The position numbers and the translations under genes were made by a program. 64,000 nucleotides of DNA, taken from the NCBI RefSeq assembly GCF_900099965.1, contig NZ_FNDJ01000001.1, forward strand, positions 419,766 to 483,765, written 5' to 3'. The notes beneath the pieces were generated by a model. It searched no databases. It saw nothing but the letters and a program-made list of their open reading frames with translations, and was not told the origin of the DNA. The stretch is from Nonomuraea jiangxiensis. Its GTDB lineage: Bacteria > Actinomycetota > Actinomycetes > Streptosporangiales > Streptosporangiaceae. This document shows, one piece after another, positions 1 through 64,000 of this stretch (its first letter is position 1; each line of letters begins with the position of its first letter).

Positions 1-1486
1 GGTCGGCGAGCTCGCCGGCGGCGACCAGCCCGGCGATCTGGGCCGCGATCGTGGACGGCGAGTGGCCCGACTGCTCCTCCCACCGCTCCACCCCGAACGC
101 GGGCCCGTGCGAGACCAGGAAGTCGGCCGCGTCCCGCACGTGCTCCCACACCCCGGTGAGCCCGGACTGGTAGGCCATCAGGATCGGGTACGCGGTCTCG
201 TCGAGCTGGTCACCGCCCGAGTCGGGCGCCAGCCTGCCGTTGAGCAGGGAGTTGCGCGGCATCCGCCCGTCCGGCAGCTGCTGGCGCTCCAGCAGGAAGC
301 GGGCCGTGGCCCGGGCCGTGGCCACGTCACCGGCGGTGAGGAACCCGGTGAAGGCCTCGTACAGGTCGCGGGAGAACACCTCGCGGTAGGAGCCGAAGTA
401 CACCGCCTTGCCGCCGATCAGGTCGCCCGCGCCGACCGCCTGCCCCCACGGGCTGGCCAGCGAGGCCACCACCGCGCCGGGGAACGTCTTGTCCTCGCTG
501 GCCTTGAGCACGTTGGCGGAGAGCCGGTAGAGGTCGGCGTGCGTGCCCGGCGGCCGGCGCAGTCCAGCGTCGTAGGCCGCCCAGCCGGCCTCGTACCTGG
601 CGTGGGTGGCCTCGAACGGCCGGCCCGCGGCCTCGCCCGCCGTGCGCAGCGCGGCCTGCCGGGTCCGGCCGAACCCGAGCGCGAACGTCACCTCGCCCTT
701 CCCGTCGGTCGGCAGCAGGGCGGTGGCGACCACGTTGCCGGCCGGGGCCTCGGCGTACGGAGTGAGCGTGCGGGCCGCGTCGAGCTGGACCGCGCCGTCA
801 CCGGGAGTGCCCGCGTAGCCGACGCTCGCCTGCGGCAGCCGCCGCCCGGCCCGCAGCGCCAGGTGGGTGGGCACGGCGTAATCGCGGGCGGGGGCCGAGG
901 TCTCGGTGTTCTCGTCGGAGATCACCGGAGCGCCGGTGCCGGCGTCCACCACCCCGCTGTCGGAGCCGCCGTTGGCCTGGCCGCCGCCGCCGTTGCCGTT
1001 CACGCTCGCGTCGAGCCGCGCGTACAGCCGGAGCCCGGCGGGCTGCAGCCGGGCGCGCACCACCACCGCGTCGCGGTCGGGGTCGGTAACGTAGGTGGTG
1101 GTCAGCCGGTAGCGGCCGGCCCGGCTGGCGGAGGTGATCGTGCAGGTCATGCCGGAGCGGTCGGTGCTCACCCGGTAGGTGGTGTCGCGGGCCTGCACCT
1201 CGGTGAACGTCCTGCCGTCGGTCACCACGAACTGCATCGTCTCGACGTTCGTGTTGTCGATCGTGGGTTCGTAGACGTCGGACAGGACGCCGCCCGCCAC
1301 CGTGTACCAGACCTTGGACGCGCGGCCGGTCGCCGTGCCCACGCAGTCCTTGCGTGCCAGCCCGAAGTGGGAGGCGGCACCGGGCGCGCCCGGCGCCGGT
1401 GTCTGGGAGCGGGCTGGGCTCGTCGGCACCGTCACGAGCGCCGCGGAGACGATCAGGGCAAGGACGGACCGTCGGACGACAGGCAT
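1..1486 (-). CDS. GH15 glucodextranase/glucoamylase-like secreted enzyme (3' end outside window)
   Basis: The leftward frame is open from ATG at 1486 to the window edge, about 495 residues of the N-terminal part. Residues 1-29 form a Sec signal peptide (basic start, hydrophobic core, ending SPARSQ). A beta-rich glucodextranase-type N domain follows (HFGLARKDCVGTAT...YEPTIDNTNVETMQFVVTDG), then the alpha/alpha-barrel of GH15 (WGQAVGAGD, YREVFSRDLYEAFTGFL, RNSLLNGRLA, VERWEEQSGHSPSTIAAQI). These match glucan 1,4-alpha-glucosidase/glucodextranase proteins, which release glucose from alpha-glucan ends outside the cell. AAGGGGAG precedes the start by about 6 nt. The catalytic glutamates and any C-terminal domains are partly outside the window, so 1,4 versus 1,6 specificity cannot be read. 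It is the last gene of a leftward group. Confidence 0.85.
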   Translation of the reverse strand, partial: MPVVRRSVLALIVSAALVTVPTSPARSQTPAPGAPGAASHFGLARKDCVGTATGRASKVWYTVAGGVLSDVYEPTIDNTNVETMQFVVTDGRTFTEVQARDTTYRVSTDRSGMTCTITSASRAGRYRLTTTYVTDPDRDAVVVRARLQPAGLRLYARLDASVNGNGGGGQANGGSDSGVVDAGTGAPVISDENTETSAPARDYAVPTHLALRAGRRLPQASVGYAGTPGDGAVQLDAARTLTPYAEAPAGNVVATALLPTDGKGEVTFALGFGRTRQAALRTAGEAAGRPFEATHARYEAGWAAYDAGLRRPPGTHADLYRLSANVLKASEDKTFPGAVVASLASPWGQAVGAGDLIGGKAVYFGSYREVFSRDLYEAFTGFLTAGDVATARATARFLLERQQLPDGRMPRNSLLNGRLAPDSGGDQLDETAYPILMAYQSGLTGVWEHVRDAADFLVSHGPAFGVERWEEQSGHSPSTIAAQIAGLVAAGELAD

Positions 1487-1552
1487 GCAGGCTCCCCTTC
1501 CGACCCCGATGGGTTGAGAGAAGTCCAGCCGGGATCTCCTGTCAAGACCGTC

Positions 1553-2242
1553 TCAGGCGAAACGTTCGACCGTGACCGGGATCAGGCCCAGGCGGCGGAT
1601 CGCCTGCCGGTGGTGGTGCAGCAGCGCGCCCAGCGCGGTGACGTCCCCCTGGCCCGGCCGTACGGTCACGTCCACGCACCACGCGATGCCCGCGCCGATC
1701 CGGCGCAACTCCCAGGTGAAGCCGTGGCCGCCGGCGTCGTCCCGGGCCGTGCCTGCCACCCGCGGATCGTCGGCCGGCTCCAGGCGCAGCGCCGTGCGGG
1801 CGCCGGCCAGCTCGCGCTCCCCGAGCAGGCCGGCGAACAGGATGCGGTAGCGCCGGGCCGCGGGCTCGGTGCCCAGGTCGAGCGGCGCCCCGGCGGGCAG
1901 CGGCTGCCGCTGGAAGAGGGCGCGCAGCCGAGCCTCGTCCGGCAGCTCGCCGCCGCCCAGCACGGTGAGCGCCCGTGCCGCGGCGGGCCGGTCCACCGCC
2001 GCGACGCGGGCGCGCAGCCCCGCGTCGGAGCGCAGCTCGCGGGTCAGCGCCGAGGCGCCCGCCCAGGATCCGGCCCGCGGCTCCCAGGCGGCGCTGTCGA
2101 TGGCCGTGGTGGTGTGATCCTCGCCGAGGACGAACTCCTCCACCAGGATCCCCGCCGGCTCCGGGTCGCCCGCCGCGGCGGAGATCAGGTAGTAGTCCAC
2201 CCGGCCATGATCCCGGCGGCCGGGCAGGGGAGGCAAGCTCAC
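1553..2242 (-). CDS. Hypothetical protein, 229 aa
   Basis: A leftward frame with typical high GC3, 31 nt downstream of the GH115 gene and 66 nt before the GH15 gene, so probably co-transcribed. The listed start is GTG; a second GTG 14 codons in (VDYYLISAAAG) is equally possible, and neither has a strong ribosome site. There is no signal peptide or membrane segment. Visible character: a DYYLI beta-strand start, VLGEDHTTTAID, and a C-terminal segment GIAWCVDVTVRPGQGDVTALGALLHHHRQAIRRLGLIPVTVERFA suggesting a small alpha/beta fold. I do not recognise the family. Context suggests a cytoplasmic accessory of the glycanase group, but that is only position. Confidence 0.6.
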   Translation of the reverse strand: MSLPPLPGRRDHGRVDYYLISAAAGDPEPAGILVEEFVLGEDHTTTAIDSAAWEPRAGSWAGASALTRELRSDAGLRARVAAVDRPAAARALTVLGGGELPDEARLRALFQRQPLPAGAPLDLGTEPAARRYRILFAGLLGERELAGARTALRLEPADDPRVAGTARDDAGGHGFTWELRRIGAGIAWCVDVTVRPGQGDVTALGALLHHHRQAIRRLGLIPVTVERFA

Positions 2243-2273
2243 CGATCCCGGCGGCCGGGCGGAGGAGGCAGGC

Positions 2274-5200
2274 TCAGCCGCCGGCGCGGCGGCTCTCCGG
2301 CGGGCCCAGGTAGCTGGGCAGCAGGCCGCCGGTGTCCAGCACGATGCGCTGGAGCACCACGGTCGGGTCGACCATCCAGAACTTCACCGTGTGCACGCCC
2401 GGGGTCGTGATCGGGTGGGTGGTCGTGGTGACGGTGACGTTCTCGGAGGTGTTGCGCTCCCACTGGCGGTTCATGGTGGTGTCGTTCGCGCCGGTGACGG
2501 CCGTGACGTTCACCCGCTGGGGCGGCTGGTCGTCGATGGAGACGGCGTAGGTGAGCCCGTCGGTGGGCAGCACGTTGTTCCTGGGCGACAGGTGCACCGA
2601 CACCTTCACCTGGCCGGTCGTGTAGAGCGTCGTGGTGTACTCCAGGCGCGGGCTGCCGCCGCCCGGCGTGCGGCGGGCGGCCGTCACCGGCAGCGGCGTC
2701 ACGCCGTCGGAGGTCCTGCCGAGGTCGGGGATCGTCCGCCACGAGCCGACGGCCCTGCTGTGGTGCCCGGCCTCGATCGCGACGTGGCCGCCCGCCTCGA
2801 CGTACCCCTGGGGCCGCCCGGCGGGGTTGTCGACCACGGCCTTGACGGTCACCTGCCGCCCGCCGGGGCCCGTGACGGTGATGGGGACCTCGGTCCTGCC
2901 CTGGGGAGCGCGCGCCCAGTCCACCCGTACGGTCGCGCGCACCTGGTCGGTGACCCGGCCGGACCTCGGGGTGACGGTCAGCCAGGGCCGGGCGGTGGCC
3001 ATGGCGTAGTCGAACGGGGTGGCGCCGCGGTTGAACACCTCGATGTACTGCTGCGGGTAGCCCTGGTACGGGCTGAACGCGGGCAGCACCGCCGGACCCG
3101 TCGCCGCCGGCCACCACTGGTCGGAGCCGTCCACGGCGACTCCCATGTCGGCCCCCGCCGGCACCTCGGTACGGACGAGATGGGGATAGAACGCGTCCGG
3201 CAGCGCCACGTTGTCCTTCTCCGGCTGCTGCCAGGGGGCGTTCGGGCCGTACCGCTCGACGTCGCCGTACCCGATCTTGGGCTGGAGCTGGAAGTCGCGC
3301 CACTTGCCACCGCTGATCTCGCCGTAGCGGGCGTTGAGCGCCTGGTCCTCCGCGAACCGGGCCTCGGCGAGGTCGGCCTGGGCGTTGGCGGCGGCGCGGC
3401 CCTGCCGGGCGTAGAGGAGGTTGGTGAACTGGGCGCGGCGCAGCTCGTAGAGGTTGGCGGTGGCCCGCACCTGATAGCCGACGAGCTGGTAGTAGGCGTC
3501 GTGGTAGCGCTCGTCCAGGCGGCCGCGGATCTGCTCCGCCCGGCCCGCCAGCTGCCGCCACTCCGCCACCACCCGGTCCATCTCGCGGTAGCTGGTCAGG
3601 CTGAAGGGGGTCTCCCGGTCGTCGTAGGTCACGTTCTGCGGGTTCGCGGGGTCGGTGGTGATGCGGCGGTTCAGCAGCTCGGGCTTGCGGCGGGCCTGGA
3701 GCCGGCCGTACTCGTGGAGCACCTCGGCGATCCCGGTGGCCTGCTCGGGGCCGAAGTTCTGCGCCGCGTACGCGCGCTCCCAGTCGTCCAGCCTCTCGAT
3801 CGGCAGCCGGTCGGGGTCCCAGGCGTAGTCGAGGAAGAACTGCAGCGGCAGCTCCTCGTTCTTCATGTCGCCCACGTTGACCACCCAGAGCCGGTCCACG
3901 CCGTAGCGGTAGGTGAGGTCGAGCTGCTCCCACGTGCTGGCCAGATTGATCGTGTCGGCCCACTTGTAGTTGCGGCCGCCGCCGACGTAGTCGAAGTGGT
4001 AGTACATGCCGTAGCCGCCCTGCCGCGGCGGAAGCGCCTGGTCGGGCAGTTTGCGCATGTTGCCCCAGTTGTCGTCGCAGAAGACCACGGTCACGTCGTC
4101 CGGCGGGCGCAGGCCCTGGTCCCAGTAGCGCTGCACCTCCTTGTAGAGGGTCTGCACCTGCGGGATGCTCTCCAGGTCCTCGCCGCTCTCCTCGGCCAGG
4201 ATCTCGCGCTGCGCGGCCAGGATTGACTGCATCAACTCGATGCCGTCGCCGTCGGGCAGGCTCACGTCTCCGTTGCCGCGCATGCCGAGCGTCACGACGC
4301 CCTCGAAGCCCTGCTCGCGCATCCTGCGGATGCCGTCGGCCCAGTACTTCTTGATGGCCTCGCCGTTGCGGCGGAAGCTCCACTCGCCGGTCCCGCCGTA
4401 CGGGTCGCGGCCCGGGGTGACGATGTCGCCCGCGCTGTCGCGTACGGCGGCCACGGCGTGCCGGTTCCACTCCTCGATGCCGCGCATCATGGGAGCCTCG
4501 TGTGAGGTGCCGATGACGACGCCGTACTGGCTCGCCACCCGGTGGTTGTCCGGGTCGTCCTCGGCGAAGGCCCGGCCCCAGACCGCCGGCCACAGGTAGT
4601 TGGCCTTGAGCCGGAGCATCACCTCGAACACCCTGGCGTACATCTTGCTGTTGAAGCCGCCCGGGTAGCCCTCGGCCAGGCCGGGGCCGAAATAGCGGGG
4701 CGCCCAGGTGCCGAGGTTGGGGTTCTCGTCGTTGATGAAGAACCCCCGGTATTTCACCTTGGGCGTGCCCTGGGTGTGCCGGCCGGGCAGCACGTGAAGC
4801 GCGTCCTGGTGGCGGGTGGGCACGTCGTCCCACCAGTACCAGGGTGAGACGCCGATCTCCTTGGAGACGTCGTACGCGCCGAAGATCGTGCCCCGCTGGT
4901 CGCTGCCCGCGATCACGAACGCGCGCCGAACGCCGGGCACCGGGTTCTGCACCACTTGCTCCAGCGAGGTCTCCCACTTGCCCGCGATGCCCGAGACGTC
5001 GAGCTTGCCGGCCTTGATCAGGCCGTCGATGAGCGGGCTCCTGCCGATGGTCCCGACGAGCACCACCTCGTCCCGGCGCGGGACCCGGTCCCTGACCAGG
5101 TCGGGCCGTACGCCGGTGACCCGCTCCAGGTCGGCCTGGAGATCGCCGGCCACGCGGACGACGCCGGCGTGGTCGCTGCCGCTGACCACGATCGGCGCCG

Positions 5201-5360
5201 CCCGGCCGGCGGCCACCAGGGGGAACCGCCCGGGGCCGCCGGAGCTCTGGATGTAGGTGCCGGGCCCGGGCGCCCGGCCCGCCGTGGCGGGTCCCGGGAC
5301 CGCGGCGGGCGCGGCGATCGCCAGCGCGACGGACAACAGCAGCCTGGACAGCTTCGTCAT
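2274..5360 (-). CDS. GH115 xylan alpha-1,2-glucuronidase, secreted
   Basis: A 1028-residue protein with a Sec signal peptide (residues 1-27, LLLSVALAIAAPAAVPGPATA). The N-terminal domain and catalytic barrel are clear GH115: GVSPWYWWDDVP, KYRGFFINDENPNLGTWAP, EVMLRLKANYLWPAVWG, DNHRVASQYGVVIGTSHEAPMMR, VTLGMRGNGD, VVFCDDNWGNMRKLP and HFDYVGGGRNYKWADT. A C-terminal beta-sandwich follows (TTLYTTGQVKVSVHLSPRNNVLP ... GVHTVKFWMVDPTVVLQRIVLD). GH115 enzymes remove glucuronic or 4-O-methylglucuronic acid side chains from xylan; length is normal for the family. Two LacI-type operators (5387-5398 and 5408-5418) lie just upstream, linking it to the GH3 and AA10 genes elsewhere in the window. It heads a leftward group with the unknown 229-aa protein and the GH15 gene. 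Confidence 0.93.
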   Translation of the reverse strand: MTKLSRLLLSVALAIAAPAAVPGPATAGRAPGPGTYIQSSGGPGRFPLVAAGRAAPIVVSGSDHAGVVRVAGDLQADLERVTGVRPDLVRDRVPRRDEVVLVGTIGRSPLIDGLIKAGKLDVSGIAGKWETSLEQVVQNPVPGVRRAFVIAGSDQRGTIFGAYDVSKEIGVSPWYWWDDVPTRHQDALHVLPGRHTQGTPKVKYRGFFINDENPNLGTWAPRYFGPGLAEGYPGGFNSKMYARVFEVMLRLKANYLWPAVWGRAFAEDDPDNHRVASQYGVVIGTSHEAPMMRGIEEWNRHAVAAVRDSAGDIVTPGRDPYGGTGEWSFRRNGEAIKKYWADGIRRMREQGFEGVVTLGMRGNGDVSLPDGDGIELMQSILAAQREILAEESGEDLESIPQVQTLYKEVQRYWDQGLRPPDDVTVVFCDDNWGNMRKLPDQALPPRQGGYGMYYHFDYVGGGRNYKWADTINLASTWEQLDLTYRYGVDRLWVVNVGDMKNEELPLQFFLDYAWDPDRLPIERLDDWERAYAAQNFGPEQATGIAEVLHEYGRLQARRKPELLNRRITTDPANPQNVTYDDRETPFSLTSYREMDRVVAEWRQLAGRAEQIRGRLDERYHDAYYQLVGYQVRATANLYELRRAQFTNLLYARQGRAAANAQADLAEARFAEDQALNARYGEISGGKWRDFQLQPKIGYGDVERYGPNAPWQQPEKDNVALPDAFYPHLVRTEVPAGADMGVAVDGSDQWWPAATGPAVLPAFSPYQGYPQQYIEVFNRGATPFDYAMATARPWLTVTPRSGRVTDQVRATVRVDWARAPQGRTEVPITVTGPGGRQVTVKAVVDNPAGRPQGYVEAGGHVAIEAGHHSRAVGSWRTIPDLGRTSDGVTPLPVTAARRTPGGGSPRLEYTTTLYTTGQVKVSVHLSPRNNVLPTDGLTYAVSIDDQPPQRVNVTAVTGANDTTMNRQWERNTSENVTVTTTTHPITTPGVHTVKFWMVDPTVVLQRIVLDTGGLLPSYLGPPESRRAGG

Positions 5361-5386
5361 GGGATCTCCGTCGATGAGGGCGCCTG

Positions 5387-5418
5387 CTGAAACTTTCGAA
5401 ATTAATAAGAAAGTTTCT
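5387..5418. promoter_or_regulatory. Pair of LacI-type operators upstream of GH115
   Basis: On the minus strand 5398-5387 reads CGAAAGTTTCAG, identical to the site at 47042-47053 before the GH3 gene. A second palindrome, AGAAAGTTTCT, lies at 5408-5418. They are 27 and 48 nt upstream of the GH115 start in a locally AT-rich patch. Palindromes centred on AAAGTTT are typical of actinobacterial LacI repressors of glycanase genes (BxlR/CebR type). The repressor is inferred to be the one at 45870-46919. Confidence 0.65.
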
Positions 5419-5612
5419 GTGGCCGGGTAAGGCGGATGCTAAACCGGCTTCACAACGACGGTCAATGCCTGGTCAGGAGGTGGCCGGAATTCGCCACCCC
5501 GCCTGGTCGTTAATTCTGCGTGGGCCTGCCCGTTTTGGGCAGAAGTCGGCGGATTACCGCACATGCGATCTACTGCGAAGATTGCCTGTCTGTCAGGCGG
5601 GAGGCACCAACC

Positions 5613-6821
5613 ATGCGGCACGGCCGGATCACCGTCACGAGCCTCGTCACGAGCATCCTCACCGCGGTGCTGCTCCTGGCCGCCGGGTGCAGCTCCGGCG
5701 GGGACCCCGCGCACCCCGGCCAGGCGAACGCGCCCGAGCGGCAGGGCCCGGTGGCCAAACTGTCGATCACCCCGGCCGACGGAGCCACCAAGGTGGCCCC
5801 CGACGCCGGGATCACCGTCAAGGCCACCGACGGCAAGGTCACCAAGGTGACCGTGGCCGACGCCAAGGGCAAGAAGGTCAGCGGCACCCTGGGCGCGGAC
5901 GGCGCCTGGCGTCCCAGGTGGCCGCTCCGGCCCTCCACGGCCTACACCGTCAGCGCCGAGGCGACCGGCACCGACGGCCAACCGGTGACGAGCGCGGCCA
6001 AGTTCACCACCCTCAAGCCGAAGCGGGTGCTGCAGAGCGGCATGTCCCCGCTGGACGGCGAGAAGGTGGGCGTGGGCATGCCCGTCCAGCTACTGCTGTC
6101 CCAGCCGGTGTCCGCCGTCAAGGACCGGGCCGCGATCGAGCGGTCGCTGGTGGTGCGGATGTCCAAGCCGGTCGAGGGCGCCTGGAGCTGGGTGAGCGAC
6201 CGCGAGGTGCAGTTCAGGCCGCGTGAGTACTGGCCGGTGGGGGAGAAGGTGACGGTCGTCGCGCACCTGGCCGGCGTACGGGCCGGGTCCGGCCTGTACG
6301 GCACCAAGGACCGCAGCCTGACCTTCACCGTCGGCCCCGAGCACATCACCAAGGTCAGCGCGGAGACCCACCGGGCGGTCGTCCGGGAGAACGGCGAGGT
6401 CGTCAAGACCATCCCGGTCAGCCTGGGCCGGCCGGGCGACGACAGCTACTCCGGCACCATGATCGCCCAGGAGAAGAACCCGGAGATGGTCATGGACTCG
6501 GCCACCATCGGCGAGCCCGGCGAATACCGCATCAAGACCCAGTGGAACGTCCGCATGACCTACAGCGGCACGTTCTTCCACGCCGCCCCCTGGTCGACCG
6601 GTTCGCAGGGCAACTCGAACGTCAGCCACGGCTGCGTGAACGCCAGCCCGGCCAACGCCCGCTGGTTCTACGAGTTCACCCAGCGAGGGGACATCATCCA
6701 GGTCAGCGGCACCTCCAGGAAGCTGCGGTTCGGCAACGGGCCGACGCCGTGGGCCAAGTCGTGGGACTCCTGGCTCGCGGGCAGCGCCCTGGGCAAGCCC
6801 ATCACCGGCCAGGCGGCCTGA
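5613..6821 (+). CDS. L,D-transpeptidase (YkuD) lipoprotein with Ig-like domains
   Basis: A 402-residue protein. ATG at 5613 is chosen because GGGAGG lies 8 nt upstream and a lipoprotein signal follows at once (hydrophobic LTAVLLLAAGC, lipobox LAAGC). Two Ig-like/LdtMt-type domains follow (SITPADGATKVAPDAGI, RVLQSGMSPLDGEKVGVGMPV), then the YkuD catalytic domain with the signature SHGCVNAS, whose Cys is the nucleophile; upstream GTFFHAAPW carries the conserved His. This is the architecture of actinobacterial Ldt enzymes that make 3-3 (mDap-mDap) peptidoglycan cross-links on the outer face of the membrane. It stands alone, divergent from GH115. The 250-bp intergenic region also holds an imperfect hairpin around 5474-5503. 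Confidence 0.93.
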   Translation: MRHGRITVTSLVTSILTAVLLLAAGCSSGGDPAHPGQANAPERQGPVAKLSITPADGATKVAPDAGITVKATDGKVTKVTVADAKGKKVSGTLGADGAWRPRWPLRPSTAYTVSAEATGTDGQPVTSAAKFTTLKPKRVLQSGMSPLDGEKVGVGMPVQLLLSQPVSAVKDRAAIERSLVVRMSKPVEGAWSWVSDREVQFRPREYWPVGEKVTVVAHLAGVRAGSGLYGTKDRSLTFTVGPEHITKVSAETHRAVVRENGEVVKTIPVSLGRPGDDSYSGTMIAQEKNPEMVMDSATIGEPGEYRIKTQWNVRMTYSGTFFHAAPWSTGSQGNSNVSHGCVNASPANARWFYEFTQRGDIIQVSGTSRKLRFGNGPTPWAKSWDSWLAGSALGKPITGQAA

Positions 6822-6940
6822 CCACCGGCCTGACCATCGGCTTGACCATCCCGAGCGGCCGCGTCATCGCGCGGGCGCGGGTCCAGCGACGCAGACTGGG
6901 AGGATGACACCGGCGTCGACGGAAGGCGTTGTGGTATCAC

Positions 6941-7042
6941 GTGTCTATTGACGGATCCGGACGGAGGCTCATCCGGCCAGCGGCCCTGTTGTGGATGCTG
7001 ATCTGGCTGCTCCACGCCTACGAGTTCCTGATCACCTTCTAG
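6941..7042 (+). CDS. Possible 33-aa single-pass membrane protein
   Basis: A short frame from GTG 6941 to TAG 7042. After a short basic stretch (SGRRLIRP) it encodes an aromatic-rich hydrophobic helix, ALLWMLIWLLHAYEFLITF, a convincing single membrane segment. GGAAGG lies about 14 nt upstream. It ends by overlapping the convergent response-regulator stop codon. Codon use fits the genome, but with so few codons this could be chance; conservation in relatives would decide. No function can be assigned. Confidence 0.35.
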   Translation: MSIDGSGRRLIRPAALLWMLIWLLHAYEFLITF

Positions 7043-7704
7043 GCGCCCGCTCCGGGCACCACCAGACCTGACTCGTAGGCGAAGACGACCAGCTGCGCCC
7101 TGTCGCGTGCGCCGAGCTTGGTCAGCGCCCTGCTGACGTGGGTCTTGGCGGTGGCCACGCTGATCACCAGGTGCGCGGCGATCTCCTCGTTGGACATGCC
7201 CCTGGCGACCAGGGACACGATCTCCCGCTCGCGCTCGGTCAGCCGCTCCAGGCCGGGGCCGGGGACGGGGCGGGGCGGCGTGCTGACGTACTCCTCGATC
7301 AGCAGGCGGGTCACCGAGGGGGACAGCAGGGCCTCGCCGCGGGCCGCCACCCGTACCGACTGCAGCAGGTCGCCCGGCTCGATGTCCTTCAGCAGGAATC
7401 CGCTGGCCCCGGCCCGCAGCGCGGCGAAGACGTACTCGTCGAGGGCGTAGTTGGTGAGGATCACCACGCGCACGCCGTCCAGCTCAGGGTCGGCCCCGAT
7501 CCTGCGGGTGGCCTGGATGCCGTCCAGCAGCGGCATGCGCACGTCGAGCAGGGCCACGTCCGGCAGTAGCCGCCGGGCCAGCTCCACCGCCGCCGCGCCG
7601 TCGCCCGCCTCGCCGACCACGGCGATGTCGTCGCTCAGCTCCAGCAGCGCCCGGAAGCCCGCCCGGATCAGCGGCTGGTCGTCGGCCAGCAGGACCCTGA
7701 TCAC
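7039..7704 (-). CDS. NarL/LuxR-family response regulator
   Basis: A 221-residue protein from GTG 7704, which overlaps the kinase stop by 4 nt (GTGA), so the two are translationally coupled; the open frame extends further upstream but lies inside the kinase. The receiver domain (residues 1-120) has the acidic pair in LLADDQ, the phosphorylated Asp in DVALLDVRMP, Thr in VILTNYA and Lys in GFLLKD. The C-terminal LuxR HTH is standard: LTEREREIVSLVARGMSNEEIA and TAKTHVSRALTKLGARDRAQLV. Likely a DNA-binding activator or repressor controlled by the adjacent kinase; the inverted repeat at 8860-8898 is its best candidate binding site. Confidence 0.93.
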   Translation of the reverse strand: MIRVLLADDQPLIRAGFRALLELSDDIAVVGEAGDGAAAVELARRLLPDVALLDVRMPLLDGIQATRRIGADPELDGVRVVILTNYALDEYVFAALRAGASGFLLKDIEPGDLLQSVRVAARGEALLSPSVTRLLIEEYVSTPPRPVPGPGLERLTEREREIVSLVARGMSNEEIAAHLVISVATAKTHVSRALTKLGARDRAQLVVFAYESGLVVPGAGA

Positions 7705-8816
7705 GACGCCACGGGCAGCTCGGCCCGGACCGCGAAGCCGCCGCTCTCGTGAGGGCCCGCCGTGAGCGAGCCGCCGACGGCGACCGCACGCTCGCGCATC
7801 CCGATCAACCCCATCCCCGGCTCGGCCGGACCGACCTCGCCGTCGTTCTCGACCCGCAATATCACCTTTGTCGGATCGTATTCGAGCGCCAGCGTGACCG
7901 ACGCCGCGCCCGCGTGCCGCAGCACGTTGGTCAGCGCCTCCTGCGCGATCCGGTACGCGGCCCGGTCCACCTCGGGCGGCAGCGGGTACGGAGTGCCGGT
8001 GACGGCCCGCTCCACCCGCAGCCCCGCTCCCTCGGCCCGCGACACCAGGCCCGGCAGCTCCGCCAGCCCGGTGCCCTCCTGGCCGACCTGCCGAAGCACG
8101 CCGAGCGTGGCCCGCAGCTCGCGCATCGCCTCGTGCCCCGACTCCCTGATCGCGGCCACCGCCTCCCTGGCCCGCTCGGGGTGGCGGTCGAACAGCTCCA
8201 TGGCCACCGCGGCCTGCACGTTGACCACCGAGATGCTGTGGGTCAGCGAGTCGTGCAGCTCCTGCGCGATCCACAGCCGCTCCTCGCCCGCCCGGCGCAG
8301 CGCCGCCTCCTCCCGCGTCCGCTCGGCCTCCTCCGCGCGCTGCTCCACGGCCCGCAGGTAAGCCCGGCGGTTCTTGACCACCTCGCCCACCACCACCATC
8401 GCCACCAGCCACCCGCTCAGCATCCCCATCCAGTTGCCGGCGGCCGGGTCCTGCGCGGACAGCGCCATCAGGCCGTAGACCGCGACGGCCAGCCCGGCCG
8501 ACAGCCAGATCGCCGCCTTGCGGCGGCCCTGCACGGCCAGCGTGTAGACGGCGGCCAGCACGGGCGCGGTGGCGAACACACCCGGGTAGTGGGCGGCGTA
8601 GTAGATGGTCCCGCAGATCGCGGCGACCGTCCCGGCGGTCAGCGGGGCGGTGCGCCGGAAGGCGAGCGACAGCGACGAGACCGTGATCAGCAGCAGCCCC
8701 CAGGAGTCGAGCTGCCGCTCGAAGGTGCCGGTCCACGACAGGTTGCCGTAGGTGCCGGCGACGATCCCGGCCAGCGCGCCCACGGCGACGAGCGCGTCAA
8801 CCTTGCGGGTGTCCAT
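7701..8816 (-). CDS. NarL-type sensor histidine kinase (HisKA_3)
   Basis: A 371-residue membrane kinase. ATG at 8816 (MDTRKVDALV) is preferred because upstream codons run through an arginine-rich stretch and the 8860-8898 repeat. Residues 8-150 hold four or five membrane segments (ALVAVGALAGIVAG, LLLITVSSLSLAF, TVAAICGTIYYAA, AAIWLSAGLAVAVYGLMAL, GWLVAMVVVGEVV). Then a coiled linker, the HisKA_3 H-box (LHDSLTHSISVV, phospho-His in ELHDS) and the HATPase_c domain with N-box EALTNVLRHAGA and G-boxes VENDG and GMGLIGMRERA. It is co-transcribed with the response regulator (4-nt overlap). The signal is not predictable from sequence. Confidence 0.93.
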   Translation of the reverse strand: MDTRKVDALVAVGALAGIVAGTYGNLSWTGTFERQLDSWGLLLITVSSLSLAFRRTAPLTAGTVAAICGTIYYAAHYPGVFATAPVLAAVYTLAVQGRRKAAIWLSAGLAVAVYGLMALSAQDPAAGNWMGMLSGWLVAMVVVGEVVKNRRAYLRAVEQRAEEAERTREEAALRRAGEERLWIAQELHDSLTHSISVVNVQAAVAMELFDRHPERAREAVAAIRESGHEAMRELRATLGVLRQVGQEGTGLAELPGLVSRAEGAGLRVERAVTGTPYPLPPEVDRAAYRIAQEALTNVLRHAGAASVTLALEYDPTKVILRVENDGEVGPAEPGMGLIGMRERAVAVGGSLTAGPHESGGFAVRAELPVAS

Positions 8817-8859
8817 GCCCACAAGGTAGGTGATCGGGTCCGGCACGGCGTCATTCCCC

Positions 8860-8898
8860 GGTTGTACGTTTCCGGGCCGAGGACGGCGGCGTACAACC
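8860..8898. promoter_or_regulatory. Inverted repeat between kinase and 4-TM/multicopper oxidase genes
   Basis: Perfect 9-bp arms GGTTGTACG (8860-8868) and CGTACAACC (8890-8898) with a 21-nt spacer; the palindromy continues outward as CCCCGG/CCGGGG with one offset base. It lies in the only divergent promoter region here, 44 nt from the kinase start and 61 nt from the 4-TM gene start. Half-sites two helical turns apart suit a dimeric NarL-type regulator, so it may be the operator of the adjacent two-component system. Confidence 0.5.
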
Positions 8899-8959
8899 CG
8901 GGGAGTACGGCCAGGAGCCCTCCCGCGCGGGACGTGCCCCCGTACCGCTCCGGAGCACG

Positions 8960-9367
8960 ATGTCCGCCATGACCTCCTCCAACGTGCCAACGGCCGGCTG
9001 GATCGTGTGGCCCCTGCGGGTGCTGTCCACCTTGCACCTGGCCGGGGTGCTCGGGCAGGCCGCGCTGGCCGGGCTCTTCGTCACCGGCGACGTCGACCTG
9101 CTCGCCTGGCACCGGAACAACGGTGCCGTCACCCACATGCTGCTGTACCTGCAGCTGCTGGCCGCGATCCTGCTGTGGCGGCCGGGCCGGGGACCGCTGT
9201 GGCCGGCGCTGGCCGGTCTGGGTCTCGTGGTCGCGGAGACGACGCAGATCACGCTGGGACAGGCGCGGATCCTGCAGCTGCACTTCCCGCTCGGCATGGC
9301 GATCTTCGGCCTGTCGGCCCTCTTCACCGCCTGGACCTGGCTCTCGTTCCGGGCGCGCACCGCATGA
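8960..9367 (+). CDS. Small 4-TM integral membrane protein
   Basis: A 135-residue protein with four hydrophobic helices: VLSTLHLAGVLGQAALAGLFV, HMLLYLQLLAAILLW, PALAGLGLVVAETTQITLG and MAIFGLSALFTAWTWLSF. GGAG lies 7 nt upstream of ATG 8960; ATG 8969 is an alternative. The stop overlaps the start of the multicopper oxidase gene (ATGA), so the two are translationally coupled. The helix with GLFVTGDVDLLAWHRNNG ... THMLL carries two His residues between segments, reminiscent of small haem- or quinone-linked proteins, but no known motif is clear. Likely a membrane partner of the exported oxidase. Confidence 0.8.
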   Translation: MSAMTSSNVPTAGWIVWPLRVLSTLHLAGVLGQAALAGLFVTGDVDLLAWHRNNGAVTHMLLYLQLLAAILLWRPGRGPLWPALAGLGLVVAETTQITLGQARILQLHFPLGMAIFGLSALFTAWTWLSFRARTA

Positions 9368-10845
9368 GCGCGCCTCCGATGTCCCGGCGGGGCTTCCTCG
9401 GGACGCTGGCCGGGGCCGGGCTCGCCGCCGCCGGGTGCGGCGCGTTCCCCGAGTCCGCGGGCCGGCTCCTGACCAGCCGCCTGCCGCTGCCCGCGCCCTT
9501 CACCGTGCCGCTGCCGATCCCGCCCCTCGCCCGCCCGGTGGCGCCCGGCCGGTACGAGGTCACGCAGCGGACGGCCAAGGTCGAGATCATCCCCGGCACG
9601 ACCACCGAGATCTGGGGCTACGACGCCACCTTCCCCGGCCCCACGTTCGAGCTGCGGCGCGGTGACCCCACCACGATCAGGGTGCGCAACGAGCTGCCCG
9701 AGCCCACCTCCACCCACCTGCACGGCGGCGTCAACCCGCCCGGCTCCGACGGCTACCCGACCGACCTCGTCGTCCCCCGCGGACACTCCGCGCACCCCCA
9801 CGGCGGCCACCCGAGCCACCCCGGGATGAGGCTCAACCCGGTGGCCAAGGACTACCACTATCCGCTGGACCAGCGGGCCGCCACGCTCTGGTACCACGAC
9901 CACCGCATGGACTTCACCGCGCCGCAGGTGTGGCGGGGGCTGGCCGGGCTCGCGCTCGTACGGGACGAGGAGGAGGACGCGCTGCCGCTGCCGCGCGGCG
10001 AGCGGGAGCTGCCGCTGCTGATCTGCGACAGGGCGTTCGAGGAGGACGGCTCCTTCCGCTATCCACGGGCGCACGACCCTCACTACATGGCGGGCGTCGA
10101 GGGCGACGTCATCCTGGTCAACGGCGCGCCCTGGCCGGTGGCCGAGGTGAGCGCCACCCGCCACCGGCTGCGGCTGCTGAACGCCTCCAACGCCCGAAGG
10201 TACCGGCTCCGGCTGGCGCCCGGCGGCCGGTTCACGCAGATCGGCAGCGACGCCGGGCTGCTGGCCGCGCCCGTCGCGCACGAGGTGATCCCGATCTCGC
10301 CGGGGGAGCGGTACGACGTCGTGGTGGACTTCTCCGCCTACCCCGTCGGCAGCGCGGTCACCCTGACGGACGAGCTCGCGGGGGACGTCATGCGGTTCGT
10401 GGTCACCCGCCGGGCCGCCGACGACAGCGCCGTTCCCGCGGTCCTGTCCCGCCCGCCGGAGCGGACGCGGGCGGTGGCCATGCGCGCGTTCGACTTCCGC
10501 AGGACGGGTGACGCGGGGAACGCCGCGTGGACGATCAACGGGCGGCCCTACCGCCCCGGCGCCCCGCTGGCCCGCCCCCGCCTGGGCACCGCCGAGATGT
10601 GGCGCCTGACCAGCGACTTCCACCATCCCGTGCACCTGCACCTGGCCCACTTCCAGGTGCTGGCGCGCGGCGGCCGGCCGCCGTCCGCCACCGACGCCGG
10701 CTGGAAGGACACCGTGGACGTGCGGCCGTACGAGGTCGTGGACGTGCTCGCCCGCTTCGACGGCCACCGCGGTCGCTACATGATCCACTGCCACAACCTC
10801 GAACACGAGGACATGGCGATGATGGCGGACTTCGACGTGGTCTAG
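9364..10845 (+). CDS. Tat-exported multicopper oxidase
   Basis: A 493-residue cupredoxin-type oxidase of the CotA/bilirubin oxidase/FtsP-like group. ATG 9364 overlaps the previous stop by 4 nt. The N terminus has a twin-arginine signal (MSRRGFLGTLAGAGLAAAGC), ending in a possible lipobox Cys. All four copper-ligand blocks are present: STHLHGG, WYHDHRMD, HPVHLHLAHF and HCHNLEHEDMAMM (the last gives the type-1 Cys, His and axial Met). It should oxidise phenolics or metal ions with reduction of O2 to water at the cell surface. An IS4 element sits 2 nt after the stop codon, leaving the gene intact but separating it from any original downstream sequence. Confidence 0.92.
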   Translation: MSAPPMSRRGFLGTLAGAGLAAAGCGAFPESAGRLLTSRLPLPAPFTVPLPIPPLARPVAPGRYEVTQRTAKVEIIPGTTTEIWGYDATFPGPTFELRRGDPTTIRVRNELPEPTSTHLHGGVNPPGSDGYPTDLVVPRGHSAHPHGGHPSHPGMRLNPVAKDYHYPLDQRAATLWYHDHRMDFTAPQVWRGLAGLALVRDEEEDALPLPRGERELPLLICDRAFEEDGSFRYPRAHDPHYMAGVEGDVILVNGAPWPVAEVSATRHRLRLLNASNARRYRLRLAPGGRFTQIGSDAGLLAAPVAHEVIPISPGERYDVVVDFSAYPVGSAVTLTDELAGDVMRFVVTRRAADDSAVPAVLSRPPERTRAVAMRAFDFRRTGDAGNAAWTINGRPYRPGAPLARPRLGTAEMWRLTSDFHHPVHLHLAHFQVLARGGRPPSATDAGWKDTVDVRPYEVVDVLARFDGHRGRYMIHCHNLEHEDMAMMADFDVV

Positions 10846-10847
10846 CC
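10840..10847. repeat. Target-site duplication, left copy
   Basis: GTCTAGCC directly abuts the left inverted repeat of the IS4 element and is repeated at 12354-12361. It includes the stop codon of the multicopper oxidase. Confidence 0.92.
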
Positions 10848-12353
10848 CCAATGCCGTGTAGTTAGCGTGATGCGGGTGTAGTCAAGGGCCGCTCGAAAAG
10901 GGAACGGAGCTCCTGCTAGAACGGTGTCGACCAAGATCACTGTTCGGGCGGGGAGCTCCGTTGGAGAGCAAGTCTGTCATCAATCGCACCCTGGTGGTGG
11001 CATCGGGCCCCTTCGCCCCCGGCCATCTCGGGGAACTGACTCAACTGATGCCCTTCGAGATGGTCGATGAGGCGCTGAAGCAGACCGGCCGGGTACAGCA
11101 GCGGGTCCGTGACCTCCCTTCCCGGGTGGCGGTCTACCTGATGGTGGCCGGGGCCTTGTTCCCCGAGCTGGGCTGGCGGCAGGTATGGCAGCGGCTGACG
11201 GCGGGGTTGACCGGCCTGACCGTCGCCGCCCCGACCGGTGCTGCGATGGCCCAAGCCCGCAAACGCATCGCAGCAGCCCCGCTACGGTGGCTGTTCGAGC
11301 TGTTACGCGGTCCGTCAGCCGGTACCGCCACCCCCGGCACCCACTGGCATGGACTGCTGGTCTGCGCGATCGATGGCACCGTCATGAGCGTGGCCGACAG
11401 CCCTGCCAACCTGGCCGTCTATCCCAAGCAGCGGGGTAACCACGGCGGCGCCGGATACCCGGCGCTACGCCTGCTGACCCTGCTCGCGTGCGGCACCCGC
11501 ACCCTGCTGGACGCGGTCTTCGCGCCGGCCTCGACCGGCGAGACCACCCTCGCACCGCGTCTGCTGGAGCGTCTGCATCGCGACATGATCGTCCTGCTGG
11601 ACCGCAACTTCGCCGTCTGCGCCCTGATCCAGGCCATCGCCGCCACCGGCGCCCATGTCCTGGTCCGGGTCAAGAACGGCCGCCGCCTGCCCCTCCTGGC
11701 CCGCTGCCATGACGGCTCCTACCTGTCCCGGCTGGGAGCCACCCCCGTGCGCGTCATCGACGCCGTCATCACCATCACCACCCGAGCGGGCCACCGCACC
11801 AGCGCCTACCGCCTGGTCACCACCCTCACCGATGCGCACCGCCACCCCGCGGCCGATCTACTCACCCTCTACCACCAGCGCTGGGAGATCGAGACCGCCT
11901 ACCTGGAGATCAAGTCCACCATCCTCGGCGGGCGGGTGCTGCGCGCCCGCACACCCGATGGCCTGGACCAGGAAGTCCACGCCCTCCTGGTCGCCTACCA
12001 ACTCCTGCGCCTGGCCATGGCCGAGGCCACCACTCACCGGCCCGGCCTCGATCCTGACCGGGCCAGCTTCACCATCGCCCTGAACACTGCCCGTGACCTG
12101 GTCATCCAGGCAGCCGGCGTGATCGCCGACACCGTCATCGACCTGCTCGGCACCATCGGACGCCAGGTCCTGGCCAACCTCATGCCCGACCGGCGTATCC
12201 GGACTCGTCCCCGCCTCGTCAAACGTGCCATCTCCAAGCACAACGCAAGGGGCACCGTCGACCGCACCAGCTACAAAGCCACGATCGGCATCGAGATCCG
12301 CACCAGCTCAGAGCCTTGACGAAGCAGCCAAGGCCCTAACTACACGGCATTGG
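10848..12353 (+). mobile_element. Complete IS4-family insertion sequence, 1506 bp
   Basis: The ends are perfect 18-bp inverted repeats: CCAATGCCGTGTAGTTAG at 10848-10865 and its reverse complement at 12336-12353. An 8-bp direct repeat GTCTAGCC flanks the element (10840-10847 and 12354-12361), the target-site duplication. A single 452-codon transposase fills the interior. With intact ends, duplication and frame, this is probably a recent and potentially active insertion. The left copy of the duplication contains the TAG stop of the multicopper oxidase. Confidence 0.95.
10961..12319 (+). CDS. IS4-family DDE transposase
   Basis: A 452-residue transposase. It has the IS4 N-terminal domain (residues 1-100, ELGWRQVWQRLTAGL) and an RNase-H-like core with the DDE triad in context: D138 (CAIDGTVMSVADS), D214 (MIVLLDRNF) and the C-terminal block YHQRWEIETAYLEIK that carries the catalytic Glu and the IS4 Y-R-E-K-like signature. 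The start is TTG (10961) after GGGGAG; no better in-frame start lies between the inverted repeat and the conserved region. Length and frame are intact, so the protein should be functional in cut-and-paste transposition of this element. Confidence 0.92.
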   Translation: MESKSVINRTLVVASGPFAPGHLGELTQLMPFEMVDEALKQTGRVQQRVRDLPSRVAVYLMVAGALFPELGWRQVWQRLTAGLTGLTVAAPTGAAMAQARKRIAAAPLRWLFELLRGPSAGTATPGTHWHGLLVCAIDGTVMSVADSPANLAVYPKQRGNHGGAGYPALRLLTLLACGTRTLLDAVFAPASTGETTLAPRLLERLHRDMIVLLDRNFAVCALIQAIAATGAHVLVRVKNGRRLPLLARCHDGSYLSRLGATPVRVIDAVITITTRAGHRTSAYRLVTTLTDAHRHPAADLLTLYHQRWEIETAYLEIKSTILGGRVLRARTPDGLDQEVHALLVAYQLLRLAMAEATTHRPGLDPDRASFTIALNTARDLVIQAAGVIADTVIDLLGTIGRQVLANLMPDRRIRTRPRLVKRAISKHNARGTVDRTSYKATIGIEIRTSSEP

Positions 12354-12361
12354 GTCTAGCC
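12354..12361. repeat. Target-site duplication, right copy
   Basis: GTCTAGCC directly abuts the right inverted repeat of the IS4 element, matching 10840-10847. Removing the element and one copy restores a continuous intergenic sequence leading to the FAH-family gene. Confidence 0.92.
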
Positions 12362-12450
12362 CGCCCTGATGATCACCCCGGGGAGCGCTCGGGCCGGGCG
12401 GGTGGGGGACACTCTCAGCAGACTCGTCTGAAGAGAATGAGGAGCAGGGC

Positions 12451-13317
12451 ATGCACATCGTACGGTTCGTCAGCCCCCTGACCGACGCGCCCGCGGTGGG
12501 CGTCGACGACGGCGAGCACGTGGTGGAGCTGGCCGGAGTCACGACCGTAGGTGAGTTGTTGCGGCTGCCCGCCGCGGACCTCCGCGAGCGGTGCTCGGCG
12601 GCGGACGGAGCTCGGCACCCGTCGGCGGCGGTGCGCCGGCTGGCGCCGGTGGACGGGCTCATGGAGGTGTGGGCGGCGGGCGTGACCTACCGGCGCTCGC
12701 GCGAGGCGCGGGTGGTGGAGAGCGAGCGCTCCGCCGACGTGTACGAGCTGGTCTACGACGCCGAGCGGCCCGAACTGTTCTTCAAGTCGGTGGCCTGGAA
12801 GGTCTCCGGGGACGGCGGGCGCATCTCCGTGCGCGCCGACTCGGAGATCGACGTGCCGGAGCCGGAGCTGGGCCTGGTGTTGAACGCGGCCGGTGAGATC
12901 GCCGGCTACACCGTGGTGGACGACGTGAGCTCGCGCAGCATCGAGGGCGTCAACCCTCTCTACCTGCCGCAGGCGAAGATCTACCTGGGCGGGTGCGCCG
13001 TGGGCCCGGCGATCAGGCCCGCGTGGGAGGTGCCGGACCCGTACGCGCTGGAGATCACGCTGACCATCGTCCGGGCGGGGGAGACCGTGTGGGACGGGAA
13101 GGCGTCCACGTCGGAGCTGAACCGGCGGCTGGACGACCTGGCGGCATACCTGTTCCGTGCCGACGACTTCCCTGACGGCGTCATCCTGGCCACCGGCACC
13201 AGCCTGGTCCCCGACCTGCCGTTCACGCTGGCGGACGGTGACACGGTGACCATCGGCATCGACGAGATCGGCACCCTGACGACGACCGTGGTGCGCGGTC
13301 TGGCGGCCATGCGCTGA
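12451..13317 (+). CDS. FAH-family 2-keto-3-deoxy sugar acid dehydratase-like protein
   Basis: A 288-residue protein; GAGGAG lies 8 nt upstream of ATG. The C-terminal two thirds is the fumarylacetoacetate hydrolase fold: [37 protein letters not shown], the metal-binding acidic residues in [16 protein letters not shown] and [17 protein letters not shown], then [17 protein letters not shown]. The combination [12 protein letters not shown] plus LPQAKxYxGxCAxGP is what I associate with 2-keto-3-deoxy-arabinonate dehydratases (archaeal KdaD type) rather than true FAH, so a role in oxidative, non-phosphorylative pentose or sugar-acid breakdown is likely. It is monocistronic and convergent with the beta-helix glycanase. 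The substrate is inferred. Confidence 0.8.
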
Positions 13318-13443
13318 CACCGGCCGCCGCCCGGCACCCACGCGCGACCGTCCGCGACCGGTGGCCGGCCGCCCGGGACCCTCGGGCGACCGGCCAGGAC
13401 CCCTCCGGCGACCGGCCGGAACCCTAGGGCGGCCGGGAGCGGG

Positions 13444-15456
13444 TTACCAGGTGGACGGGGCCGGGGGCGGGACGACCGGCGGGCGGTCGTCGCAGGTGAT
13501 GGTGTTCGGCAGCAGCCACGGCGCGAGCCACGGCCCCGTCGTGCCGCCGCCGTCATTGCCGCCCAGGTCCGTCAGCGAGAACTCCGAGCCCGTCGGCGGG
13601 AAGCCGAACGAGCCGCAGTTGTTCACCCCGACCGCCCCGACGTTGCGCGCGTCCACATTCTCGAACGTGGCCGAGCCGCGCACCCGGGCGCTGACCACCG
13701 AGGTTCCGGTGCCGTCCACCCGGATGTCCTTGAAGTGCACGTTCGTGATCGAGTACAGGTCCTTCACCGACCACTCGCTCACCAGCATGATCGCGTTGTA
13801 GGTGTTGTCCAGGAAGTGGTTGCCGACCACCTGGGTGTCGGCGGAGATGTCCTTCTCCAGCGCGTAGAACCAGATCGCGCCCAGCCCGATGTTCCAGTTC
13901 AGCTCGTACGTCCCCGACCGCACCGTGGTGTTGTCCGCGATCCGCAACCGCCCGGTGAACGGCTCGGCGCCGAACCGGGAGCCGACCTGGATGGCGCTGC
14001 CCTCCCGGACGGGGTCGGCGACGAGGTTGCCGGCGATGGTGTTGTCCCGGCCGCCGTAGACGGCGATGCCGTTGGCCAGCACCGGCGACTGCACGGTGTT
14101 GCGGACGATCGTGTTGCCGCTGTTGGCCGTCTTCTCCGACCACATGGCCAGCGCGTCGTCACCGGTGTTGCGGAGGAAGTTGCCGGAGATGACCGAGTCC
14201 GTGACGCCGGTGTGGAAGTTGATGGCGTCCGCGATCTGGTCGACGATGACGTTGTTCGTGATCCGCAGGTTGCGCATCGGCCCGTCGAACCACATGCCCA
14301 CCTTCGTGTGGCGGATGTGCAGGCCGTCGATGGTGGAGTCGCTCATCGCGCCGCCGATGCCGTTCACCTGGTCGGTGTCGATGCGCTCGCGTACGTCGCC
14401 CTCGATCGCGAACCCCGACAGGTGCACGTTCCTGCTGCCGCCGTCGGCCGCGTCTTTGCCGTAGAAGCCGACGCCCGTGTGCACGGAGCCGTCGGGGGCG
14501 GGGGTGTCCAGCGCGACCTCGCGGCCCCGGATGATCGTGTACCAGCTCCCCGCCCCGGCGATCGTCACGTCGTCCACGATGATGTGCCGGTTGACCTGGT
14601 ACGTCCCCGGCGGGACGTACACCTTGAGCCGGTTGCGCTTGGCGAAGGCGATGGCCCGGTCGAAGGCCGACGCCGACTCGCGCCGCCCGGTCGGGTCCGC
14701 CCCGAACGCTCGCACGTCGGCCGCCCGGCTCACCACCCGCGGCGGGCCGACGAGCTCGGAGTCGAGCAGGTCGATCACCGTCCAGGCGGCGGCGCTCCGC
14801 GCGGGGACCGTCAGGCGTACCCGGTCGCCGGCGCGGTAGCGCTTGCCCAGCAGCAGGCGCTGCTCGTCGTAGAAGTGGCTGGGCCGGAACGGCTTGGTGA
14901 TCACCGGTGGCGGCGTCGTGGCGGCGGGCACGCAGGCGCACTCGGTGATCCACCAGTCGGGGTGCAGCAGGTCGGCGCCCGGGTCGTTGGAGAACGGGTA
15001 CTGGTTGTAGAGCCACGCGTACTGCGACGTGAGCGTCATGGTCCGGCGGTCCTTGCCGTTGACCGTGACGTCGAGCGGCGCGGTGATGCCGCCTCCGCCG
15101 GGCGCGTCCGGGATGCTGTAGCGCACGGTGATGGCGTTGGCCGCGGCCGGCAGGGTGAACTCCACGTGCTGCCCCGGCACCAGCCTGACCGCCGTCCGCC
15201 CGGACGCCTCGGCGGGCAGCGTGTACGCGGTGCGGTCCGGGCCGATGACCGTGCCGTTGGTGGCGGCGTTCTCCGCCTCCTGCTCGGCGAAGTCCACGGC
15301 GGCACCCCGGCCCGCGACGAGCGCCGGATCCAGCCCCGCCCGCGTCACGACGGGCGCCCGGCCGGCCGTGGCGTGGGCGAAGGCGGCGGGCGGCGCGAGG
15401 CCGGCGGCCAGGACGAGGGCGGCTGACACCGCGATGACGCGAGGGACGCGGAACAT
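13444..15456 (-). CDS. Secreted parallel beta-helix glycanase, GH87 (alpha-1,3-glucanase)-like
   Basis: A 670-residue secreted protein; ATG 15456 starts a clean signal peptide (VIAVSAALVLAAGLAPPAAFA). Residues ~45-250 form a carbohydrate-binding-like region (AVDFAEQEAENAATNGTVIGP, FTLPAAANAITVRYSIPDA). From ~residue 255 begins a right-handed beta-helix of the pectate-lyase superfamily: DVRAFGADPTGRRESASAFDRAI, VYVPPGTYQVNRHIIV, VTIAGAGSWYTIIRG, HLSGFAIEGDV, GLHIRHTKVGMWFDG and GNFLRNTGDDALAMWS (the paired acidic residues of a glycanase site). This order resembles GH87 mycodextranase/alpha-1,3-glucanases, which attack fungal wall alpha-glucan; a GH55 or polysaccharide-lyase member is the alternative. 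It is convergent with the FAH gene. Confidence 0.75.
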   Translation of the reverse strand: MFRVPRVIAVSAALVLAAGLAPPAAFAHATAGRAPVVTRAGLDPALVAGRGAAVDFAEQEAENAATNGTVIGPDRTAYTLPAEASGRTAVRLVPGQHVEFTLPAAANAITVRYSIPDAPGGGGITAPLDVTVNGKDRRTMTLTSQYAWLYNQYPFSNDPGADLLHPDWWITECACVPAATTPPPVITKPFRPSHFYDEQRLLLGKRYRAGDRVRLTVPARSAAAWTVIDLLDSELVGPPRVVSRAADVRAFGADPTGRRESASAFDRAIAFAKRNRLKVYVPPGTYQVNRHIIVDDVTIAGAGSWYTIIRGREVALDTPAPDGSVHTGVGFYGKDAADGGSRNVHLSGFAIEGDVRERIDTDQVNGIGGAMSDSTIDGLHIRHTKVGMWFDGPMRNLRITNNVIVDQIADAINFHTGVTDSVISGNFLRNTGDDALAMWSEKTANSGNTIVRNTVQSPVLANGIAVYGGRDNTIAGNLVADPVREGSAIQVGSRFGAEPFTGRLRIADNTTVRSGTYELNWNIGLGAIWFYALEKDISADTQVVGNHFLDNTYNAIMLVSEWSVKDLYSITNVHFKDIRVDGTGTSVVSARVRGSATFENVDARNVGAVGVNNCGSFGFPPTGSEFSLTDLGGNDGGGTTGPWLAPWLLPNTITCDDRPPVVPPPAPSTW

Positions 15457-15587
15457 CGATCGCTCGTTTCTCTCGGGGGGTGAGGTGACAGTAAGCGGCA
15501 GCACCCCGCTTCACAAGGTGTTGTGCGCGATTTTCGTCATCCTGCAAGAAGTCTGCGGCGTTAGCTCAACTACTTGCGTTGGCTTGC

Positions 15588-15968
15588 GTGCGTCCCCCGG
15601 TGCTCCTGGCTCTGTTGCTCGCCTGCGCCACCACGGCCCTTCCCATGACCGGGCCCGTGCAAGCCGGCACCGCGCATGGGGTCACCTACGACAGGTACTC
15701 GCTGATGGTGGACGGCCGCCGCCTCATCCTGCAGTCGGCCGAGTTCCACTACTTCCGCCTGCCCGGCCCCGCGCTGTGGCGGGACGTGCTGGAAAAGCTC
15801 AAGGCGGCCGGATTCAACGCCGAGAGCACCGGCGGCGGCTTCCCCGCCGGGGTGCTGGACGAGCATGGGACCAACACCCTCGCGCTCGCCGTCACCGCCG
15901 AGCAGCCGGTGCCGGGCCCCGGCCCGATCGACCTGTTCGCCTACGCAAACGTCCGCACCACCCGCTGA
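15588..15968 (+). pseudogene. GH35 beta-galactosidase remnant with in-frame internal deletion
   Basis: An open 126-codon frame, GTG start. After a signal peptide (LLALLLACATTALPMTGPVQA) comes a typical GH35 beginning: GVTYDRYSLMVDGRRLILQSAEFHYFRLPGPALWRDVLEKLKAAGFN. It should continue with the catalytic barrel (AVSxYFDWGYH...), but instead passes, in frame, through GGG into FPAGVLDEHGTNTLALAVTAE and IDLFAYANVRTTR, which look like the extreme C terminus of a GH35 enzyme. Full-length members have about 600-900 residues, so the whole catalytic domain is missing. The frame is intact, so a short secreted protein might still be made, but it cannot hydrolyse galactosides. GH35 identity rests on motif recognition. 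Confidence 0.75.
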
Positions 15969-15977
15969 ACCGGGCTT

Positions 15978-16310
15978 CTAGTCGCGCTCGGGCACGGCCA
16001 TCTCGCCGAGCAGGGACCAGTCGTCCTGCGGCACGGTCACGTTGACGATGCGCGGCGTCTCGGCCAGGTGCGGCGGGAGCGTCTGCTGGGCCTGCTTGAA
16101 GTGGGCCGACTGCACGTGCGCCGCCCCGGCCTCGTCGTCGCGGAACGCCTCCACCAGCACGTATTCGGTGGGATCGGCCACGCTGCGCGACCAGTCGAAC
16201 CAGAGACAGCCCGGCTCGGCCCTGGTGGCCTCGGTGAACTCGCCGACGATCTCGGTCCAGCGGTCGGCGTGCTCGGGCAGAATGCGAAACTTGGCGGTAA
16301 TGAAGATCAT
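15978..16310 (-). CDS. ABM-domain (quinol monooxygenase-like) protein
   Basis: A 110-residue single-domain protein of the antibiotic biosynthesis monooxygenase (dimeric alpha-beta barrel, YgiN-like) family: MIFITAKFRILPEHADRW, then EFTEATRAEPGCLWFDWSRS, EYVLVEAFRDDEAGAAHVQSAHF and PPHLAETPRIVNV. Such proteins act without cofactor on quinols or polyketide phenols, or degrade haem; which applies here is not readable. GGAG precedes the start. It is divergent from the LanC-like gene across a 95-bp region holding a palindrome at 16364-16378, so the two may share a regulator. Confidence 0.88.
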   Translation of the reverse strand: MIFITAKFRILPEHADRWTEIVGEFTEATRAEPGCLWFDWSRSVADPTEYVLVEAFRDDEAGAAHVQSAHFKQAQQTLPPHLAETPRIVNVTVPQDDWSLLGEMAVPERD

Positions 16311-16363
16311 GGCGCTGGCTCCGTAGATCGGCTGTGCTACGGGACGAGCTTAGCGGCCGGCAA

Positions 16364-16399
16364 GTTATCCGGGATAACCTACCAAAAGTATGGGATAAT
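16364..16399. promoter_or_regulatory. 15-bp perfect palindrome and -10 box before the LanC-like gene
   Basis: GTTATCCGGGATAAC (16364-16378) is a perfect palindrome around a single G. The half-site GGGATAA recurs 15 nt further on inside TATGGGATAATAG. There GATAAT (16394-16399) is a good -10 element placed 6 nt before the GTG start at 16406, so transcription would begin at or near the start codon (leaderless mRNA). An operator overlapping the promoter core suggests repression of the LanC-like gene, and perhaps also of the divergent ABM gene. Confidence 0.55.
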
Positions 16400-16405
16400 A
16401 GCCTG

Positions 16406-17755
16406 GTGAGCCTGGACAGGATCCGCCCATTGAGCGCCCGCGCCGATTCTCCGCTGACCGCCGCCGTCCGGGCGGCACGCTGGATCAGATCCGCCGCGCT
16501 CGACGACGAGCTCGGCAGGCGCTGGCTGGCCAACCCCGATCCGCGTGGCGCTTCGGCGGTCACCCCCGAGCCCTGGTCCCTCTACTCCGGGTCGGCCGGC
16601 ATCGTGCTGTTCTTCCTGGAGCTGGCCGCCGCGACCGGCGAGGAGTCCTACCTGGAGGATGCCAGGGCCGGGGCCCGCAGGCTCGCCGCCACCTGGCGCG
16701 AGCAGGACGACCTCTCGCTCTACCACGGGCTGACCGGCACGATGCTGGCGCTCATGGAGGCGGGCTGGGCGCTCGGCGAGGGCGGCTTCGAGTCCGAGGC
16801 CGCGGCCATCGCCGACGAGATCGTGCGCCGCGGCGACCCGGCGCGCAGCCCGCACGACGGCGGCTGGCCGCGCGATCCCGCGCAGCGCGGCGAGGGCGGC
16901 ATCGTCCTGGGCCTGCTGCGGGCCGCCGCCCACCTCGGCCTGCCCGGCTACGAGGCCGCGGCGGTCGAGGCTGGCCTGCGCATCGCCCGGCTGCCGGTGC
17001 CGGGCCACCGCTTCGGCGACTGCGCCGACCTGCCGGTGGACGCCGTCACGCCGGGCTTCCTGGCGGGCACGGCGGGCACGGCGTTCCTGCTCGCCCGCCT
17101 GTACGGGGTGACGGGCGACGAGCGGTTCCTGTTCGCAGCCCGCAGCGGCGCCGCCTTCGTCCGCGAGGTAAGCGTCGTGACCGAGGGCTGCGCGGTCGTC
17201 CCGCACCACGTGCCGCACGCCCGGAGCCTGCACTACCTGGGCTTCTGCTCCGGCTCAGCGGGCGTGGCCCGGATGTTCTACGAGCTCTACCGGGTCACCG
17301 GCGACCCCGGCGACCTGGAGTGGGTGGAGCGGCTGGCCCGGGGCATCGTGCGCAGCGGCGTGCCGAACCGGCGTACCGAGGGCTACTGGAACGTGGCCTG
17401 CCAGTGTTGCGGCGCGGCCGGGCTGATCGAGCTGTTCGTCGGCCTGTGGGCGGCGACCGGGCAGGAGTCGCACCTCGAATGCGCCCGCACGCTCGCCGCC
17501 GACCTGCTCGGCCGGGCCACCGACCACGACGGCCGCGGCTACCGCTGGTACCAGGCCTACCGCCGGCTGCGGCCCGGCGAGGTGACGGCCGACACCGGTT
17601 ACATGGTGGGCGCGGCGGGCATCGGCGCCGCGCTGCTCCACCTGGACGCCGCCGGGCGGGCCGACCGGGCGCGCCGGGTCATCCTGCTGCCCGACAACCC
17701 GTTCCCGGCCATCCCGGTGCCCCGGTCGGTCCTGGGTGGCGGCGTCTCCGAATAG
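16406..17755 (+). CDS. Orphan LanC-like protein (lanthionine synthetase C family)
   Basis: A 449-residue protein starting at GTG 16406 (SLDRIRPLSARAD); upstream codons overlap the promoter palindrome, so the longer frame is rejected. The fold is the repeated alpha/alpha toroid of LanC: SLYSGSAGIVLFFLEL, LYHGLTGTMLALMEAG, GFLAGTAGTAFLLARLYGV, LHYLGFCSGSAGVARMFYELY, NVACQCCGAAGLIELFVGLW and DTGYMVGAAGIGAALLHLD. The cysteines in FCSG and CQCCG occupy the positions of the LanC zinc ligands (normally C...CH), so zinc binding is plausible though the usual CHG is CCG. LanC enzymes cyclise dehydrated peptides to lanthionines; no LanB/LanM dehydratase or precursor is nearby, so it may act in trans or have another thiol-addition role. 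Confidence 0.85.
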   Translation: MSLDRIRPLSARADSPLTAAVRAARWIRSAALDDELGRRWLANPDPRGASAVTPEPWSLYSGSAGIVLFFLELAAATGEESYLEDARAGARRLAATWREQDDLSLYHGLTGTMLALMEAGWALGEGGFESEAAAIADEIVRRGDPARSPHDGGWPRDPAQRGEGGIVLGLLRAAAHLGLPGYEAAAVEAGLRIARLPVPGHRFGDCADLPVDAVTPGFLAGTAGTAFLLARLYGVTGDERFLFAARSGAAFVREVSVVTEGCAVVPHHVPHARSLHYLGFCSGSAGVARMFYELYRVTGDPGDLEWVERLARGIVRSGVPNRRTEGYWNVACQCCGAAGLIELFVGLWAATGQESHLECARTLAADLLGRATDHDGRGYRWYQAYRRLRPGEVTADTGYMVGAAGIGAALLHLDAAGRADRARRVILLPDNPFPAIPVPRSVLGGGVSE

Positions 17756-17782
17756 AAATCCATGCATAGCTAGTAGGAAAAG

Positions 17783-17811
17783 TTGACTTTATGGGCGTGT
17801 CCTCGTAGCTT
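17783..17811 (+). promoter_or_regulatory. Housekeeping-type promoter for the sulfur leader peptide and operon
   Basis: TTGACT (17783-17788), a 17-nt spacer, and TAGCTT (17806-17811) form a good actinobacterial sigma-70 promoter. The expected start of transcription is about 7 nt downstream, at the ATG of the leader peptide (17819), implying a leaderless transcript. Confidence 0.6.
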
Positions 17812-17818
17812 CGAGGGC

Positions 17819-17893
17819 ATGAGCCTGGGCTTCCACCTCACCCGGCGCCCGCACGTGGACCACGGCCACGTCGCCAGCGCGCAGTGTCGCTGA
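17819..17893 (+). CDS. 24-aa cysteine-containing leader peptide upstream of sulfur operon
   Basis: ATG 17819 to TGA 17893. The peptide starts MSLGF, carries the core LTRRPHVDHGHVASA and ends QCR. The pattern RRxHVD...SAxCR is the hallmark of short leader peptides found before sulfur-assimilation genes in many actinobacteria, where a Cys codon next to the end is thought to sense cysteine supply. The promoter position predicts a leaderless mRNA. Within the leader, CACGTGGAC (17852-17860) is perfectly complementary to GTCCACGTG (17993-18001), immediately at the Shine-Dalgarno GGAGG of the next gene, so leader translation could control operon translation. Confidence 0.82.
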   Translation: MSLGFHLTRRPHVDHGHVASAQCR

Positions 17894-18010
17894 TCACGGA
17901 CCGGACACCAGACCTCTCCACCCTCCAGAGGAACCCATCGTGATCAAAATCAGACATGCCCACCTGCTCCTGGCCGGCGTCGAACGCCGCTTGTCCACGT
18001 GGAGGACCCC

Positions 18011-19336
18011 ATGACGAGAAAGCTCCACCTGAACGCCTTCCTCATGGGCGTCGGCCACCACGAGGCGGCCTGGCGGCACCCGGGTGCCGAGCCCGCCCGC
18101 CTCACCGACGTCCGTCACTACCAGGAGCTGGCCAGGATCGCCGAACGCGGCAAGCTCGACTCGGTCTTCCTCGCCGACGGCCTGGCCCTGGGCAGCGTGC
18201 GGCACAACGCGCTCGGCCGCCTCGAACCCCTCACGCTCCTGTCGGCCCTGGCCGCCGTCACCGACCACGTGGGCCTGATCGCCACCGTGTCCACGACGTA
18301 CAACGAGCCCTTCCACGTGGCTCGCAAGTTCGCCTCCCTCGACCACATCAGCGGCGGCCGGGCCGGCTGGAACATCGTCACCTCCGCGGGCGCGGCCGAG
18401 GCCCGCAACTTCGGCATCGAACGCCCCGAGCACGCCCGCCGCTACGCCAGGGCCGGGGAGTTCCTGGAGGTCGTACGCAAGCTGTGGGACAGCTGGGAGG
18501 ACGACGCGATCCTGGGCGACCGCGCCGGCGGCCTGTACGCCGACACGGACAAGATCCACCCGATCGACCACGAGGGCGAGCACTTCGCGGTCAGCGGCCC
18601 GCTGAACACCTCCCGCCCGCCCCAGGGCCACCCGCTGCTGGTGCAGGCCGGGTCGTCGGAGGACGGCAAGGAGTTCGCCGCCCGGAACGCCGACGCCGTC
18701 TTCACCGCCCAGCAGACGCTCAGGGAGGCGCAGGAGTTCTACGCCGACCTGAAGCGCCGCGTCGCCGCGCACGGCAGGGACCCGGACGAGCTGCTCGTCC
18801 TGCCGGGCATCTCGCCGATCATCGGCTCGACCGAGCGCGCGGCGCTGCGGCTGGAGAAGGAGCTGGAGGACCTGATCATCCCCGCGTACGGGCTGGCGCA
18901 GCTCTCCCATATGACCGGTATCGAGCTGACCGCCGACGCGCTGGACGAGCAACTGCCCGACGTGCCGGTCGAGACCGAGGGGGCGCAGAGCCGTCGCAAG
19001 CTCGTGGTGGACCTGGCCCGGCGCGAGCACCTCACGGTCAGGCAGCTCCTGAACCGGCTGGCGGGCGGGCGCGGCCACCGCGTCGTGGCCGGCACGCCGG
19101 AGCAGATCGCCGACCAGCTCCAGGAGTGGTTCTTCAGCGGGGCCGCCGACGGCTTCAACATCATGCCACCGATCCTGCCCGGCGGGCTGGCCGACTTCGT
19201 CGATCACGTCGTGCCGGAGCTGCAGGCCAGGGGGCTGTTCAGGAACGAGTACGAAGGCCGGACCCTGCGGGAGAACTACGGCCTGCCCAGACCGCTATCC
19301 CGGTACGCCGCGGGTGCGGTGGCGGTGGCCCGATGA
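18011..19336 (+). CDS. LLM-class flavin-dependent monooxygenase (NtaA/SnaA/DszA family)
   Basis: A 441-residue TIM-barrel FMNH2-dependent monooxygenase. ATG 18011 is chosen because GGAGG lies 5 nt upstream; the in-frame GTG at 17999 lies before that site. Family blocks: LHLNAFLMGVGHHEAAWRHP, ELARIAERGKLDSVFLADG, LEPLTLLSALAAVT, TYNEPFHVARKFASLDHISGGRAGWNIVTS, HPLLVQAGSSEDGKEFAARNADAVFTAQ and the C-terminal VAGTPEQIADQLQEWFFSGAADGFNIM. Relatives oxidise nitrilotriacetate, dibenzothiophene sulfone or alkyl sulfur compounds with reduced FMN from a partner. The next gene encodes that reductase (4-nt overlap), and the cysteine leader suggests use of an organosulfur source. The exact substrate is unknown. 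Confidence 0.9.
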   Translation: MTRKLHLNAFLMGVGHHEAAWRHPGAEPARLTDVRHYQELARIAERGKLDSVFLADGLALGSVRHNALGRLEPLTLLSALAAVTDHVGLIATVSTTYNEPFHVARKFASLDHISGGRAGWNIVTSAGAAEARNFGIERPEHARRYARAGEFLEVVRKLWDSWEDDAILGDRAGGLYADTDKIHPIDHEGEHFAVSGPLNTSRPPQGHPLLVQAGSSEDGKEFAARNADAVFTAQQTLREAQEFYADLKRRVAAHGRDPDELLVLPGISPIIGSTERAALRLEKELEDLIIPAYGLAQLSHMTGIELTADALDEQLPDVPVETEGAQSRRKLVVDLARREHLTVRQLLNRLAGGRGHRVVAGTPEQIADQLQEWFFSGAADGFNIMPPILPGGLADFVDHVVPELQARGLFRNEYEGRTLRENYGLPRPLSRYAAGAVAVAR

Positions 19337-19845
19337 GCGTCGTGGCCCTGGTGGGCAATCCCAGGTCCGGCTCCAGGACCCTGGCCGTGGCCGAGGCCGC
19401 CGCGGAGGCGGTCGGGCACCGGATCGGGGCCGCGGGACCGTACGAGAGCGTGGACCTGTCCGCGCTCGGGCCGGTCGACGGCCCCTCGCCCGCGGTGGTG
19501 GCGGCGATGGACCAGGTACGGCGGGCGAGCGTGCTGGTGGTGGCCAGCCCGACCTACAAGGGGACCTACACCGGGTTGCTCAAGTCGTTCGTCGACCGGC
19601 TGCCGCCCGACGCGCTGGCGGGCCGGGTGGCGCTGCCGCTGCTGGTCATGGGTGACGCGAAGCACTCGCTGGCGGTGGAAGTGCATCTGCGGCCACTGCT
19701 GGTGGAGCTGGGCGCCACGGTGCCCACGCCGGGACTGGCGGTGCTGGAGTCCCAGATCCCGCGGGTGGCGGAGGTCCTGGCGGAGTGGGCGGATCGCGTC
19801 GCCCCGCAGGTGGCCGCCGTGCTGAGGGAGGAGGCACGGGGATGA
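19333..19845 (+). CDS. NAD(P)H-dependent FMN reductase
   Basis: A 170-residue flavodoxin-fold reductase (NADPH_dep_FMN_red, SsuE/MsuE type). ATG 19333 overlaps the monooxygenase stop (ATGA). It begins VVALVGNPRSGSRTLAVAEA, the phosphate-binding loop G-N-x-R-x-x-S; ASVLVVASPTYKGTYTGLLKSFVDRLP is the flavin-binding P-T-Y-K-G-T-Y-T-G-L-L-K segment, and RVALPLLVMGDAKHSLAVEVHLRPLL completes the family signature. It supplies FMNH2 to the upstream monooxygenase, the usual two-component arrangement for desulfonation enzymes. Confidence 0.92.
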   Translation: MSVVALVGNPRSGSRTLAVAEAAAEAVGHRIGAAGPYESVDLSALGPVDGPSPAVVAAMDQVRRASVLVVASPTYKGTYTGLLKSFVDRLPPDALAGRVALPLLVMGDAKHSLAVEVHLRPLLVELGATVPTPGLAVLESQIPRVAEVLAEWADRVAPQVAAVLREEARG

Positions 19846-19960
19846 CCACCGCCTCGTCCGGCCGGACACCAGACCGAAGGCGGCGAATTCGCCGGACGGG
19901 GTAAACGCCTTGACAAGGCCGCAGGTATAGCCGGGAATTGGCCCGGCGAAAATCGGTGTC

Positions 19961-21382
19961 GTGCGCCGGAGCGGATTCTTACACTTTCGATTCGTGGACA
20001 CCCCCTCCCTTCTCCAACATTTCCGGACGCACGACACCCCGCTGGTTCTCTCCCGGGGTGGCGATCTGGCGTGGGACGACGCGGAGCTCCACCGGAGCGC
20101 CGGCGACATCGAGGGGTACGCGCTGCTCGCCCTGGTGCCCGGGGCGCTCCCGTGGCAGCGGGCCCGGGTGCTGCTGCGCACGCTGGCCGAGTCCCGCGAC
20201 GGCCTCGACGACCGGGCCCGCGCCACCCTCGCCAAGGTGACCAGGGCGCTCCTGTTCGGCCTGCCGCCGGAGCACGTCATCACCGTGCTGCTGGCGCTGC
20301 GGCGGCTGCGCGCCAACCACAAGCACGTCACGCGGGCCGCGCTCGCCTTCGTGCTGGAGCACCCGGACGCCGGTGAGCTCATCGAGGCCCGGCGGCCCGC
20401 GCTGGTCGACTGCTTCGAGCACGCGCTCGGGAAGGCGACCGCACGGGCGTGCGCGCGGCTCGTCCGCGCGGGCGACACCGGCTCCGGCTACCTGCGCCGG
20501 GCCCTGCTGCGGTTCACCTCCGACCCGGCCACGGCGATCGAGCGGGTGCGCGCGCTCTACGCGCCCGGCACGCACGGAGCGATCGCGCCGCAGGAGCCGC
20601 CCGCGCCGCTGGACCCGGTCAGGGAGCACACGCCGATCGTGACGCCGACCAACCGCGGCGACATCGCCGCGACGCTGGTGCACCTCTACCGGGGCGGCCC
20701 GGCCGCCGAGCTGCGTCCCGCCCTGGCCGGATACGTGGCCGAGGCGACGCGCGGGCTGCCGCGCCTGCCCGCGAACGTGGCCATGGTGCTGGACACGTCG
20801 GGCTCCATGCGGGGGTACGGCGAGCGCGAGTGGGCGGTCATGTCCCAGGCCGTGGCGCTCCAGCTGGTCCTGGACCGGGTCTGCGACCGGCTCACGGTCA
20901 TCGAGACCGGCGACGCCGACGCCCGGGGGCCGGATCCGGTGGCCGGTGCCGCTGCCCGCGGCCTGGATCTTGCGGCCGGTGCCGGTGCCGGTCCCGGGGG
21001 CGGGGGCGGGGGCGGGGAGCCGCGTCCGGTGGGGGCGACCGACCTGGCGAGCGGGCTGCTCGATGCCCTGGAGAGCCGTCCCGACCTGGTGGTCGTCGTG
21101 ACCGACGGCTACGAGAACCTGCTACCGGGCGACCTCGCCAGGGTCGCGGCCGCCCTGCCGCGTGCCGGGATCACCACGCCGGTGCTGCTGTGCCAGGCGA
21201 CGTTCACCCGGGGCGACGACCTGACCCTGCGCGACCCCGCGCCCGCACTGCCGGGCCGGCCGTTCTGGCACCAGGACGACTTCGCCGCGCTGCTGCCGTG
21301 GATGTTCGCCCACTGCGCGCCCGGCCCCGACTGGATCAAGGCCGCGATGCTCGCCCGGCTGGAAGGAGGAGGAGTCACATGA
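19961..21382 (+). CDS. vWA-domain protein with N-terminal helical repeat region
   Basis: A 473-residue protein. Residues 1-265 are mostly helical and repeat-like (YALLALVPGALPWQRARVLLRTL, KVTRALLFGLPPEHVITVLLAL, HVTRAALAFVLEHPDAGELI, PALVDCFEHALGKATARACA, GSGYLRRALLRFTSDPATAIERV). Residues 273-460 form a von Willebrand A domain with MIDAS D278-T-S-G-S (MVLDTSGSMRG), a threonine in GATDLASGLLDAL and acidic VVVVTDGYENLL; a glycine-rich insert interrupts it near residue 340. Helical repeats plus a C-terminal vWA is the layout of Ro60/TROVE RNA-binding proteins, but I cannot confirm a TROVE domain by eye. GTG 19961 is used; GTG 19994 is an alternative. Translationally coupled to the ARPP-1 gene. 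Confidence 0.8.
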   Translation: MRRSGFLHFRFVDTPSLLQHFRTHDTPLVLSRGGDLAWDDAELHRSAGDIEGYALLALVPGALPWQRARVLLRTLAESRDGLDDRARATLAKVTRALLFGLPPEHVITVLLALRRLRANHKHVTRAALAFVLEHPDAGELIEARRPALVDCFEHALGKATARACARLVRAGDTGSGYLRRALLRFTSDPATAIERVRALYAPGTHGAIAPQEPPAPLDPVREHTPIVTPTNRGDIAATLVHLYRGGPAAELRPALAGYVAEATRGLPRLPANVAMVLDTSGSMRGYGEREWAVMSQAVALQLVLDRVCDRLTVIETGDADARGPDPVAGAAARGLDLAAGAGAGPGGGGGGGEPRPVGATDLASGLLDALESRPDLVVVVTDGYENLLPGDLARVAAALPRAGITTPVLLCQATFTRGDDLTLRDPAPALPGRPFWHQDDFAALLPWMFAHCAPGPDWIKAAMLARLEGGGVT

Positions 21383-22359
21383 CCGCACGCGACACCCACG
21401 TGACCGGGCTCGACGCGCTGCTGCCCGTCCCGCTCGGCCTCGACGGTCTCGACGCCTACCGCGCGGGCATGCCGCAGCGGGCCGGGGCGCTGACCATGGT
21501 GCCCGTCTGGGGCCCGTCCCGCCCCGGCATCGTGCCGCCCCGCTCCGGGCTGAAGCTGCGGCGCGTCGTCGGATACGGCCAGGTCGAGCTGCACAACGGC
21601 GCCCGCGAGGGCGTGGCGATCGTGCCGCTGCACATCGGCTACATCCAGGACGCGGCGCAGAACCACGCGCTGTGCTCCTCGGCGCTGCTGGCCGCCGGGC
21701 AGACCAGGCGCTTCGACGACGCCTGCTGCGTCCAGGCCGGCCAGGGCGGCTACCTGGAGGGCCGTGACCAGTGGTTCTTCGTGCTGCCGGTGGAGCTGCG
21801 CGGCAAGGCGACGCGGCTGCGCGGGCGCCAGGACTACGCCAAGCTGTGGCCGGACATCACCGCGCTCAACCGCGCGTACGGGCTGCCGTCCCGCGGCCAC
21901 CTGGAGCAGATCCTCTCGCGCGAGCGGGCCACGCTGACGCAGTTCCAGAGCCGGCTGGAGCTGATGCCGGGGCAGCTCGGGGCGCTGTTCTTCGTGGGCG
22001 ACAAATTCGCCGGGCTGGAGCTGGCGCCCGACCCGGTCTACTTCGCCGAGATGTGGATGGCCCTGGTCTGCTTCGCGTACGGGGTCGCCGCCTGGCGGGC
22101 CGAGCCCGAGCCGGCCGAGGCGGAGCCGTACGACGGGACGAGTCTGGCCGGGCTGCGGGCCGAGCTGGCGCGCGACCGGGCGGCGTGGGTCGAGCGGGTG
22201 GCCTCCTGGATGCCCGCTCAGGACGGCGACGTGCGCCTGGTCGAGGAGGAGCGCTATCTGGACCTCCGGCTGTCCACGGTCACCGCCGCCCACCTCACAG
22301 GACAGGTGGTCACCGAGCACGACAGGCTCGTCTACGCCTCCGTGTTCGCCGACCGTTAA
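21379..22359 (+). CDS. ARPP-1 (DUF6569)-like protein
   Basis: A 326-residue protein starting at ATG 21379, which overlaps the vWA stop by 4 nt; AAGGAGGAGG lies upstream. Recognisable ARPP-1 features: GALTMVPVWGP, ELHNGAREGVAIVPLHIGYIQDAAQNHAL, SALLAAGQTRRFDDACCVQAGQGG, EQILSRERATLTQFQSRLELMPGQLGALFFVGDKFAGLELAPDPVYFAEMW. The GQxGAxxFxxxxFAGLxLxxxPxxFAxxW block is the best match. ARPP-1 domains are named from neighbourhoods with ADP-ribosylglycohydrolases and rhodanese-phosphatases; their biochemistry is unknown. Cytoplasmic, with no signal peptide. Strict coupling to the vWA gene suggests the two work together. Confidence 0.75.
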   Translation: MTARDTHVTGLDALLPVPLGLDGLDAYRAGMPQRAGALTMVPVWGPSRPGIVPPRSGLKLRRVVGYGQVELHNGAREGVAIVPLHIGYIQDAAQNHALCSSALLAAGQTRRFDDACCVQAGQGGYLEGRDQWFFVLPVELRGKATRLRGRQDYAKLWPDITALNRAYGLPSRGHLEQILSRERATLTQFQSRLELMPGQLGALFFVGDKFAGLELAPDPVYFAEMWMALVCFAYGVAAWRAEPEPAEAEPYDGTSLAGLRAELARDRAAWVERVASWMPAQDGDVRLVEEERYLDLRLSTVTAAHLTGQVVTEHDRLVYASVFADR

Positions 22360-22390
22360 ACCGGTTGCGATCGGCGGCGGCCGGCCGGTT
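22359..22390 (+). terminator. Possible hairpin after the ARPP-1 gene
   Basis: AACCGG (22359-22364) and CCGGTT (22385-22390) can form a stem around a GC-rich loop that has its own GGCCGG pairings. It begins at the stop codon. There is no U-tract, so this is only a weak terminator candidate. Confidence 0.3.
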
Positions 22391-22416
22391 GAATGATCAA
22401 TGCGGGAACTGCGCTG

Positions 22417-22495
22417 GGCGCGGTGGACAAAACCCTCATTCCATGTAAGGGAATGGTCGCTTCGTAAACGACCCAACAGTGTCCACCGAGGCGCC
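22417..22495 (+). ncRNA. Candidate structured RNA (multibranched, 79 nt)
   Basis: The ends pair: GGCGC (22417-22421) with GCGCC (22491-22495), then GGTGGACA (22422-22429) with TGTCCACC (22480-22487), leaving a 3-nt bulge GAG on the 3' side, 13 bp in all. Inside are two hairpins: CATTCC/GGAATG (22437-22442 with 22450-22455, 7-nt loop) and GGTCG/CGACC (22455-22459 with 22469-22473, 9-nt loop); they share base 22455, so one loses its closing pair. The fold is a three-way junction closed by a bulged stem. It lies 57 nt after the ARPP-1 gene and 150 nt before the M36 protease start. It could be an independent RNA or part of a leader. No family assigned. Confidence 0.4.
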
Positions 22496-22553
22496 GGCCA
22501 CCTGTCCCGCCCCATAGCCGGGCACAGGGCTCTATACGCCGATATTCCGGCCT

Positions 22554-22569
22554 TTACAAGATCTTGTAA
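22554..22569. promoter_or_regulatory. 16-bp perfect palindrome upstream of M36 protease
   Basis: TTACAAGATCTTGTAA reads identically on both strands, in a locally AT-rich patch 76 nt before the protease start. Size and symmetry fit the operator of a dimeric regulator. The regulator is not identified. Confidence 0.5.
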
Positions 22570-22600
22570 GTCATAAACAAGCAGTGTTACCTCTTGCGAA

Positions 22601-22622
22601 GATGCGCGCGACCTTGCGCATC
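22601..22622 (+). promoter_or_regulatory. Hairpin in the 5' leader of the M36 protease gene
   Basis: GATGCGC (22601-22607) and GCGCATC (22616-22622) pair around an 8-nt loop. The hairpin ends 12 nt before the GGAGGG ribosome site, so it could stabilise the mRNA or modulate initiation. Confidence 0.4.
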
Positions 22623-22644
22623 ACAGGCACGCAGGAGGGAAATC

Positions 22645-25548
22645 GTGTCGAAGTCCTGGTTACGCAGCTCTCTCGTCGCCGCGGCGGTGGTCGCGGTGGT
22701 CATCCCCCTTACGACAGGGGTCGCCCAAGGTGAACCCGGCGGGCAGTCCCCGGCGCTCCACGACTTCCAGGCGGAGCTCCACGGCAAGCCCGACGTGGAC
22801 AACCGCCAGGGCCGGGTGCCCCCGCCCGCGTCGGCCAGCGCGCGCCGTGCCGGGCCCGCCGCCGACATCCGTTGGAACGCTCTCGGCACCCCGGCCTCCG
22901 TCTCCAGCGCCGAACCGCTGGCCGACGGGCTCGGCTCCGACCCCGAGCAGGCGGCCCGCGCCTACCTCAAGGCCAACGAGGCCGTCTTCGGGCTGCCGGC
23001 GGCGGCCGTCGACACGCTGGAGAAGGTCGCGATCAACCCCATCGGCGCAGGTCACGCGGTGCTGCTGCGCCAGCGGTTCGGTGACCTGCCGGCCGGTGTG
23101 GACGGCCTGGTCGCCGTCGGCGTCGTGGACGGCAAGGTCATGTACGTGACCTCCTCGCTGTCCCGCGCGACGCAGACGCCCCCGGCCGCGACGATCACCG
23201 CGGAGCAGGCCCTCGACATCGCCGCCAGGGACGGTGCCATCGACCTGGCCACGGCGGTCACCAAGCAGGCCACGCCGGTGGCGGTGCCGGCGCCCGACGG
23301 GGTGCACAGCGCGTACCAGGTGGTCCTGATCGGTGGCGGGGAGGGCGAGCCGGCGGCGTACACCACGCACGTGGACGCGGTCAGCGGCGCCATCCTGACC
23401 CGGGAGAACCTGGTGGACCACCACTTCGACCCGGACAACCCGCGCTGGGAGGCCTTCCCGGCGAACCCGCGCGACGACTACTCCTCCCGCGACACCCGCC
23501 AGACCTGGTGCTTCACCAAGGCCCCCGGCTGTGACTACGTGAGCGGCGGCGATCCGGCGACGGGCAAGGCCTGGGACGTGAACCACGCCACCGACACGCC
23601 CACCAACACCAGCATCGGCAACTCGGCCAGGACCGTCGAGAACCGGGCGAGCGGCGACGCCTTCTCCGTCGGCACCCGCTCCAACGTGCTCACGCCGAGC
23701 AGGAACTACGCCTACCCGTGGCGCAACACCTGGTACGAGGCCAAGTGCGACCCGGCCGTGTTCGACCAGGAGGGCGAGGCGGACCTGGAGGCGGCCATGG
23801 CGAACCTGAACGCCATGCACAACCGCATGCACGACTGGTCCTACCGGCTGGGCTTCACCGAGACCGCCTGGAACATGCAGTCCGACAACGGCGACCGCGG
23901 CGGCCTCGGCAACGACCCCGAGCAGGGCAACGCCCAGGCGGGCGCGCGTGTCCTGTCGGTGCGTGACAACGCCAACCAGATCACCGGTCCGGACGGCGTC
24001 GCCCCGATCACGAACATGTACCTGTGGCAGCCGATCGCCGGCTCGTTCTACTCGCCGTGCGTGGACGGCGACTACGACATGTCGGTCATCGGGCACGAGT
24101 ACACGCACGCCATCTCCGGCCGCATGGTCGCAGGCCCGAACGCCGGCTGGAGCGGCGCCCAGGCCGGCGCGATGAACGAGAGCACCTCCGACCTGGTGGC
24201 GATGGAGTACCTGTCCGAGTACGGGTTCCGGCCCGCCGGCGACACCCCGTACGTCACCGGTGGCTACGTGACCGGCGACAAGTCGCGCGGCATCCGGAAC
24301 TACGACATGTCGAAGTCCCCGCTGAACTACAGCGACATCGCCTACGACATCGTCGGCGCGCAGGTGCACGCCGACGGCGAGATCTGGTCGGCCACCCAGT
24401 TCGACGTGCGCGCGGCCTTCGTCAAGCGGTACGGCGACGGCAACGCCAAGCAGCAGAAGGCGTGCGCGGACGGCCAGACGCCGGTCGAGCGCTGCCCGGG
24501 CAACCGCCGCTGGGCGCAGCTGTCGTTCGACGCGCTGCTGCTGATGGCCTCGGGCGCGGTCAGCTACGTCGACCACCGCGACGCGCTGCTGGCGGCCGAC
24601 CGGATGCGTTTCGACGGCAAGAACCAGGACATCATGTGGCGCGCGTTCGCCGAGCACGGCCTGGGCGCGGGGGCGGCGAGCAACGGCGGCAACGACCCCG
24701 ACCCGACGCCGAGCTTCGTCGACCCGGCGGGCAAGAACGGCTCGCTGCAGCTCAAGCCGCTGGGCGAGGCCAAGGGCGCGGCGCTGCGGCTGTACGTGGG
24801 CGACTACGAGGGACGTGCGGTCCCGGTCGCCGACACCGACCCGGCGACGCCGCTCGGCGACACCGTGGAGATGACGCCCGGCGTGTACGACTTCATCGCG
24901 GTGGGCAACGGGTTCGGCCACAAGCGCCTGGACTTCGTGGTGCTGCCGGGCGTGAAGCTGCCGCTGCCGCTGGCCCTGTCGCGTAACCACGCCTCGGCGG
25001 CGAACGGCGCGACGGCCACGGGCGACGGCGTCAACCAGGCCAAGCTGATCGACGAGACCGAGGCCACGAACTGGGCCTCGCTCACCGGGGCCCCGGCCGG
25101 CAAGTCGGTCGTGGTGGACCTGGCGGGCGACAGCCCGGTCAAGGTCGGCAGGGTGCAGGTGAGCGCGATGCTGCGGCCCAGCATCGGCGACCCGGCCGAC
25201 CCGGGGGGGCAGAACCGCTTCTCCAGCCTGCGCTCCTTCGAGGTGCTGGCCTGCAGCCAGGACTGCACCGTGCCGGAGAACTTCAGGAAGATCTACACCA
25301 GCCCGGCGGACGCCTTCAAGTCCGGGCTGCCGCGGCCCAGGGGCGCGGACATGATCTTCAAGTCGTTCGACGTCCGGGACACCAGTGCCACGCACCTGAT
25401 GCTCAGGGCGCTGACCACGCAGTGCACCGGCAACCCGCTGTACCTCGGTGAGCAGGACAACGACCCGAACTCCGCGACGGACTGCGCCACGGCCAGCCCG
25501 CAGCGGAACCAGGTGAGGGCGGCCGAGTTCCAGGCCTTCTCACACTGA
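22645..25548 (+). CDS. Secreted M36 (fungalysin-type) metallopeptidase with C-terminal discoidin-like domain
   Basis: A 967-residue extracellular protease. GTG 22645 follows GGAGGG and starts a signal peptide (LRSSLVAAAVVAVVIPLTTGVAQG). A propeptide with FTP and PepSY-like parts follows (LGSDPEQAARAYLKANEAVFGL, ITAEQALDIAARDG). The M36 catalytic domain carries zinc motif HEYTH (about residues 484-488) in MSVIGHEYTHAISGRM and the downstream glutamate in GAMNESTSDLVAMEYLSEYG, plus NLNAMHNRMHDWSYRLGFTE typical of fungalysins. Residues ~790-960 look like a galactose-binding/discoidin domain (ATNWASLTGAPAGKSVVVDLAG, VGRVQVSAMLRP). Processing by propeptide cleavage is expected. The promoter region is unusually rich in symmetric elements (22554-22622). 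Confidence 0.92.
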   Translation: MSKSWLRSSLVAAAVVAVVIPLTTGVAQGEPGGQSPALHDFQAELHGKPDVDNRQGRVPPPASASARRAGPAADIRWNALGTPASVSSAEPLADGLGSDPEQAARAYLKANEAVFGLPAAAVDTLEKVAINPIGAGHAVLLRQRFGDLPAGVDGLVAVGVVDGKVMYVTSSLSRATQTPPAATITAEQALDIAARDGAIDLATAVTKQATPVAVPAPDGVHSAYQVVLIGGGEGEPAAYTTHVDAVSGAILTRENLVDHHFDPDNPRWEAFPANPRDDYSSRDTRQTWCFTKAPGCDYVSGGDPATGKAWDVNHATDTPTNTSIGNSARTVENRASGDAFSVGTRSNVLTPSRNYAYPWRNTWYEAKCDPAVFDQEGEADLEAAMANLNAMHNRMHDWSYRLGFTETAWNMQSDNGDRGGLGNDPEQGNAQAGARVLSVRDNANQITGPDGVAPITNMYLWQPIAGSFYSPCVDGDYDMSVIGHEYTHAISGRMVAGPNAGWSGAQAGAMNESTSDLVAMEYLSEYGFRPAGDTPYVTGGYVTGDKSRGIRNYDMSKSPLNYSDIAYDIVGAQVHADGEIWSATQFDVRAAFVKRYGDGNAKQQKACADGQTPVERCPGNRRWAQLSFDALLLMASGAVSYVDHRDALLAADRMRFDGKNQDIMWRAFAEHGLGAGAASNGGNDPDPTPSFVDPAGKNGSLQLKPLGEAKGAALRLYVGDYEGRAVPVADTDPATPLGDTVEMTPGVYDFIAVGNGFGHKRLDFVVLPGVKLPLPLALSRNHASAANGATATGDGVNQAKLIDETEATNWASLTGAPAGKSVVVDLAGDSPVKVGRVQVSAMLRPSIGDPADPGGQNRFSSLRSFEVLACSQDCTVPENFRKIYTSPADAFKSGLPRPRGADMIFKSFDVRDTSATHLMLRALTTQCTGNPLYLGEQDNDPNSATDCATASPQRNQVRAAEFQAFSH

Positions 25549-25558
25549 CCCCCAGGAT

Positions 25559-25599
25559 CGCGGCCCGCGCTCCCCGGTTCCCCAGGGGCGCGGGCCGCG
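25559..25599. terminator. Bidirectional hairpin terminator
   Basis: CGCGGCCCGCGC (25559-25570) pairs perfectly with GCGCGGGCCGCG (25588-25599) around a 17-nt loop, between the convergent protease and small secreted-protein genes. There is no U-tract, as is usual in high-GC actinobacteria. Confidence 0.7.
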
Positions 25600-25637
25600 C
25601 CGGGGGCCGGGCCTCGATACGTGGCTGGGGCGGCGGA

Positions 25638-26066
25638 TCAGTAGATGCGGTACTTGCGGCCGCAGTTGTCGAACTTGCCGGCCCAGCAGGTGAAGGTGTA
25701 GACCTTCTTGATCCCGCGGCCGCTCCAGCTGCCGACGGTCTTGCCGTCCCAGGACCGGTTGAACTTGTGCCAGGAGCCGTTCTGGTAGTACTCGAACCAG
25801 ACCCAGCCCTTCTTGCCGCCGCGCTTGTCCACGCCGTTCCACTTCGTGAAGACCTTGCCGCCGCTCTTCCACGTCTTGCCGAAGGTGTAGGCCTTGCGGT
25901 CGCTGGAGAAGAACTTCCCCCAGTTCCCGGAGCCGGCGGTCGACGCGGACGCGGTGGCGGACTGAGTGGCGGACTGGGTGGCCGCCTGGGCGGAGGCGGG
26001 GCTGAGGGCCAGTCCCGCGAAGGCCACGGAACCGGCCATGGCCGCGATCGCCAGAGTCTTACGCAT
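25638..26066 (-). CDS. Small secreted basic protein, unknown function
   Basis: A 142-residue protein with a clear signal peptide (MRKTLAIAAMAGSVAFAGLALSPASAQAA). A Ser/Thr/Ala/Gln-rich linker with repeated ATQS units follows (residues 29-48), then a mature domain of about 95 residues rich in Lys, Trp, Tyr and Gly: NWGKFFSSDRKAYTFGKTWKSG, GWVWFEYYQNGSWHKFNRSW, and C-terminal VYTFTCWAGKFDNCGRKYRIY with two Cys that probably form a disulfide. The aromatic, basic beta-strand pattern suggests a compact extracellular or wall-binding domain. Family not recognised. GGAGGAA-type ribosome site before the ATG. Convergent with the M36 protease. Confidence 0.8.
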   Translation of the reverse strand: MRKTLAIAAMAGSVAFAGLALSPASAQAATQSATQSATASASTAGSGNWGKFFSSDRKAYTFGKTWKSGGKVFTKWNGVDKRGGKKGWVWFEYYQNGSWHKFNRSWDGKTVGSWSGRGIKKVYTFTCWAGKFDNCGRKYRIY

Positions 26067-26194
26067 TCGAGGTTCCTCCCCCTTGTCGTGCTGCCGGGCG
26101 GTCCGGCAGGAAGGACACTACGGAGACCTCAAGCGATCAACCGCGCACAAATCCACACATCCGGAGTGACGGGGGACACACCCCGCCCGGGGGG

Positions 26195-27460
26195 TCAGGA
26201 AGTCGCGGGCCGGGCGGCCGGTCCGTCCAGCCGGGGCAGGAGGAGCGGCGACCGCGACGCCTTGGCCCGGGCGCCGGAGTCCGGGCCGCACAGCGTGAGC
26301 AAGGTGTGGTCGGCGAGCGCGTAGTCGATCGGGCTCGGCTGGATGACGCCGTTCTCGTCGATCGTCTGGTAGTTGGCGAGGTTGACCCCGAACGAGTTCT
26401 GGCGCTCGCCGTCCGCGCTGGTCAGGGACTGCGTGGTCATGCCCCAGACACCGCCGGTGTGGCCCCAGAACCGGCCGCACGGCAGGTCGAGGGCGAGGAG
26501 GCCGAGGCCGTACGGGATGGCGATGCTTCCGGACAGCACGGGCACCGTCTTCTGCATCTCGGCCAGCTCCGCCGCGCCGAGCAGCTTGCCGCGGAACAGC
26601 GCCCGGTAGAACTGGTCGAGGTCCTCCATCGTGGACACGAGCGCGCCCGCCGTGCCGGCCCATGACATGTCGTAGACGCTGAAGTCCCGCGGCGGGTCGA
26701 AGGTCCCGAGCAGCGACTCGTACCCCTTGGAGTGCGGTCCCGGGATGACCGGGGTGCGCGGGAACGACGTGTGCCGCAGCCCGGCCCTGCGGATCACGTC
26801 ACGGGTGATGTACTGCTCCGCGTCCTGGCCGGTCACCTTCTCCAGGAGCAGGCCGGCGATCACGTAGTTCGTGTTGGAGTACACCCCCGGCGTCGCTCCC
26901 GGCTCGCCCGTCGGGGGCGCGTCCAGGCCGATCCTGGCCAGTTCCGCGGGGGCGAACCGGCGGAAGCGGTTCTCCTCCAGGCTCTCGACGGTGGTGAAGA
27001 TCACCTGGGTGTGGTTGGCGATGTGGCTGGTGTGGTTGAGGATCATCCGCACGGTGATCCGGTCGCCGCGGTCGTCGGGGAACAGGTCCGGCAGGTAGCG
27101 GCCGATCGGCGCGTCCAGGTCGATGGTGCCGCGGGCCACCTGCCGCAGCACGGCCACGGCGGTGAACGTCTTGGTGATGCTGCCGACGCGGTGCACCATG
27201 TCGGGGCTCACCGGGCGCCGCGTCTGTGTGTCGGCGACTCCGGAGGCGCCCTTCCACGTCCGGCTCCCGTCGCGTACGTGGCTGTAGATGCCGTACATCC
27301 CTGCGTCGACCACGGCGTCCAGCGACCGGCGCAACTCCTGCCGGTCGAGCCCGGCTGTGTCCGCCCCCGCGGCCGTGGCGGGTGCGGTCAGGACGCCGGT
27401 CACGAGGAGCGCGCTCGTTGCGATCTTCAGTAATAGGCGAGAACTCATGGCCGTCAGCAT
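26195..27460 (-). CDS. Secreted serine hydrolase, beta-lactamase/DD-carboxypeptidase (S12) family
   Basis: A 421-residue protein (ATG 27460; ATG 27448, MSSRLLLK, is an equally good start). It has a Sec signal peptide (LLLKIATSALLVTGVLTAPATAAG). Class C-type motifs: SxxK in VGSITKTFTAVAVLRQV, YxN in GVYSNTNYVIAGLLLEKVTG and the HTGG-like third motif in GRFWGHTGGVWGM. Segments WKGASGVADTQTRRPVSPDMVHR and ITVRMILNHTSHI are typical of D-alanyl-D-alanine carboxypeptidase/esterase members of the family. It may trim peptidoglycan peptides or hydrolyse esters outside the cell. Divergent from the LacI gene across a region with a long imperfect inverted repeat (27461-27528). Confidence 0.9.
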   Translation of the reverse strand: MLTAMSSRLLLKIATSALLVTGVLTAPATAAGADTAGLDRQELRRSLDAVVDAGMYGIYSHVRDGSRTWKGASGVADTQTRRPVSPDMVHRVGSITKTFTAVAVLRQVARGTIDLDAPIGRYLPDLFPDDRGDRITVRMILNHTSHIANHTQVIFTTVESLEENRFRRFAPAELARIGLDAPPTGEPGATPGVYSNTNYVIAGLLLEKVTGQDAEQYITRDVIRRAGLRHTSFPRTPVIPGPHSKGYESLLGTFDPPRDFSVYDMSWAGTAGALVSTMEDLDQFYRALFRGKLLGAAELAEMQKTVPVLSGSIAIPYGLGLLALDLPCGRFWGHTGGVWGMTTQSLTSADGERQNSFGVNLANYQTIDENGVIQPSPIDYALADHTLLTLCGPDSGARAKASRSPLLLPRLDGPAARPATS

Positions 27461-27528
27461 GTCCTCGATGATGACGGCGGGTAAGTCCGCTGTGTCATCG
27501 CCTCCACATGACAGAAGTCATCGAGGAC
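27461..27528. promoter_or_regulatory. Nested inverted repeats in the serine hydrolase/LacI intergenic region
   Basis: Outer arms GTCCTCGATGA (27461-27471) and TCATCGAGGAC (27518-27528) enclose an inner pair TGTCAT/ATGACA (27493-27498 and 27508-27513). The region directly abuts the hydrolase start and lies 90 nt from the LacI start. It could be an operator or a leader structure; the long left-hand spacing makes a simple operator uncertain. Confidence 0.35.
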
Positions 27529-27617
27529 TCGGGCGCGGGCTGCTGTGGATGGGCAGTGCCCCTCGCACGCAGTACCCTTCATAACCGGTCGGCCGCCCCC
27601 GAGGAAGGACACCGCGG

Positions 27618-28646
27618 ATGCCCCATGCGGCGAGGCCCACGGTCACGCTGCACGACGTGGCCGCCGCGGCGGGAGTCTCGGTCTCCACCGCGTCCAGGGT
27701 CCTGGGCGGCAGCAGCCGCAAGGTCGCGCCCGAGTACGAGGCCCGCGTACTGGCCGCGGCGGAGGCCCTGCGTTACACGGTGGACGCCTCCGCGCGGGCG
27801 ATGCGCCGGGCGAGCGACGCGGTCGCGCTCGTCGCCGACGACCTGACGACGCCCTCCATCGGCATGGTGGTGGCCGCCATGGAACGCGAGGCCCGGACGG
27901 CCGGAGCCTTCGTCACGGTCTCGTCCACCATGGGCGTTCCGGACCGCCAGCTGGAGACCGTGCGCCTGCTGCGGGCGCTGCGCCCGCGCGCGCTCGTGCT
28001 CACCTCCAGCCGGTTCATGGCGGACGCGCTCGAAGGCGGGCTGGGCAGGGAACTCCGCTCGTACGAACGCGACGGCGGCCGGGTCGTGATCGTCGGCGAG
28101 GCGGACCCGCCTTTCGACGCGATCGGCTTCGACAATTACCGCGCCGGATTTTCTGCGGGCGCCTTCGTCGCGCGATCCGGGCATCGCCGGGTGGCGATAT
28201 TCGGCGGCTCCGCAGAACTACGCAACATGTCCGACCGTACGGCCGGATTCGTCGCCGGACTGCGGGCCGGAGGGGTGGCCGAGCGGGACGTCCGGATCGA
28301 TCACTGCCCGGTCAGCCGGGCCGGCGGATTCCAGGCGGCGGAACGGTTGGCGGCGGCGGGAATGGACGGCCGGGAGGCGGTTCTCGCGGCCAACGACCTC
28401 ATCGCCGTCGGCGCACTGTCGGGTTTCCGGGCCGCGGGTGTGCGGGTTCCCGAGGACGTTTCCGTGACGGGGATCGACGACATTCCGCTCGCCGGTGACG
28501 TGACGCCGCGGCTGACGACGGTGGCGCTGCCGCTGGCGCACGCCGGCGCGGAGGCGATCCGCTTCGCGCTGGGGGAGGCGGCGGCCACGCCCCGGCGGCT
28601 GACCCTCGAAGGGCGACTGATCGTCCGCGAGAGCACCCGTCCCTGA
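27618..28646 (+). CDS. LacI-family transcriptional regulator
   Basis: A 342-residue regulator with GAAGGA 9 nt before the ATG. N-terminal HTH: VTLHDVAAAAGVSVSTASRVLGGSSRKV, with the hinge helix near EALRYTVDASARAM. The periplasmic-binding-like effector domain follows: VALVADDLTTPSIGMVVAAM, RALVLTSSRF, FDAIGFDNYRAGFSAGAFVARSGHRRVAIFGG, AVLAANDLIAVGALSGFRAAG and VTGIDDIPLAGDVTPRLTTVALPL. It probably senses a sugar or sugar-like ligand. Its likely targets are the oxidoreductase/DUF6807/cupin operon that follows on the same strand and the divergent serine hydrolase. A hairpin overlaps its stop codon. Confidence 0.93.
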   Translation: MPHAARPTVTLHDVAAAAGVSVSTASRVLGGSSRKVAPEYEARVLAAAEALRYTVDASARAMRRASDAVALVADDLTTPSIGMVVAAMEREARTAGAFVTVSSTMGVPDRQLETVRLLRALRPRALVLTSSRFMADALEGGLGRELRSYERDGGRVVIVGEADPPFDAIGFDNYRAGFSAGAFVARSGHRRVAIFGGSAELRNMSDRTAGFVAGLRAGGVAERDVRIDHCPVSRAGGFQAAERLAAAGMDGREAVLAANDLIAVGALSGFRAAGVRVPEDVSVTGIDDIPLAGDVTPRLTTVALPLAHAGAEAIRFALGEAAATPRRLTLEGRLIVRESTRP

Positions 28647-28661
28647 CCTCCGTGGTCAGGG
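28641..28661 (+). terminator. Hairpin overlapping the LacI stop codon
   Basis: CCCTGACC (28641-28648) pairs with GGTCAGGG (28654-28661) around a 5-nt loop; the TGA stop lies in the left arm. A compact, likely intrinsic terminator separating the regulator from the next operon. Confidence 0.6.
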
Positions 28662-28847
28662 GCCCGGGGGCCGGCTCAAGCGGACGTTCACGGGAGTCGA
28701 TCGGTCAGGCGAAGCCGCCGCTCCGGGTTCTCACCGGACACTCTTGACGCTCCCGTGAAGCCGTGCAAATGTGCGGAATACGTTTTCCCGATCACCGAGC
28801 CGCAGTCCGAGATCGACGATCCTGACCCCCACAGGAGAGAAATCCAG

Positions 28848-29945
28848 ATGTCCCAACGGAAATACCGGGCCGCGATCATCGGGACCGGTGCCATCGCGCA
28901 CGCCCACGCCAAGGCGGTGCTCGGCTCCGGCCGGGCGAGCCTGGTGGCGGTGGCCGACGTGGACGCCGGCCGGGCGAGCGAGTTCGCCGCCACGTACGAC
29001 GTGCCACGCAGCCACGCCAGCGCGGAGGAGCTGCTGCGCGCGGAGGAGCTGAACTTCGTGCACCTGTGCACGCCGCCCAAGCTGCACGCCCCGCTGGCCC
29101 TGGCCTGCCTGGAGGCCGGGGTGACGGCGCTGGTGGAGAAGCCGCCCACGCTCTCGCTCGCCGAGTTCGACACCCTGATCGAGGCCGAGCGCCGCTCGAA
29201 CGCGCACGTCGCGACCGTCCTGCAGCACCGCTTCGGGGCCGGCGCGCTGCGCCTGCGCAGACTGGCGGACGCCGGCGAACTGGGCCGCCCGCTGCTGGCG
29301 ACCAGCCTCACCCAGTGGTACCGCGACGGGGACTACTACGCGATGCCGTGGCGTGGCACCTGGGAGTCCGAGGGCGGCGGGCCCACGATGGGGCACGGCA
29401 TCCACCAGTTCGACCTGCTGTTCTCGGTGCTCGGGCCGTGGCGCGAGGTCACGGCCGTGGCGGCCCGCCGGTCCCGCGACGTGGACACCGAGGACGTGTC
29501 GATGGCGCTGGTGACGTTCGAGAGCGGCGCGGTCGCCACGATCGTGAACTCGGTCGTGTCCCCGCGGCAGACCTCCCAACTGCGCTTCGACTACGAGCAC
29601 GCCACGGTGGAGGTCGACCACCTGTACGGCTACACCGACGACGACTGGACCATGACCCCGGCGCCGGGCCACGAGAAGGTGGCCGCCCTGTGGGCGGAGG
29701 GTCACACCGACGTGCCCAGCGGCCACCCCGGCTGGCTCACCGCCGTGCTCGACGCGCTCGACCAGGGCCAGGCGCCGCCGGTGACCACCTCCGACGCCCG
29801 GCGCACGATGGAGTTCATCGCCGCCCTGTACGCCTCGTCCTTCACCGGTGAGCGCGTGCGGAGCGGGCAGATCACCGCCGGCAGCCCGTTCGCCCTGAGC
29901 ATGGAGGGCACGGGCGCCCCCTGGGAGAAGGTGAGGAACAAGTGA
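28848..29945 (+). CDS. Gfo/Idh/MocA-family oxidoreductase
   Basis: A 365-residue NAD(P)-dependent dehydrogenase-like protein. ATG 28848 is preferred because AGGAGAG lies 8 nt upstream. The Rossmann fold is YRAAIIGTGAIAHAHAKAVL (GxGxxA), then VAVADVDAGRASEFAATYDV, VHLCTPPKLHAPLALACLEAGVTALVEKPP (the EKP motif with catalytic Lys) and the C-terminal domain with GGGPTMGHGIHQFDLLFSVLG, supplying the H/D-containing helix of the sugar site. The family oxidises or reduces sugar and inositol rings. It overlaps the DUF6807 gene by 4 nt (GTGA), so it starts a coupled three-gene operon. Confidence 0.92.
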   Translation: MSQRKYRAAIIGTGAIAHAHAKAVLGSGRASLVAVADVDAGRASEFAATYDVPRSHASAEELLRAEELNFVHLCTPPKLHAPLALACLEAGVTALVEKPPTLSLAEFDTLIEAERRSNAHVATVLQHRFGAGALRLRRLADAGELGRPLLATSLTQWYRDGDYYAMPWRGTWESEGGGPTMGHGIHQFDLLFSVLGPWREVTAVAARRSRDVDTEDVSMALVTFESGAVATIVNSVVSPRQTSQLRFDYEHATVEVDHLYGYTDDDWTMTPAPGHEKVAALWAEGHTDVPSGHPGWLTAVLDALDQGQAPPVTTSDARRTMEFIAALYASSFTGERVRSGQITAGSPFALSMEGTGAPWEKVRNK

Positions 29946-30859
29946 CCCTACGGGCCAACCACGCGCTCGGCCGCTCGGTCGCCGTCACTGCGGGCGACGT
30001 CGAGTTGTTCACCTACGTCTACCGGCCGGACACGCCGGTACTGGAGTCGCCGAAACCGTACCTGCATCCCGTCCGCACCCTCGGCGGTGCGCTGGTGTCG
30101 CTGTTCCGGCCGCACGACCATGTCTGGCACAAGGGCATCGCCTGGTCGCTGCCGCACGTGGGGGAGCACAACTTCTGGGGCGGGCCGACGTACGTACAGG
30201 GGGAGTACGTGCAGCTCGACAACAACGGCAGCGCCACGCACCGCGAGATGACCACGCTGGCGGCCCGGGACGGCCGGGTCGAGCTCGGGCACACGCTCGG
30301 CTGGACCGCGCAGGCGGGCGACCCGGTGATCGAGGAGCGGCGGGCCCTGACCGCGCTCCTCGTGGACGACGCGACCTGGGCGCTGCTGTTCGACACGGCC
30401 ATGACGAACGTGTCCGGCGGCACGATCGACTTCGGCTCCCCGACCACGAAGGGCCGCGAGAACGCCGGATACGGCGGCCTCTTCTGGCGCGGCCCCCGGT
30501 CGTTCACCAACGGCGTCATCCAGTCGCCCGGCGGGGCGGGCGGCGACGAGTTGCGCGGCACGCGGGCGGAGTGGTTCGGCTTCCGCGGCCGGCACGACGA
30601 GACCGGCGAACACTCGACGATCGTCATGGTGGACGACACCGCGAACCCGCGGCACCCGCCGCAATGGTTCGCGCGCAGCGAGCAGTTCGCGTGCCTGTGC
30701 CCGGCGCCGTTCTTCAGCGAGGAGGTGCCGCTGCCGGACGGCGAGACCATGCGCTTCCGGTACGCGGTCCTGATCGCCGACGGCGACCGCGGCCCGGACG
30801 GTTGCGCCCGGCTGGCCGAGCAGGGCAGGCAGGCACTGGCCGGAGCGGCGGGGTCATGA
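29942..30859 (+). CDS. DUF6807 (PmoA-like) family protein
   Basis: A 305-residue cytoplasmic protein, GTG start overlapping the previous stop. Family signatures: YVYRPDTPVLESPKPYLHPVRTLGG, SLFRPHDHVWHKGIAWSLPHVGEHNFWGGPTYV, ERRALTALLVDDATWALLFDTAMTNVSGGTIDFGSPTTKGRENAGYGGLFWRGPRSF and EWFGFRGRHDE. Proteins of this family (annotated PmoA or DUF6807) usually sit beside Gfo/Idh/MocA dehydrogenases and LacI regulators; a beta-sandwich with conserved His residues suggests a carbohydrate-active role, but the reaction is not established. The next gene overlaps it by 4 nt. Confidence 0.85.
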   Translation: MTLRANHALGRSVAVTAGDVELFTYVYRPDTPVLESPKPYLHPVRTLGGALVSLFRPHDHVWHKGIAWSLPHVGEHNFWGGPTYVQGEYVQLDNNGSATHREMTTLAARDGRVELGHTLGWTAQAGDPVIEERRALTALLVDDATWALLFDTAMTNVSGGTIDFGSPTTKGRENAGYGGLFWRGPRSFTNGVIQSPGGAGGDELRGTRAEWFGFRGRHDETGEHSTIVMVDDTANPRHPPQWFARSEQFACLCPAPFFSEEVPLPDGETMRFRYAVLIADGDRGPDGCARLAEQGRQALAGAAGS

Positions 30860-31674
30860 CGTTCCCCGGGGGCACGTCGGTCAGCCGGCTGTCGGTCTAC
30901 TCGGGTTCCGCCTGCGCCGACGGCCTGGAAGGCGGCACGCCGCACCTGCACACGGCCTCCACCGAGGCGTACGTGGTCGTCGGCGGGCACGGCGCGCTGC
31001 TCACGCTGGACCTGAACGGCTTGCGCGAGACGCGGCTGAGCGCCGGCTCCACCGTGTGGTTCACGCCCGGCACCATCCACCGCGCGGTCAACCACGGCGA
31101 CCTGGAGGTCGTGGTCGTCATGCAGAACGCCGGGCTGCCCGAGGCGGGCGACGCCGTCATGACGTTCCCGCCGGAGATCGTGTCCGACCCGGAGCGCTAC
31201 CGAGCCGCCGCCACCCTGCCCTCCGGACCGCCCGCAACCGCCCTGCCCTCCGGACCGCCCGCAACCACCTTGCCCGCCGTGCCCGGACTGCCTGCCGCCG
31301 GCCCTCCTGCCGTCGCCCCACATGACGTCGAGGAGGCCGTCGCGCGGCGGCGGGATCTGGCCGTCGAGGGGTTCCTGCGGCTGGCGGACAGCGCCGCCCG
31401 CGGCGACCTCGGCCCCCTCCGGCGGTTCTACGACAGCGCCGTCGCGCTGGTCCGCCCCAGGGTGGCGGACTGGCGGGCGATCTGGGAGGACACGGTCGCC
31501 CGGGAGACCCGTCACACCGCCGCGATTCTGGACGCCCTGGAACAAGGCGACGGAGCCCACCTCAGCCGGTCGGCCCTGATGGAGAGCCCGCCGGAGAGGC
31601 GATGGGGGATGTGCGGGCACCTGCGCGCGCACGACGTCACCCACCCCATCGTGCGCACCCCGGAACAGGATTAG
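30856..31674 (+). CDS. Cupin-domain protein with helical C-terminal domain
   Basis: A 272-residue protein, ATG 30856 overlapping the DUF6807 stop (ATGA). Residues 10-105 are a cupin: GGTPHLHTASTEAYVVVGGHGAL (metal-binding HxH...E) and GSTVWFTPGTIHRAVNHGDLEVVVVMQ (second His). A Pro/Ala/Leu-rich linker follows that holds a 9-residue tandem repeat, LPSGPPAT(A/T), from a 27-bp DNA duplication (31214-31267). Residues ~155-272 are helical (DVEEAVARRRDLAVEGFLRLADSAARGD, WRAIWEDTVARETRHTAAILDALEQG) and end in LRAHDVTHPIVRTPEQD. Probably a sugar isomerase- or dioxygenase-type metal cupin acting with the two upstream enzymes. Confidence 0.85.
   Translation: MTFPGGTSVSRLSVYSGSACADGLEGGTPHLHTASTEAYVVVGGHGALLTLDLNGLRETRLSAGSTVWFTPGTIHRAVNHGDLEVVVVMQNAGLPEAGDAVMTFPPEIVSDPERYRAAATLPSGPPATALPSGPPATTLPAVPGLPAAGPPAVAPHDVEEAVARRRDLAVEGFLRLADSAARGDLGPLRRFYDSAVALVRPRVADWRAIWEDTVARETRHTAAILDALEQGDGAHLSRSALMESPPERRWGMCGHLRAHDVTHPIVRTPEQD
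31214..31267 (+). repeat. 27-bp tandem duplication in the cupin linker
   Basis: Two adjacent 27-bp units (31214-31240 and 31241-31267) differ only at the last base and encode two copies of a nine-residue Pro-rich unit. Confidence 0.9.
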
Positions 31675-31679
31675 CGACA

Positions 31680-32720
31680 ATGATCGGCATGGATGACGGG
31701 CCCAAGGCCCCGCCGACCCTGCACGACGTCGCCCGGGAGGCAGGCGTCTCCATCGCCACGGCGTCACGCGCGCTCAACGGCAGCTCGCGCAACGTCCGAT
31801 CGGAGAACGCCTCCCGGGTGCGGGCCGCAGCGGCCAAGCTCGACTACGAGCCGCACCTGTCGGCGCAGGCCATCGCGAAGGGCTCGACCAGGACCGTCGC
31901 GCTGGTGGTGCGCGACGTCGCCGATCCCTACTTCTCCTCCATCGCCGCCGGGGTCACCCAGGCGGCGCAGGAGTGCCGGCTCATCGTCACCATGGCGGTG
32001 GCCGGCGGCTCGCCCGAGCGGGAACTGGAGATCGTCAGGACGCTGCGCGGCCGACGCCCCCGCGTCATCATCGTCGCCGGCAGCCGGGTGGACGGCTCCG
32101 GCACCAGGGGCACCCTTGTCGAGGAGCTGACGGAATACCGTACGGCGGGCGGGCGGGTCGTCCTGATCAGCCAGCGGGACCTGCCGTTCGGCACGGTCAC
32201 GATCGACAACCGGGGCGGCGCCGAGCGGCTGGCGCGGGCGCTGCTCGCGGCGGGCTACCGGCGCTTCGCGGTCCTCCACGCGCAGGAACGGATCCGTACG
32301 TCCCGCGAGCGCCACGACGGCTTCCTCGCCGGGCTGCGCCACGCCGGGGTGCCGGAGCCGCTCGCGATCGAGACCGGCTTCACCCGCGCGGGCGGCTACG
32401 AGGCCGCGCGCCGGCTGGTGGAGCGGGGGGTGGCGGACGTGGAGGCGGTGTTCGCGGTCAACGACGTGATGGCGATCGGCGCCATGACGGGTCTCCGCGA
32501 CGCCGGGATCGTGCCCGGCCGGGACATCGGGGTGGCGGGCTTCGACGACATCGACGCGGCGGTGGACGTGGTCCCGGCCCTCACGACGGTGGCCGTGCCG
32601 CTGCGCGAGGCCGGCCTGACGGCGATGCGCCTCGCGCTGTCGGACGAGGAGACGGCCGACCACTCCCTGCCGACCAACGTCGTCCTCCGCGAGAGCACCC
32701 CGCCCCGACCACCCACCTGA
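31680..32720 (+). CDS. LacI-family transcriptional regulator
   Basis: A 346-residue regulator; ATG 31680 or 31689 (MDDGPKAPP) are both possible, neither with a strong ribosome site. HTH: PTLHDVAREAGVSIATASRALNGSSRNVRSENASRV; effector domain: TVALVVRDVADPYFSSIAAGVTQAA, PRVIIVAGSRVDG, FGTVTIDNRGGAERLARALLAAGYRRFAVLH, AVFAVNDVMAIGAMTGLRDAG and VAGFDDIDAAVDVVPALTTVAVPL. It closes the Gfo/Idh - DUF6807 - cupin cluster, 5 nt after the cupin stop, so it is probably in the same transcript; together with the first LacI gene it brackets the cluster. The stop lies inside a 12-bp minisatellite. Confidence 0.92.
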   Translation: MIGMDDGPKAPPTLHDVAREAGVSIATASRALNGSSRNVRSENASRVRAAAAKLDYEPHLSAQAIAKGSTRTVALVVRDVADPYFSSIAAGVTQAAQECRLIVTMAVAGGSPERELEIVRTLRGRRPRVIIVAGSRVDGSGTRGTLVEELTEYRTAGGRVVLISQRDLPFGTVTIDNRGGAERLARALLAAGYRRFAVLHAQERIRTSRERHDGFLAGLRHAGVPEPLAIETGFTRAGGYEAARRLVERGVADVEAVFAVNDVMAIGAMTGLRDAGIVPGRDIGVAGFDDIDAAVDVVPALTTVAVPLREAGLTAMRLALSDEETADHSLPTNVVLRESTPPRPPT

Positions 32721-32768
32721 GCCCCCACCTGAGCCCCCACCTGAGCCCCCACCTGAGCCCCCACCTGA
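32713..32768. repeat. 12-bp minisatellite spanning the LacI stop codon
   Basis: Four perfect copies of GCCCCCACCTGA (32721-32768), preceded by a partial copy whose TGA is the stop codon of the LacI gene and followed by a degenerate copy. Every unit carries TGA in the same frame, so gain or loss of units cannot extend the protein. Confidence 0.95.
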
Positions 32769-32829
32769 GCCCCCGCCCCCCTGAACGCACCCCGCTGACC
32801 GCCCACCGCTTCGCCCTGCCGGCTCGGCG

Positions 32830-33858
32830 TCAGCGGCGGAACAGGTCCAGCAGTTCCTCCGCCCGCTCAGTGCGGGCGATCCACACCTCGCGGCCCCGCC
32901 GCTCCCGCGTGATGAGCCGCCCCGCCCGCAGCCGGTCGCAGTGGTACGTGAGGCCGCTGGGCGCGATCCTCATGCCGGTCGCCAGCATGGACATGGTCAT
33001 GGGCTGGTCGAGCGCGCAGAGCAGGTCGGCACGGACGGGCCCGACGAGCGCCGACAACTCGTCCACGGCCGGCGCCATGGGCTCGCGCCACAACGCCTCC
33101 ACCCCGGGGACGGGGTAGGCGATCCACACCGCCTCCGGGTCGTCCAGGCTGAAGATCACCGACTCCCGGCCGGCCAGCATCGGCACCAGGACGATGTCCC
33201 GGGCGCCCAGGTCGTACGTGCCGGCCTCGGTGCCGGAGATGAGCAGGCCGCGCTCCCCGTACGTGATGCGCTCGCTGAGCGCCCCCAGCAGCAGCTCGGC
33301 CCCGCCGCGTACGGTGGCGATGCCCACCCGCTGGACCTCCCGGTCCAGCAGCGAGCGGGCCTGCTTCCACAGGGGCTCCGTGGTGTTCCACACCTCGGAC
33401 AGCGCGCCCGCGTAGCCGCGCAGCCAGTGGGCGGGGCGCGCGGCGGCCGAGCGCCAGTGGGCCGGCGGCTCTCCCGGGCCGAACGTCCGTTCCAGGTCCT
33501 TGACCAGGTTCTCCGGCGGGAAGTCGCGCAACGCGGTGATCTGCGCCTGCACCGTGACGTCGCCGTCGGCGGGCGTACGCGGCACCAGGAAGTCGGGTGC
33601 GACCGGGTGGCCCGGCGCGCCCAGCGGACGTACCGCCTCGTGGCCGATCCGGCCGACTCGGGAGCCGATCGCCCGCCGCCAGGGCTCGGGCAGGCCACGG
33701 CGGCGGCCGGCGAGGGCGTCGGCGGCCATGGCGAGGGCGGTCAGCGTGGGCGAGATGGAAATGGAGAGCTGAGGTGTGGAGCGGACGCGCAGCTCGCTCC
33801 ACCCCTTCGTCCTGGTGACTTGAGCCCCCGCGGGCAGGACTTTCGACAGGGAGTGCAT
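32830..33858 (-). CDS. ArsR-type winged-helix transcriptional regulator with large N-terminal domain
   Basis: A 342-residue protein. The first 250 residues are an effector-like region without membrane segments (LSISISPTLTALAMAADALAGRRRGLPEPWRRA, ITALRDFPPENLVKDLERTFGPGEPPAHWRS, WKQARSLLDREVQRVGIATVRGGAELLLGALSERI). The C-terminal 75 residues are a winged helix: LVGPVRADLLCALDQPMTMSMLATGMRIAPSGLTYHCDRLRAGRLITRERRGREVWIARTERAEELL, close to ArsR/SmtB recognition helices. This architecture is common in actinobacterial DUF5937/ArsR proteins of unknown signal. It is monocistronic and convergent with the LacI gene. Confidence 0.85.
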   Translation of the reverse strand: MHSLSKVLPAGAQVTRTKGWSELRVRSTPQLSISISPTLTALAMAADALAGRRRGLPEPWRRAIGSRVGRIGHEAVRPLGAPGHPVAPDFLVPRTPADGDVTVQAQITALRDFPPENLVKDLERTFGPGEPPAHWRSAAARPAHWLRGYAGALSEVWNTTEPLWKQARSLLDREVQRVGIATVRGGAELLLGALSERITYGERGLLISGTEAGTYDLGARDIVLVPMLAGRESVIFSLDDPEAVWIAYPVPGVEALWREPMAPAVDELSALVGPVRADLLCALDQPMTMSMLATGMRIAPSGLTYHCDRLRAGRLITRERRGREVWIARTERAEELLDLFRR

Positions 33859-34424
33859 TGCCGGAGAGACGCCTCAACTATTACGTGATGCGAACGCTCC
33901 TGCTTTCGATGGCATTATTCCGCTCGATGATCGCGTCCATGAAATACGTCCCCCTGTGTGCTGCCGTAATGCCGGATTCACCGGTCACACGGCAACTTAC
34001 GCCCTTTCGCTAACCTGCGGCTTTCACATCCCTTACACTGCCCTGTCACGTATCTGTCCCAGTTATCCCCGCCACCCTCGGGACAGCCTCCCGGCGCCCC
34101 TCGCCCTCGTCTTCACGGGAATTCCGGTTCGCAAGGAAACACAATGTCGGTCATCCGTCAACCGGCCTGATCCGGCCGCGACCAGCCCCCTGTGCCTGCC
34201 CCTGGCGGCCGGCCGCGTTGGTTCTTTGCCACCGGAACGTAGGTCCCTTTCACACGGGTGAAGAGATCGCTGCCCGGGGGTGGAGTTTTTCACCACGGTC
34301 ATCCAGAAGAACCACTGGCCGGTGCCCCCATCGGGATGGAAAGCTGCCCGCAACCGCCCCGGTCCTCCTGCGAACGGATGGCCGGGGTGGAACCCCTGCA
34401 GGGTGCACCGGAAGGAGTGCGACG
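33859..34424 (+). other. 566-bp region without a supported gene
   Basis: Between the divergent ArsR-type regulator and the DUF397-like gene. The left 200 bp are AT-richer than the surroundings (33890-34060) and probably hold the promoters. An eight-codon frame after AAGGAA at 34144 is not supported. The right 200 bp contain small hairpins, such as TTCAC/GTGAA near 34248 and GGTG/CACC near 34283, suggesting a structured 5' leader for the DUF397-like gene. No known riboswitch could be recognised. Confidence 0.4.
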
Positions 34425-34613
34425 ATGACGCAAGACGCCGGCCGCGTCGCGGCGAAGCGGATCAATGACCACGTGGAGCTGATCCACGGGGACAGCCCGG
34501 ACACAGTGTTGGAAGTGCCTCGCCGTGACTGGGAGCGCTTCACCGCGGCAGTCAAGTCGGGAGCCTTCGATCTGGAGTCACTCGAACGGGAGGCCGAAGA
34601 GCACGTCGCCTGA
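34425..34613 (+). CDS. Short DUF397-like protein, 62 aa
   Basis: ATG 34425 follows AAGGAG with 7-nt spacing. The protein reads VAAKRINDHVELIHGDSPDTVLEVPRRDWERFTAAVKSGAFDLE. The segment ExPRRDWERFxxAVKxGxFD is the C-terminal half of DUF397, a family of small proteins that in actinobacteria usually accompany XRE/Scr1-type regulators. The usual N-terminal WRKSSYS half is absent and no XRE partner is adjacent, so it is either a short variant or an orphan. Cytoplasmic, acidic. Followed by a strong hairpin terminator at 34660-34691. Confidence 0.7.
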   Translation: MTQDAGRVAAKRINDHVELIHGDSPDTVLEVPRRDWERFTAAVKSGAFDLESLEREAEEHVA

Positions 34614-34659
34614 CGTACTCGCCGGCACCACAGGGGCGTCCGTTCTCGCGCAGGGGAGC

Positions 34660-34691
34660 GGGCGCCCTCTCGCGTGTCCGCCAGGGCGCCC
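34660..34691 (+). terminator. Hairpin terminator after the DUF397-like gene
   Basis: GGGCGCCCT (34660-34668) and AGGGCGCCC (34683-34691) form a 9-bp GC stem with a 14-nt loop, 47 nt after the stop. Confidence 0.55.
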
Positions 34692-34805
34692 CGCCCACGC
34701 CAAGTTTGGCACGCATTGCACGCTCTGCGACACAAGAGGCCATGGACGATGGAAAGGCCGGAGGTGATCCTTACAGTCGCAAAACTCCCCAGAAAAGGAC
34801 AAAGG

Positions 34806-35405
34806 ATGTTTCGAGTGAGGACACGCATCGGAGCCGTGGTGGTCGCGGGGCTGATGACCTTAACGGGTTTCAGTCTCACGTCGGGGAACGCCATGGCCAG
34901 GACTGCCGAACCGAGCGCCGCGCAGGCCGGGCCGGCGAGTGGTGAACCGGCCGACCCCTCAGCCGGAAACCCGCCGGCCCAGCGAACAGGCGAGAGCTCC
35001 GCCGCGGATCTGCTGGAACTTCGCAACCAGTGGTACGACTTGTGCATGTCCGCGCGCGGGGGTGCCGGCGAACGCCCGGTCTTCGTCACCACGTGCGGCG
35101 GCTGGTTAGACCAGCGCTGGGTACGCGAACCGATACCGAACTCCCCGTACACCCGTTTTCGCAACTACGCGCTCCAGCTGTGCCTCGCCGCCCGAGGGAA
35201 CACCGCCGCTGTCGCCACAACGTGTGGCACTGGAGCGCAATGGCCCGACCAGCTCTGGGTGGTCCTCATCAACGACTGGGGCAACTACCAACTCGGGAAC
35301 GCTGCCTCAGGGTTGTGCCTGGGGGTCAGCGCTTCGGGTGAGGCACCGGTGCGAGCGACCACATGCGCCGACAGGCAGGACCAGACCTGGATGCCGTACC
35401 CCTAG
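34806..35405 (+). CDS. Secreted ricin B-type beta-trefoil lectin-like protein
   Basis: A 199-residue protein; ATG 34806 follows AGGACAAAGG and starts a signal peptide (IGAVVVAGLMTLTGFSLTSGNAMA). A Pro/Ala/Ser-rich linker (residues ~35-65) leads into one beta-trefoil of about 130 residues with the three QxW-type repeats: LDQRWV, DQLWVV and DQTWMP, each preceded by the C-L/M-x-A/G strand (WYDLCMSARG, LQLCLAARG, SGLCLGVSASG) and followed by conserved TTC. Ricin-type trefoils bind galactose-like sugars; no catalytic domain is attached. Base composition is a little less GC-rich than the neighbours. Remnants of mobile DNA begin immediately after the stop. Confidence 0.85.
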   Translation: MFRVRTRIGAVVVAGLMTLTGFSLTSGNAMARTAEPSAAQAGPASGEPADPSAGNPPAQRTGESSAADLLELRNQWYDLCMSARGGAGERPVFVTTCGGWLDQRWVREPIPNSPYTRFRNYALQLCLAARGNTAAVATTCGTGAQWPDQLWVVLINDWGNYQLGNAASGLCLGVSASGEAPVRATTCADRQDQTWMPYP

Positions 35406-35790
35406 CTACTTGCCCCTGAAAAAGGCTGGTGAGCCTTGATCAACCGGCTGTAGATGCCGGCGAACGTGGATGCGGTGTGCCGGGATGGTCCGTGGGCGCG
35501 CCCCGGGCCCCAGGTCACCCGCTGATAACCGTCATCCGTTGGAGGTTGTAAGCGAAGATCCCGAGCGCTGCCCAGATTCGTGCGCCTTTGGCCCATTCCA
35601 CGATCAGGTTCAATCCGGGCAGTTCGGTGCTGCTCTTCGTCCGGAACACCCGGTCGCCGATCTTCGGGTCGATCTCGTCGCCGGTCTTCAGCAGCGCAAC
35701 CAGCATCCGCGCGTCCGACAGCGTCAGTTTCCCCGTCTGGGTCAGCTTTCGGCCTTCGCCCACCCACTCGGTGAACGCTCACAACTCCTC
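35406..35790 (-). pseudogene. Chimeric remnant: hypothetical-protein fragment joined to a transposase C terminus
   Basis: Leftward, the stretch 35790-35577 encodes FTEWVGEGRKLTQTGKLTLSDARMLVALL, TGDEIDPKIGDRVFRTKSS and ELPGLNLIVEWAKGARI, a conserved N-terminal segment of a large actinobacterial protein of unknown function; an in-frame stop lies just upstream (EEL, stop, AFTEW). In mid-domain the frame switches to WAALGIFAYNLQRMTVISG, a typical C-terminal end of a DDE transposase, and stops at 35515. In another frame the sequence runs on to FFRGK followed by TAG at 35406, again transposase-like. This looks like an insertion junction followed by decay. The family names are from memory of similar proteins. 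Confidence 0.55.
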
Positions 35791-35889
35791 TTGCATAGCG
35801 TTCAGAGTATGGCGCGGCGTTCGCCTCAGCCGCCCGCGCGATGCGAACGAGCCCTTCCTGGCTCATGGACACCCGTAGGATCGGGTGCC

Positions 35890-37188
35890 GTGGCGAAGAA
35901 GCGTAAAGCGAAGGCAAGCCCCACGCGGGGGGTCAGCGGTCATCCTGCCCGGCGCGCGCTGCAACTCGCGGCCCGTCAGCCCGCACCTGATCGTCGTTCC
36001 GGGCTGCTTGAGTCGCTGCTGGGGACCGCTGGGGATCAATGGTGGCCGGAGTCCCAGAATGCGATCATCGAGCGCCTCGCCGACCTGCCGGCCCACTCGC
36101 CTCTGCGGCTGGAGAACGCCGTCGTCGACCTGGTCGGCGAGGAGCTGTGGACACGTACCCAGACCGAGACCATGGGTTTCCACTGGGACCAGTACCTGGC
36201 CGCTCTGGCCGATCTCGTCCGCGACAAGATCCAGATCGGCGCGCGCACCGGCGGGCAGGTGGATGACCTGTGGCAGCTGCTGCACGGGCTGGCCGCGATG
36301 ACCCCGCCGTCCAGCGGGCAGATGCTGCGCCGCGACCCCGACCTCGCCGTTCGAGAAGCCATCAAGGACACCACGGCGGCCTTGGCCAAGGCCGGCATCG
36401 CTCCCGAGTGGCCGAGTGACGTTCTCCGGGCCGCTCCGGCTGGGGAGCCACTGCTGCTGGCTGACGCGTACGGTTCGCGGTACGCGCTCCTGGCCCCCTT
36501 CACCTGGGGCGAGCAGGACCCGCACTGGTACTGCTGGGACATCGACCGCTGCACCGGAGACCGGGTCGTGCACGCCGGCGTATTCGCCTCACCGCAGGAA
36601 GCGTTGGCTGAGTGGCGAGCCGCCGTCGGGACGCACGCGGCACCCGCCTTTGCCCAACCGGCTCCGTGCGACCAGGCCAAAGCCCGCGACCTGCTGGATC
36701 CGCTGTGCCGTTCTGACCTCGTGGGTGCCCTGCTGTTCGGCGGTGAGTCGCGACAGCTCATCGCCGAGCATTTCCGCCTGCGCCAGCGCGCCCGCGCGCT
36801 CTGCGAGTCGTTCACCGTCGCTCCCGAGCCCAGGCTTCAGCAGGACCTGAACCCGATCATCGACGACTTCGCCGCCTGGCTACGCGATCGAGATGACCGC
36901 AGCCCCGAACGGGAAGACGTCGCCACGCTCGCCGACAGTTGGTCCCACCTGTCCGGGCCCGGCTACTATGCCTGCTCCCCGCATCGGATCGAGCACGCCG
37001 TGGTCCTCGTCGCGGACGGGTACATCGAGAAGTACGCCGAGGCTGTACTCGATCTGCTGCCGCAGTGGGTCGAATGGTGCATCGAGCGCACGGGCCTGAC
37101 CGGCGAACTGGCAGAGCGATCCCGCCGGGCAGCCGCGAACAACCGGTGGGACGGATCCGACAGCATGGACCTGCGCCGCATCGAATAG
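35890..37188 (+). CDS. Hypothetical protein, 432 aa, accessory region
   Basis: A cytoplasmic protein from GTG 35890 (AKKRKAKASPTRG, a basic start); the frame extends upstream but there overlaps the transposase remnant. TAGGAT (35876-35881) is a fair -10 element 8 nt before the GTG, suggesting a leaderless mRNA. Visible segments: GDQWWPESQNAIIERLADLPAHSPLRLENAVVDLVGEELW, GFHWDQYLAALADLVRD, a middle region YGSRYALLAPFTWGEQDPHWYCWDIDRCTGDRVVHAG, and ESWSHLSGPGYYACSP-like text near the end followed by helical VADGYIEKYAEAVLDLLPQWVEWCIERTGL. No known catalytic motif. Codon use is slightly less GC-biased than the core genes. Family not recognised. Confidence 0.65.
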   Translation: MAKKRKAKASPTRGVSGHPARRALQLAARQPAPDRRSGLLESLLGTAGDQWWPESQNAIIERLADLPAHSPLRLENAVVDLVGEELWTRTQTETMGFHWDQYLAALADLVRDKIQIGARTGGQVDDLWQLLHGLAAMTPPSSGQMLRRDPDLAVREAIKDTTAALAKAGIAPEWPSDVLRAAPAGEPLLLADAYGSRYALLAPFTWGEQDPHWYCWDIDRCTGDRVVHAGVFASPQEALAEWRAAVGTHAAPAFAQPAPCDQAKARDLLDPLCRSDLVGALLFGGESRQLIAEHFRLRQRARALCESFTVAPEPRLQQDLNPIIDDFAAWLRDRDDRSPEREDVATLADSWSHLSGPGYYACSPHRIEHAVVLVADGYIEKYAEAVLDLLPQWVEWCIERTGLTGELAERSRRAAANNRWDGSDSMDLRRIE

Positions 37189-37250
37189 GGCGGGCCGTTG
37201 CGCTTTCCGCGTCATGTGGTTCAGGGACTGAGCGGCGGCAAGATGGTTGG

Positions 37251-37740
37251 TCAGGGGCTGATCGCCGAGGAGCAGAGACGCGTTCTCACGGGTTTGCGCC
37301 TTCCGGTCGAAAGTTGCGCGAGCGTGGGGTGCCGGCTGTCACGAGTGCGTTTAGCAGGCGGCCGAAGGCGCTCAGGTCGGCGCGGCGCCATGGCGGAGAT
37401 CGTGGAGCCGGATCGGCGGTAGGCCCGCCAGGTAGGGCGGCCGGAGAAACCGGTCGGAGACATGCCGGGATGCGGCCGGTGGCCGTCGGGCTGGGTGGAG
37501 ACGAACTCGCCGTCGGTCCACGCCTCGCCCATGGCCAGCCGTTCTTGGCGTTGCTGCTGCCGGTGAACACGCAGCACCCGTGCGGTGTCGGTGTCCAGAG
37601 CGATGGTGCGCACCGAGGCGCCGGTCTTCGGAGTGCCCTCATGAACCTCCCAGGCCAGCTGCACGAGCTGCCAGATCACGGTCAAGGCATGGCCGTGGAG
37701 CCGGTGCACGTGACCCACCCGTACGATGTCTCGGCGCGGT
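37251..37740 (-). pseudogene. Tyrosine recombinase (integrase) remnant
   Basis: The leftward frame reads LVQLAWEVHEGTPKTGASVRTIALDTDTARVLRVHRQQQRQERLAMGEAWTDGEFVSTQPDGHRPHPG, a standard actinophage/ICE integrase segment before the catalytic C-terminal box. After HPG the frame is lost; in another frame AGLPPIRLHDLRHGAA (37436-37389) restores the box with the catalytic R and HxLR, then a stop follows. The N-terminal domain and the final Tyr are missing. It is a decayed integrase, marking an old mobile island between 34 and 43 kb. Confidence 0.75.
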
Positions 37741-38008
37741 CCACCGCCTGCACGCCCAGGGCGCGGAGATGTTAGTCGGGCGCGTACTCGTCGATCGCGG
37801 CCGTCTGACCTTCGACGAGGGGCTCGCCGGACGTCACGGAACGCACAGCCTCTTCCGAGAAGGATCACGTCAAATAGATTCTGAGCTCCTGGATTCCGTG
37901 AGGCGGGTCGCGGAGGGCGTGCAAGGAAAGCAGCCGGTCTCCTCGGTGCGGGCAAAGCGGTCGGCGATCTCCCTGAGATTCACCTGTCGAGGCCTGGGCA
38001 AGGGTCGT
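37741..38008. other. 268-bp stretch without a supported gene
   Basis: Lies between the integrase remnant and the MarR stop codon. Base composition is lower in GC than the flanks around 37850-37900 (CACGTCAAATAGATTC). Short open frames on both strands lack ribosome sites and similarity to known families. Probably debris of the same decayed element. Confidence 0.4.
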
Positions 38009-38422
38009 TCAGCGGCCCCGGGAGTCCACCATCAGAGACAACAGTCGTGTGAGTTCCCTGCGGTCATCCGGCTCGAGTTCCCGCAGGAAGGTCTCGCTGA
38101 CGGCGTCCGCTCGGGGGCGGGCGGCCGCGTAGATCTCCCGGCCCTTGTCCGTGAGCGACACGAACCGCCGTCGCCTGTCGCGTGGTTCGGTACGCCGCTC
38201 GACCACCCCCTGGGCCTCAAGCCGGGCAAGCAGATCCGCGAGCGTCGCCTTCGTGGAGGCGGCGGCCTCGACGAGCAAATTCTGTTCGAGCTCGGTGGCC
38301 TCCGCCAGGGCGGCCAGGACGGCGTACTGCGGCTTGGTCAGGTCCGGCAGGGCTCGCTGCCAGCGGATGCCGTGCTCCCGCAGGACCAGGCGCATCGCAT
38401 GGAAGGGGCGGTCGTCGAGCAT
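38009..38422 (-). CDS. MarR-family transcriptional regulator of the decarboxylase operon
   Basis: A 137-residue winged-helix regulator; ATG 38422 follows CGGAGG, and the upstream extension would run through its own operator and the vdcB gene. Body: FHAMRLVLREHGIRWQRALPDLTKPQYAVLAALAEATELEQNLLVEAAASTKATLADLLARLEAQGVVERRTEPRDRRRRFVSLTDKGREIYA, with the DPRDRRxxxVxLT wing signature seen as EPRDRRRRFVSLT. MarR regulators of this type release DNA on binding phenolic acids. It is divergent from the vdcB-C-D genes and two near-identical palindromes lie between them (38440-38493). Confidence 0.92.
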   Translation of the reverse strand: MLDDRPFHAMRLVLREHGIRWQRALPDLTKPQYAVLAALAEATELEQNLLVEAAASTKATLADLLARLEAQGVVERRTEPRDRRRRFVSLTDKGREIYAAARPRADAVSETFLRELEPDDRRELTRLLSLMVDSRGR

Positions 38423-38439
38423 GGAGCCTCCGGGTTGAC

Positions 38440-38493
38440 CGTTCGTGTACGAACGACTAGCGTACCCCTCGCGAAATTGTTCGTACACGAACG
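38440..38493. promoter_or_regulatory. Twin MarR operators
   Basis: Two near-palindromic sites: CGTTCGTGTACGAACG (38440-38455) and GTTCGTACACGAACG (38479-38493). The second is the reverse complement of the first over 15 bp; their centres are about 38 bp apart. One lies next to the MarR start, the other 11 nt before the vdcB start, so a single regulator can control both directions. Confidence 0.75.
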
Positions 38494-38504
38494 ATTGGAA
38501 GGGA

Positions 38505-39062
38505 ATGCGGCTCATCGTCGGCCTGACCGGGGCGACCGGCGTACCTGCCGGTGTCGCACTGCTCAATGCGCTGCGAGAGCTGGACGGCGTCGAGACCCAC
38601 CTGATCGTCTCCCGGTGGGCGCGGACCACGATCGAGCTCGAAACGGGCCTGCGGGTGCGGGAGGTAGAGGCTCTCGCCGACCGGATGCACGGGCCGGGAA
38701 ACCATGCCGCGTCCATCAGCTCCGGCTCGTTCCCGACGGACGGGATGATCGTCGCTCCGTGCAGCATGAAGACGCTGGCGTGCATCCGCGCGGGTTACGC
38801 CGACGGGCTGCTCGGCCGTGCGGCCGACGTCGTGCTTAAGGAACGCCGGCCGCTCGTGCTGGTCCCCAGGGAGACGCCGCTGAGCGAGATCCACCTGGAG
38901 AACAGGCTGGCGCTGTCCCGGATGGGCGCCCGGATCGTGCGGCCGATGCCGGCCTTCTACAACCGCCCGGAATCGGTCGCCGACATCGTCGACCACATCG
39001 TGACCCGCATTCTCGACCGGTCGGGCTGCCCTCTCCCCGGGAGAGGCGCTGGTGCGGCATGA
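38505..39062 (+). CDS. vdcB: UbiX/VdcB-type flavin prenyltransferase
   Basis: A 185-residue flavoprotein: MRLIVGLTGATGVPAGVALLNAL (phosphate-binding loop), HLIVSRWARTTIELETG, ISSGSFPTDGMIVAPCSMKTLACIRAGYADGLLGRAADVVLKERRPLVLVPRETPLSEIHLENRLALSRMGARIVRPMPAFYN. This is the complete UbiX core that prenylates FMN to give the cofactor used by UbiD decarboxylases. ATG 38505 follows GGAAGGG closely. It is the first gene of a vdcBCD-like operon (vanillate/4-hydroxybenzoate decarboxylase). The gene is intact although its partner vdcC is decayed. Confidence 0.92.
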   Translation: MRLIVGLTGATGVPAGVALLNALRELDGVETHLIVSRWARTTIELETGLRVREVEALADRMHGPGNHAASISSGSFPTDGMIVAPCSMKTLACIRAGYADGLLGRAADVVLKERRPLVLVPRETPLSEIHLENRLALSRMGARIVRPMPAFYNRPESVADIVDHIVTRILDRSGCPLPGRGAGAA

Positions 39063-39074
39063 CAAGGAGCCCTG

Positions 39075-40216
39075 ATGGCATTTGACGACCTGCGGTCTTT
39101 TCTGGCCGCACTCGATGCGGAGGGGCACGCCATCGCGATGGGCCTGCCGCCGGGCACCTCCACGCGCGAACAGGTCGACGAATTTGCCCGCCGGTGGGAC
39201 CGATTCCCGGTCGCACCGACACGCCGGGATGATCTGCCCTGGCGAGAGAACACCGTCGACGGCGGCGACATCGACCTGTTCGAGCTGCTGCCCCTGTTCC
39301 GGCTGAACGACGGCGACGGCGGCTTCTGTCTCGACAAGGCCGCCGTGGTCACCCGGGACCCCGACGATCCGGGCCACTTCGGCAAGCAGAACGTCGGCAT
39401 CTACCGGATGGAGGTCAAAGGCCCACGCAAGCTCGCGATCCAGCCCGTCCCGATGCACGACGCCGCAGTGCATCTCCGGCATGCCGAGGAGCGCGGGGAG
39501 GATCTCCCGATCGCCATCACGATCGGGAACGACCCGGTCATCACGCTGATGGCGTCGGCCCCCCTGCGTTACGACGAATCCGAGTACGAGATGGCTGGCG
39601 CCATCCGCCAGAGCCCCTACCCCATCGTGGTGACTCCGCTGCGCGGTCTGGACGTCCCGTGGGGCTCGGAGGTCGTCATCGAAGGAGTCATCGAGGGCCG
39701 TAAGCGCGAGATCGAGGGTCCGTTCGGGGAGTTCACCGGCCACTACTCGGGCGATCGCGACCTGCCCGTCGTCCGGGTCGACAAGGTGTCGTTCCGGACG
39801 GCACCCATCTTCGAGTCGCTCTACCTCGGCATGCCGTGCACGGAGCTCGACCACCTCATCGGGCCTGCTACCTGCGCGCTGCTCCTCCAGCAGCTCAAAG
39901 CCGACTTCCCCGAGGTCAGGGCAGTCAACGCGATGCACACCCCACGGCCTCCTGGTGATCATTTCCACCGGGCGCGCGATACGGCGGCTTCGCGAAGGCC
40001 GTCGGGGTGAGGGCCATGACGACGCGACTCGACCCGGGCGCCTCTCCAACCGGCATCACCGACAAGCTCGTCACCGACGCCACCACCCCCGTCGCGCCCG
40101 ACACCCGGGGTCACTACAGCCAGCAGGTCCGGGACCTGCCGGAAACCGCCGAGTGGGTCACCAGGATCACCGCGATGCTCAACGAAGGGAAACGCCATGC
40201 ACTGGCCACGCTGTGA
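39075..40216 (+). pseudogene. vdcC: UbiD/VdcC decarboxylase pseudogene (two deletions, two frameshifts)
   Basis: Begins MAFDDLRSFLAALDAEGHAIAMGLPPG: after LDAEG roughly 50-60 residues normally present are missing. The core is good UbiD: TREQVDEFARRWDRFPVAP, LPLFRLNDGDGGFCLDKAAVVTRDPDDPGHFGKQNVGIYRMEV, GNDPVITLMASAPL, SEYEMAGAIRQSPYPIVVTPLRGLDVPWGSEVVIEGVIE, EGPFGEFTGHYSGDR, SLYLGMPCTELDHLIGP. At about 39937 the frame slips (THGLLVIIST continues in +1) and again at about 39966 (RYGGFAKAVGVRAMTT continues to TGA 40216). After MTT another ~45-50 residues are missing before ASPTGITDKLVTDATTPVAPDTRG. The gene cannot make an active decarboxylase; deletion sizes are estimates from the family. Confidence 0.88.
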
Positions 40217-40427
40217 TCACGACGACGTCGTCGTGGCGGCCACCAGCCCCGTCCCAGGGGTATGGGAGGTGTTCCAATGCCAGATGTATACGTATATGTG
40301 GCGGTCTGCGGAGCCACTGCGGCGCATCTCCCGGGAACGCTACCCGGCCGAATTCCGGCTGACGAAGGCCGACATCGATGCCGCGCACGAGTCCCCCTCG
40401 ATCCCCGCACTGCGAGGCCGGTCATGA
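40197..40427 (+). CDS. vdcD: VdcD-type small subunit of non-oxidative hydroxyarylate decarboxylase
   Basis: A 76-residue protein from ATG 40197 (AAGGGA upstream), overlapping the end of vdcC by 20 nt and the esterase start by 4 nt. It reads SPVPGVWEVFQC, MWRSAEPLRRISRERYPAEFRLTKADIDAA and PSIPALR, the VdcD/BsdD signature. Family members carry two CxxC knuckles; here only PRC and FQC remain (HWPRC and CQMY), so the zinc ribbon looks damaged. Function of the subunit in the complex is not well defined. With vdcC broken it is probably useless. Confidence 0.8.
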   Translation: MHWPRCDHDDVVVAATSPVPGVWEVFQCQMYTYMWRSAEPLRRISRERYPAEFRLTKADIDAAHESPSIPALRGRS

Positions 40428-41893
40428 GCGGCCCCGAGATAACGACCCGCAGTGGTCGCGTCCGGGGTACGGCCGATGCCGGAGTCAACGTCTTTCTCGG
40501 CATCCCCTTCGCCAAGCCACCGATCGGCGCGCTCCGACTGGCGGCCCCCGTGCCCGCCGAGCCGTGGGACGGGGTCCGGCCGGCGGATGCGTTCGGGCCG
40601 CCGCCACCGCAGGTCGGTGTGGCCCAAGGCGACCCGGAGTGGCTGACCGTCAACGTGTGGACACCCGACCTCGGTGCGGCGCGGCTGCCGGTCATGGTGT
40701 GGATCTACGGTGGCGCCTACGTCCGGGGCCACACGGCTGATCCGACCTACGACGGAGCCCGGCTGGCGCGAGAGGGCGGCGTGGTCGTCGTCACGCTGAA
40801 CTATCGGGTGGGTGCGGAGGGCTTCGGGCTGTTCGCCGGCGCCCCCGCGAACCGGGGCCTGCTGGACCAGGTCGCCGCGCTCGCCTGGGTGCACGACAAC
40901 ATCGCCGCGTTCGGCGGAGCCCCCGATCAGGTGACCGTCTTCGGTGAATCGGCCGGCGGCGGCTCGGTCGCCGCCCTGCTGGCCATGCCCCGGGCGGCAG
41001 GACTGTTTCGCCGGGCGATCGTGCAGAGCATGCCGGGCAAGTTCTACGCCCGGGACCTCGCCGAAGACCTCGGACGCGCGATGGCGGCCGCCACGGGCGC
41101 GGCGCCGAACGCCGCCGCCATCGCCGGCCTCAGTCCGGCTGATCTCGTCGCCGCGACCACCCGTGTCGAAGAACAGATCCGTCAGGACCCCGTTCGCTGG
41201 GGCGCGGAGGCCAACCGCCCGGTCAGCCCGGTCGTCGACGGCGACGTGATCCCGCGGTCGCCGTGGGAGGCACTGGCCGCCGGCCAGGGCCACGACGTCA
41301 CGCTTCTGGGCGGCCACACCCGCAACGAGTGGCGGACCATGATGGCCATGGCCGGCCAACTGCCGGAGGTCGGCGACACCGTGATCGACGCAGGCCTGAA
41401 GGCACTGACCCCCGATGGGGGCGAAGCCTACCGGCGGGCGTTCCCGGAAGCTCCGCTGTGGCAGCTCTACGAAATGCTCATGACCGACTGGTCATTCCGG
41501 ATTCCGCTCCTCCAACTGCTGGACGCTCAAGTGGCCGGCGGCGGCAATGCCTTCGCTTACGAACTGGCCTGGACGGTTCCGGGGCTGGGCGGAATGTTGG
41601 GCGCTCCGCACGGCTCCGACGTGCCACTTGTCTTCGGCAACCTGACAAAAGGGCTGGCGACGCTGTTCCTCGACGGGAACGTGGCTGAGGCGGAACGGCT
41701 CTCCACGCGGATGCGCCGTGCCTGGACGTCGTTCGCGGCCACCGGAGACCCTGGCTGGGATCCCTACAACACGACGCAGCGTATCACCAAGGTTTTCGAC
41801 ACCGAAGACACCACGGGACCCTATCCGGGAGAGGCACACCGCCTGCTCTGGGCCGACCGCCCCTACCAGCCGGTGCGGCTGCCGCGAATGTGA
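40424..41893 (+). CDS. Type B carboxylesterase (alpha/beta hydrolase)
   Basis: A 489-residue cytoplasmic esterase; ATG 40424 overlaps vdcD stop (ATGA). Classic blocks: ITTRSGRVRGTADAGVNVFLGIPFAKPPIGALRL, LTVNVWTPDLG, PVMVWIYGGAYVRGHT (oxyanion hole), VTLNYRVGAEGF, RGLLDQVAALAWVHDNIAAFGGAPDQVTVFGESAGGGSVAALLAMP (nucleophile Ser in GESAGG), a Glu in GHTRNEWRTM and His in LGAPHGSDVPLVFGN. It looks intact. In the operon it may have hydrolysed phenolic esters (for example feruloyl or vanillyl esters), feeding the decarboxylase; this is inference from context. Confidence 0.9.
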   Translation: MSGPEITTRSGRVRGTADAGVNVFLGIPFAKPPIGALRLAAPVPAEPWDGVRPADAFGPPPPQVGVAQGDPEWLTVNVWTPDLGAARLPVMVWIYGGAYVRGHTADPTYDGARLAREGGVVVVTLNYRVGAEGFGLFAGAPANRGLLDQVAALAWVHDNIAAFGGAPDQVTVFGESAGGGSVAALLAMPRAAGLFRRAIVQSMPGKFYARDLAEDLGRAMAAATGAAPNAAAIAGLSPADLVAATTRVEEQIRQDPVRWGAEANRPVSPVVDGDVIPRSPWEALAAGQGHDVTLLGGHTRNEWRTMMAMAGQLPEVGDTVIDAGLKALTPDGGEAYRRAFPEAPLWQLYEMLMTDWSFRIPLLQLLDAQVAGGGNAFAYELAWTVPGLGGMLGAPHGSDVPLVFGNLTKGLATLFLDGNVAEAERLSTRMRRAWTSFAATGDPGWDPYNTTQRITKVFDTEDTTGPYPGEAHRLLWADRPYQPVRLPRM

Positions 41894-42010
41894 CGCGAGT
41901 CAACAGAAGCGCTGGCTGGAACACTACGGCGAAGAATTCGCGACCGGGATCGCCATTGTCGCGGGATGGACGGTCTAGTGCGATGACCACGAACGTTCAC
42001 CGGATGAGGT

Positions 42011-42258
42011 GATCACGCGACCCGGCGGGCGGGCCGTCCCCAACGACGCTGTCTCTCGCTTCGAACACGAGCGCGTTCACGGCGTTGAGCGGCCAGCACG
42101 TCGGGATGGCGGGCGTTGGCGTTGCACCAGCGCAGGTAGGCCTGCAGCGGCGGGTCTGCACGACGTGGTGGGGGTGATGGAGTTGCTCATCACAAAGGTG
42201 CGCAGGGGCCCGAACCGCGCCTCGATGGGATGGGCCCACGAGGCGCTGGTCGGCGTGT
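42011..42258 (-). pseudogene. IS630-family transposase C-terminal remnant (minus strand)
   Basis: Leftward, DHTPTSASWAHPIEARFGPLRTFVM is followed, after a frame change, by LQAYLRWCNANARHPDVLAAQRRERARVRSERQRRWG and a stop near 42011. This is the usual C-terminal end of one IS630-type transposase, including the catalytic-Glu region (N/H-P-I-E). The N-terminal two thirds are absent. It lies head-to-head with a second, different IS630 remnant. Confidence 0.7.
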
Positions 42259-42262
42259 GGTC

Positions 42263-43105
42263 ATGGCTCGCCGACCGGATGTGTTCGTCCGGCCCTTGTC
42301 GATGGAGGAGGGCCGCAAGCTGCAGCGCATCACCCGGACCGCGAAGGACCCGGTCAGGCTGCGGCGGGCGATCGTGGTGATGATGTCGGGCCAGGGCCAG
42401 AGCGTCCCGGACATCACCTCGCTGATGCGGGTCGGCGAGGACTACGTGCGCGATGTCATCCATGCCTTCAACGAGCGGGGGTTCGACGCGCTGGACCCAA
42501 AATGGGGCGGGGGGCCGTCCGGCGGTGATCAGTGAGCAGACGCGCGAGCACATCTGCCTGATCGCCCGGACAGTCCCCGCCGAGTGGGGCATCACTGGCC
42601 ACTCCACCTGGAGCCTGCGCACCCTGGCCGAACACCTCATCGCCCGGGGTGTGATCGCCTCGATCAGCCGCCGGTCGACGGGCGGGTGATCCGCGCCGAT
42701 GAGTTCGGCCCGCTGAACCAGATGCCCCGCGCCGGCAAGCGGTGGCGGGCGTTCCTGTCCTTCCTGAAGACCCTGCGCGCCCGCTGGCCCGGCCAGAAGC
42801 TCTACGTGATCCTGGACAACTACTCACCGCACAAGCACGCCCAGGTCCGCTCCTGGAGCGTCGAGCACGATATCGAGCTGGTGTTCCTGCCCACCTATGG
42901 CTCGTGGCTGAAGTGGATCGAGTCCGAGTTCGCCGCGCTGCGCTACTACGCCCTCAACGGCACCGACCACCACACCCGCGAGGAACAGAACGCGGCGATC
43001 GGCGCCTATATCCGCTGGCGCAACGCCCGCGCGCAACCCAAGACCAGCTTCACCGCCAGCTCACCCATTCGCAGCTGGACCAGTTACCCGGCCAAGGTTG
43101 CGTGA
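42263..43105 (+). pseudogene. IS630-family transposase remnant with frameshift and internal deletions
   Basis: Starts MARRPDVFVRPLSMEEGRKLQRITRTAKDPVRLRRAIVVMMSGQGQSVPDIT, the N-terminal HTH of IS630 transposases. After GFDALDPKWGGG the frame shifts to EQTREHICLIARTVPAEWGITGHSTWSLRTLAEHLIARGVIASIS, then about 40 residues are missing before PPVDGRVIRADEFGPLNQMPRAGK, and another ~45 before RWRAFLSFLKTLRARWPGQKLYVILDNYSPHKH. The end is intact: FLPTYGSWLKWIESEFAALRYYALNGTDH. The DDE residues D (ADEFGPL), D (ILDNYSPHKH) and E (WIESEF) remain but the protein is not functional. Confidence 0.82.
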
Positions 43106-43112
43106 CAGGCCA

Positions 43113-43943
43113 CTAGCTCTGGTCGAGCAGGTGGCGGGTCAGGTCGTACAGGCGGCGGGCGTTCCCCGGGTCGAGGGTCGGCAGTGACGGGTCGATCGGG
43201 GTGCGCCGGTCGTAGGCGAGCAGGCGTCCGGCGGGCGGGTGCTCCATGAGCTCGATGATCGGCTGGATGCTCTTCTCCACCGGCTGGGCGAAGAGCTTGG
43301 CGAGCACCTGGATGATCGCCTTGGCCGGTTGCTTGAGGCTGCCGGTGCCGCTGTCGGTGAAACCGGGGTGGTGCAGGAGGTAGCGGGTGCGCCCGTGCGG
43401 GTGGTTGGCGGCGTACGCGACGCCCAGCAGGTCGGTGGCGCGGCCGCCCTGCAGCATGGCCTTGATGCTGCCGTAGCCGTCCTTCAGCGACAGGTCGTCC
43501 CAGTGGATCGCGCCCTTGGTGATGCCGACGCCGCATATGTTCACGATCATCGGGTCGCCACCTCGCTCAAGGAGGTCCGTCAGGCCGTAGCTGAGCAGGA
43601 AGCGGCTGATGTAGTAGAGGGCGAAGGTGCCCTCGAAGCCGTCCGGGGTCTCCACTCGCCGCGGGAAGTGCCGGATCGCGGTGAGGATCAGGCCGTCCAG
43701 TGTGTCGTGTCGCGCCTTGACCTCCTCGACCACCCGTAAGTTGTCGGCCACCGAGGTCAGGTCGGCCCGGATGTACGCGGCCCGCTCCGTCGCCCCGTCA
43801 CGGGCGGCCTCGTCGAGGAACCGCCGTCCCTTGGCCGGGTCGCTGCCCACGATCGTCACGTGGTCTCCTGAGCGCAGGAAGTGCCGGGCCAGCCCGTGGC
43901 CCATACCGGCCGTGCCACCCGCAACGACATATGTCCGCATCAT
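43113..43943 (-). CDS. SDR-family oxidoreductase
   Basis: A 276-residue short-chain dehydrogenase/reductase. MMRTYVVAGGTAGMGHGLARHFLRSGDHVTIVGSD holds the nucleotide-binding GGTxGxG; AAYIRADLTSVADN gives the adenine-ring Asp; LDGLILTAIRHFPRR replaces the usual NNAG. YYISRFLLSYGL and IVNICGVGITKGAIHWDDLSL are close to light-dependent-protochlorophyllide-reductase/NmrA-like SDRs; the canonical YxxxK is not obvious (YGSIKAMLQGGRATDLL). NADP specificity is likely from SDPAKGRR. GAGGACC precedes the start. It is divergent from the TetR gene, with a TetR-type operator directly at its start, so probably repressed by it. Confidence 0.88.
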   Translation of the reverse strand: MMRTYVVAGGTAGMGHGLARHFLRSGDHVTIVGSDPAKGRRFLDEAARDGATERAAYIRADLTSVADNLRVVEEVKARHDTLDGLILTAIRHFPRRVETPDGFEGTFALYYISRFLLSYGLTDLLERGGDPMIVNICGVGITKGAIHWDDLSLKDGYGSIKAMLQGGRATDLLGVAYAANHPHGRTRYLLHHPGFTDSGTGSLKQPAKAIIQVLAKLFAQPVEKSIQPIIELMEHPPAGRLLAYDRRTPIDPSLPTLDPGNARRLYDLTRHLLDQS

Positions 43944-43949
43944 AGGTCC

Positions 43950-44018
43950 TCAAGTCATCGAACGCTGACTTGAAGGACCCTAACACGGACGGCGGATACA
44001 ATGTCAACGATCGATGAC
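43950..44018. promoter_or_regulatory. Two TetR-type operators sharing GTCA-N8-TGAC
   Basis: TCAAGTCA (43950-43957) and TGACTTGA (43966-43973) are perfect 8-bp arms around 8 nt, right next to the SDR start. A second site GTCA-N8-TGAC occupies 44003-44018, 19 nt before the TetR start, with the central CGATCG. Same half-sites, same spacing, one per promoter: expected of autoregulated divergent TetR control. Confidence 0.7.
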
Positions 44019-44037
44019 TGGGTTGCGAGGAGAGTGG

Positions 44038-44610
44038 ATGCCGACGAGGGACCGCGAGGCCACCCGGGCGCGCCTGCTGGAGGCCGCCAGGCTGCGCTTC
44101 GCCCGTGAGGGCTACGACGCCACCAGCGTCCGCGACATCGCCAGGGACGCGGGGGTGGACGCCACTCTGATCTTCCGCTACTTCGGCTCCAAGAAACGGC
44201 TCTTCGACGAGGCCGCCGCCGACATCCCCGACAACCTGCTCGACGGCCCCGAGGAGGAGCTGGTCGCCCGCATGCTCGGCTCGGTCGTCTTCCGCGACTG
44301 GGCCCGGTACGGCGGCGAGCACCCCCTGGTCGCCATGCTGCGTTCCTCGGCCCATGAGGACGCCAGGCGGCGCATCCGCGAGGAGGTGTGCACCACGTAC
44401 GTGCGGGCCCTGGAAGATCTGGTTGAGGGCGAGGACGCCGCTCTGCGGGCGGAGCTACTCAGCGCCTGGCTGGTCGGCATCGGCATTCTGCGCGGGGTCG
44501 TCGCCACTCCGGCGCTCGCCGAGGCCGAGCCCGCCGATCTGGCTCCGTACGTCGAGAGCGTCGCCTCGGCTCTGCTCGGCCGCCCGATGAGCGGCATCCC
44601 ACAACCGTGA
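44038..44610 (+). CDS. TetR-family transcriptional regulator
   Basis: A 190-residue regulator; ATG 44038 follows GAGGAG with 6-nt spacing. HTH: DREATRARLLEAARLRFAREGYDATSVRDIARDAGVDATLIFRYFGSKKRLFDEA. The C-terminal ligand domain is helical (PEEELVARMLGSVVFRDWARYGGEHPLVAMLRSSAHEDARRRIREEV; LLSAWLVGIGILRGVVATPALAE), a TetR_C_33-like pattern. It is divergent from the SDR gene and both promoters carry GTCA-N8-TGAC sites. The ligand is unknown. Confidence 0.93.
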   Translation: MPTRDREATRARLLEAARLRFAREGYDATSVRDIARDAGVDATLIFRYFGSKKRLFDEAAADIPDNLLDGPEEELVARMLGSVVFRDWARYGGEHPLVAMLRSSAHEDARRRIREEVCTTYVRALEDLVEGEDAALRAELLSAWLVGIGILRGVVATPALAEAEPADLAPYVESVASALLGRPMSGIPQP

Positions 44611-44696
44611 GTCCAGCGGCACCCGCGCACCCCGGTCCAGGAGCGGCCGGGCGGTCATGAGTGCGGACGGGCCCGGCGGCGGGCACGATGGTGCTC

Positions 44697-45713
44697 ATGA
44701 ACGCCGCGGAGTCCCACCCGGATCGCCCCGCCACCATCGCCGACGTGGCCAGGCTGGCCGGTGTCTCCACGGCCACCGTCTCGTACGTGCTCAACGACCG
44801 CCACATCGGCCGCATCCCCGAGCGGACCAGGACGAAGGTTCGCACGGCGGCCAGACGGCTCGGATACGTCGCCCAGTCCAGTGCCAGGTCGCTGTCGCGC
44901 GGGCGTACCGACCTGGTGCTGGTCTACCTGGGGGACGGCGGCATGCTGCGCAACCGGCTGGCCGCCACCGAGCTGACCCGGCTGGGCGCCGAGCTGCGCA
45001 AAGCCGGTTACGGTTTCCTGCTGCACGGCGACCCCTCGCTGCGCGGGGTGCGCGCGGCCAGGGCGTGGGCGGCGCTGCGGCCGGCGGCCGTCCTGGCCGA
45101 CGTCGCGTGCTTCACCCGGACGAACGTGGACTTGCTGCACGGGTCGGGCGTCGTCGCGGTCGGCGTGGGCCGCGAGGAGTCACCGCTGGTGCCGACGGTG
45201 CTGCTGGACGACTCGTCGCTGGGCAGGGTCGCGGCCGAGCACCTGGTCGAGCGGGGCTGCGGCGATCTGGTGGCGCTGATGCCGCGTGACCCGGGCCTGC
45301 GTCCGCTGGCCGAGGCCCGGGTGCGTGCCGCGCGGGAGGTGGTGGTGGCGCGCGGCGGGCGGATCAGGACGGTCACGATGGGGCTGGACCCGGCCGAGGC
45401 GTGGGAGATCGCCCGCGGCTGGTCCGGGGGAGAAGGTCGCCCGGACGGGGTGTTCGGCTTCGACGACCAGCACGCGGGGATGCTGCTCGGCGCGCTGACG
45501 GACGCGGGCGTGCGGGTGCCCGGTGACCTCGCGCTGATCGGGGCGGAGGACGAGCCGCTGTGCGAGATGCTGCGCCCCCGCCTCACCTCGGTCGGGGTCG
45601 CCCGCCTCCGGGCCGGCATCGCCGACCTCGTCCTCGCCGCCGTCGAGCGCCGCTGGGACCCGGCCCGCGCCGTCCTGTCCTGGCCCACCCACCTCAACCA
45701 ACGCGACACTTGA
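44697..45713 (+). CDS. LacI-family transcriptional regulator
   Basis: A 338-residue regulator; ATG 44697 (MNAAESHPDRP) is chosen, with ATG 44688 possible; no strong ribosome site. HTH: ATIADVARLAGVSTATVSYVLNDRHIGRIPERTRTKVRTAARRLGYVAQSSARSL. The effector domain is divergent from typical members (LVLVYLGDGGMLRNRLAATELTRLG, RPAAVLADVACFTRTNVDLLHGSG, TVLLDDSSLGRVAAEHLVERGCGDLVALMP, GVFGFDDQHAGMLLGALTDAGVRVPGDLALIGAEDEPLCEMLRPRLTSVGV). No target gene lies immediately downstream on its strand, so targets may be elsewhere. Confidence 0.9.
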   Translation: MNAAESHPDRPATIADVARLAGVSTATVSYVLNDRHIGRIPERTRTKVRTAARRLGYVAQSSARSLSRGRTDLVLVYLGDGGMLRNRLAATELTRLGAELRKAGYGFLLHGDPSLRGVRAARAWAALRPAAVLADVACFTRTNVDLLHGSGVVAVGVGREESPLVPTVLLDDSSLGRVAAEHLVERGCGDLVALMPRDPGLRPLAEARVRAAREVVVARGGRIRTVTMGLDPAEAWEIARGWSGGEGRPDGVFGFDDQHAGMLLGALTDAGVRVPGDLALIGAEDEPLCEMLRPRLTSVGVARLRAGIADLVLAAVERRWDPARAVLSWPTHLNQRDT

Positions 45714-45869
45714 CACTGCCGCTTCGTTCCCGCATCCCGGAGGCCGCCGTCAAGGCGCCGCACCTCCCGAGGTCGCCGTCAAAGCGTCGCGCTCCCATCG
45801 CATGGCGGAGGCCGCCGTCAAGGCGCAGCTTCCGCCTCGGTGTTCAGGGCCGAACGAGCCGGTTGATAA
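45714..45869. repeat. Intergenic region with imperfect 20-bp repeats
   Basis: GGAGGCCGCCGTCAAGGCGC occurs at 45739-45758 and again at 45807-45826, with a degenerate copy (GAGGTCGCCGTCAAAGCG) around 45769. It lies between two convergent LacI genes. No function is evident; each unit would encode EAAVKA in one frame. Confidence 0.6.
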
Positions 45870-46919
45870 TTACGACGGCTTTCTCGAAAGTTTCGGAGGG
45901 GCGGTGCTGGCCCGGATGACGAGGTCCGTCGCCAGCTCCACACGGTTGCCGGGCAGCGGCTCGCCCTGGGCCAGGGCGACGACCATGCCGGTCGCGGCGG
46001 CCGCCATCTCGGCGAGCGGCTGGCGGACCGTGGTCAGCGCCGGGATGACCCACTGCGCCGGCGGCAGGTCGTCGAAGCCGATCACGCTCAGGTCGTCGGG
46101 AATGCGCCACCCGAGCTCGCTGGCCGCCTGGTAGACGCCCACGGCCAGCCAGTCGTTGCAGGCGAAGATCGCGGTCGGCGGGTCGGGCAGCAGGAGCAGC
46201 TCGCGGGCGTGCGCCAGCCCGGCCGCCACCCGGAAGTCGCCCTCCCGGATCAGGAGAGGGTCCACGGGCACGCCGGCCGTGTCCATCGCCGCCCGGTGGC
46301 CGTCGAGCCGCGCCCGGCTGGACAGCGCGTGCGCGGGCCCGGTGATGACGGCGATGCGCCGGTGCCCCAGCTCCAGCAGGTGCCGGGTGGCCGACAGCCC
46401 GCCGCTCCAGTTGCCCGCCCCGACCGAGGGCACCCCCTGGCCCGGGTCGCCCGTGGGATCGACCAGCACCAGGGGGACGCCGCGGGTGTGGAGCCGGTCG
46501 CGCTGCTCGGGGGTGAGCCCGGAGAAGACCGCGATCACGCCGGTCGGGCGGCGGGTCAGCGCGTCCTCGATCCAGCTCCGGCCGGGGGTGTGCCCGCCCC
46601 GCAGTTCCGACAGCACCACGGCCAGCCGGTGCTCCCGCGCGACCTGCTCGACCCCCTTGATGATCTCCATCTCGTACGCGCCCTCCAGCTCGTCGAAGAC
46701 CAGCTCCAGCAGGGCGGAGGAGTTGGCGCGGCGCTTCTGCCGCCGGTAGCCGTGCTCCCGGATGAGGCGTTCGATCAGGGCGCGGGTCTCCGCCGAGACC
46801 TCCGAGCGGCCGTTGACCACCTTGGAGACGGTCGCGACCGAGACCCCGGCCAGCTCGGCGAGCTGCGCGATGGTCGGCGGCGTGTCCCTGGAGGGGGCGG
46901 CATCCCTGGTCGTGGTCAT
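45870..46919 (-). CDS. LacI-family repressor, probable regulator of the CGAAAGTTTC regulon
   Basis: A 349-residue regulator; ATG 46919 (MTTTRDAAPSRD) is preferred to the far upstream start at 47000, which would run through the operator region. HTH: PTIAQLAELAGVSVATVSKVVNGRSEVSAETRALIERLIREHGYRRQKR, followed by an effector domain (LLELVFDELEGAYEMEIIKGVEQVAREH, GVIAVFSGLTPEQRDRLHTRGVPLVLVDPTGD, VGAGNWSGGLSATRHLLELGHRRIAVITGP, AIFACNDWLAVGVYQAASELG, VIGFDDLPPAQWVIPALTTVRQPL). LVFDELEGAY is typical of XylR/BxlR-like repressors. It is divergent from the GH3 gene, and CCGAAAGTTTCGG lies in its promoter. Confidence 0.92.
   Translation of the reverse strand: MTTTRDAAPSRDTPPTIAQLAELAGVSVATVSKVVNGRSEVSAETRALIERLIREHGYRRQKRRANSSALLELVFDELEGAYEMEIIKGVEQVAREHRLAVVLSELRGGHTPGRSWIEDALTRRPTGVIAVFSGLTPEQRDRLHTRGVPLVLVDPTGDPGQGVPSVGAGNWSGGLSATRHLLELGHRRIAVITGPAHALSSRARLDGHRAAMDTAGVPVDPLLIREGDFRVAAGLAHARELLLLPDPPTAIFACNDWLAVGVYQAASELGWRIPDDLSVIGFDDLPPAQWVIPALTTVRQPLAEMAAAATGMVVALAQGEPLPGNRVELATDLVIRASTAPPKLSRKPS
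45885..45896. promoter_or_regulatory. CGAAAGTTTCGG motif inside the 3' end of the LacI gene
   Basis: The motif CGAAAGTTTCGG falls within the last ten codons of the LacI gene (coding for KLSRK). It matches the operators upstream of LacI and GH3. It may be an auxiliary site allowing DNA looping, or chance. Confidence 0.35.
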
Positions 46920-46953
46920 GATCGCAGCCTGGTTCCGGTCATTCGCGGAGCCT

Positions 46954-47053
46954 CCGAAAGTTTCGGTGATTCTACGAAATATTCTTGACGAGGTTCTCAC
47001 GGCAGCTTAAAGTTCCGAATCTAATGGTCGGGACGGACACACGAAAGTTTCAG
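46954..47053. promoter_or_regulatory. LacI operators between LacI and GH3
   Basis: CCGAAAGTTTCGG (46954-46966), a perfect 13-bp palindrome, lies 35 nt upstream of the LacI start. CGAAAGTTTCAG (47042-47053) ends 2 nt before the GH3 start codon and takes the place where a ribosome site would be; a weaker variant CGAAATATTC lies at 46975. The upstream copies at GH115 and AA10 share the core AAAGTTTC. Confidence 0.7.
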
Positions 47054-47055
47054 CC

Positions 47056-49389
47056 ATGACATCTGTGAACGTGCCAGGCCTGGCGCCCTGGCGGGACACG
47101 ACCCGCACGACCGACGAACGGGTGGAGGCCCTGCTGGCCGAGCTGACCCTTGAGGAGAAGGTGGCCCAGCTCGGCTCGGTCTGGGTCCAGACGGACGAAC
47201 CCGGCGACAACGCGCCCCTGCAACACCTCTTCATGGAGTCCGGAGGTGCGGGCGACCGGCTGGAGCGCGGGGTCGGCCACCTCACCCGCGTCTTCGGCAC
47301 CGCCCCGGTGACGCCCGCCGAGGGCGCGGCCCGGCTGCGCGCCCTCCAGGAGCGGGTGATGGCGGGCAACCGGCTGGGCATCCCGGCCATCGCCCACGAG
47401 GAGTGCCTGACCGGGTTCGCGACGTACGGGGCCACCGCGTACCCGACGCCGCTGGCCTGGGCGGCGACGTTCGATCCCGGGCTGGTGGAGCGCATGGCCG
47501 GGGCGATCGGCGCCGACCTGCGCGCCGTCGGCGTGCACCAGGGCCTGGCACCGGTGCTCGACGTCGTGCGGGACTACCGGTGGGGCCGGGTGGAGGAGTC
47601 GCTGGGCGAGGACCCGTACCTGGTCGGCCAGCTCGGCGCCGCCTACGTACGGGGCCTGGAGAGCGCGGGGATCGTCGCCACGCTCAAGCACTTCGCCGGC
47701 TACGCCTCCTCGCGCGCGGCCCGCAACCACGCCCCGGTCAGCATCGGGCCCAGGGAACTGGCCGACGTCGTGCTGCCCCCGTTCGAGACGGCATTGCACG
47801 AGGGCGGCGCGCGCTCGGTCATGAACTCCTACACCGATCTCGACGGCGTACCGGTCGGGGCCAGCGCGGACCTGCTGCGGCGGCTGCTCCGGGAGGAGTT
47901 GGGGTTCGACGGGACGGTGGTGTCCGACTACTGGGCCATCCCGTTCCTGGCCTCCATGCACGGCGTGGCCGAGGACGACGCGGCGGCCGGGGCGGTCGCG
48001 ATGCTGGCGGGCATCGACGTGGAGCTGCCGGAGACCGTCGGCTACGGCGAGCACCTGGTGGCGCACGTCCGCGCGGGCAGGGTCGCGGAGTCGGTGGTCG
48101 ACCAGTCCGTACGCCGGGTGCTACGGCAGAAGGTCGAGCTCGGCCTGCTGGACGGCGGTCCCCTCGTCCCCGGCGGCGCGGACGGCGTGGACCTCGACGG
48201 CCCGCGCAACCGCGACCTGGCCATGACGGTCGCGGAACGTTCCGTCGTGCTCCTGGACAACCCCGGCGGACTCCTCCCCCTCGACCCCGGCACCAACCTG
48301 CGGATCGCCGTCGTCGGCCCCTGCGCCGACGACCCCCGGTGCCTGCTGGGCTGCTATTCCTTCCCCAACCACGTGCTGGACCGCTACCCGGAGCACGGCA
48401 TGGGGCTGCCCATCGCCTCGATCAGGGAGGCGCTGGCCGCCGAGTTCCCGCACGCGGACGTGCGCCACGCGCCCGGCGTGGACGTGTCGGGCGACGACAC
48501 GTCGGGCATCGCCTCGGCCGCCGCCGTCGCGGCCGAGGCGGACGTCGCGCTGGTGTTCGTGGGCGACCGGGCGGGGTTGTTCGGCGGGGGCACGTCGGGG
48601 GAGGGCTGCGACGCGGCCGACCTGCGGCTGCCCGGCCGCCAGCCGGACCTGGTCGAAGCGGTCCTGGCCACCGGCACGCCGACCGTGCTGGTCGTGGTGT
48701 CGGGCCGGCCGTACGCGCTGGGCGCCTACCAGGCCCGCGTGGCAGCCGCGGTCCAGGCGTTCCTTCCCGGGGTGGAGGGTGGGGCGGCGGTGGCCGGCGT
48801 GCTCAGCGGCCGGGTGAACCCCTCCGGCCGCCTGCCCGTGCAGATCCCCGCCTCGCCGTCGATCAACCCCTCGACCTACCTGCAACCGCCTCTGGGCCGG
48901 CGGGCGGACGGGATCACGGCGCTGGACCCCACGCCCGCGTACGCGTTCGGGCACGGGCTGTCCTACTCGGCGATCGAATACCTGGACATCGTGACCGACC
49001 GCGCGGAGCTGCGCACCGACGGCGCCGTCGAGGTGCGGGTCACGGTCCGCAACACCGGCGCCCGGCCCGCCGAGGAGGTCGTGCAGCTCTACGCCGGCGA
49101 CCCGGTCGCGCAGGTGGCCAGGCCCGCGCTGCAGCTCGTCGGGTTCGCCCGGGTGGCGCTGGTGCCGGGGGAGCGGCGGGCGGTGGTGTTCGAGGTGCCC
49201 GCGGACGCGTTCTCCTACACCGGGATCGACCTGCGGCGCGTCGTCGAGCCCGGGGCCATCGTGCTCTCCGCCGGGCCCTCCGCGGCCGAGCCGCCGCTGC
49301 GCGCGGTCATCCGGCTGCAGGGCGAGACGCTCGTGCTCGGGTCCGCGCGGCGGCTCACCACCCGTACCCGGATCGAGGTGGTGAACTAG
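47056..49389 (+). CDS. GH3 beta-glycosidase (beta-glucosidase/beta-xylosidase type)
   Basis: A 777-residue intracellular enzyme without signal peptide. N-terminal barrel: LTLEEKVAQLGSVWV, LGIPAIAHEECLTGFATYGATAYPTPLAWAATFDPGLVERM, GLAPVLDVVRDYRWGRVEESLGEDPYLVGQLGAAYVRGLES, VATLKHFAGYASSRAARNHAPVSIGPREL and catalytic D291 in DGTVVSDYWAI. The alpha/beta sandwich follows (VALVFVGDRAGLFGGGTSGEGCDAADLRLPG), then a C-terminal Fn3-like domain (VTVRNTGARPAEEVVQLYAGDP). KHFAGY and SDY favour xylosidase/glucosidase acting on imported oligosaccharides. ATG lacks a Shine-Dalgarno and sits directly after the operator, so translation may be leaderless or the operator doubles as a weak ribosome site. Confidence 0.92.
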   Translation: MTSVNVPGLAPWRDTTRTTDERVEALLAELTLEEKVAQLGSVWVQTDEPGDNAPLQHLFMESGGAGDRLERGVGHLTRVFGTAPVTPAEGAARLRALQERVMAGNRLGIPAIAHEECLTGFATYGATAYPTPLAWAATFDPGLVERMAGAIGADLRAVGVHQGLAPVLDVVRDYRWGRVEESLGEDPYLVGQLGAAYVRGLESAGIVATLKHFAGYASSRAARNHAPVSIGPRELADVVLPPFETALHEGGARSVMNSYTDLDGVPVGASADLLRRLLREELGFDGTVVSDYWAIPFLASMHGVAEDDAAAGAVAMLAGIDVELPETVGYGEHLVAHVRAGRVAESVVDQSVRRVLRQKVELGLLDGGPLVPGGADGVDLDGPRNRDLAMTVAERSVVLLDNPGGLLPLDPGTNLRIAVVGPCADDPRCLLGCYSFPNHVLDRYPEHGMGLPIASIREALAAEFPHADVRHAPGVDVSGDDTSGIASAAAVAAEADVALVFVGDRAGLFGGGTSGEGCDAADLRLPGRQPDLVEAVLATGTPTVLVVVSGRPYALGAYQARVAAAVQAFLPGVEGGAAVAGVLSGRVNPSGRLPVQIPASPSINPSTYLQPPLGRRADGITALDPTPAYAFGHGLSYSAIEYLDIVTDRAELRTDGAVEVRVTVRNTGARPAEEVVQLYAGDPVAQVARPALQLVGFARVALVPGERRAVVFEVPADAFSYTGIDLRRVVEPGAIVLSAGPSAAEPPLRAVIRLQGETLVLGSARRLTTRTRIEVVN

Positions 49390-50405
49390 GGGAGGCGAAG
49401 GTCGGCGAAGACGCCTCGGTGGTCGGTCCTGGGCACGTCCACGATCTCGACCCGGCGTACGGCCACCCGCCTGTCGGCCAGCACGTGGTCGATGGAGATG
49501 ATCGGCGGGATCGGGCGGAAGTTCGGCCAGGTGGGGATCAGGCTCTTGCCCACCTGGTCGGCCGCGTCCACGTAGCCGCGGGCCAGCAGGTCGCGCAGGG
49601 CGCGGTGGTCGAGGCTGGCGTTGAAGTCGCCGGCCAGCACCCGGATCGCGGACGGGGAGGCCGAGGGGAGGGCGCGCAGGGCGCGGTTCCACTCCTCGGT
49701 CATCCGGCCGAGCGGCGGGTTGGGGTGCACGGCCACGAACTCGACCTTGCCCCCGCCGGGCAGCGTCATGGCGGCGGCGGGCATGTTGTGGCCGATCGGG
49801 GTGAACAGTCCGGTCAGCTCAGTGACGGGATGCCTGGCGTAGATGCCGCTGCCCGTGGCGCCGAACTCCGGTTGCAGCACCTGATACGGCAGCAGCCGCG
49901 TCAACCCGGCCGCGTCCAGGCGTTCGACCTCGTCCGGGCGCAGTTCGAGGGCGCTGAACACGTCGACGTCGAACCGGCGTACGAGGTCGACCACGGTCGC
50001 GGCGTCACCCCGGCCGAACAGGTTGATCGCCAGCACCCGTAGCGGCGTGCCGTTCGCCGCCGGCTGCTCCGCGCCGAAGGCCCTCGGCACGACGATCGCG
50101 ACCATGACCGCGCAGACGGCCGCGGCGGCCAGCGCGGCCGGGCGGTTGCGCCGGAGCAGCGACAGCAGCGCGGTCAGCGCCGCCAGCCCCGCCCCGTACG
50201 GAGTCAGGGTCATGAGCTGGGTGAGGAACGACCCCGTCTCCAGCCCGCCGGCCCTGATGACGGCCCAGAGCGCGAGCAGCACGACGACCGTCCAGCCGAA
50301 CCACCGCCTGCGGCGCTTCCCCCGCACGGGAACGCCGGCGGCCGGGACCTGCTCGGCCTCCACCGATGTGCGCACGCCGCCGTCCTGGCCCCCGGGTCGA
50401 TCCAC
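49386..50405 (-). CDS. Membrane-anchored endonuclease/exonuclease/phosphatase (EEP) family protein
   Basis: A 339-residue protein, GTG start. Residues 30-110 contain three membrane segments (FGWTVVVLLALWAVIRAGG, LMTLTPYGAGLAALTALLSLL, AALAAAAVCAVMVAIVVPRAF). The extracellular EEP domain follows: LRVLAINLFGRGDAATVVDLVRRFDVDVFSALELRPDEVERL (metal-binding E), GSGIYARHPVTEL, KVEFVAVHPNPP, IRVLAGDFNASLDHRALRDLL (catalytic GDFN) and IPPIISIDHVLADRRVAVRRVEI with TDHRGVFADLRL (catalytic D-H). Such proteins cleave phosphodiesters of nucleic acids or lipids. Its stop overlaps that of the convergent GH3 gene. Confidence 0.9.
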   Translation of the reverse strand: MDRPGGQDGGVRTSVEAEQVPAAGVPVRGKRRRRWFGWTVVVLLALWAVIRAGGLETGSFLTQLMTLTPYGAGLAALTALLSLLRRNRPAALAAAAVCAVMVAIVVPRAFGAEQPAANGTPLRVLAINLFGRGDAATVVDLVRRFDVDVFSALELRPDEVERLDAAGLTRLLPYQVLQPEFGATGSGIYARHPVTELTGLFTPIGHNMPAAAMTLPGGGKVEFVAVHPNPPLGRMTEEWNRALRALPSASPSAIRVLAGDFNASLDHRALRDLLARGYVDAADQVGKSLIPTWPNFRPIPPIISIDHVLADRRVAVRRVEIVDVPRTDHRGVFADLRLP

Positions 50406-50496
50406 AGCTTGAACCTTAAACCTTCCCAGCTCGGAACGTGTCCGGCTCTCAGCGGGCTCTCAGCGTGGGGATCATGCCGTGCCGCCGGCCCCCGGC

Positions 50497-51270
50497 CTAC
50501 GCGGTGACGAAGTCGGCGATGAGCACGGTGGCGTCCTCCTTCGGGTCGGCGGCGGCGATCTCGTCGTACAGCCGGTCCAGGCAGGCGACCGGGGAGGTCG
50601 TGCCGCTCAGGAGTTGCTTCATGCGCGGCAGGCCGAGGGCCTTGAGCACGCCCTCGGTGACGATGACGACCCGGTCGCCGGGACGCAGCGCCACGGTGCC
50701 GACCTCGGTGCCGACCTCGGGGTCGAGCGCCGACGGCAGGCCGATCCCGCGCGGCGGCGGGCCGTCCTCGGAGGGCGGCGTCGTGAGCTGCTGCGGCTCC
50801 CGGCCCCTCGGGCAGTGGAAGATCGCGCCGTTCCCGACGTGGGCGAAGCGCAGCCGCGGCCGCTCCCCGGTGTCGAGGACCACCAGGTCCAGGGTGCTGA
50901 CCAGGTCGGGCGTGGCGGGGTTGCGCAGCGCCGCGGTACGTACGGCGCGGTGCGCCGCCTGCGCGCACTCGTCCAGGTCCTGCTCGCGCGTCCCGGCGTG
51001 CTGCGGCCTGGCCCCGACCACGGCGCCCAGGGCCAGCGCGGCGGCCGTGTGGCCCAGCGCGGTGCCCCCGGTGCCGTGGGCGGTCGCCAGGAGCCGCTCC
51101 TGGATGACGTACGCGTCGGTCGGCGGGCCCTGCGAGCCCTCGTACGTACCGCCCACCGCCATCAGCCGTCCCCGTGCCCCCGGCATGCCGGCCGGCCAGT
51201 TCCCGCGCCGCCCCCGCACGGTCATCACCGACAGACACGAGATGAGAAACGTGATCACGAAGAAAGTCAT
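50497..51270 (-). CDS. PP2C-like phosphatase-domain protein with N-terminal membrane anchor
   Basis: A 257-residue protein: membrane segment MTFFVITFLISCLSVMTV, then a shortened PP2C-type fold. The first Asp box normally near G-x-R-x-x-N/D is replaced (LMAVGGTYEGSQGPPTDAYVIQERLLATAHGTGGTALGHTAAALALG, where canonical is VADGMGGHxxGE), while later blocks are good: STLDLVVLDTGERPRLRFAHVGNGAIFHCPRG, VALRPGDRVVIVTEGVLKALGLP and PKEDATVLIADF. ATAHGTGG in place of VADGMGG removes a metal-binding Asp, so catalytic activity is doubtful; it may be a pseudophosphatase or an SpoIIE/RsbU-like variant. Upstream lies the 51335-51381 inverted repeat. Confidence 0.75.
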   Translation of the reverse strand: MTFFVITFLISCLSVMTVRGRRGNWPAGMPGARGRLMAVGGTYEGSQGPPTDAYVIQERLLATAHGTGGTALGHTAAALALGAVVGARPQHAGTREQDLDECAQAAHRAVRTAALRNPATPDLVSTLDLVVLDTGERPRLRFAHVGNGAIFHCPRGREPQQLTTPPSEDGPPPRGIGLPSALDPEVGTEVGTVALRPGDRVVIVTEGVLKALGLPRMKQLLSGTTSPVACLDRLYDEIAAADPKEDATVLIADFVTA

Positions 51271-51590
51271 GGGTCCCCTCCCGTCGCGTCATCGCGACAC
51301 TCGCCCAGTACACGCTCATATGAGAGGACGCGACTGACGGCTGATCGGCCGTCGTGGGGTCTGACGGCCGATCAGCCGTCATGCCGCCGGGGCGGCGACG
51401 GGCCAATGTGCGAGGAGAGCGGCGATTGCCGCACGAGCCGGCACGAGGGAAGAAGCCATGCGACCCATGTCCACATCCCCGGCCACCACCGGACAAGCCC
51501 CTTCGCGTTTCCTTTTACACACCCTTCGCGCCCCTATCGGGTGCATTATTCTGAGACCCGTCTTGTGCTCTGACGACGAGCGGGCGGCCC
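51271..51590. other. 320-bp divergent promoter region (PP2C-like / kinase operon)
   Basis: No gene is supported. It holds the large inverted repeat 51335-51381 and an AT-richer stretch (51500-51560, TTTCCTTTTACAC and GCATTATTCTGAG) that probably contains the kinase promoter; TATTCT at about 51547 is a possible -10. Confidence 0.5.
51335..51381. promoter_or_regulatory. Perfect 19-bp inverted repeat, each arm a near-palindrome
   Basis: TGACGGCTGATCGGCCGTC (51335-51353) is repeated in inverse orientation at 51363-51381 across a 9-nt spacer. Each arm alone is close to palindromic (GACGGC-yGATCr-GCCGTC). This may be a double operator for a dimeric regulator or a very stable hairpin; its position 65 nt from the PP2C-like start and 210 nt from the kinase start favours regulation. 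Confidence 0.65.
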
Positions 51591-52745
51591 ATGTACCAGC
51601 GTGGTTCCACGAGATACGACTCGGCGACCAGGCACATGCAGCGGGCGGTCACACTCGTCGGGGGCGGCGCGCGGGGTGTGATGGGCCTGGTGGCGATCGC
51701 CGCCGCGATTCTCGGCGCCGTCCCGCCGGTCTCCGTCGCGTGGCTGGCGCCCATGCTGGCGGTCGACCTGGTGCTGAGTGTGCTGTTCCTGCGGCTGGCC
51801 CGGCGGCTGGATCCGTTGCCCTCCTGGCTGGTGGCCGGTGATGCGGCGACCACCGTCGTGCTGTGCCTGGCACAGCCGTACCTCGTGGCGGGGGAGGCGC
51901 TCGAAGGGGGATCGAGCTGGGTCGCGGGGCTGGTCACGATGAGCATCGTGATCACGGCGACCGTCTGGCGGCCATGGGTGGCGGTGCCCGTCGGCCTGGC
52001 GGTGGCGACCGCCTACCTCGTGGGGCTGCGGCTGGCGGCCCCGTACCAGGACGGGATCGGGACGCTGGGGATCCACTTCGTCCAGATCCTGTCCATCACG
52101 CTGCTGATGACGCTGCTGCGCCGCTCCGCCGCCTCGGCGGACGCGTTCCTGCGCAGGAGCGCGCGTGCCGAGATCGCTCTCATGGTCGAGCGGATGCGCC
52201 GCGAGGACGAGCTGAAGCAGGTCGGCAGCATTCACGAGACCTCGCTGCACACGCTGACGATGGTCGGCCTGGGCACCTACGACGAGCCCTCGGCCACGCT
52301 GCGCGCCCAGGCGGCGACCGACCTGGCGGCGCTGGAGAAGCTGCGGGACACGCCCCACGCCGACCCCGTGCCGATCGCCCTGGACGCGCTGCTGGACGAG
52401 GTGGCCGGGCGGGCCAGGGGCATCGACGTACGGCGGCGGCTGATCCAGGAGACGGTGCCGGGGGAGGTCGCGGAGCGGTTCGCCCGGGCCGTGACCGAGG
52501 CGCTGGCGAACGTCGCGCTGCACTCCGGCGTGCGCGAGGCCGAGCTGGTCTCCAGCAGGCAGGACGGCGAGATCCGGGTCGAGGTCGCCGACCAGGGTGC
52601 CGGGTTCGACCTGGCCCGGGTGCCGTCCGACCGGTTCGGCGTGCGCGGCTCGATCCTGGACACGATGCGCTCCCTGCCGAACGCCGGCGCCGACATCTCC
52701 TCCGGGACCGCCGGCACGCGGGTCAGCCTCTGGTGGCGGCCATGA
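51591..52745 (+). CDS. Sensor histidine kinase (membrane)
   Basis: A 384-residue protein. Residues 25-180 contain five or six membrane segments (GVMGLVAIAAAILGA, WLAPMLAVDLVLSVLFLRLA, WLVAGDAATTVVLCLA, WVAGLVTMSIVITATVW, VPVGLAVATAYLVGL, FVQILSITLLMTLL). The H-box is ELKQVGSIHETSLHTLTMVGLG, followed by helical linker and a short HATPase domain: VTEALANVALHSGVREAELV (N-box with Asn), VEVADQGAGFDL (G1, DxGxGF) and FGVRGSILDTMRSLPNAGADISSGTAGTRVSLWW (G2). It belongs to the short HisKA_3-like kinases. Translationally coupled to the next gene (ATGA). First of a three-gene signalling operon. Confidence 0.88.
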   Translation: MYQRGSTRYDSATRHMQRAVTLVGGGARGVMGLVAIAAAILGAVPPVSVAWLAPMLAVDLVLSVLFLRLARRLDPLPSWLVAGDAATTVVLCLAQPYLVAGEALEGGSSWVAGLVTMSIVITATVWRPWVAVPVGLAVATAYLVGLRLAAPYQDGIGTLGIHFVQILSITLLMTLLRRSAASADAFLRRSARAEIALMVERMRREDELKQVGSIHETSLHTLTMVGLGTYDEPSATLRAQAATDLAALEKLRDTPHADPVPIALDALLDEVAGRARGIDVRRRLIQETVPGEVAERFARAVTEALANVALHSGVREAELVSSRQDGEIRVEVADQGAGFDLARVPSDRFGVRGSILDTMRSLPNAGADISSGTAGTRVSLWWRP

Positions 52746-53860
52746 CCGAGGACATCGAGCAGGTCGCGCAGCGCTACGGCCGCTACACCACGTTCGGCGC
52801 CATCGTGATCACCCTGGTCTGGCACATCGGCTACGACCTCACGGTCACGGTCACCGGCTGGGACGGCTTCCGCTGGCCGGTGCTCGCCGCCGTGTCCTGG
52901 GTGGCCTACACCGCGATCGCCGCGTACGCCGGGGTCGTCCTGGTACGCACCTACACCGGCCCCACCAGGGTGCTCGAACTGGCGATCGCCGTGCTGGCCG
53001 CCGACGTCGCCGTGATGGTGGCCGGCCAGCCGCAGGACCTGCTCGGGCCCAGCAACTGGGGCTGGGGCTCGGTGGGCTGGCTCGGCGTCATGCTCTTCTG
53101 GAACCGGCCGCGCTGGCGGAGCGAGCTGACCGCGTTCCTGGCCGTGAACGCCGGCGGCATGCTCGCGGCGATGGCCGTGGCCGGGATGCTCGACCGCGTC
53201 TCCATCGCCAAATACCTGATGGTCATGGCCGGCAGCATCACCCTTCAGGTCGGCTACATGGTCGGCTGCCACACCCTGCGCGTCCGCGCCGAGGACGCCG
53301 TGACGCTGGCCCGCCGGCTCGCCGCCGATGACGCCTGGCGGGAGTCCGCGCGCAGCATTCACGCCGACCGCATCCGCCGCTACGCCGCCATCCGCGACGT
53401 GGCCGAGTCGCTGCTCACGCAGCTCGCCGACGGGGCCGACCCCGGCGATCCCCGGGTGCGCGAGGACTGCACCGCCGGGGCCATGCGGCTGCGGCGGCTC
53501 ATCACCGAGCGCGAGGACGTGCCCGACGAGCTGGTGTCGGCGCTGCGCGAGCACATCGACGCGGCCGAGCGGCGCCAGGTCCTCGTGACGGCGCCGCCGT
53601 TCGGCGGCAGCTTTCCCGAGCTGCCGGAGGGCGTGCGGGAGGACCTGCTCAGAGGGCCCATCGAGGCGCTGGACGGGGCCAGGTCGCGGGCCAGGGTCAC
53701 GGTGTCGGCGATGTCGACGATGGTGAGCGTGGCCGTCGTCGCCGACAACGACGACCTGCCCGTCAGCGCCACCCCGGTACGCGAGCCCAGCGGGGTCGTC
53801 GTCACCTACCAACGACAGGGAGGGGAGGTATGGGTCAACAGCATCTGGCAGGACCCGTGA
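52742..53860 (+). CDS. Membrane pseudokinase-like partner of the sensor kinase
   Basis: A 372-residue protein, ATG overlapping the kinase stop by 4 nt. It has the same layout: six membrane segments (TTFGAIVITLVWHIGYDLTV, WPVLAAVSWVAYTAIAAYAGVVLV, LELAIAVLAADVAVMVAG, WGSVGWLGVMLFW, FLAVNAGGMLAAMAVAGML, YLMVMAGSITLQVGYMVG), then an H-box-like SARSIHADRIRRYAAIRDVAESLL. The ATPase half has lost its motifs: where the kinase has EALANVALHS this protein has EALDGARSRARVT (N-box Asn missing), and no DxGxG box is present (VAVVADNDDLPVSATP). It therefore should not bind ATP and may heterodimerise with the kinase. It overlaps the response regulator by 31 nt. Confidence 0.8.
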   Translation: MTEDIEQVAQRYGRYTTFGAIVITLVWHIGYDLTVTVTGWDGFRWPVLAAVSWVAYTAIAAYAGVVLVRTYTGPTRVLELAIAVLAADVAVMVAGQPQDLLGPSNWGWGSVGWLGVMLFWNRPRWRSELTAFLAVNAGGMLAAMAVAGMLDRVSIAKYLMVMAGSITLQVGYMVGCHTLRVRAEDAVTLARRLAADDAWRESARSIHADRIRRYAAIRDVAESLLTQLADGADPGDPRVREDCTAGAMRLRRLITEREDVPDELVSALREHIDAAERRQVLVTAPPFGGSFPELPEGVREDLLRGPIEALDGARSRARVTVSAMSTMVSVAVVADNDDLPVSATPVREPSGVVVTYQRQGGEVWVNSIWQDP

Positions 53861-54513
53861 CCGTGGCGCTGGTGGAGGACCACCAGGTCGTGGTGGACGG
53901 GGTCAGGTCGTGGTTCGGCCCGCCGGCCCCGGTGGAGCTGGTCGTGCAGGGGCCCACCATCGAGTCGGTCCGCGGCACGAATGCCGACGTGCTGCTGCTC
54001 GACCTCAACCTCAACGGCACCATGGTCGTCGACCGGGTCGCCGAGTTGTGCGCGGGCGGGCAGCGGGTGATCGTCTTCTCCGAGCACGAGGAGCCGGAGA
54101 CGGTGCGCGCCGTGCTCGACGCGGGGGCCTCCGCCTTCATCGGCAAGGGGCGGGCCACGCGGGAGACCTGCCTGGAGACGATCCTGGAGGTGGCCGCCGA
54201 TCGGCCGAGCGTGACGCCGCCGATGGCCCAGGCCATCGCCACGGACGAGGGGCCGCACCGGCCGCAGCTGTCCGACAAGGAGCGGGCGGCGCTGCTGTTC
54301 TGGTTCCAGTCGATGTCGAAGGCGTCCGTGGCGGCGCGGATGGGCATCAAGGAGCGGACCGTGCGGCAGTACATCGACCGGGCCCGGGTGAAGTACGCCG
54401 CGGCCGGCCGTCCCGCGCCCACCAAGGAGAAGCTGCTGATCTGCGCCATCCAGGACGGGCTGGTGCAGCCGGACGAGGTGACGGTCTACACCTCCCGCGC
54501 GGCCTCGCCTTAG
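53830..54513 (+). CDS. Response regulator with LuxR-like DNA-binding domain
   Basis: A 227-residue protein. ATG 53830 is chosen for the very strong GGGAGGGGAGG site just upstream; it lies inside the previous gene (31-nt overlap). Receiver: VTVALVEDHQVVVDGVRSWFG (acidic pocket), VLLLDLNLNGT (phospho-Asp), VIVFSEHEE and SAFIGKGRAT (Lys). Output domain: LSDKERAALLFWFQSMSKASVAARMGIKERTVRQYIDRARVKYAAAGRPAPTKEKLLICAIQDGLV, a variant LuxR/GerE HTH. Receptor for phosphate from the upstream kinase. Targets unknown; the AA10 gene follows 290 nt later with its own regulatory region. Confidence 0.9.
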   Translation: MGQQHLAGPVTVALVEDHQVVVDGVRSWFGPPAPVELVVQGPTIESVRGTNADVLLLDLNLNGTMVVDRVAELCAGGQRVIVFSEHEEPETVRAVLDAGASAFIGKGRATRETCLETILEVAADRPSVTPPMAQAIATDEGPHRPQLSDKERAALLFWFQSMSKASVAARMGIKERTVRQYIDRARVKYAAAGRPAPTKEKLLICAIQDGLVQPDEVTVYTSRAASP

Positions 54514-54587
54514 AGGCCGGACTCCTGACCCCGCCGGCGAGTCGCCCGCGGGGTGTTCGTGCTGCCCGGACGTCCCTTGGCAGGCGT

Positions 54588-54618
54588 TCAAGTTTCGGGC
54601 TGGGGTTGAAAGTTTCAG
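54588..54618. promoter_or_regulatory. LacI-type operator upstream of the AA10 gene
   Basis: TGAAAGTTTCAG (54607-54618) is a near-perfect palindrome matching the GH115 and GH3 operators, preceded by a half-match CAAGTTTCGG (54590-54599). It lies 188 nt before the AA10 start; TTGACA at 54699-54704 further downstream is a possible -35 element. Confidence 0.55.
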
Positions 54619-54805
54619 TGCCTGGGGCGGGGGCTGGGAAAGCCCTTTCCGCTGCTCATCGCGTACGTCGACCAGGGCGCACGGAGCGGGACGGCGCGTT
54701 GACATCAGGGCGTCATTTGTCCGGGATTTGGGGAGTCAGATACCGTCGCCGGAGCGGAGCGCTCCCCCCTGACCGGACCCCCTGACCGGAAACCTGGAGA
54801 CCGCC

Positions 54806-55471
54806 ATGCCCCAAGTCGCACCACACCGCCGGGTGTACCGTGCCCTGGCTCTGCTGCTGTCCACGGCGATGATCATCGTCCTCCCGCTGTCCGGCAACGC
54901 GACGGCGCACGGCTCGGTCGTCGACCCGGCCTCCCGCAACTACGGCTGCTGGCTGCGCTGGGGCAGCGACTTCCAGAACCCGACCATGCAGCAGCGCGAC
55001 CCGATGTGCTGGCAGGCCTGGCAGGACAACACCAACGCCATGTGGAACTGGAACGGCCTCTACCGCGACAACGTCGGCGGCAACCACCAGGCCGCGATCC
55101 CCAACGGCCAGCTCTGCAGCGCCGGCCAGAGCCAGGGCGGCCGCTACCGCTCCATGGACACGCCGGGCGCGTGGACGGCGACGACCCTCGGCAGCACCTT
55201 CAACATCCGGCTGACCGACCAGGCGTACCACGGCGCGGACTACATCCGCGTCTACATCACCCGCCAGGGCTACGACGCGACGACCACCCGGCTCGGCTGG
55301 AACCACCTGGAGCTGGTCAGGGAGACGCCCAGGTACGCGCCCGCCGGCACGTACGCGATCGACAGCATCAGCAAGGGGTCCCGCACCGGCCGCCACGTGG
55401 TCTACACGATCTGGAAGGCCTCGCACATGGACCAGACCTACTACTTCTGCAGTGACGTGATCTTCAGCTGA
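54806..55471 (+). CDS. AA10 lytic polysaccharide monooxygenase (secreted)
   Basis: A 221-residue protein with signal peptide (ALALLLSTAMIIVLPLSGNATA) cleaved before His35, giving the mature N terminus HGSVVDPASRNYGCW; this N-terminal His is the first copper ligand of the AA10 histidine brace. The second is His142 (DQAYHGADYIRVYITRQGYD). Other features: NGLYRDNVGGNHQAAIPNGQLCSAGQ, GAWTATTLGSTFNIRLT, TRLGWNHLELV and the C-terminal VVYTIWKASHMDQTYYFCSDVIFS. Single-domain, without CBM. AA10 enzymes cleave chitin or cellulose oxidatively. The upstream operator suggests co-regulation with the xylan enzymes, so a cellulose-active type is plausible. Confidence 0.93.
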   Translation: MPQVAPHRRVYRALALLLSTAMIIVLPLSGNATAHGSVVDPASRNYGCWLRWGSDFQNPTMQQRDPMCWQAWQDNTNAMWNWNGLYRDNVGGNHQAAIPNGQLCSAGQSQGGRYRSMDTPGAWTATTLGSTFNIRLTDQAYHGADYIRVYITRQGYDATTTRLGWNHLELVRETPRYAPAGTYAIDSISKGSRTGRHVVYTIWKASHMDQTYYFCSDVIFS

Positions 55472-55484
55472 TCGGCAGGGAGCC

Positions 55485-55519
55485 GAGGGGGCCGGAGGGT
55501 GATCCTCTCCGGCCCCCTC
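55485..55519 (+). terminator. Strong hairpin terminator after AA10
   Basis: GAGGGGGCCGGAG (55485-55497) pairs perfectly with CTCCGGCCCCCTC (55507-55519), 13 bp, 9-nt loop, 14 nt after the stop. Confidence 0.8.
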
Positions 55520-55621
55520 AGTCATGAAAGCCGCGCCCTGGCCGCGGGTTCCGCATGATCGGGTTCACGGGCGCGCGGGCCGGGTAGTGATCAATCCGCG
55601 AAGGCCCTGCCGACCCGATGG

Positions 55622-56695
55622 ATGTTCATGACTTTTCCCACCTTCACCTCGACGCAGACCGAGCCCCACGCCCGCGGCAAGGAGCTGGGCACCCAGTTGC
55701 GCCAGCGGATCGTCGCCAACATCAAGGGTTACACCGACCTGTTCACCCTCGCCGGGGCCGGCCCGGCGCAGGTGCGTGCCTGGAGCGAGCAGGCGCTCGA
55801 CCGCGGCGACGCCTGGGCCCCGTGGCTGGCCGAGGAGATCGCCGGGATCGCGGCGGGCGCCGGGCTGGAGCCCTGGCAGGTCGCGATCGTCAACGCCCGT
55901 ACCGAGATCCTGGCCGCCGCCGACGCGGCCGGCGAGGGCGAGTGCTCCACCTCCGTCGTGCTGCCGGGCGGCGGACGTCCGCCGCGCACGGTGCAGACCT
56001 GGGACTGGCACGACCACCTGCGCGACGCCCCCGTGCTGTGGGAGCTGTCACCCCGTCCCGGCCACGTGGTCCGTACGTTCACCGAGGCAGGCGCGCTGGC
56101 CAAGATCGGCGTCAACAGCGCCGGGCTGGGCGTGCACTTCAACATGCTGCACCACGACACCGACTCCGCCGATCCCGGCGTGCCCGTGCACCTGATCGCC
56201 CGCCGGATCCTGGACGAGGCGACCACGGTGGCCGAGGCGGTGGGCATCGCCCGCTCGGCCACGGTCTCGGCCTCGACCGTCATCACGGTCGTGACCGCCA
56301 CGGAGGCCGCGGCGATCGAGATCACCCCCGCCGGCGTGGCCGTCGTGCCGCCCGGCGCCGACGGGGTGCTGCTGCACTGCAACCACTTCCTCGACCCGGC
56401 GCTGGCGGCCGGCGAGCGGCACGCCACCGACCGCCCGAGCACCTACGACAGGCAACGGCACCTACAGGCCAACGTCGAGCGCCTCGCCGGCGAGGACCTC
56501 ACCACGCGGGCGCTGGCCCTGCTCAGCCACGGGCCCGACAATGCGCCGGTCTGCGCCCACCCGGACCTCACCCAGCCGCTCAACCAGCGCTGGGAGACGC
56601 TCGCCACGATCGGCCTGGACCTGCCGGCCGTGCGGCTGCACGTGCACGAGGGCGGGCCGTGCCGGGTCACGGAGTCCACCTGGCAGTCGCTCTGA
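55622..56695 (+). CDS. C45-type acyltransferase/peptidase (AAT-like Ntn hydrolase)
   Basis: A 357-residue protein, ATG 55622 (ATG 55628 also possible). It belongs to the acyl-CoA:6-aminopenicillanic-acid acyltransferase-like family: HARGKELGTQLRQRIVANIKGY, EEIAGIAAGAGLEPWQVAIVNARTEIL, then GEGECSTSVVL whose Cys108 is the N-terminal nucleophile exposed by self-cleavage (G-E-C-S/T), QTWDWHDHLRDAPVLW, GALAKIGVNSAGLGVHFNMLHHD, HLIARRILDEATTVAEAVGIARSA and CNHFLDPALA. Such enzymes hydrolyse or transfer acyl groups from amides (for example dipeptides, acyl-homoserine lactones, beta-lactam side chains). No signal peptide. Substrate unknown. Confidence 0.88.
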   Translation: MFMTFPTFTSTQTEPHARGKELGTQLRQRIVANIKGYTDLFTLAGAGPAQVRAWSEQALDRGDAWAPWLAEEIAGIAAGAGLEPWQVAIVNARTEILAAADAAGEGECSTSVVLPGGGRPPRTVQTWDWHDHLRDAPVLWELSPRPGHVVRTFTEAGALAKIGVNSAGLGVHFNMLHHDTDSADPGVPVHLIARRILDEATTVAEAVGIARSATVSASTVITVVTATEAAAIEITPAGVAVVPPGADGVLLHCNHFLDPALAAGERHATDRPSTYDRQRHLQANVERLAGEDLTTRALALLSHGPDNAPVCAHPDLTQPLNQRWETLATIGLDLPAVRLHVHEGGPCRVTESTWQSL

Positions 56696-56702
56696 CCCCT
56701 CT

Positions 56703-58007
56703 TCACTGGGCGGCGCAGGCGGTCCGGCAGCCGCCGAACCGGCCGGGGTCGGGCTTGGTGAAGGCCGAGGCCGGGGTACCCTCCAGCGCGGCCGCCATCG
56801 AGTCCCGCCAGATGGGGCCGGGGATCGACAGGCCGTCCACGTACGGGTAGCGCCGCCCGCCGATGGTGACGTCGATCATCTTCTCCGTCAGGGTCCCGCC
56901 CAGGCCGACCGCGGAGGCCAGGTCGGGGGTGTAGCCCGCGTACCAGGCGGCAGCGTGGTCGTCGGCCGTGCCGATCATGCCCGCCGCGTCCCGGCCGAGG
57001 CTCTTGAGCGGGCTCCGGTCCAGCGCCTCCGCCAGCACGCCGGTGACCGCGTCCGCTACCGCCTGGTCGAGCACCTGCTCGCAGCGCGGCGGGAAGGACC
57101 GTACGACGCCCGAGCCGTTCCGGATCTCGGTGACCGCCCGCGGCGCGCAGCGCTGCCCCCGGGCGGCGAGCGTGGCGTAGGTGGTGGCGACCGAGACCGG
57201 GTCCACCTCGTTGTTCCCCAACACGAACGTCTCGAACTCGATGAGCGGCGAACCGTCGGCCCGTTCAAGGCCGAGCCGCCGGGCCGCCTCCACGGTCTCG
57301 CAGAGGCCCACCCGCTCCGTCAGTTTCAGGAAGAACGTGCTGTCCGCGGTCCACGTCCCCGAACGCAGGGTGGTGAACTCGCCGTGATCGCCCTCCTCGT
57401 TGACGACCGAGTGTGCCGGGTCGCCGACGTTTTCGCCCTTGCAGTTCTTGAACGCCTGGTAGGTGGGGGCCTGATAACGGTCGGAATAGGGAAAGCCGTC
57501 GTCCTGGCGCAGGCCCTGCTCCAGGGCGGCGACCAGGGGGTAGACCATCGCCGTGCCGCCCTGCTGAAGGGGCCGGCCTTCGTCCCGGCTGGTGGCCATC
57601 GCCCTGATCTCGCCGCTGCCCGGGACGATCATCGCCTGCTGGGCGACCTGCGGGTCGTCGCGGCCGACGTAGCGATCGACGGCCTGCTGGGCGGCCTGCT
57701 GCAGGCGCTGGTCGACCGTGGTCCTGATGGTCAGCCCGCCGCGGGTGAGCAGCCCCGCGTCCGCCGCGAGCAGCTCGCTCCGCACCCGCGCGCACAGGTA
57801 GGGATACCGGCTCGTCCCGCAACTGTCGGAGAACTCCTCGAGAACCGCGCCCCGCACGTCCACGAGCACGCTCGGGCGGGTGGACGTCGCGCCGACCGTC
57901 AGGTGGTCGCGGGCGGGCTGCGCGGTGCCGTCCCGGAGGAGCAGGAACGCGGCCCCCGCCACCACCGCCACCACCGCCGCGGCCACGGCGGCACGTAAGG
58001 ATTTCAC
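56703..58007 (-). CDS. PBP transpeptidase-like pseudoenzyme (all three active-site motifs lost)
   Basis: A 434-residue protein with an N-terminal membrane anchor (AAVAAAVVAVVAGAAFLLL). It aligns with the transpeptidase half of class A penicillin-binding proteins: LTRGGLTIRTTVDQRLQQAAQQAVD, VAQQAMIVPGSGEIRAMATS, EVDPVSVATTYATLAARGQRCAPRAVTEI, GTADDHAAAWYAGYTPDLASAVGLG. But SxxK is replaced by G-T-A-M (residues 151-154, QGGTAMVYPLVAALEQ), SxN by A-D-S (TADSTFFLKL) and KTG by M-I-G (AAGMIGTADD, 344-346). It can neither acylate nor transpeptidate; it may be a regulatory or scaffolding homologue, or bind beta-lactams or peptidoglycan non-covalently. The frame is intact and codon use is normal. Confidence 0.85.
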   Translation of the reverse strand: MKSLRAAVAAAVVAVVAGAAFLLLRDGTAQPARDHLTVGATSTRPSVLVDVRGAVLEEFSDSCGTSRYPYLCARVRSELLAADAGLLTRGGLTIRTTVDQRLQQAAQQAVDRYVGRDDPQVAQQAMIVPGSGEIRAMATSRDEGRPLQQGGTAMVYPLVAALEQGLRQDDGFPYSDRYQAPTYQAFKNCKGENVGDPAHSVVNEEGDHGEFTTLRSGTWTADSTFFLKLTERVGLCETVEAARRLGLERADGSPLIEFETFVLGNNEVDPVSVATTYATLAARGQRCAPRAVTEIRNGSGVVRSFPPRCEQVLDQAVADAVTGVLAEALDRSPLKSLGRDAAGMIGTADDHAAAWYAGYTPDLASAVGLGGTLTEKMIDVTIGGRRYPYVDGLSIPGPIWRDSMAAALEGTPASAFTKPDPGRFGGCRTACAAQ

Positions 58008-58120
58008 CGCCGAATTGTACGGTTGGCGAGTTGGCCCGAGCCAGCGGGGATCACGCGCTGACTGCCGCTCTCACCTGCGCCAGGCGGGCGGAAACGCGGC
58101 CACCCGACCGTGCCGCCGAG

Positions 58121-58915
58121 CTAGGGAGATCGGGCGATCCGATCGGCCAGGTCGGTCACCGCGCCGATGAGCTGCGGGCCGTTCAGCAGGACCAGGTCGT
58201 TGTGGCCCGCTCCTGGCACCTCGACGGTCGTCACCTGACCTCCGGCGGCGGTGGCCACCGCCCTGCTCAGGCCCGGGGGGACGATCGTGTCGCGGGTGCC
58301 GTACACGATGACCGTGGGGACCCGGACGGCGGCGATGTTGTCCGCGACCGGGAAGCGGTCCCACAGCAGCGCCCTGACCGGCAGGAACGGGTAGTTGGCC
58401 CGGCCCGCGGCGGCCAGGTCGGTGAACGGCGAGCGCAGCACCAGCCCGTCGGGCGGGCGCTCCAGCGCGAGCCTGGTCGCCACCGCCGCGCCCAGGCTCT
58501 CGCCGAAGTAGACGACCCGGGAGTCCCCGATGAACGCGCGGGCCGCCAGGATGTCGCGGTGCAGCCCCTCCTCGGTGGGGGTGCCCGGGTTTCCGCCGTA
58601 TCCGCGGTAGTCCATGAGCAGCACCGGCAGGCCGTGCGCCGCCAGCGCGCGGGCCAGCGGGAGGCGGTGCGACCTGTTGCCCGCGTTCCCGCCCGCGACC
58701 AGCACGGTCACCGGGTGCTCGCCGGGCAGGAACCAGGCCGCCAGCCGGAGCCCGTCGCTCGTCGTGAACGACACGTCGCGCGCACCTGGCAGCACCTCGG
58801 CGGCCGGGGGCACCCGCGTGCGGTCGGGGAGGTAGACGAGGTTGCGCTGGAAGAGCCAGAGCAGGCCGAGCAGCAGCACCAGCACCACGACGACCACCAG
58901 GGCGGCGCGCGTCAT
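58121..58915 (-). CDS. Membrane-anchored alpha/beta hydrolase (BEM46/ABHD-like)
   Basis: A 264-residue protein; ATG 58915 (MTRAALVVVVV) is preferred. N-terminal membrane helix (AALVVVVVLVLLLGLLWLF), then FQRNLVYLPDR, a common start in this family. Core: DGLRLAAWFLPG, VTVLVAGGNAGNRSHRLPLARALAAHGLPVLLMDYRGYGGNPGTPTEEGLHRDILAARAF (oxyanion region and MDYRGYG), RVVYFGESLGAAVATRLA (nucleophile Ser in GESLG), SPFTDLAAAGR, VPTVIVYGTRDTIVPPGLS (catalytic D) and GAGHNDLVLLNG (catalytic H). Likely a lipid or ester hydrolase on the outer membrane face. Substrate unknown. Confidence 0.9.
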   Translation of the reverse strand: MTRAALVVVVVLVLLLGLLWLFQRNLVYLPDRTRVPPAAEVLPGARDVSFTTSDGLRLAAWFLPGEHPVTVLVAGGNAGNRSHRLPLARALAAHGLPVLLMDYRGYGGNPGTPTEEGLHRDILAARAFIGDSRVVYFGESLGAAVATRLALERPPDGLVLRSPFTDLAAAGRANYPFLPVRALLWDRFPVADNIAAVRVPTVIVYGTRDTIVPPGLSRAVATAAGGQVTTVEVPGAGHNDLVLLNGPQLIGAVTDLADRIARSP

Positions 58916-59029
58916 CGTCGTCACCCTGCCGACGATACGCAATCCCTGTCCGGCGAGAAGAAACCCGGCCGGGGGAGCCGGCCGGGGGAGGTTTCCTTGG
59001 GTGGGGTCAGGGGGTCAGGGGGTCAGGGG

Positions 59030-59566
59030 TCAGAGCCAGCTTGCGCGAAGGTCGGTGGCCGACTCGGCGTCGGGCGGGTCGCTCTTGCCCGCGCGTACGC
59101 TGACGAGCAGGCGGCTCACCGTCTCGACGATCTCCGGCGCGTGGTGGCGCAGGCCGCTCACGTCCGCCGGGGTCACCTCGTCGCTCTTGACCCCGGCCTG
59201 TTCGAGCACGCCTTCGAGGTCCGCCAGCCGCTCGGCCAGCCACCTCAGCGGATCGGCGGACAGCCCCTTGTCGAACACCCGCCGCCCCGGCTCCCATCCG
59301 TCGATGCCGGGGTGGTGGTGGGTACGGTCGAAGCTGCCCGGCGTGCCGTCGACCGACTCCAGCAGGTCGACCCGCCACACGGGCCGTTCGATGGTGATGG
59401 GCCGTGCCGAGTAGATGGAACCCTTCAGCTCGCCGGGCTGGATCAGGCGGAGTTCGAGGCGTACGCCCCGCTCCGGTCCCTCCTGCCCTTTCGCGGGCTC
59501 CGGGTCCACGAAGTAGATGTCGCTCACGGCCACGCCGATCCGTTCGAAGCCGAAGAGGTAGAGCAC
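59030..59566 (-). CDS. Conserved hypothetical protein, 178 aa
   Basis: GTG 59566 follows GAAGGAAG. N-terminal half: LYLFGFERIGVAVSDIYFVDPEP, RGVRLELRLIQPGELKGSIYSARPITIERPVWRVDLLESVDG, a beta-rich region, then RTHHHPGIDGWEPGRRVFDKGL with a His cluster. C-terminal half is helical (PLRWLAERLADLEGVLEQAGV, APEIVETVSRLLVSVRAG). I recognise it only as a type of actinobacterial hypothetical protein; the HHHPG...W segment could bind metal. Cytoplasmic, acidic. Monocistronic. Confidence 0.75.
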   Translation of the reverse strand: MLYLFGFERIGVAVSDIYFVDPEPAKGQEGPERGVRLELRLIQPGELKGSIYSARPITIERPVWRVDLLESVDGTPGSFDRTHHHPGIDGWEPGRRVFDKGLSADPLRWLAERLADLEGVLEQAGVKSDEVTPADVSGLRHHAPEIVETVSRLLVSVRAGKSDPPDAESATDLRASWL

Positions 59567-59677
59567 GGGGAACCACTTCCTTCGCAGGCTAGAGAGAGGC
59601 TCTGTGGGAACGTACCCGCGCCGGAGCGGTGGATATCGGGCTATTTGCTAACCAGGGTCCGATTTTCGGCGGGCCGC

Positions 59678-60034
59678 CTAGCAGCTCTGGTCCGGTGGCA
59701 GGTGCTCCTCGGCCCACTTCGAGAGCTGGTCGAGGGCCGGCATGAGGGCGGTGCCGGCGGCGGTCAGCGCGTAGGAGACCGAGACCGGTGGTCCCGGGTC
59801 GACGGTGCGGGCGATCAGGCCCTCCTTGGCCAGCTCGGACAGCCGGTCGGAGAGGACCGAGTCGCTGACCCCGACGATCGACCGCGACAGCTCGCGGAAC
59901 CCGGCGGGACCCGCCCGGAGGCTGCCGAGCACGATGCCGCTCCAGCGCTTGCCGAGCACGGCGAAGGCCCGCGACAGCGCGACATCGCCGCGCACGCAGG
60001 CTTCGACGGCCTGCTGCGAAGGTGGCGTCGTCAT
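59678..60034 (-). CDS. HxlR-family transcriptional regulator
   Basis: A 118-residue winged-helix protein: ACVRGDVALSRAFAVLGKRWSGIVLGSLRAGPAGFRELSRSIVGVSDSVLSDRLSELAKEGLIARTVDPGPPVSVSYALTAAGTALMPALDQLSKWAEEHL. All HxlR (DUF24) blocks are present, including the WSxxVLxxLxxGPxxFxEL helix and YxLTxxG. Family members sense electrophiles, quinones or redox state and control nearby oxidoreductase genes. It is divergent from the FAD oxidoreductase and the intergenic region holds the inverted repeat at 60070-60086. The Cys in EACVRGD is at the usual redox-sensing position. Confidence 0.93.
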   Translation of the reverse strand: MTTPPSQQAVEACVRGDVALSRAFAVLGKRWSGIVLGSLRAGPAGFRELSRSIVGVSDSVLSDRLSELAKEGLIARTVDPGPPVSVSYALTAAGTALMPALDQLSKWAEEHLPPDQSC

Positions 60035-60069
60035 GGACCCAAACTAGCAGATTGACTGCTACTTTGATT

Positions 60070-60086
60070 TTCCTAGTGGATAGGAA
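60070..60086. promoter_or_regulatory. HxlR-type operator
   Basis: TTCCTA (60070-60075) and TAGGAA (60081-60086) flank a 5-nt spacer, perfect symmetry. A second weaker pair TAGCA...TGCTA is near 60044-60061. It lies between the divergent HxlR and FAD-oxidoreductase genes in an AT-rich stretch. Confidence 0.6.
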
Positions 60087-60125
60087 TAACGTAGCCGCAC
60101 CTCGATTACTAGCAAGGAGACAGAG

Positions 60126-61244
60126 ATGGTCGAGAACGCTGCCGCACGGCCCCGCGTCGTCGTCCTGGGTGGCGGCTACGGCGGGTTCAAGGCCGCCAAG
60201 CTGCTGGATGACGTGGCGGATGTGACCCTCGTCGACCCGTCCGACGCCTTCATGTTGAACGTCGCCGCCCTGCGGGCGCTGGTGCAGCCGGAGTGGCTGG
60301 ATCGCATCTTCCTGCCGTACCGCCGGTTGCTGAACCACGGCCGTTTCCTGCGGGACCGTGCCGTGGCGGTGGACGGCCGCCAGGTGACGCTGGCCTCGGG
60401 GCAGCGGCTCGAACCCGACTACCTGGTCCTGGCGACCGGCTCGTCCTACCCGTTCCCGGCCAAGAGCGACGTGCCGGACGCCGAGCAGTCCAAGGCCAGG
60501 ACGCGCGACGCGCACGCGGCCCTCGCGGGGGCGGACCGGGTGCTGCTGGTGGGCGCCGGGCCGGTCGGGCTGGAGCTGGCCGGGGAGATCAAGTCGTCCT
60601 TCCCCGGCAAGCACGTGATCCTCGCCGACGTCTCGCCCGACATCCTGCCCGGCGCGTACGACCAGGAGCTGCGCGAGGAACTGCGCAGGCAGCTCACCGA
60701 CCTGGGCGTGGAGCTCAAGCTGGGCAGCCCGCTGCGGGACCTTCCCAGCACCCCGCCCGCCACCGCCGGGCCGGTCGCCGTCGCCACCGAGGCGGGGGAC
60801 AAGCTGACGGCCGACATCTGGTTCCGCTGCTTCGGCGTCACCCCGCGTACCGACTACCTGCGGGGGGCGCTCGCCGAGGCCCTCGACGAGCGCGGGTACG
60901 TCCGGGTGGACGAGCACCTGCGGGTCAGGGGTCAGGACCGGGTCTTCGCCATCGGCGACATCGCCGACGCCGACCTCAACATGGCGGGGTTCGCGGGCGC
61001 GCAGGGTGAGCTCGTGGCCGCGAACATCCGCGCGCTGATCACCGGGGAGGGCGAGCCGGCCGCCTACGAACGGTGGCCGACCGTCATCCTCGTGCCGCTC
61101 GGTCCGGAGGGCGGCGCAGGCCAGCTGCCCGGCCAGGACGGGATCGCGGGCCCGGAGACGGTCTCGGAGATCAAGGGCAGGGCGATGCTGGTGGAGCACA
61201 GCGCGTCCCTGTTCGACGCCCCGGACCCCGCCGCCGCGTCCTGA
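60126..61244 (+). CDS. FAD-dependent NAD(P)H oxidoreductase (NDH-2/AIF-M2-like)
   Basis: A 372-residue two-Rossmann flavoprotein. FAD site: RPRVVVLGGGYGGFKAAKLL (GxGxxG) with DVTLVDPSDAF; second site for NAD(P)H: VLLVGAGPVGLELAGEIKSSFP with VILADVSPDILPG; ATG in LVLATGSSYPFP and the final FAD motif RVFAIGDIADADLNMAGFAGAQGELVAANI. The order matches apoptosis-inducing-factor-like/FSP1 quinone reductases and Ndh-2. AAGGAGA lies upstream of ATG 60126. Likely a quinone or electrophile reductase controlled by the divergent HxlR. A large hairpin follows (61272-61310). Confidence 0.92.
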   Translation: MVENAAARPRVVVLGGGYGGFKAAKLLDDVADVTLVDPSDAFMLNVAALRALVQPEWLDRIFLPYRRLLNHGRFLRDRAVAVDGRQVTLASGQRLEPDYLVLATGSSYPFPAKSDVPDAEQSKARTRDAHAALAGADRVLLVGAGPVGLELAGEIKSSFPGKHVILADVSPDILPGAYDQELREELRRQLTDLGVELKLGSPLRDLPSTPPATAGPVAVATEAGDKLTADIWFRCFGVTPRTDYLRGALAEALDERGYVRVDEHLRVRGQDRVFAIGDIADADLNMAGFAGAQGELVAANIRALITGEGEPAAYERWPTVILVPLGPEGGAGQLPGQDGIAGPETVSEIKGRAMLVEHSASLFDAPDPAAAS

Positions 61245-61271
61245 GACGGGGGCGCACGCTTCCCGGGGCCT

Positions 61272-61310
61272 GCGGGTGGCGGTGGGGGCACGGCCTCCAC
61301 CGCCACCCGC
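61272..61310 (+). terminator. 14-bp hairpin terminator
   Basis: GCGGGTGGCGGTGG (61272-61285) pairs perfectly with CCACCGCCACCCGC (61297-61310) around an 11-nt loop, 27 nt after the oxidoreductase stop. Confidence 0.8.
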
Positions 61311-61332
61311 ACCGGCCGCCGCCGCACCGCCT

Positions 61333-61455
61333 TCACGGTGGCCGGCAGGCCTCGCCGCCGATCAGCGTGGCGTCCAGATAGGTGGCGCCGGCCGAGCCCA
61401 GCGCGGCTACGACGTCGTGGTTGTCGCCCGCGGCGTCCCCCACCACCCCGCAAGC
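61333..61455 (-). pseudogene. Possible short remnant of an unidentified gene
   Basis: The leftward frame ending with TGA at 61333 reads CGVVGDAAGDNHDVVAALGSAGATYLDATLIGGEACRPP with strongly coding-like GC3. It has no start and its upstream part is shared with another gene. The text resembles a C-terminal end of a cytoplasmic enzyme, but the family is not recognisable. Confidence 0.25.
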
Positions 61456-61487
61456 GCGCGGCGAAATGCGCGGGCACCAGGCCACGA

Positions 61488-62759
61488 TCAGGTTGTGATA
61501 TCTCCCGTGTCGAGGTCCCACAGAATGACGGAGAGTGCGTAAGGGGAGATGGTGTGGTCGTCGTGCGTGGCGTCCTCCAGGAGGTCCCACCGTCCCCGCT
61601 CGGGCCGCCCGCCGGCCATGAGCCGTACCCGGTCGCGTACCGGGGTCTGGTAGACGCGGTGGCTCACGCCGTTGAAGCAACACTTGTCGAAGCGGTTGAG
61701 TATCTGTAGCTGGCCCCGGTTCTCGCCTATCGACGCCATGACATACATGTCGAGGAAGTCGTCGGAGCTCGCGGCGTAGAAGCCCGGGAACGACTCCTTC
61801 GTCTGCTCGAAGTCGCCGATCGTGGGGCCCGGCTTCGGCGAGGCCGCTCGCAGGAAGAACGGCAGCGAGCCGGCCACAGGATAACTGCGGGTGACGCGGG
61901 GGTCGAGGGCTGAATAGACGGTCGTCGTCCAGCCGCCCCCGGACAGCCCGATCATCTCCACCGATCTGGGGCGATAGGTCTGCTCCGCGTAGTTGAGCGT
62001 GACGGTGAGGGGCTCCAGGAAGAAGGTCAGCGTGGAGAACTCCGGTCGTTCCCACGAGGCGAGCTCGCGGTGCGAGGGAGGGGGCAACATCGTGCCGGGG
62101 TGGTCGGGATCCTCGATGCCCTGCGCGTTCCAGTGGTGGAAGGGCATCGCGTACGCCATGACGCGGTAGCCCCGGTCGAGCAGGGCCTGGGCCGTGCGGA
62201 TCATGGACTCGGGGGGCTCGCCGTGGCCGTTGTGGTAGAGGGCCAGGCGGTGGTTCCAGGGTTTGCGGGGGAGCAGGTCGTACACCTTGGCCGTGACCTG
62301 ATACCTGAGCCGGACCGTCAGCAGGTCGATCCGGCGCACGCCGGTGATGTCCTTGAGCTCCTCCGGCGCCGCCACGCCCTGCTCGACGGCGGGCAGGGTC
62401 GTGGGCCTGCCGGCGCCCTTCCAGACGTAGCCGGCCAGGAACGCGCGCCTGGCCTCGATGTCCTCGGTGGTGTTCATGCCGATCAGCGGCTCGATGTCGA
62501 CGCCGACGACGGCGGGCGGAAGGGTCTTGTACTCGGGACCGAACTTGGCCGCCGACTCCTGGTTCACGGGAGCCACCGGCCGTGGCGCCGCCTTCCCGCC
62601 GTACCCTCCCGAGGCGTCGGTCCCGTCGCCTGCCGCCACAGTGCCCCCGGTGAGCGCCCCGTCAAACCCGCCCACCATCCCACCGATGCCCCAGCCGCCT
62701 TCCATCCCTCTCATACCGCCACCACTCCCTTCGCCACCGACACCGCACCCGCCAGACAC
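61488..62759 (-). CDS. Alpha/beta hydrolase-like protein with Gly-rich N terminus
   Basis: A 423-residue protein. The first 55 residues are glycine-rich and low complexity (MSGGCGVGGEGSGGGMRGMEGGWG), without a signal peptide; a start at a later Met is possible. From residue 70: AAKFGPEYKTLPPAVVGVDIEPLIGMNTTEDIEARRAFLAGYVWKG, LTVRLRYQVTAKVYDLLPRKPWNHRLALYHNGHGEPPES (His-Asn-Gly-His-Gly oxyanion-like), YRVMAYAMPFHHWN and SVEMIGLSGGGWTTTVYSALDPRVTRSYPVAGSLPFFL, with the nucleophile elbow GLSGGG. The C-terminal EDATHDDHTISPYA carries the probable catalytic His. Serine hydrolase of an uncharacterised subfamily. Confidence 0.75.
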   Translation of the reverse strand: MSGGCGVGGEGSGGGMRGMEGGWGIGGMVGGFDGALTGGTVAAGDGTDASGGYGGKAAPRPVAPVNQESAAKFGPEYKTLPPAVVGVDIEPLIGMNTTEDIEARRAFLAGYVWKGAGRPTTLPAVEQGVAAPEELKDITGVRRIDLLTVRLRYQVTAKVYDLLPRKPWNHRLALYHNGHGEPPESMIRTAQALLDRGYRVMAYAMPFHHWNAQGIEDPDHPGTMLPPPSHRELASWERPEFSTLTFFLEPLTVTLNYAEQTYRPRSVEMIGLSGGGWTTTVYSALDPRVTRSYPVAGSLPFFLRAASPKPGPTIGDFEQTKESFPGFYAASSDDFLDMYVMASIGENRGQLQILNRFDKCCFNGVSHRVYQTPVRDRVRLMAGGRPERGRWDLLEDATHDDHTISPYALSVILWDLDTGDITT

Positions 62760-62872
62760 TCGCTTACCACCACCGCCTATGCCTTCCGTGGCAGTCTGGA
62801 CATTACGAGTCGCGCGGGAGTTCGCATGTGTTCGATCAATTGCCCGTCACTTAGTGCATTCAACGTGTGACA

Positions 62873-63781
62873 ATGAGTGTCATGCCGTCTCCCCTACATG
62901 ACGCCCTCGTCAAGATGTTCCACGACCGCCTCGAACTGGCGGTGGAGATCCTGCGTGACCTCCTGGGCGTGGATCTGCCCGACACTCCGCTCGTACAGGA
63001 GGAGGAGCGGACCTTCAATACGCGGCGCTCCGACGATATTCAGGCTGACCTCGTCCTCAGTCTGGGGCCGAAGCAAGCCCCCGTGCACGCCATCATCGTG
63101 GAGGTTCAGCAGGACAAGTCGAAGGCTCCCCGACAGCTCGCCCGCTACGCCGCCGCCCTGTGGTTGACGCTGGACTGTGAGGTCACAGTCCTGGTCATCT
63201 GCCCTGATCGTGCGGCCGCCGCCTACTACTCACAACCGATCAAGGCCGGGCCGGTCCGCCTGCAGGCCTGTGTGCTTGGGCCGGACGGAATCCCTGTCAT
63301 CACCGACCCCCAGAAGGCCGCCGACGACCTGGCACTCGCGGCCATGTCCGTCATGGTGCACGGTCGCAATCGCAAGGTTGTCGAGGCTTTCGACGCGGCG
63401 CTGGCGGACACCGACGTTGAACACGCTACGCAGTACACTGAATACGCATACAACATGGCCGCGCCCGAGGTCCGGAACATAATGGAGGAGATCATGACGT
63501 CTACCGACTGGCCGGTCTACACGCCCTTCGCTCGCGAACACTTCGGTCGCGGTCTCGAAGAGGGCAGGACGAAGGGCAAAGCTGAGGGCAAAGCTGAGGG
63601 CAAAGCCGAGGGCGAGGCCAAGGTCGTGCTGCTTGTGTTGGCTGCCCGCGGTCTCGACGTCCCGGACGATGTCCGCGCCCGTATCACCGCATGCACCGAC
63701 CTTGCCCAGCTCGAGACGTGGGCCACCCGAGCGGCCACCGCGCAGACCCTCCAAGACCTGTTCGACGAACCGGGCGAATAG
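62873..63781 (+). CDS. PD-(D/E)XK nuclease-fold transposase-like protein (Rpn-like)
   Basis: A 302-residue protein, ATG 62873 (GTG 62867 and ATG 62882 alternatives). N-terminal part: HDALVKMFHDRLELAVEILRDLLGV, DDIQADLVLSLGPKQAPVHAIIVEVQQDKSKAPRQLARYAAALW, the D...EVQ core of PD-(D/E)XK nucleases of the Rpn/YhgA (transposase_31, DUF4351) type, then CEVTVLVICPDRAAAAYYSQPIKAG, VITDPQKAADDLALAAMSVMVHG and an acidic helical C terminus. A charged linker has repeated KAEG units from 12-bp tandem repeats (63575-63610). These proteins are often mobile or anti-phage. Isolated gene, less GC-rich than the neighbours. Confidence 0.82.
   Translation: MSVMPSPLHDALVKMFHDRLELAVEILRDLLGVDLPDTPLVQEEERTFNTRRSDDIQADLVLSLGPKQAPVHAIIVEVQQDKSKAPRQLARYAAALWLTLDCEVTVLVICPDRAAAAYYSQPIKAGPVRLQACVLGPDGIPVITDPQKAADDLALAAMSVMVHGRNRKVVEAFDAALADTDVEHATQYTEYAYNMAAPEVRNIMEEIMTSTDWPVYTPFAREHFGRGLEEGRTKGKAEGKAEGKAEGEAKVVLLVLAARGLDVPDDVRARITACTDLAQLETWATRAATAQTLQDLFDEPGE
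63575..63622 (+). repeat. 12-bp tandem repeat in the nuclease linker
   Basis: GGCAAAGCTGAG (63575-63586, 63587-63598), GGCAAAGCCGAG (63599-63610) and a degenerate GGCGAGGCCAAG; each unit encodes GKAE-type residues. Confidence 0.88.
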
Positions 63782-63892
63782 CGTGCCTCGCGGCCACGAC
63801 TACGCGGGGCCGTGGGGGCGCGAGTCGGCTGCACAAGAGGGTTGATCCAGCCTGGTGCTCAGAGCTTGAGCCACTGGATCTGCCGCGTGCCC

Positions 63893-64000
63893 ATGTCCAC
63901 GGCGGCCATGCCCAAGGCGGCGCGCAACGGCGACATCGGCGCGTTCCGGGACACCGACCTGGCCTTTCACCGGCGGGTGTGTACGGCATGCGGCAACTCC
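63893..64000 (+). CDS. GntR/FCD-domain fragment running off the window
   Basis: The frame from ATG 63893 to the window edge reads MSTAAMPKAARNGDIGAFRDTDLAFHRRVCTACGNS, typical of the FCD ligand-binding domain of FadR-like GntR regulators (ARxGDxxAFxxxDLxFHRxL...GN). No HTH-coding sequence precedes it in the 110 bp back to the nuclease gene, so it is either a 5'-truncated remnant or an unusually short gene. The 3' part is outside the window. Confidence 0.5.
   Translation, partial: MSTAAMPKAARNGDIGAFRDTDLAFHRRVCTACGNS

Follow-up and report, generated by a model that had tools for sequence, protein, structure and literature searches.

A candidate leaderless cysteine attenuator, rewired by deletion, ahead of a monooxygenase gene in Nonomuraea jiangxiensis

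The monooxygenase locus and its leader

The window, a stretch of 64,000 nucleotides from the 11.8-Mb genome of Nonomuraea jiangxiensis, carries a gene for an FMN-dependent monooxygenase of the NtaA/DmoA family, the stop of which is overlapped by the start of an SsuE-like FMN reductase gene (19333 versus 19336), and, upstream of both, a short leader frame with a promoter of its own (Table 1). The promoter hexamers, the ATG and the 24-codon frame that an earlier note on this DNA had described are all present at the positions given there. The closest named relative of the monooxygenase is found in Nonomuraea basaltis (90% identity), as judged from a contig search from which the genome containing the window may have been left out. 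The leader has sulfur-metabolism genes downstream, namely those for the NtaA/DmoA monooxygenase and the SsuE-like reductase and, in relatives, for an SsuA-like binding protein (SBP), the assignments of the binding protein and the reductase being based on scores under the cut-offs of the respective models. Searching positions 17401-18600 against Rfam gave no match at E values up to 1. Just 5' of the leader, at 16334-17752, lies a gene for a LanC-like protein, and DNA similar to this gene region occurs at other places in the same genome (C21, C36).

Table 1. Positions of the leader, its proposed RNA elements and the genes that follow, numbered within the window
Feature	Start	End	Strand	Remarks
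Conserved AGTAGGAAA element adjoining the -35 box	17772	17780	+	GTAGG conserved at 70-91% per base in 74 leaders, GTAGG itself being among the criteria used in collecting leaders
Promoter, TTGACT, 17-nt spacer, TAGCTT	17783	17811	+	TTGACT at 17783, TAGCTT at 17806
Leader peptide MSLGFHLTRRPHVDHGHVASAQCR*	17819	17893	+	Start ATG 17819; 24 codons
Leader-internal hairpin ACGUGG (17853-17858) / CCACGU (17866-17871)	17853	17871	+	In the RNAalifold consensus
Proposed sensor codon UGU (Cys23)	17885	17887	+	UGU in 66 of 66 distinct gapless leaders
5' arm UGAUCACG over the leader stop codon	17891	17898	+	Exact reverse complement of the 3' arm
Inner hairpin CCUCU (17913-17917) / AGAGG (17927-17931)	17913	17931	+	Holds the Shine-Dalgarno sequence of GTG 17940
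3' arm CGUGAUCA over the GUG start	17939	17946	+	Exact reverse complement of the 5' arm
Relay ORF VIKIRHAHLLLAGVERRLSTWRTP*	17940	18014	+	GTG 17940 to TGA 18014; 24 codons
Approximate scar of a ~2.6-kb deletion (SBP, ATPase, permease)	17961	17962	+	Query splits near here in congeners
3' segment GTCCACGTG of the earlier note	17993	18001	+	Permease codons inside the relay ORF
NtaA/DmoA-family FMN-dependent monooxygenase	18011	19336	+	TIGR03860, 595.9 bits, cut-off 279.7
SsuE-like FMN reductase	19333	19845	+	TIGR03567, E 1e-27, 97.1 bits; under the cut-off of 164.05

The comparisons reported here use a set of 85 distinct leaders that have GTAGG and a -35-like motif upstream; these leaders share ancestry, so that counts across them are not independent. 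Promoter elements were scored in 84 leaders, and TANNNT was found in 78 of them. The spacer between the -35 and -10 boxes is 17 nt long in 72 of these 78 and 18 nt long in six, and between the -10 element and the ATG lie 7 nt in 60 leaders, 6 nt in 17 and 19 nt in one. Judged by this promoter geometry, a leaderless start would be expected in 77 of these 78 leaders, and the conserved distance to the ATG predicts a leaderless transcription start at ATG 17819; the leader in the window is probably leaderless. Moreover, a profile built from 18 leaders finds a match at E <= 0.001 in 100 of the 120 genomes sampled from the family, representing 62 of 68 genera, which implies that the leader is more than a chance occurrence. 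Many of the weaker matches may represent related R-x-HVD leaders of another subtype. Searches with DNA of this region show that the window's own genome contains further copies of the leader.

The leader in the window contains one cysteine codon and no run of consecutive cysteine codons; over the last 23 residues, 57 of the 85 leaders have a single cysteine and 28 have two to four. Among the 75 leaders with a penultimate cysteine, this residue is encoded by UGU in 74 and by TGC in one. TGT makes up 2 of 24 cysteine codons in five genes of the window, 1 of 25 in the SBP and monooxygenase genes of relatives, and 13 of 40 among the remaining cysteine codons within leaders, the last figure being drawn from all 85 leaders, including longer ones that hold the sensor codon at one of these other positions. 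Third codon positions in the leader (conservation 0.86) are about as conserved as first and second positions (0.87 and 0.90), and the constraint therefore seems to act on the nucleic acid as well as on the peptide. In addition, of the 66 distinct gapless leaders, 64-66 form each of the six pairs of the leader-internal hairpin.

Predicted pairing between the leader stop and the next start

The two arms listed in Table 1 are predicted to form a helix that ties the stop codon of the leader to the GUG start of the next frame. With L127 and L128 added to the 85 leaders, giving 87 for both arm-pairing counts that follow, a first start chosen blind to pairing was found in 80, and at least seven of the eight positions pair in 50 of these 80 and all eight in 35; the automatic choice of start is wrong or late at several loci, for example L079, L088, L098, L115 and L121. 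Sliding the arms by 1-6 nt in either direction left none of the 80 leaders with at least seven of eight positions paired. When GTGAT starts are preferred, a rule that favours pairing by construction, 51 of 52 leaders pair at seven or more of the eight positions and 41 pair at all eight. An arm of the form TGATC[AG][CT]G and a GTGAT start occur together in 46 leaders, the arm alone in 13, the start alone in six and neither in 22, and the p-value of this association is no more than a guide, the leaders being related. The distance from leader stop to paired start extends from 44 nt (L062, L104) up to 296 nt (L112), with differing genes downstream. Several long-interval leaders (L008, L053, L054, L067, L069 and L077) have a GC-rich hairpin-like motif, approximately GCGTGGCCGACGNCGYCCACGY, between leader and gene.

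Covariation was assessed in an alignment of 45 of the 46 distinct arm pairs, the L072 pair, which pairs less well, having been left out. Wobble variants that keep the helix are A-U to G-U (six), C-G to U-G (two), U-A to U-G (six) and G-C to G-U (two). Pairs 2, 3 and 5 are invariant in these 45 rows, the ninth pair is informative (AU in 12, GC in 12, GU in seven, unpaired in 14), and pairs 10, 11 and 12 fail to form in 28, 39 and 38 rows, respectively. The covariation score and the percentage paired were equalled by none of 500 shuffles and the double-changed cells by five of 500. Two further measures are no better than chance, the number of pairs with a double change being matched by 160 of 500 shuffles and the number of further pair types by 172 of 500.

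The 85 leaders fall into those followed by a direct long ORF (27), those followed by a relay ORF (21), those with no GTGAT-type start (17), those with a helix of less than 7 bp (12) and others (eight, including L035, L074 and L117, for which the GTG picked lies inside a gene). Going by the last three classes, a considerable share of the leaders either operates in another way or has been misread. Leaders of the window's family that end in QCRRRD and similar residues are without the stop/start helix.

Since TGATCA is palindromic and occurs twice, at the leader stop and at the gene start, the two copies might be DNA-level sites that bind a regulator, the leader peptide being incidental, and the conserved AGTAGGAAA before the -35 box, which may itself be a site for a regulator or another protein, would suit such a reading. 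The variants TGATCGCG and TGATCATG, however, break the palindrome and keep the RNA pairing by means of G.U, the copies in the paired cases coincide with the leader stop and with a GTG start, 44 to 296 nt apart, and the presence of UGU in 66 of 66 leaders would be left unexplained. We therefore regard a DNA-level site as improbable. Transcription attenuation, with the stop/start helix or a later hairpin acting as, or competing with, a terminator, is also unlikely in our view, even though it is classic for amino-acid leaders and some leaders of Streptomyces lividans have terminator-like hairpins and U stretches, according to passages of one report (PMC8079986). The 3' arm lies exactly on the start codon, and no U run follows the helix in the window, where the sequence from 17947 onward is AAATCAGAC.

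The stop/start helix and the inner Shine-Dalgarno hairpin are together predicted to form an RNA structure that hides the downstream ribosome site. The inner hairpin appears in the minimum-energy fold of 17891-17950 (-14.8 kcal/mol), and sequences resembling it are found in several short-interval operons. Blocking 17860-17898 in the fold removes the stop/start helix by construction because its 5' arm lies inside the block. Under these conditions, the GUG is only partly freed (unpaired 0.00 before and 0.23 after blocking) and the Shine-Dalgarno sequence is not freed (0.22 in free RNA and 0.21 when blocked), since the inner hairpin remains in place along with other structures. This weak opening weakens a simple on/off picture and has lowered our confidence in the attenuator.

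Deletion and relay ORFs

In Nonomuraea basaltis (L127), 2,761 nt separate the leader stop from the monooxygenase ATG, compared to 120 nt in the window. A search with the region matched 39 of 59 genomes, and in many congeners the query splits near 17961/17962. When 20 congener regions were inspected, the leader was located about 2.8 kb before the monooxygenase in 13 and close to it, as in the window, in one (G035, identical with L059); the other six gave no leader in the first search, and a looser search then found the L058 and L062 leaders. The intervening genes, as read in L046, encode an SsuA-like binding protein, an ATPase and a permease, all scoring under the curated cut-offs. Residues 1-9 of the relay ORF in the window match the start of the binding protein and residues 8-23 match the end of the permease, in one frame, and the stop of the relay ORF overlaps the monooxygenase ATG in the ATGA at 18011-18014. 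G035 contains a different in-frame fusion, of 17 codons. Because a tree with the window and G035 monooxygenases as a sister pair is not rejected (AU p 0.46), the tree does not show independence, and only the differing breakpoints speak for two events, which would be either two deletions or one deletion followed by a second in-frame loss. The leader anatomy, the deletion, the conservation of the helix, the usage of UGU and the stop/start overlaps can thus be read from the compared sequences themselves.

Two relatives have monooxygenase genes without a separate leader. In Spongiactinospora sp. TRM90649 (L131, about 4400-4512), a promoter of this kind leads directly into the monooxygenase, and the enzyme begins with the first residues of the leader (MSQG, then KLHL); the leader seems to have been fused to the monooxygenase, and the enzyme itself would be leaderless. 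In Nonomuraea candida (L129, about 4390-4501; also L063), the promoter is joined to the monooxygenase and the leader is gone, only a stretch resembling the permease tail remaining between the two.

The window copy might be a decaying remnant, its leader and relay ORF having been non-functional since the transporter was lost and the enzyme not being usefully expressed. The loss or fusion of the leader in N. candida and Spongiactinospora is in line with decay, as is the lack of any close relative of the binding protein elsewhere in the genome, where the best match by E-value has 27% identity. Against this, the promoter, leader, UGU codon, both arms, inner hairpin, relay frame and ATGA are all intact in the window, and we consider a remnant quite unlikely.

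Relay ORFs are present in 21 of the 85 leaders, the paired GTG opening an ORF of 8-84 codons that ends in an overlap between its own stop and the following gene's start. A monooxygenase follows the relay in the window and in G035; the genes downstream of other relays appear to encode flavin-reductase-like and permease-like proteins, an FMN reductase and a FAD-dependent-looking enzyme, assignments made by sequence reading, library scans having covered the monooxygenase and FMN reductase of the window. The flavin-reductase set comprises 29 leaders with the motif downstream, three of which (L070, L074 and L107) have no scorable GTG. Among the remaining 26, the GTG opens a relay of 16-84 codons ending on an overlap in 17; it is in the frame of the gene in eight, these in-frame cases including L008 and L117, for which the gene's own GTG was taken, and the ambiguous L094, and in the third frame in one (L037), the relay of which leads to another gene. 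The 84-codon relay of L036 consists of the start of an SBP fused in frame to the end of an FMN reductase, and that of L104, with 27 codons, holds permease N-terminal sequence. The make-up of these two indicates that relays arose by deletion more than once.

The deletion also bears on the pairing that the earlier note had put forward as the switch, in which the leader segment CACGTGGAC (17852-17860) pairs with GTCCACGTG (17993-18001) beside the Shine-Dalgarno sequence of the monooxygenase and the ribosome on the leader controls this pairing directly. The 9-nt complementarity is indeed exact, most of its 5' segment lying within the 5' arm of the leader-internal hairpin, and the 9-bp helix is predicted in the free window RNA with a mean pair probability of 0.99, so that it might stabilise the RNA locally in this one genome, though conservation gives it no backing. 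The 3' segment, however, is permease coding sequence, and the position of GTCCACGTG in aligned relatives reads CTCCACCTG or similar. Both segments were located in 16 of the 24 relatives examined, at 2.7-3.0 kb from each other, and seven of the nine positions pair in 15 of the 16, eight in one (Planotetraspora L130) and nine in none. Even in G035, where the segments are close, CTCCACCTG pairs with the same leader segment at only seven of nine positions. Compensatory change, for which the earlier note proposed to look, is seen once, as a double change in L057 (CACGTCGAC with TTCGACCTG); at the same position, Planobispora L128 is altered on one side only. Matches of at least 9 nt were obtained in 22 of 1000 shuffles of the leader coding sequence against the 54 nt before the gene and in 7 of 300 when the target was widened to 17894-18030, and the observed match, having been picked post hoc, is weak by itself. 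The 9-bp pairing was rejected as the main switch after this test in relatives; it is very probably not the switch, and direct control of this pairing by the leader ribosome is highly improbable. We take the 9-nt complementarity to have arisen as a side effect of the deletion; it may stabilise the fold, though in no genome but this one.

Proposed mechanism and relation to known leaders

With moderate confidence, we propose that the locus carries a leaderless cysteine-responsive translational attenuator that was rewired by deletion. The leaderless start, the stalling, the direction of the response, the translation of the relay ORF and its coupling are what we infer. Transcription would start at ATG 17819, so that translation of the leader would proceed with no ribosome-binding site. 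A shortage of cysteinyl-tRNA would make ribosomes wait at the UGU codon (17885), the first base of which lies 6 nt 5' of the 5' arm of the stop/start helix; given the size of the ribosome footprint and this short distance, a ribosome stalled at UGU should cover the arm. With its leading edge over UGAUCACG (17891-17898), CGUGAUCA (17939-17946) and the GUG would be free, and the next ORF would be translated. When cysteine is plentiful, ribosomes would terminate and leave, the stop/start helix would close, and translation would be turned off. In relatives, the ORF under control would be that of the SBP, within a sulfonate-type transporter operon. The loss of about 2.6 kb from the window has left the beginning of the SBP gene joined, in a single frame, to the tail of the permease gene. 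The resulting relay ORF of 24 codons would deliver ribosomes to the ATGA at which it overlaps the monooxygenase gene. A shortage of cysteine would open the start and increase the scavenging of sulfur, in keeping with the enzymes under control.

Translational attenuation by the leader, as the earlier note had envisaged it, thus survives as regards a probably leaderless cysteine leader before sulfur genes and the likely use of base pairing that a stalled ribosome would block, and fails as regards the segments named. The doubt expressed there, that the cysteine codon lies too far from the pairing, is removed by the stop/start helix, whose arm is 6 nt from this codon.

Polycysteine leaderless short ORFs of mycobacteria are reportedly the subject of Canestrari et al. 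2020, Mol Microbiol 114:93. Cysteine-responsive leaderless attenuators of mycobacteria are known from passages of three reports (PMC9094748, PMC9031893, PMC13236596), and, to the extent that these passages describe them, the polycysteine ORFs resemble the leader studied here in having cysteine codons and cysteine-related genes downstream; they would also share with it a leaderless first ORF, predicted here from promoter spacing, and the proposed translational attenuation that depends on ribosome speed. Unlike the mycobacterial ORFs, the present leaders have one proposed sensor cysteine codon, nearly always UGU, a helix that joins the leader stop to the next start, and relay ORFs that link other genes. 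The NCBIfam family NF042934 (cis_reg_atten), together with NF042936 (Ms4527A) and NF042933 (Ms5788A), shares the R-x-HVD motif and the C-terminal cysteine. The window leader scores 15.4 bits against NF042934 (E 0.011), under the cut-off of 27, and is therefore not filed under this family, for which the window's genome has five matches over the cut-off. For comparison, six other actinobacterial genomes gave 31 matches; 30 loci were considered, and 19 leaders were parsed, all from four Streptomyces genomes, two Mycolicibacterium loci being left out. Only one of the 15 NF042934-type Streptomyces leaders with a first start forms the helix at seven or more of the eight positions, unlike the window type. 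TGT is likewise common in the NF042934-type leaders (L212-L241) of the four Streptomyces genomes, at 20 of 31 cysteine codons.

Coupled small ORFs with an RTGA overlap, thought to deliver ribosomes, are described for mycobacteria in passages of Shell et al. 2015 (PMC4633059). As in the cases described there, the stop of a short ORF overlaps the start of the next gene in the window. The coupled ORF here differs in being a second small ORF with its start codon inside the attenuator helix, and some of the relays arose by deletion of operon genes. Within the open-licence literature searched, we found no report of a stop/start helix, a single-UGU leader or relay ORFs. The proposed cysteine attenuator is most likely of the known mycobacterial kind, from which the stop/start helix, the single UGU and the relay ORFs set it apart.

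Across the Streptosporangiaceae, we tentatively suggest, as a possibility somewhat short of probable, that these leaders constitute a portable cysteine switch, in which a leaderless leader with one invariant UGU is combined with a helix that locks its stop onto the next GUG and, where required, with a relay mini-gene. As the first gene's start codon would be built into such a switch, an operon deprived of its first genes would retain this codon at the head of a relay ORF, and deletion would thereby put other genes under cysteine control. If this is true, sensing an amino acid would take no more than a single rare codon, without a codon run, and switching would depend on a stop codon being tied to a start codon. 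This reading further points to a way in which operons may shed genes yet stay controlled, the first start, trapped in a regulatory RNA, surviving as a mini-gene.
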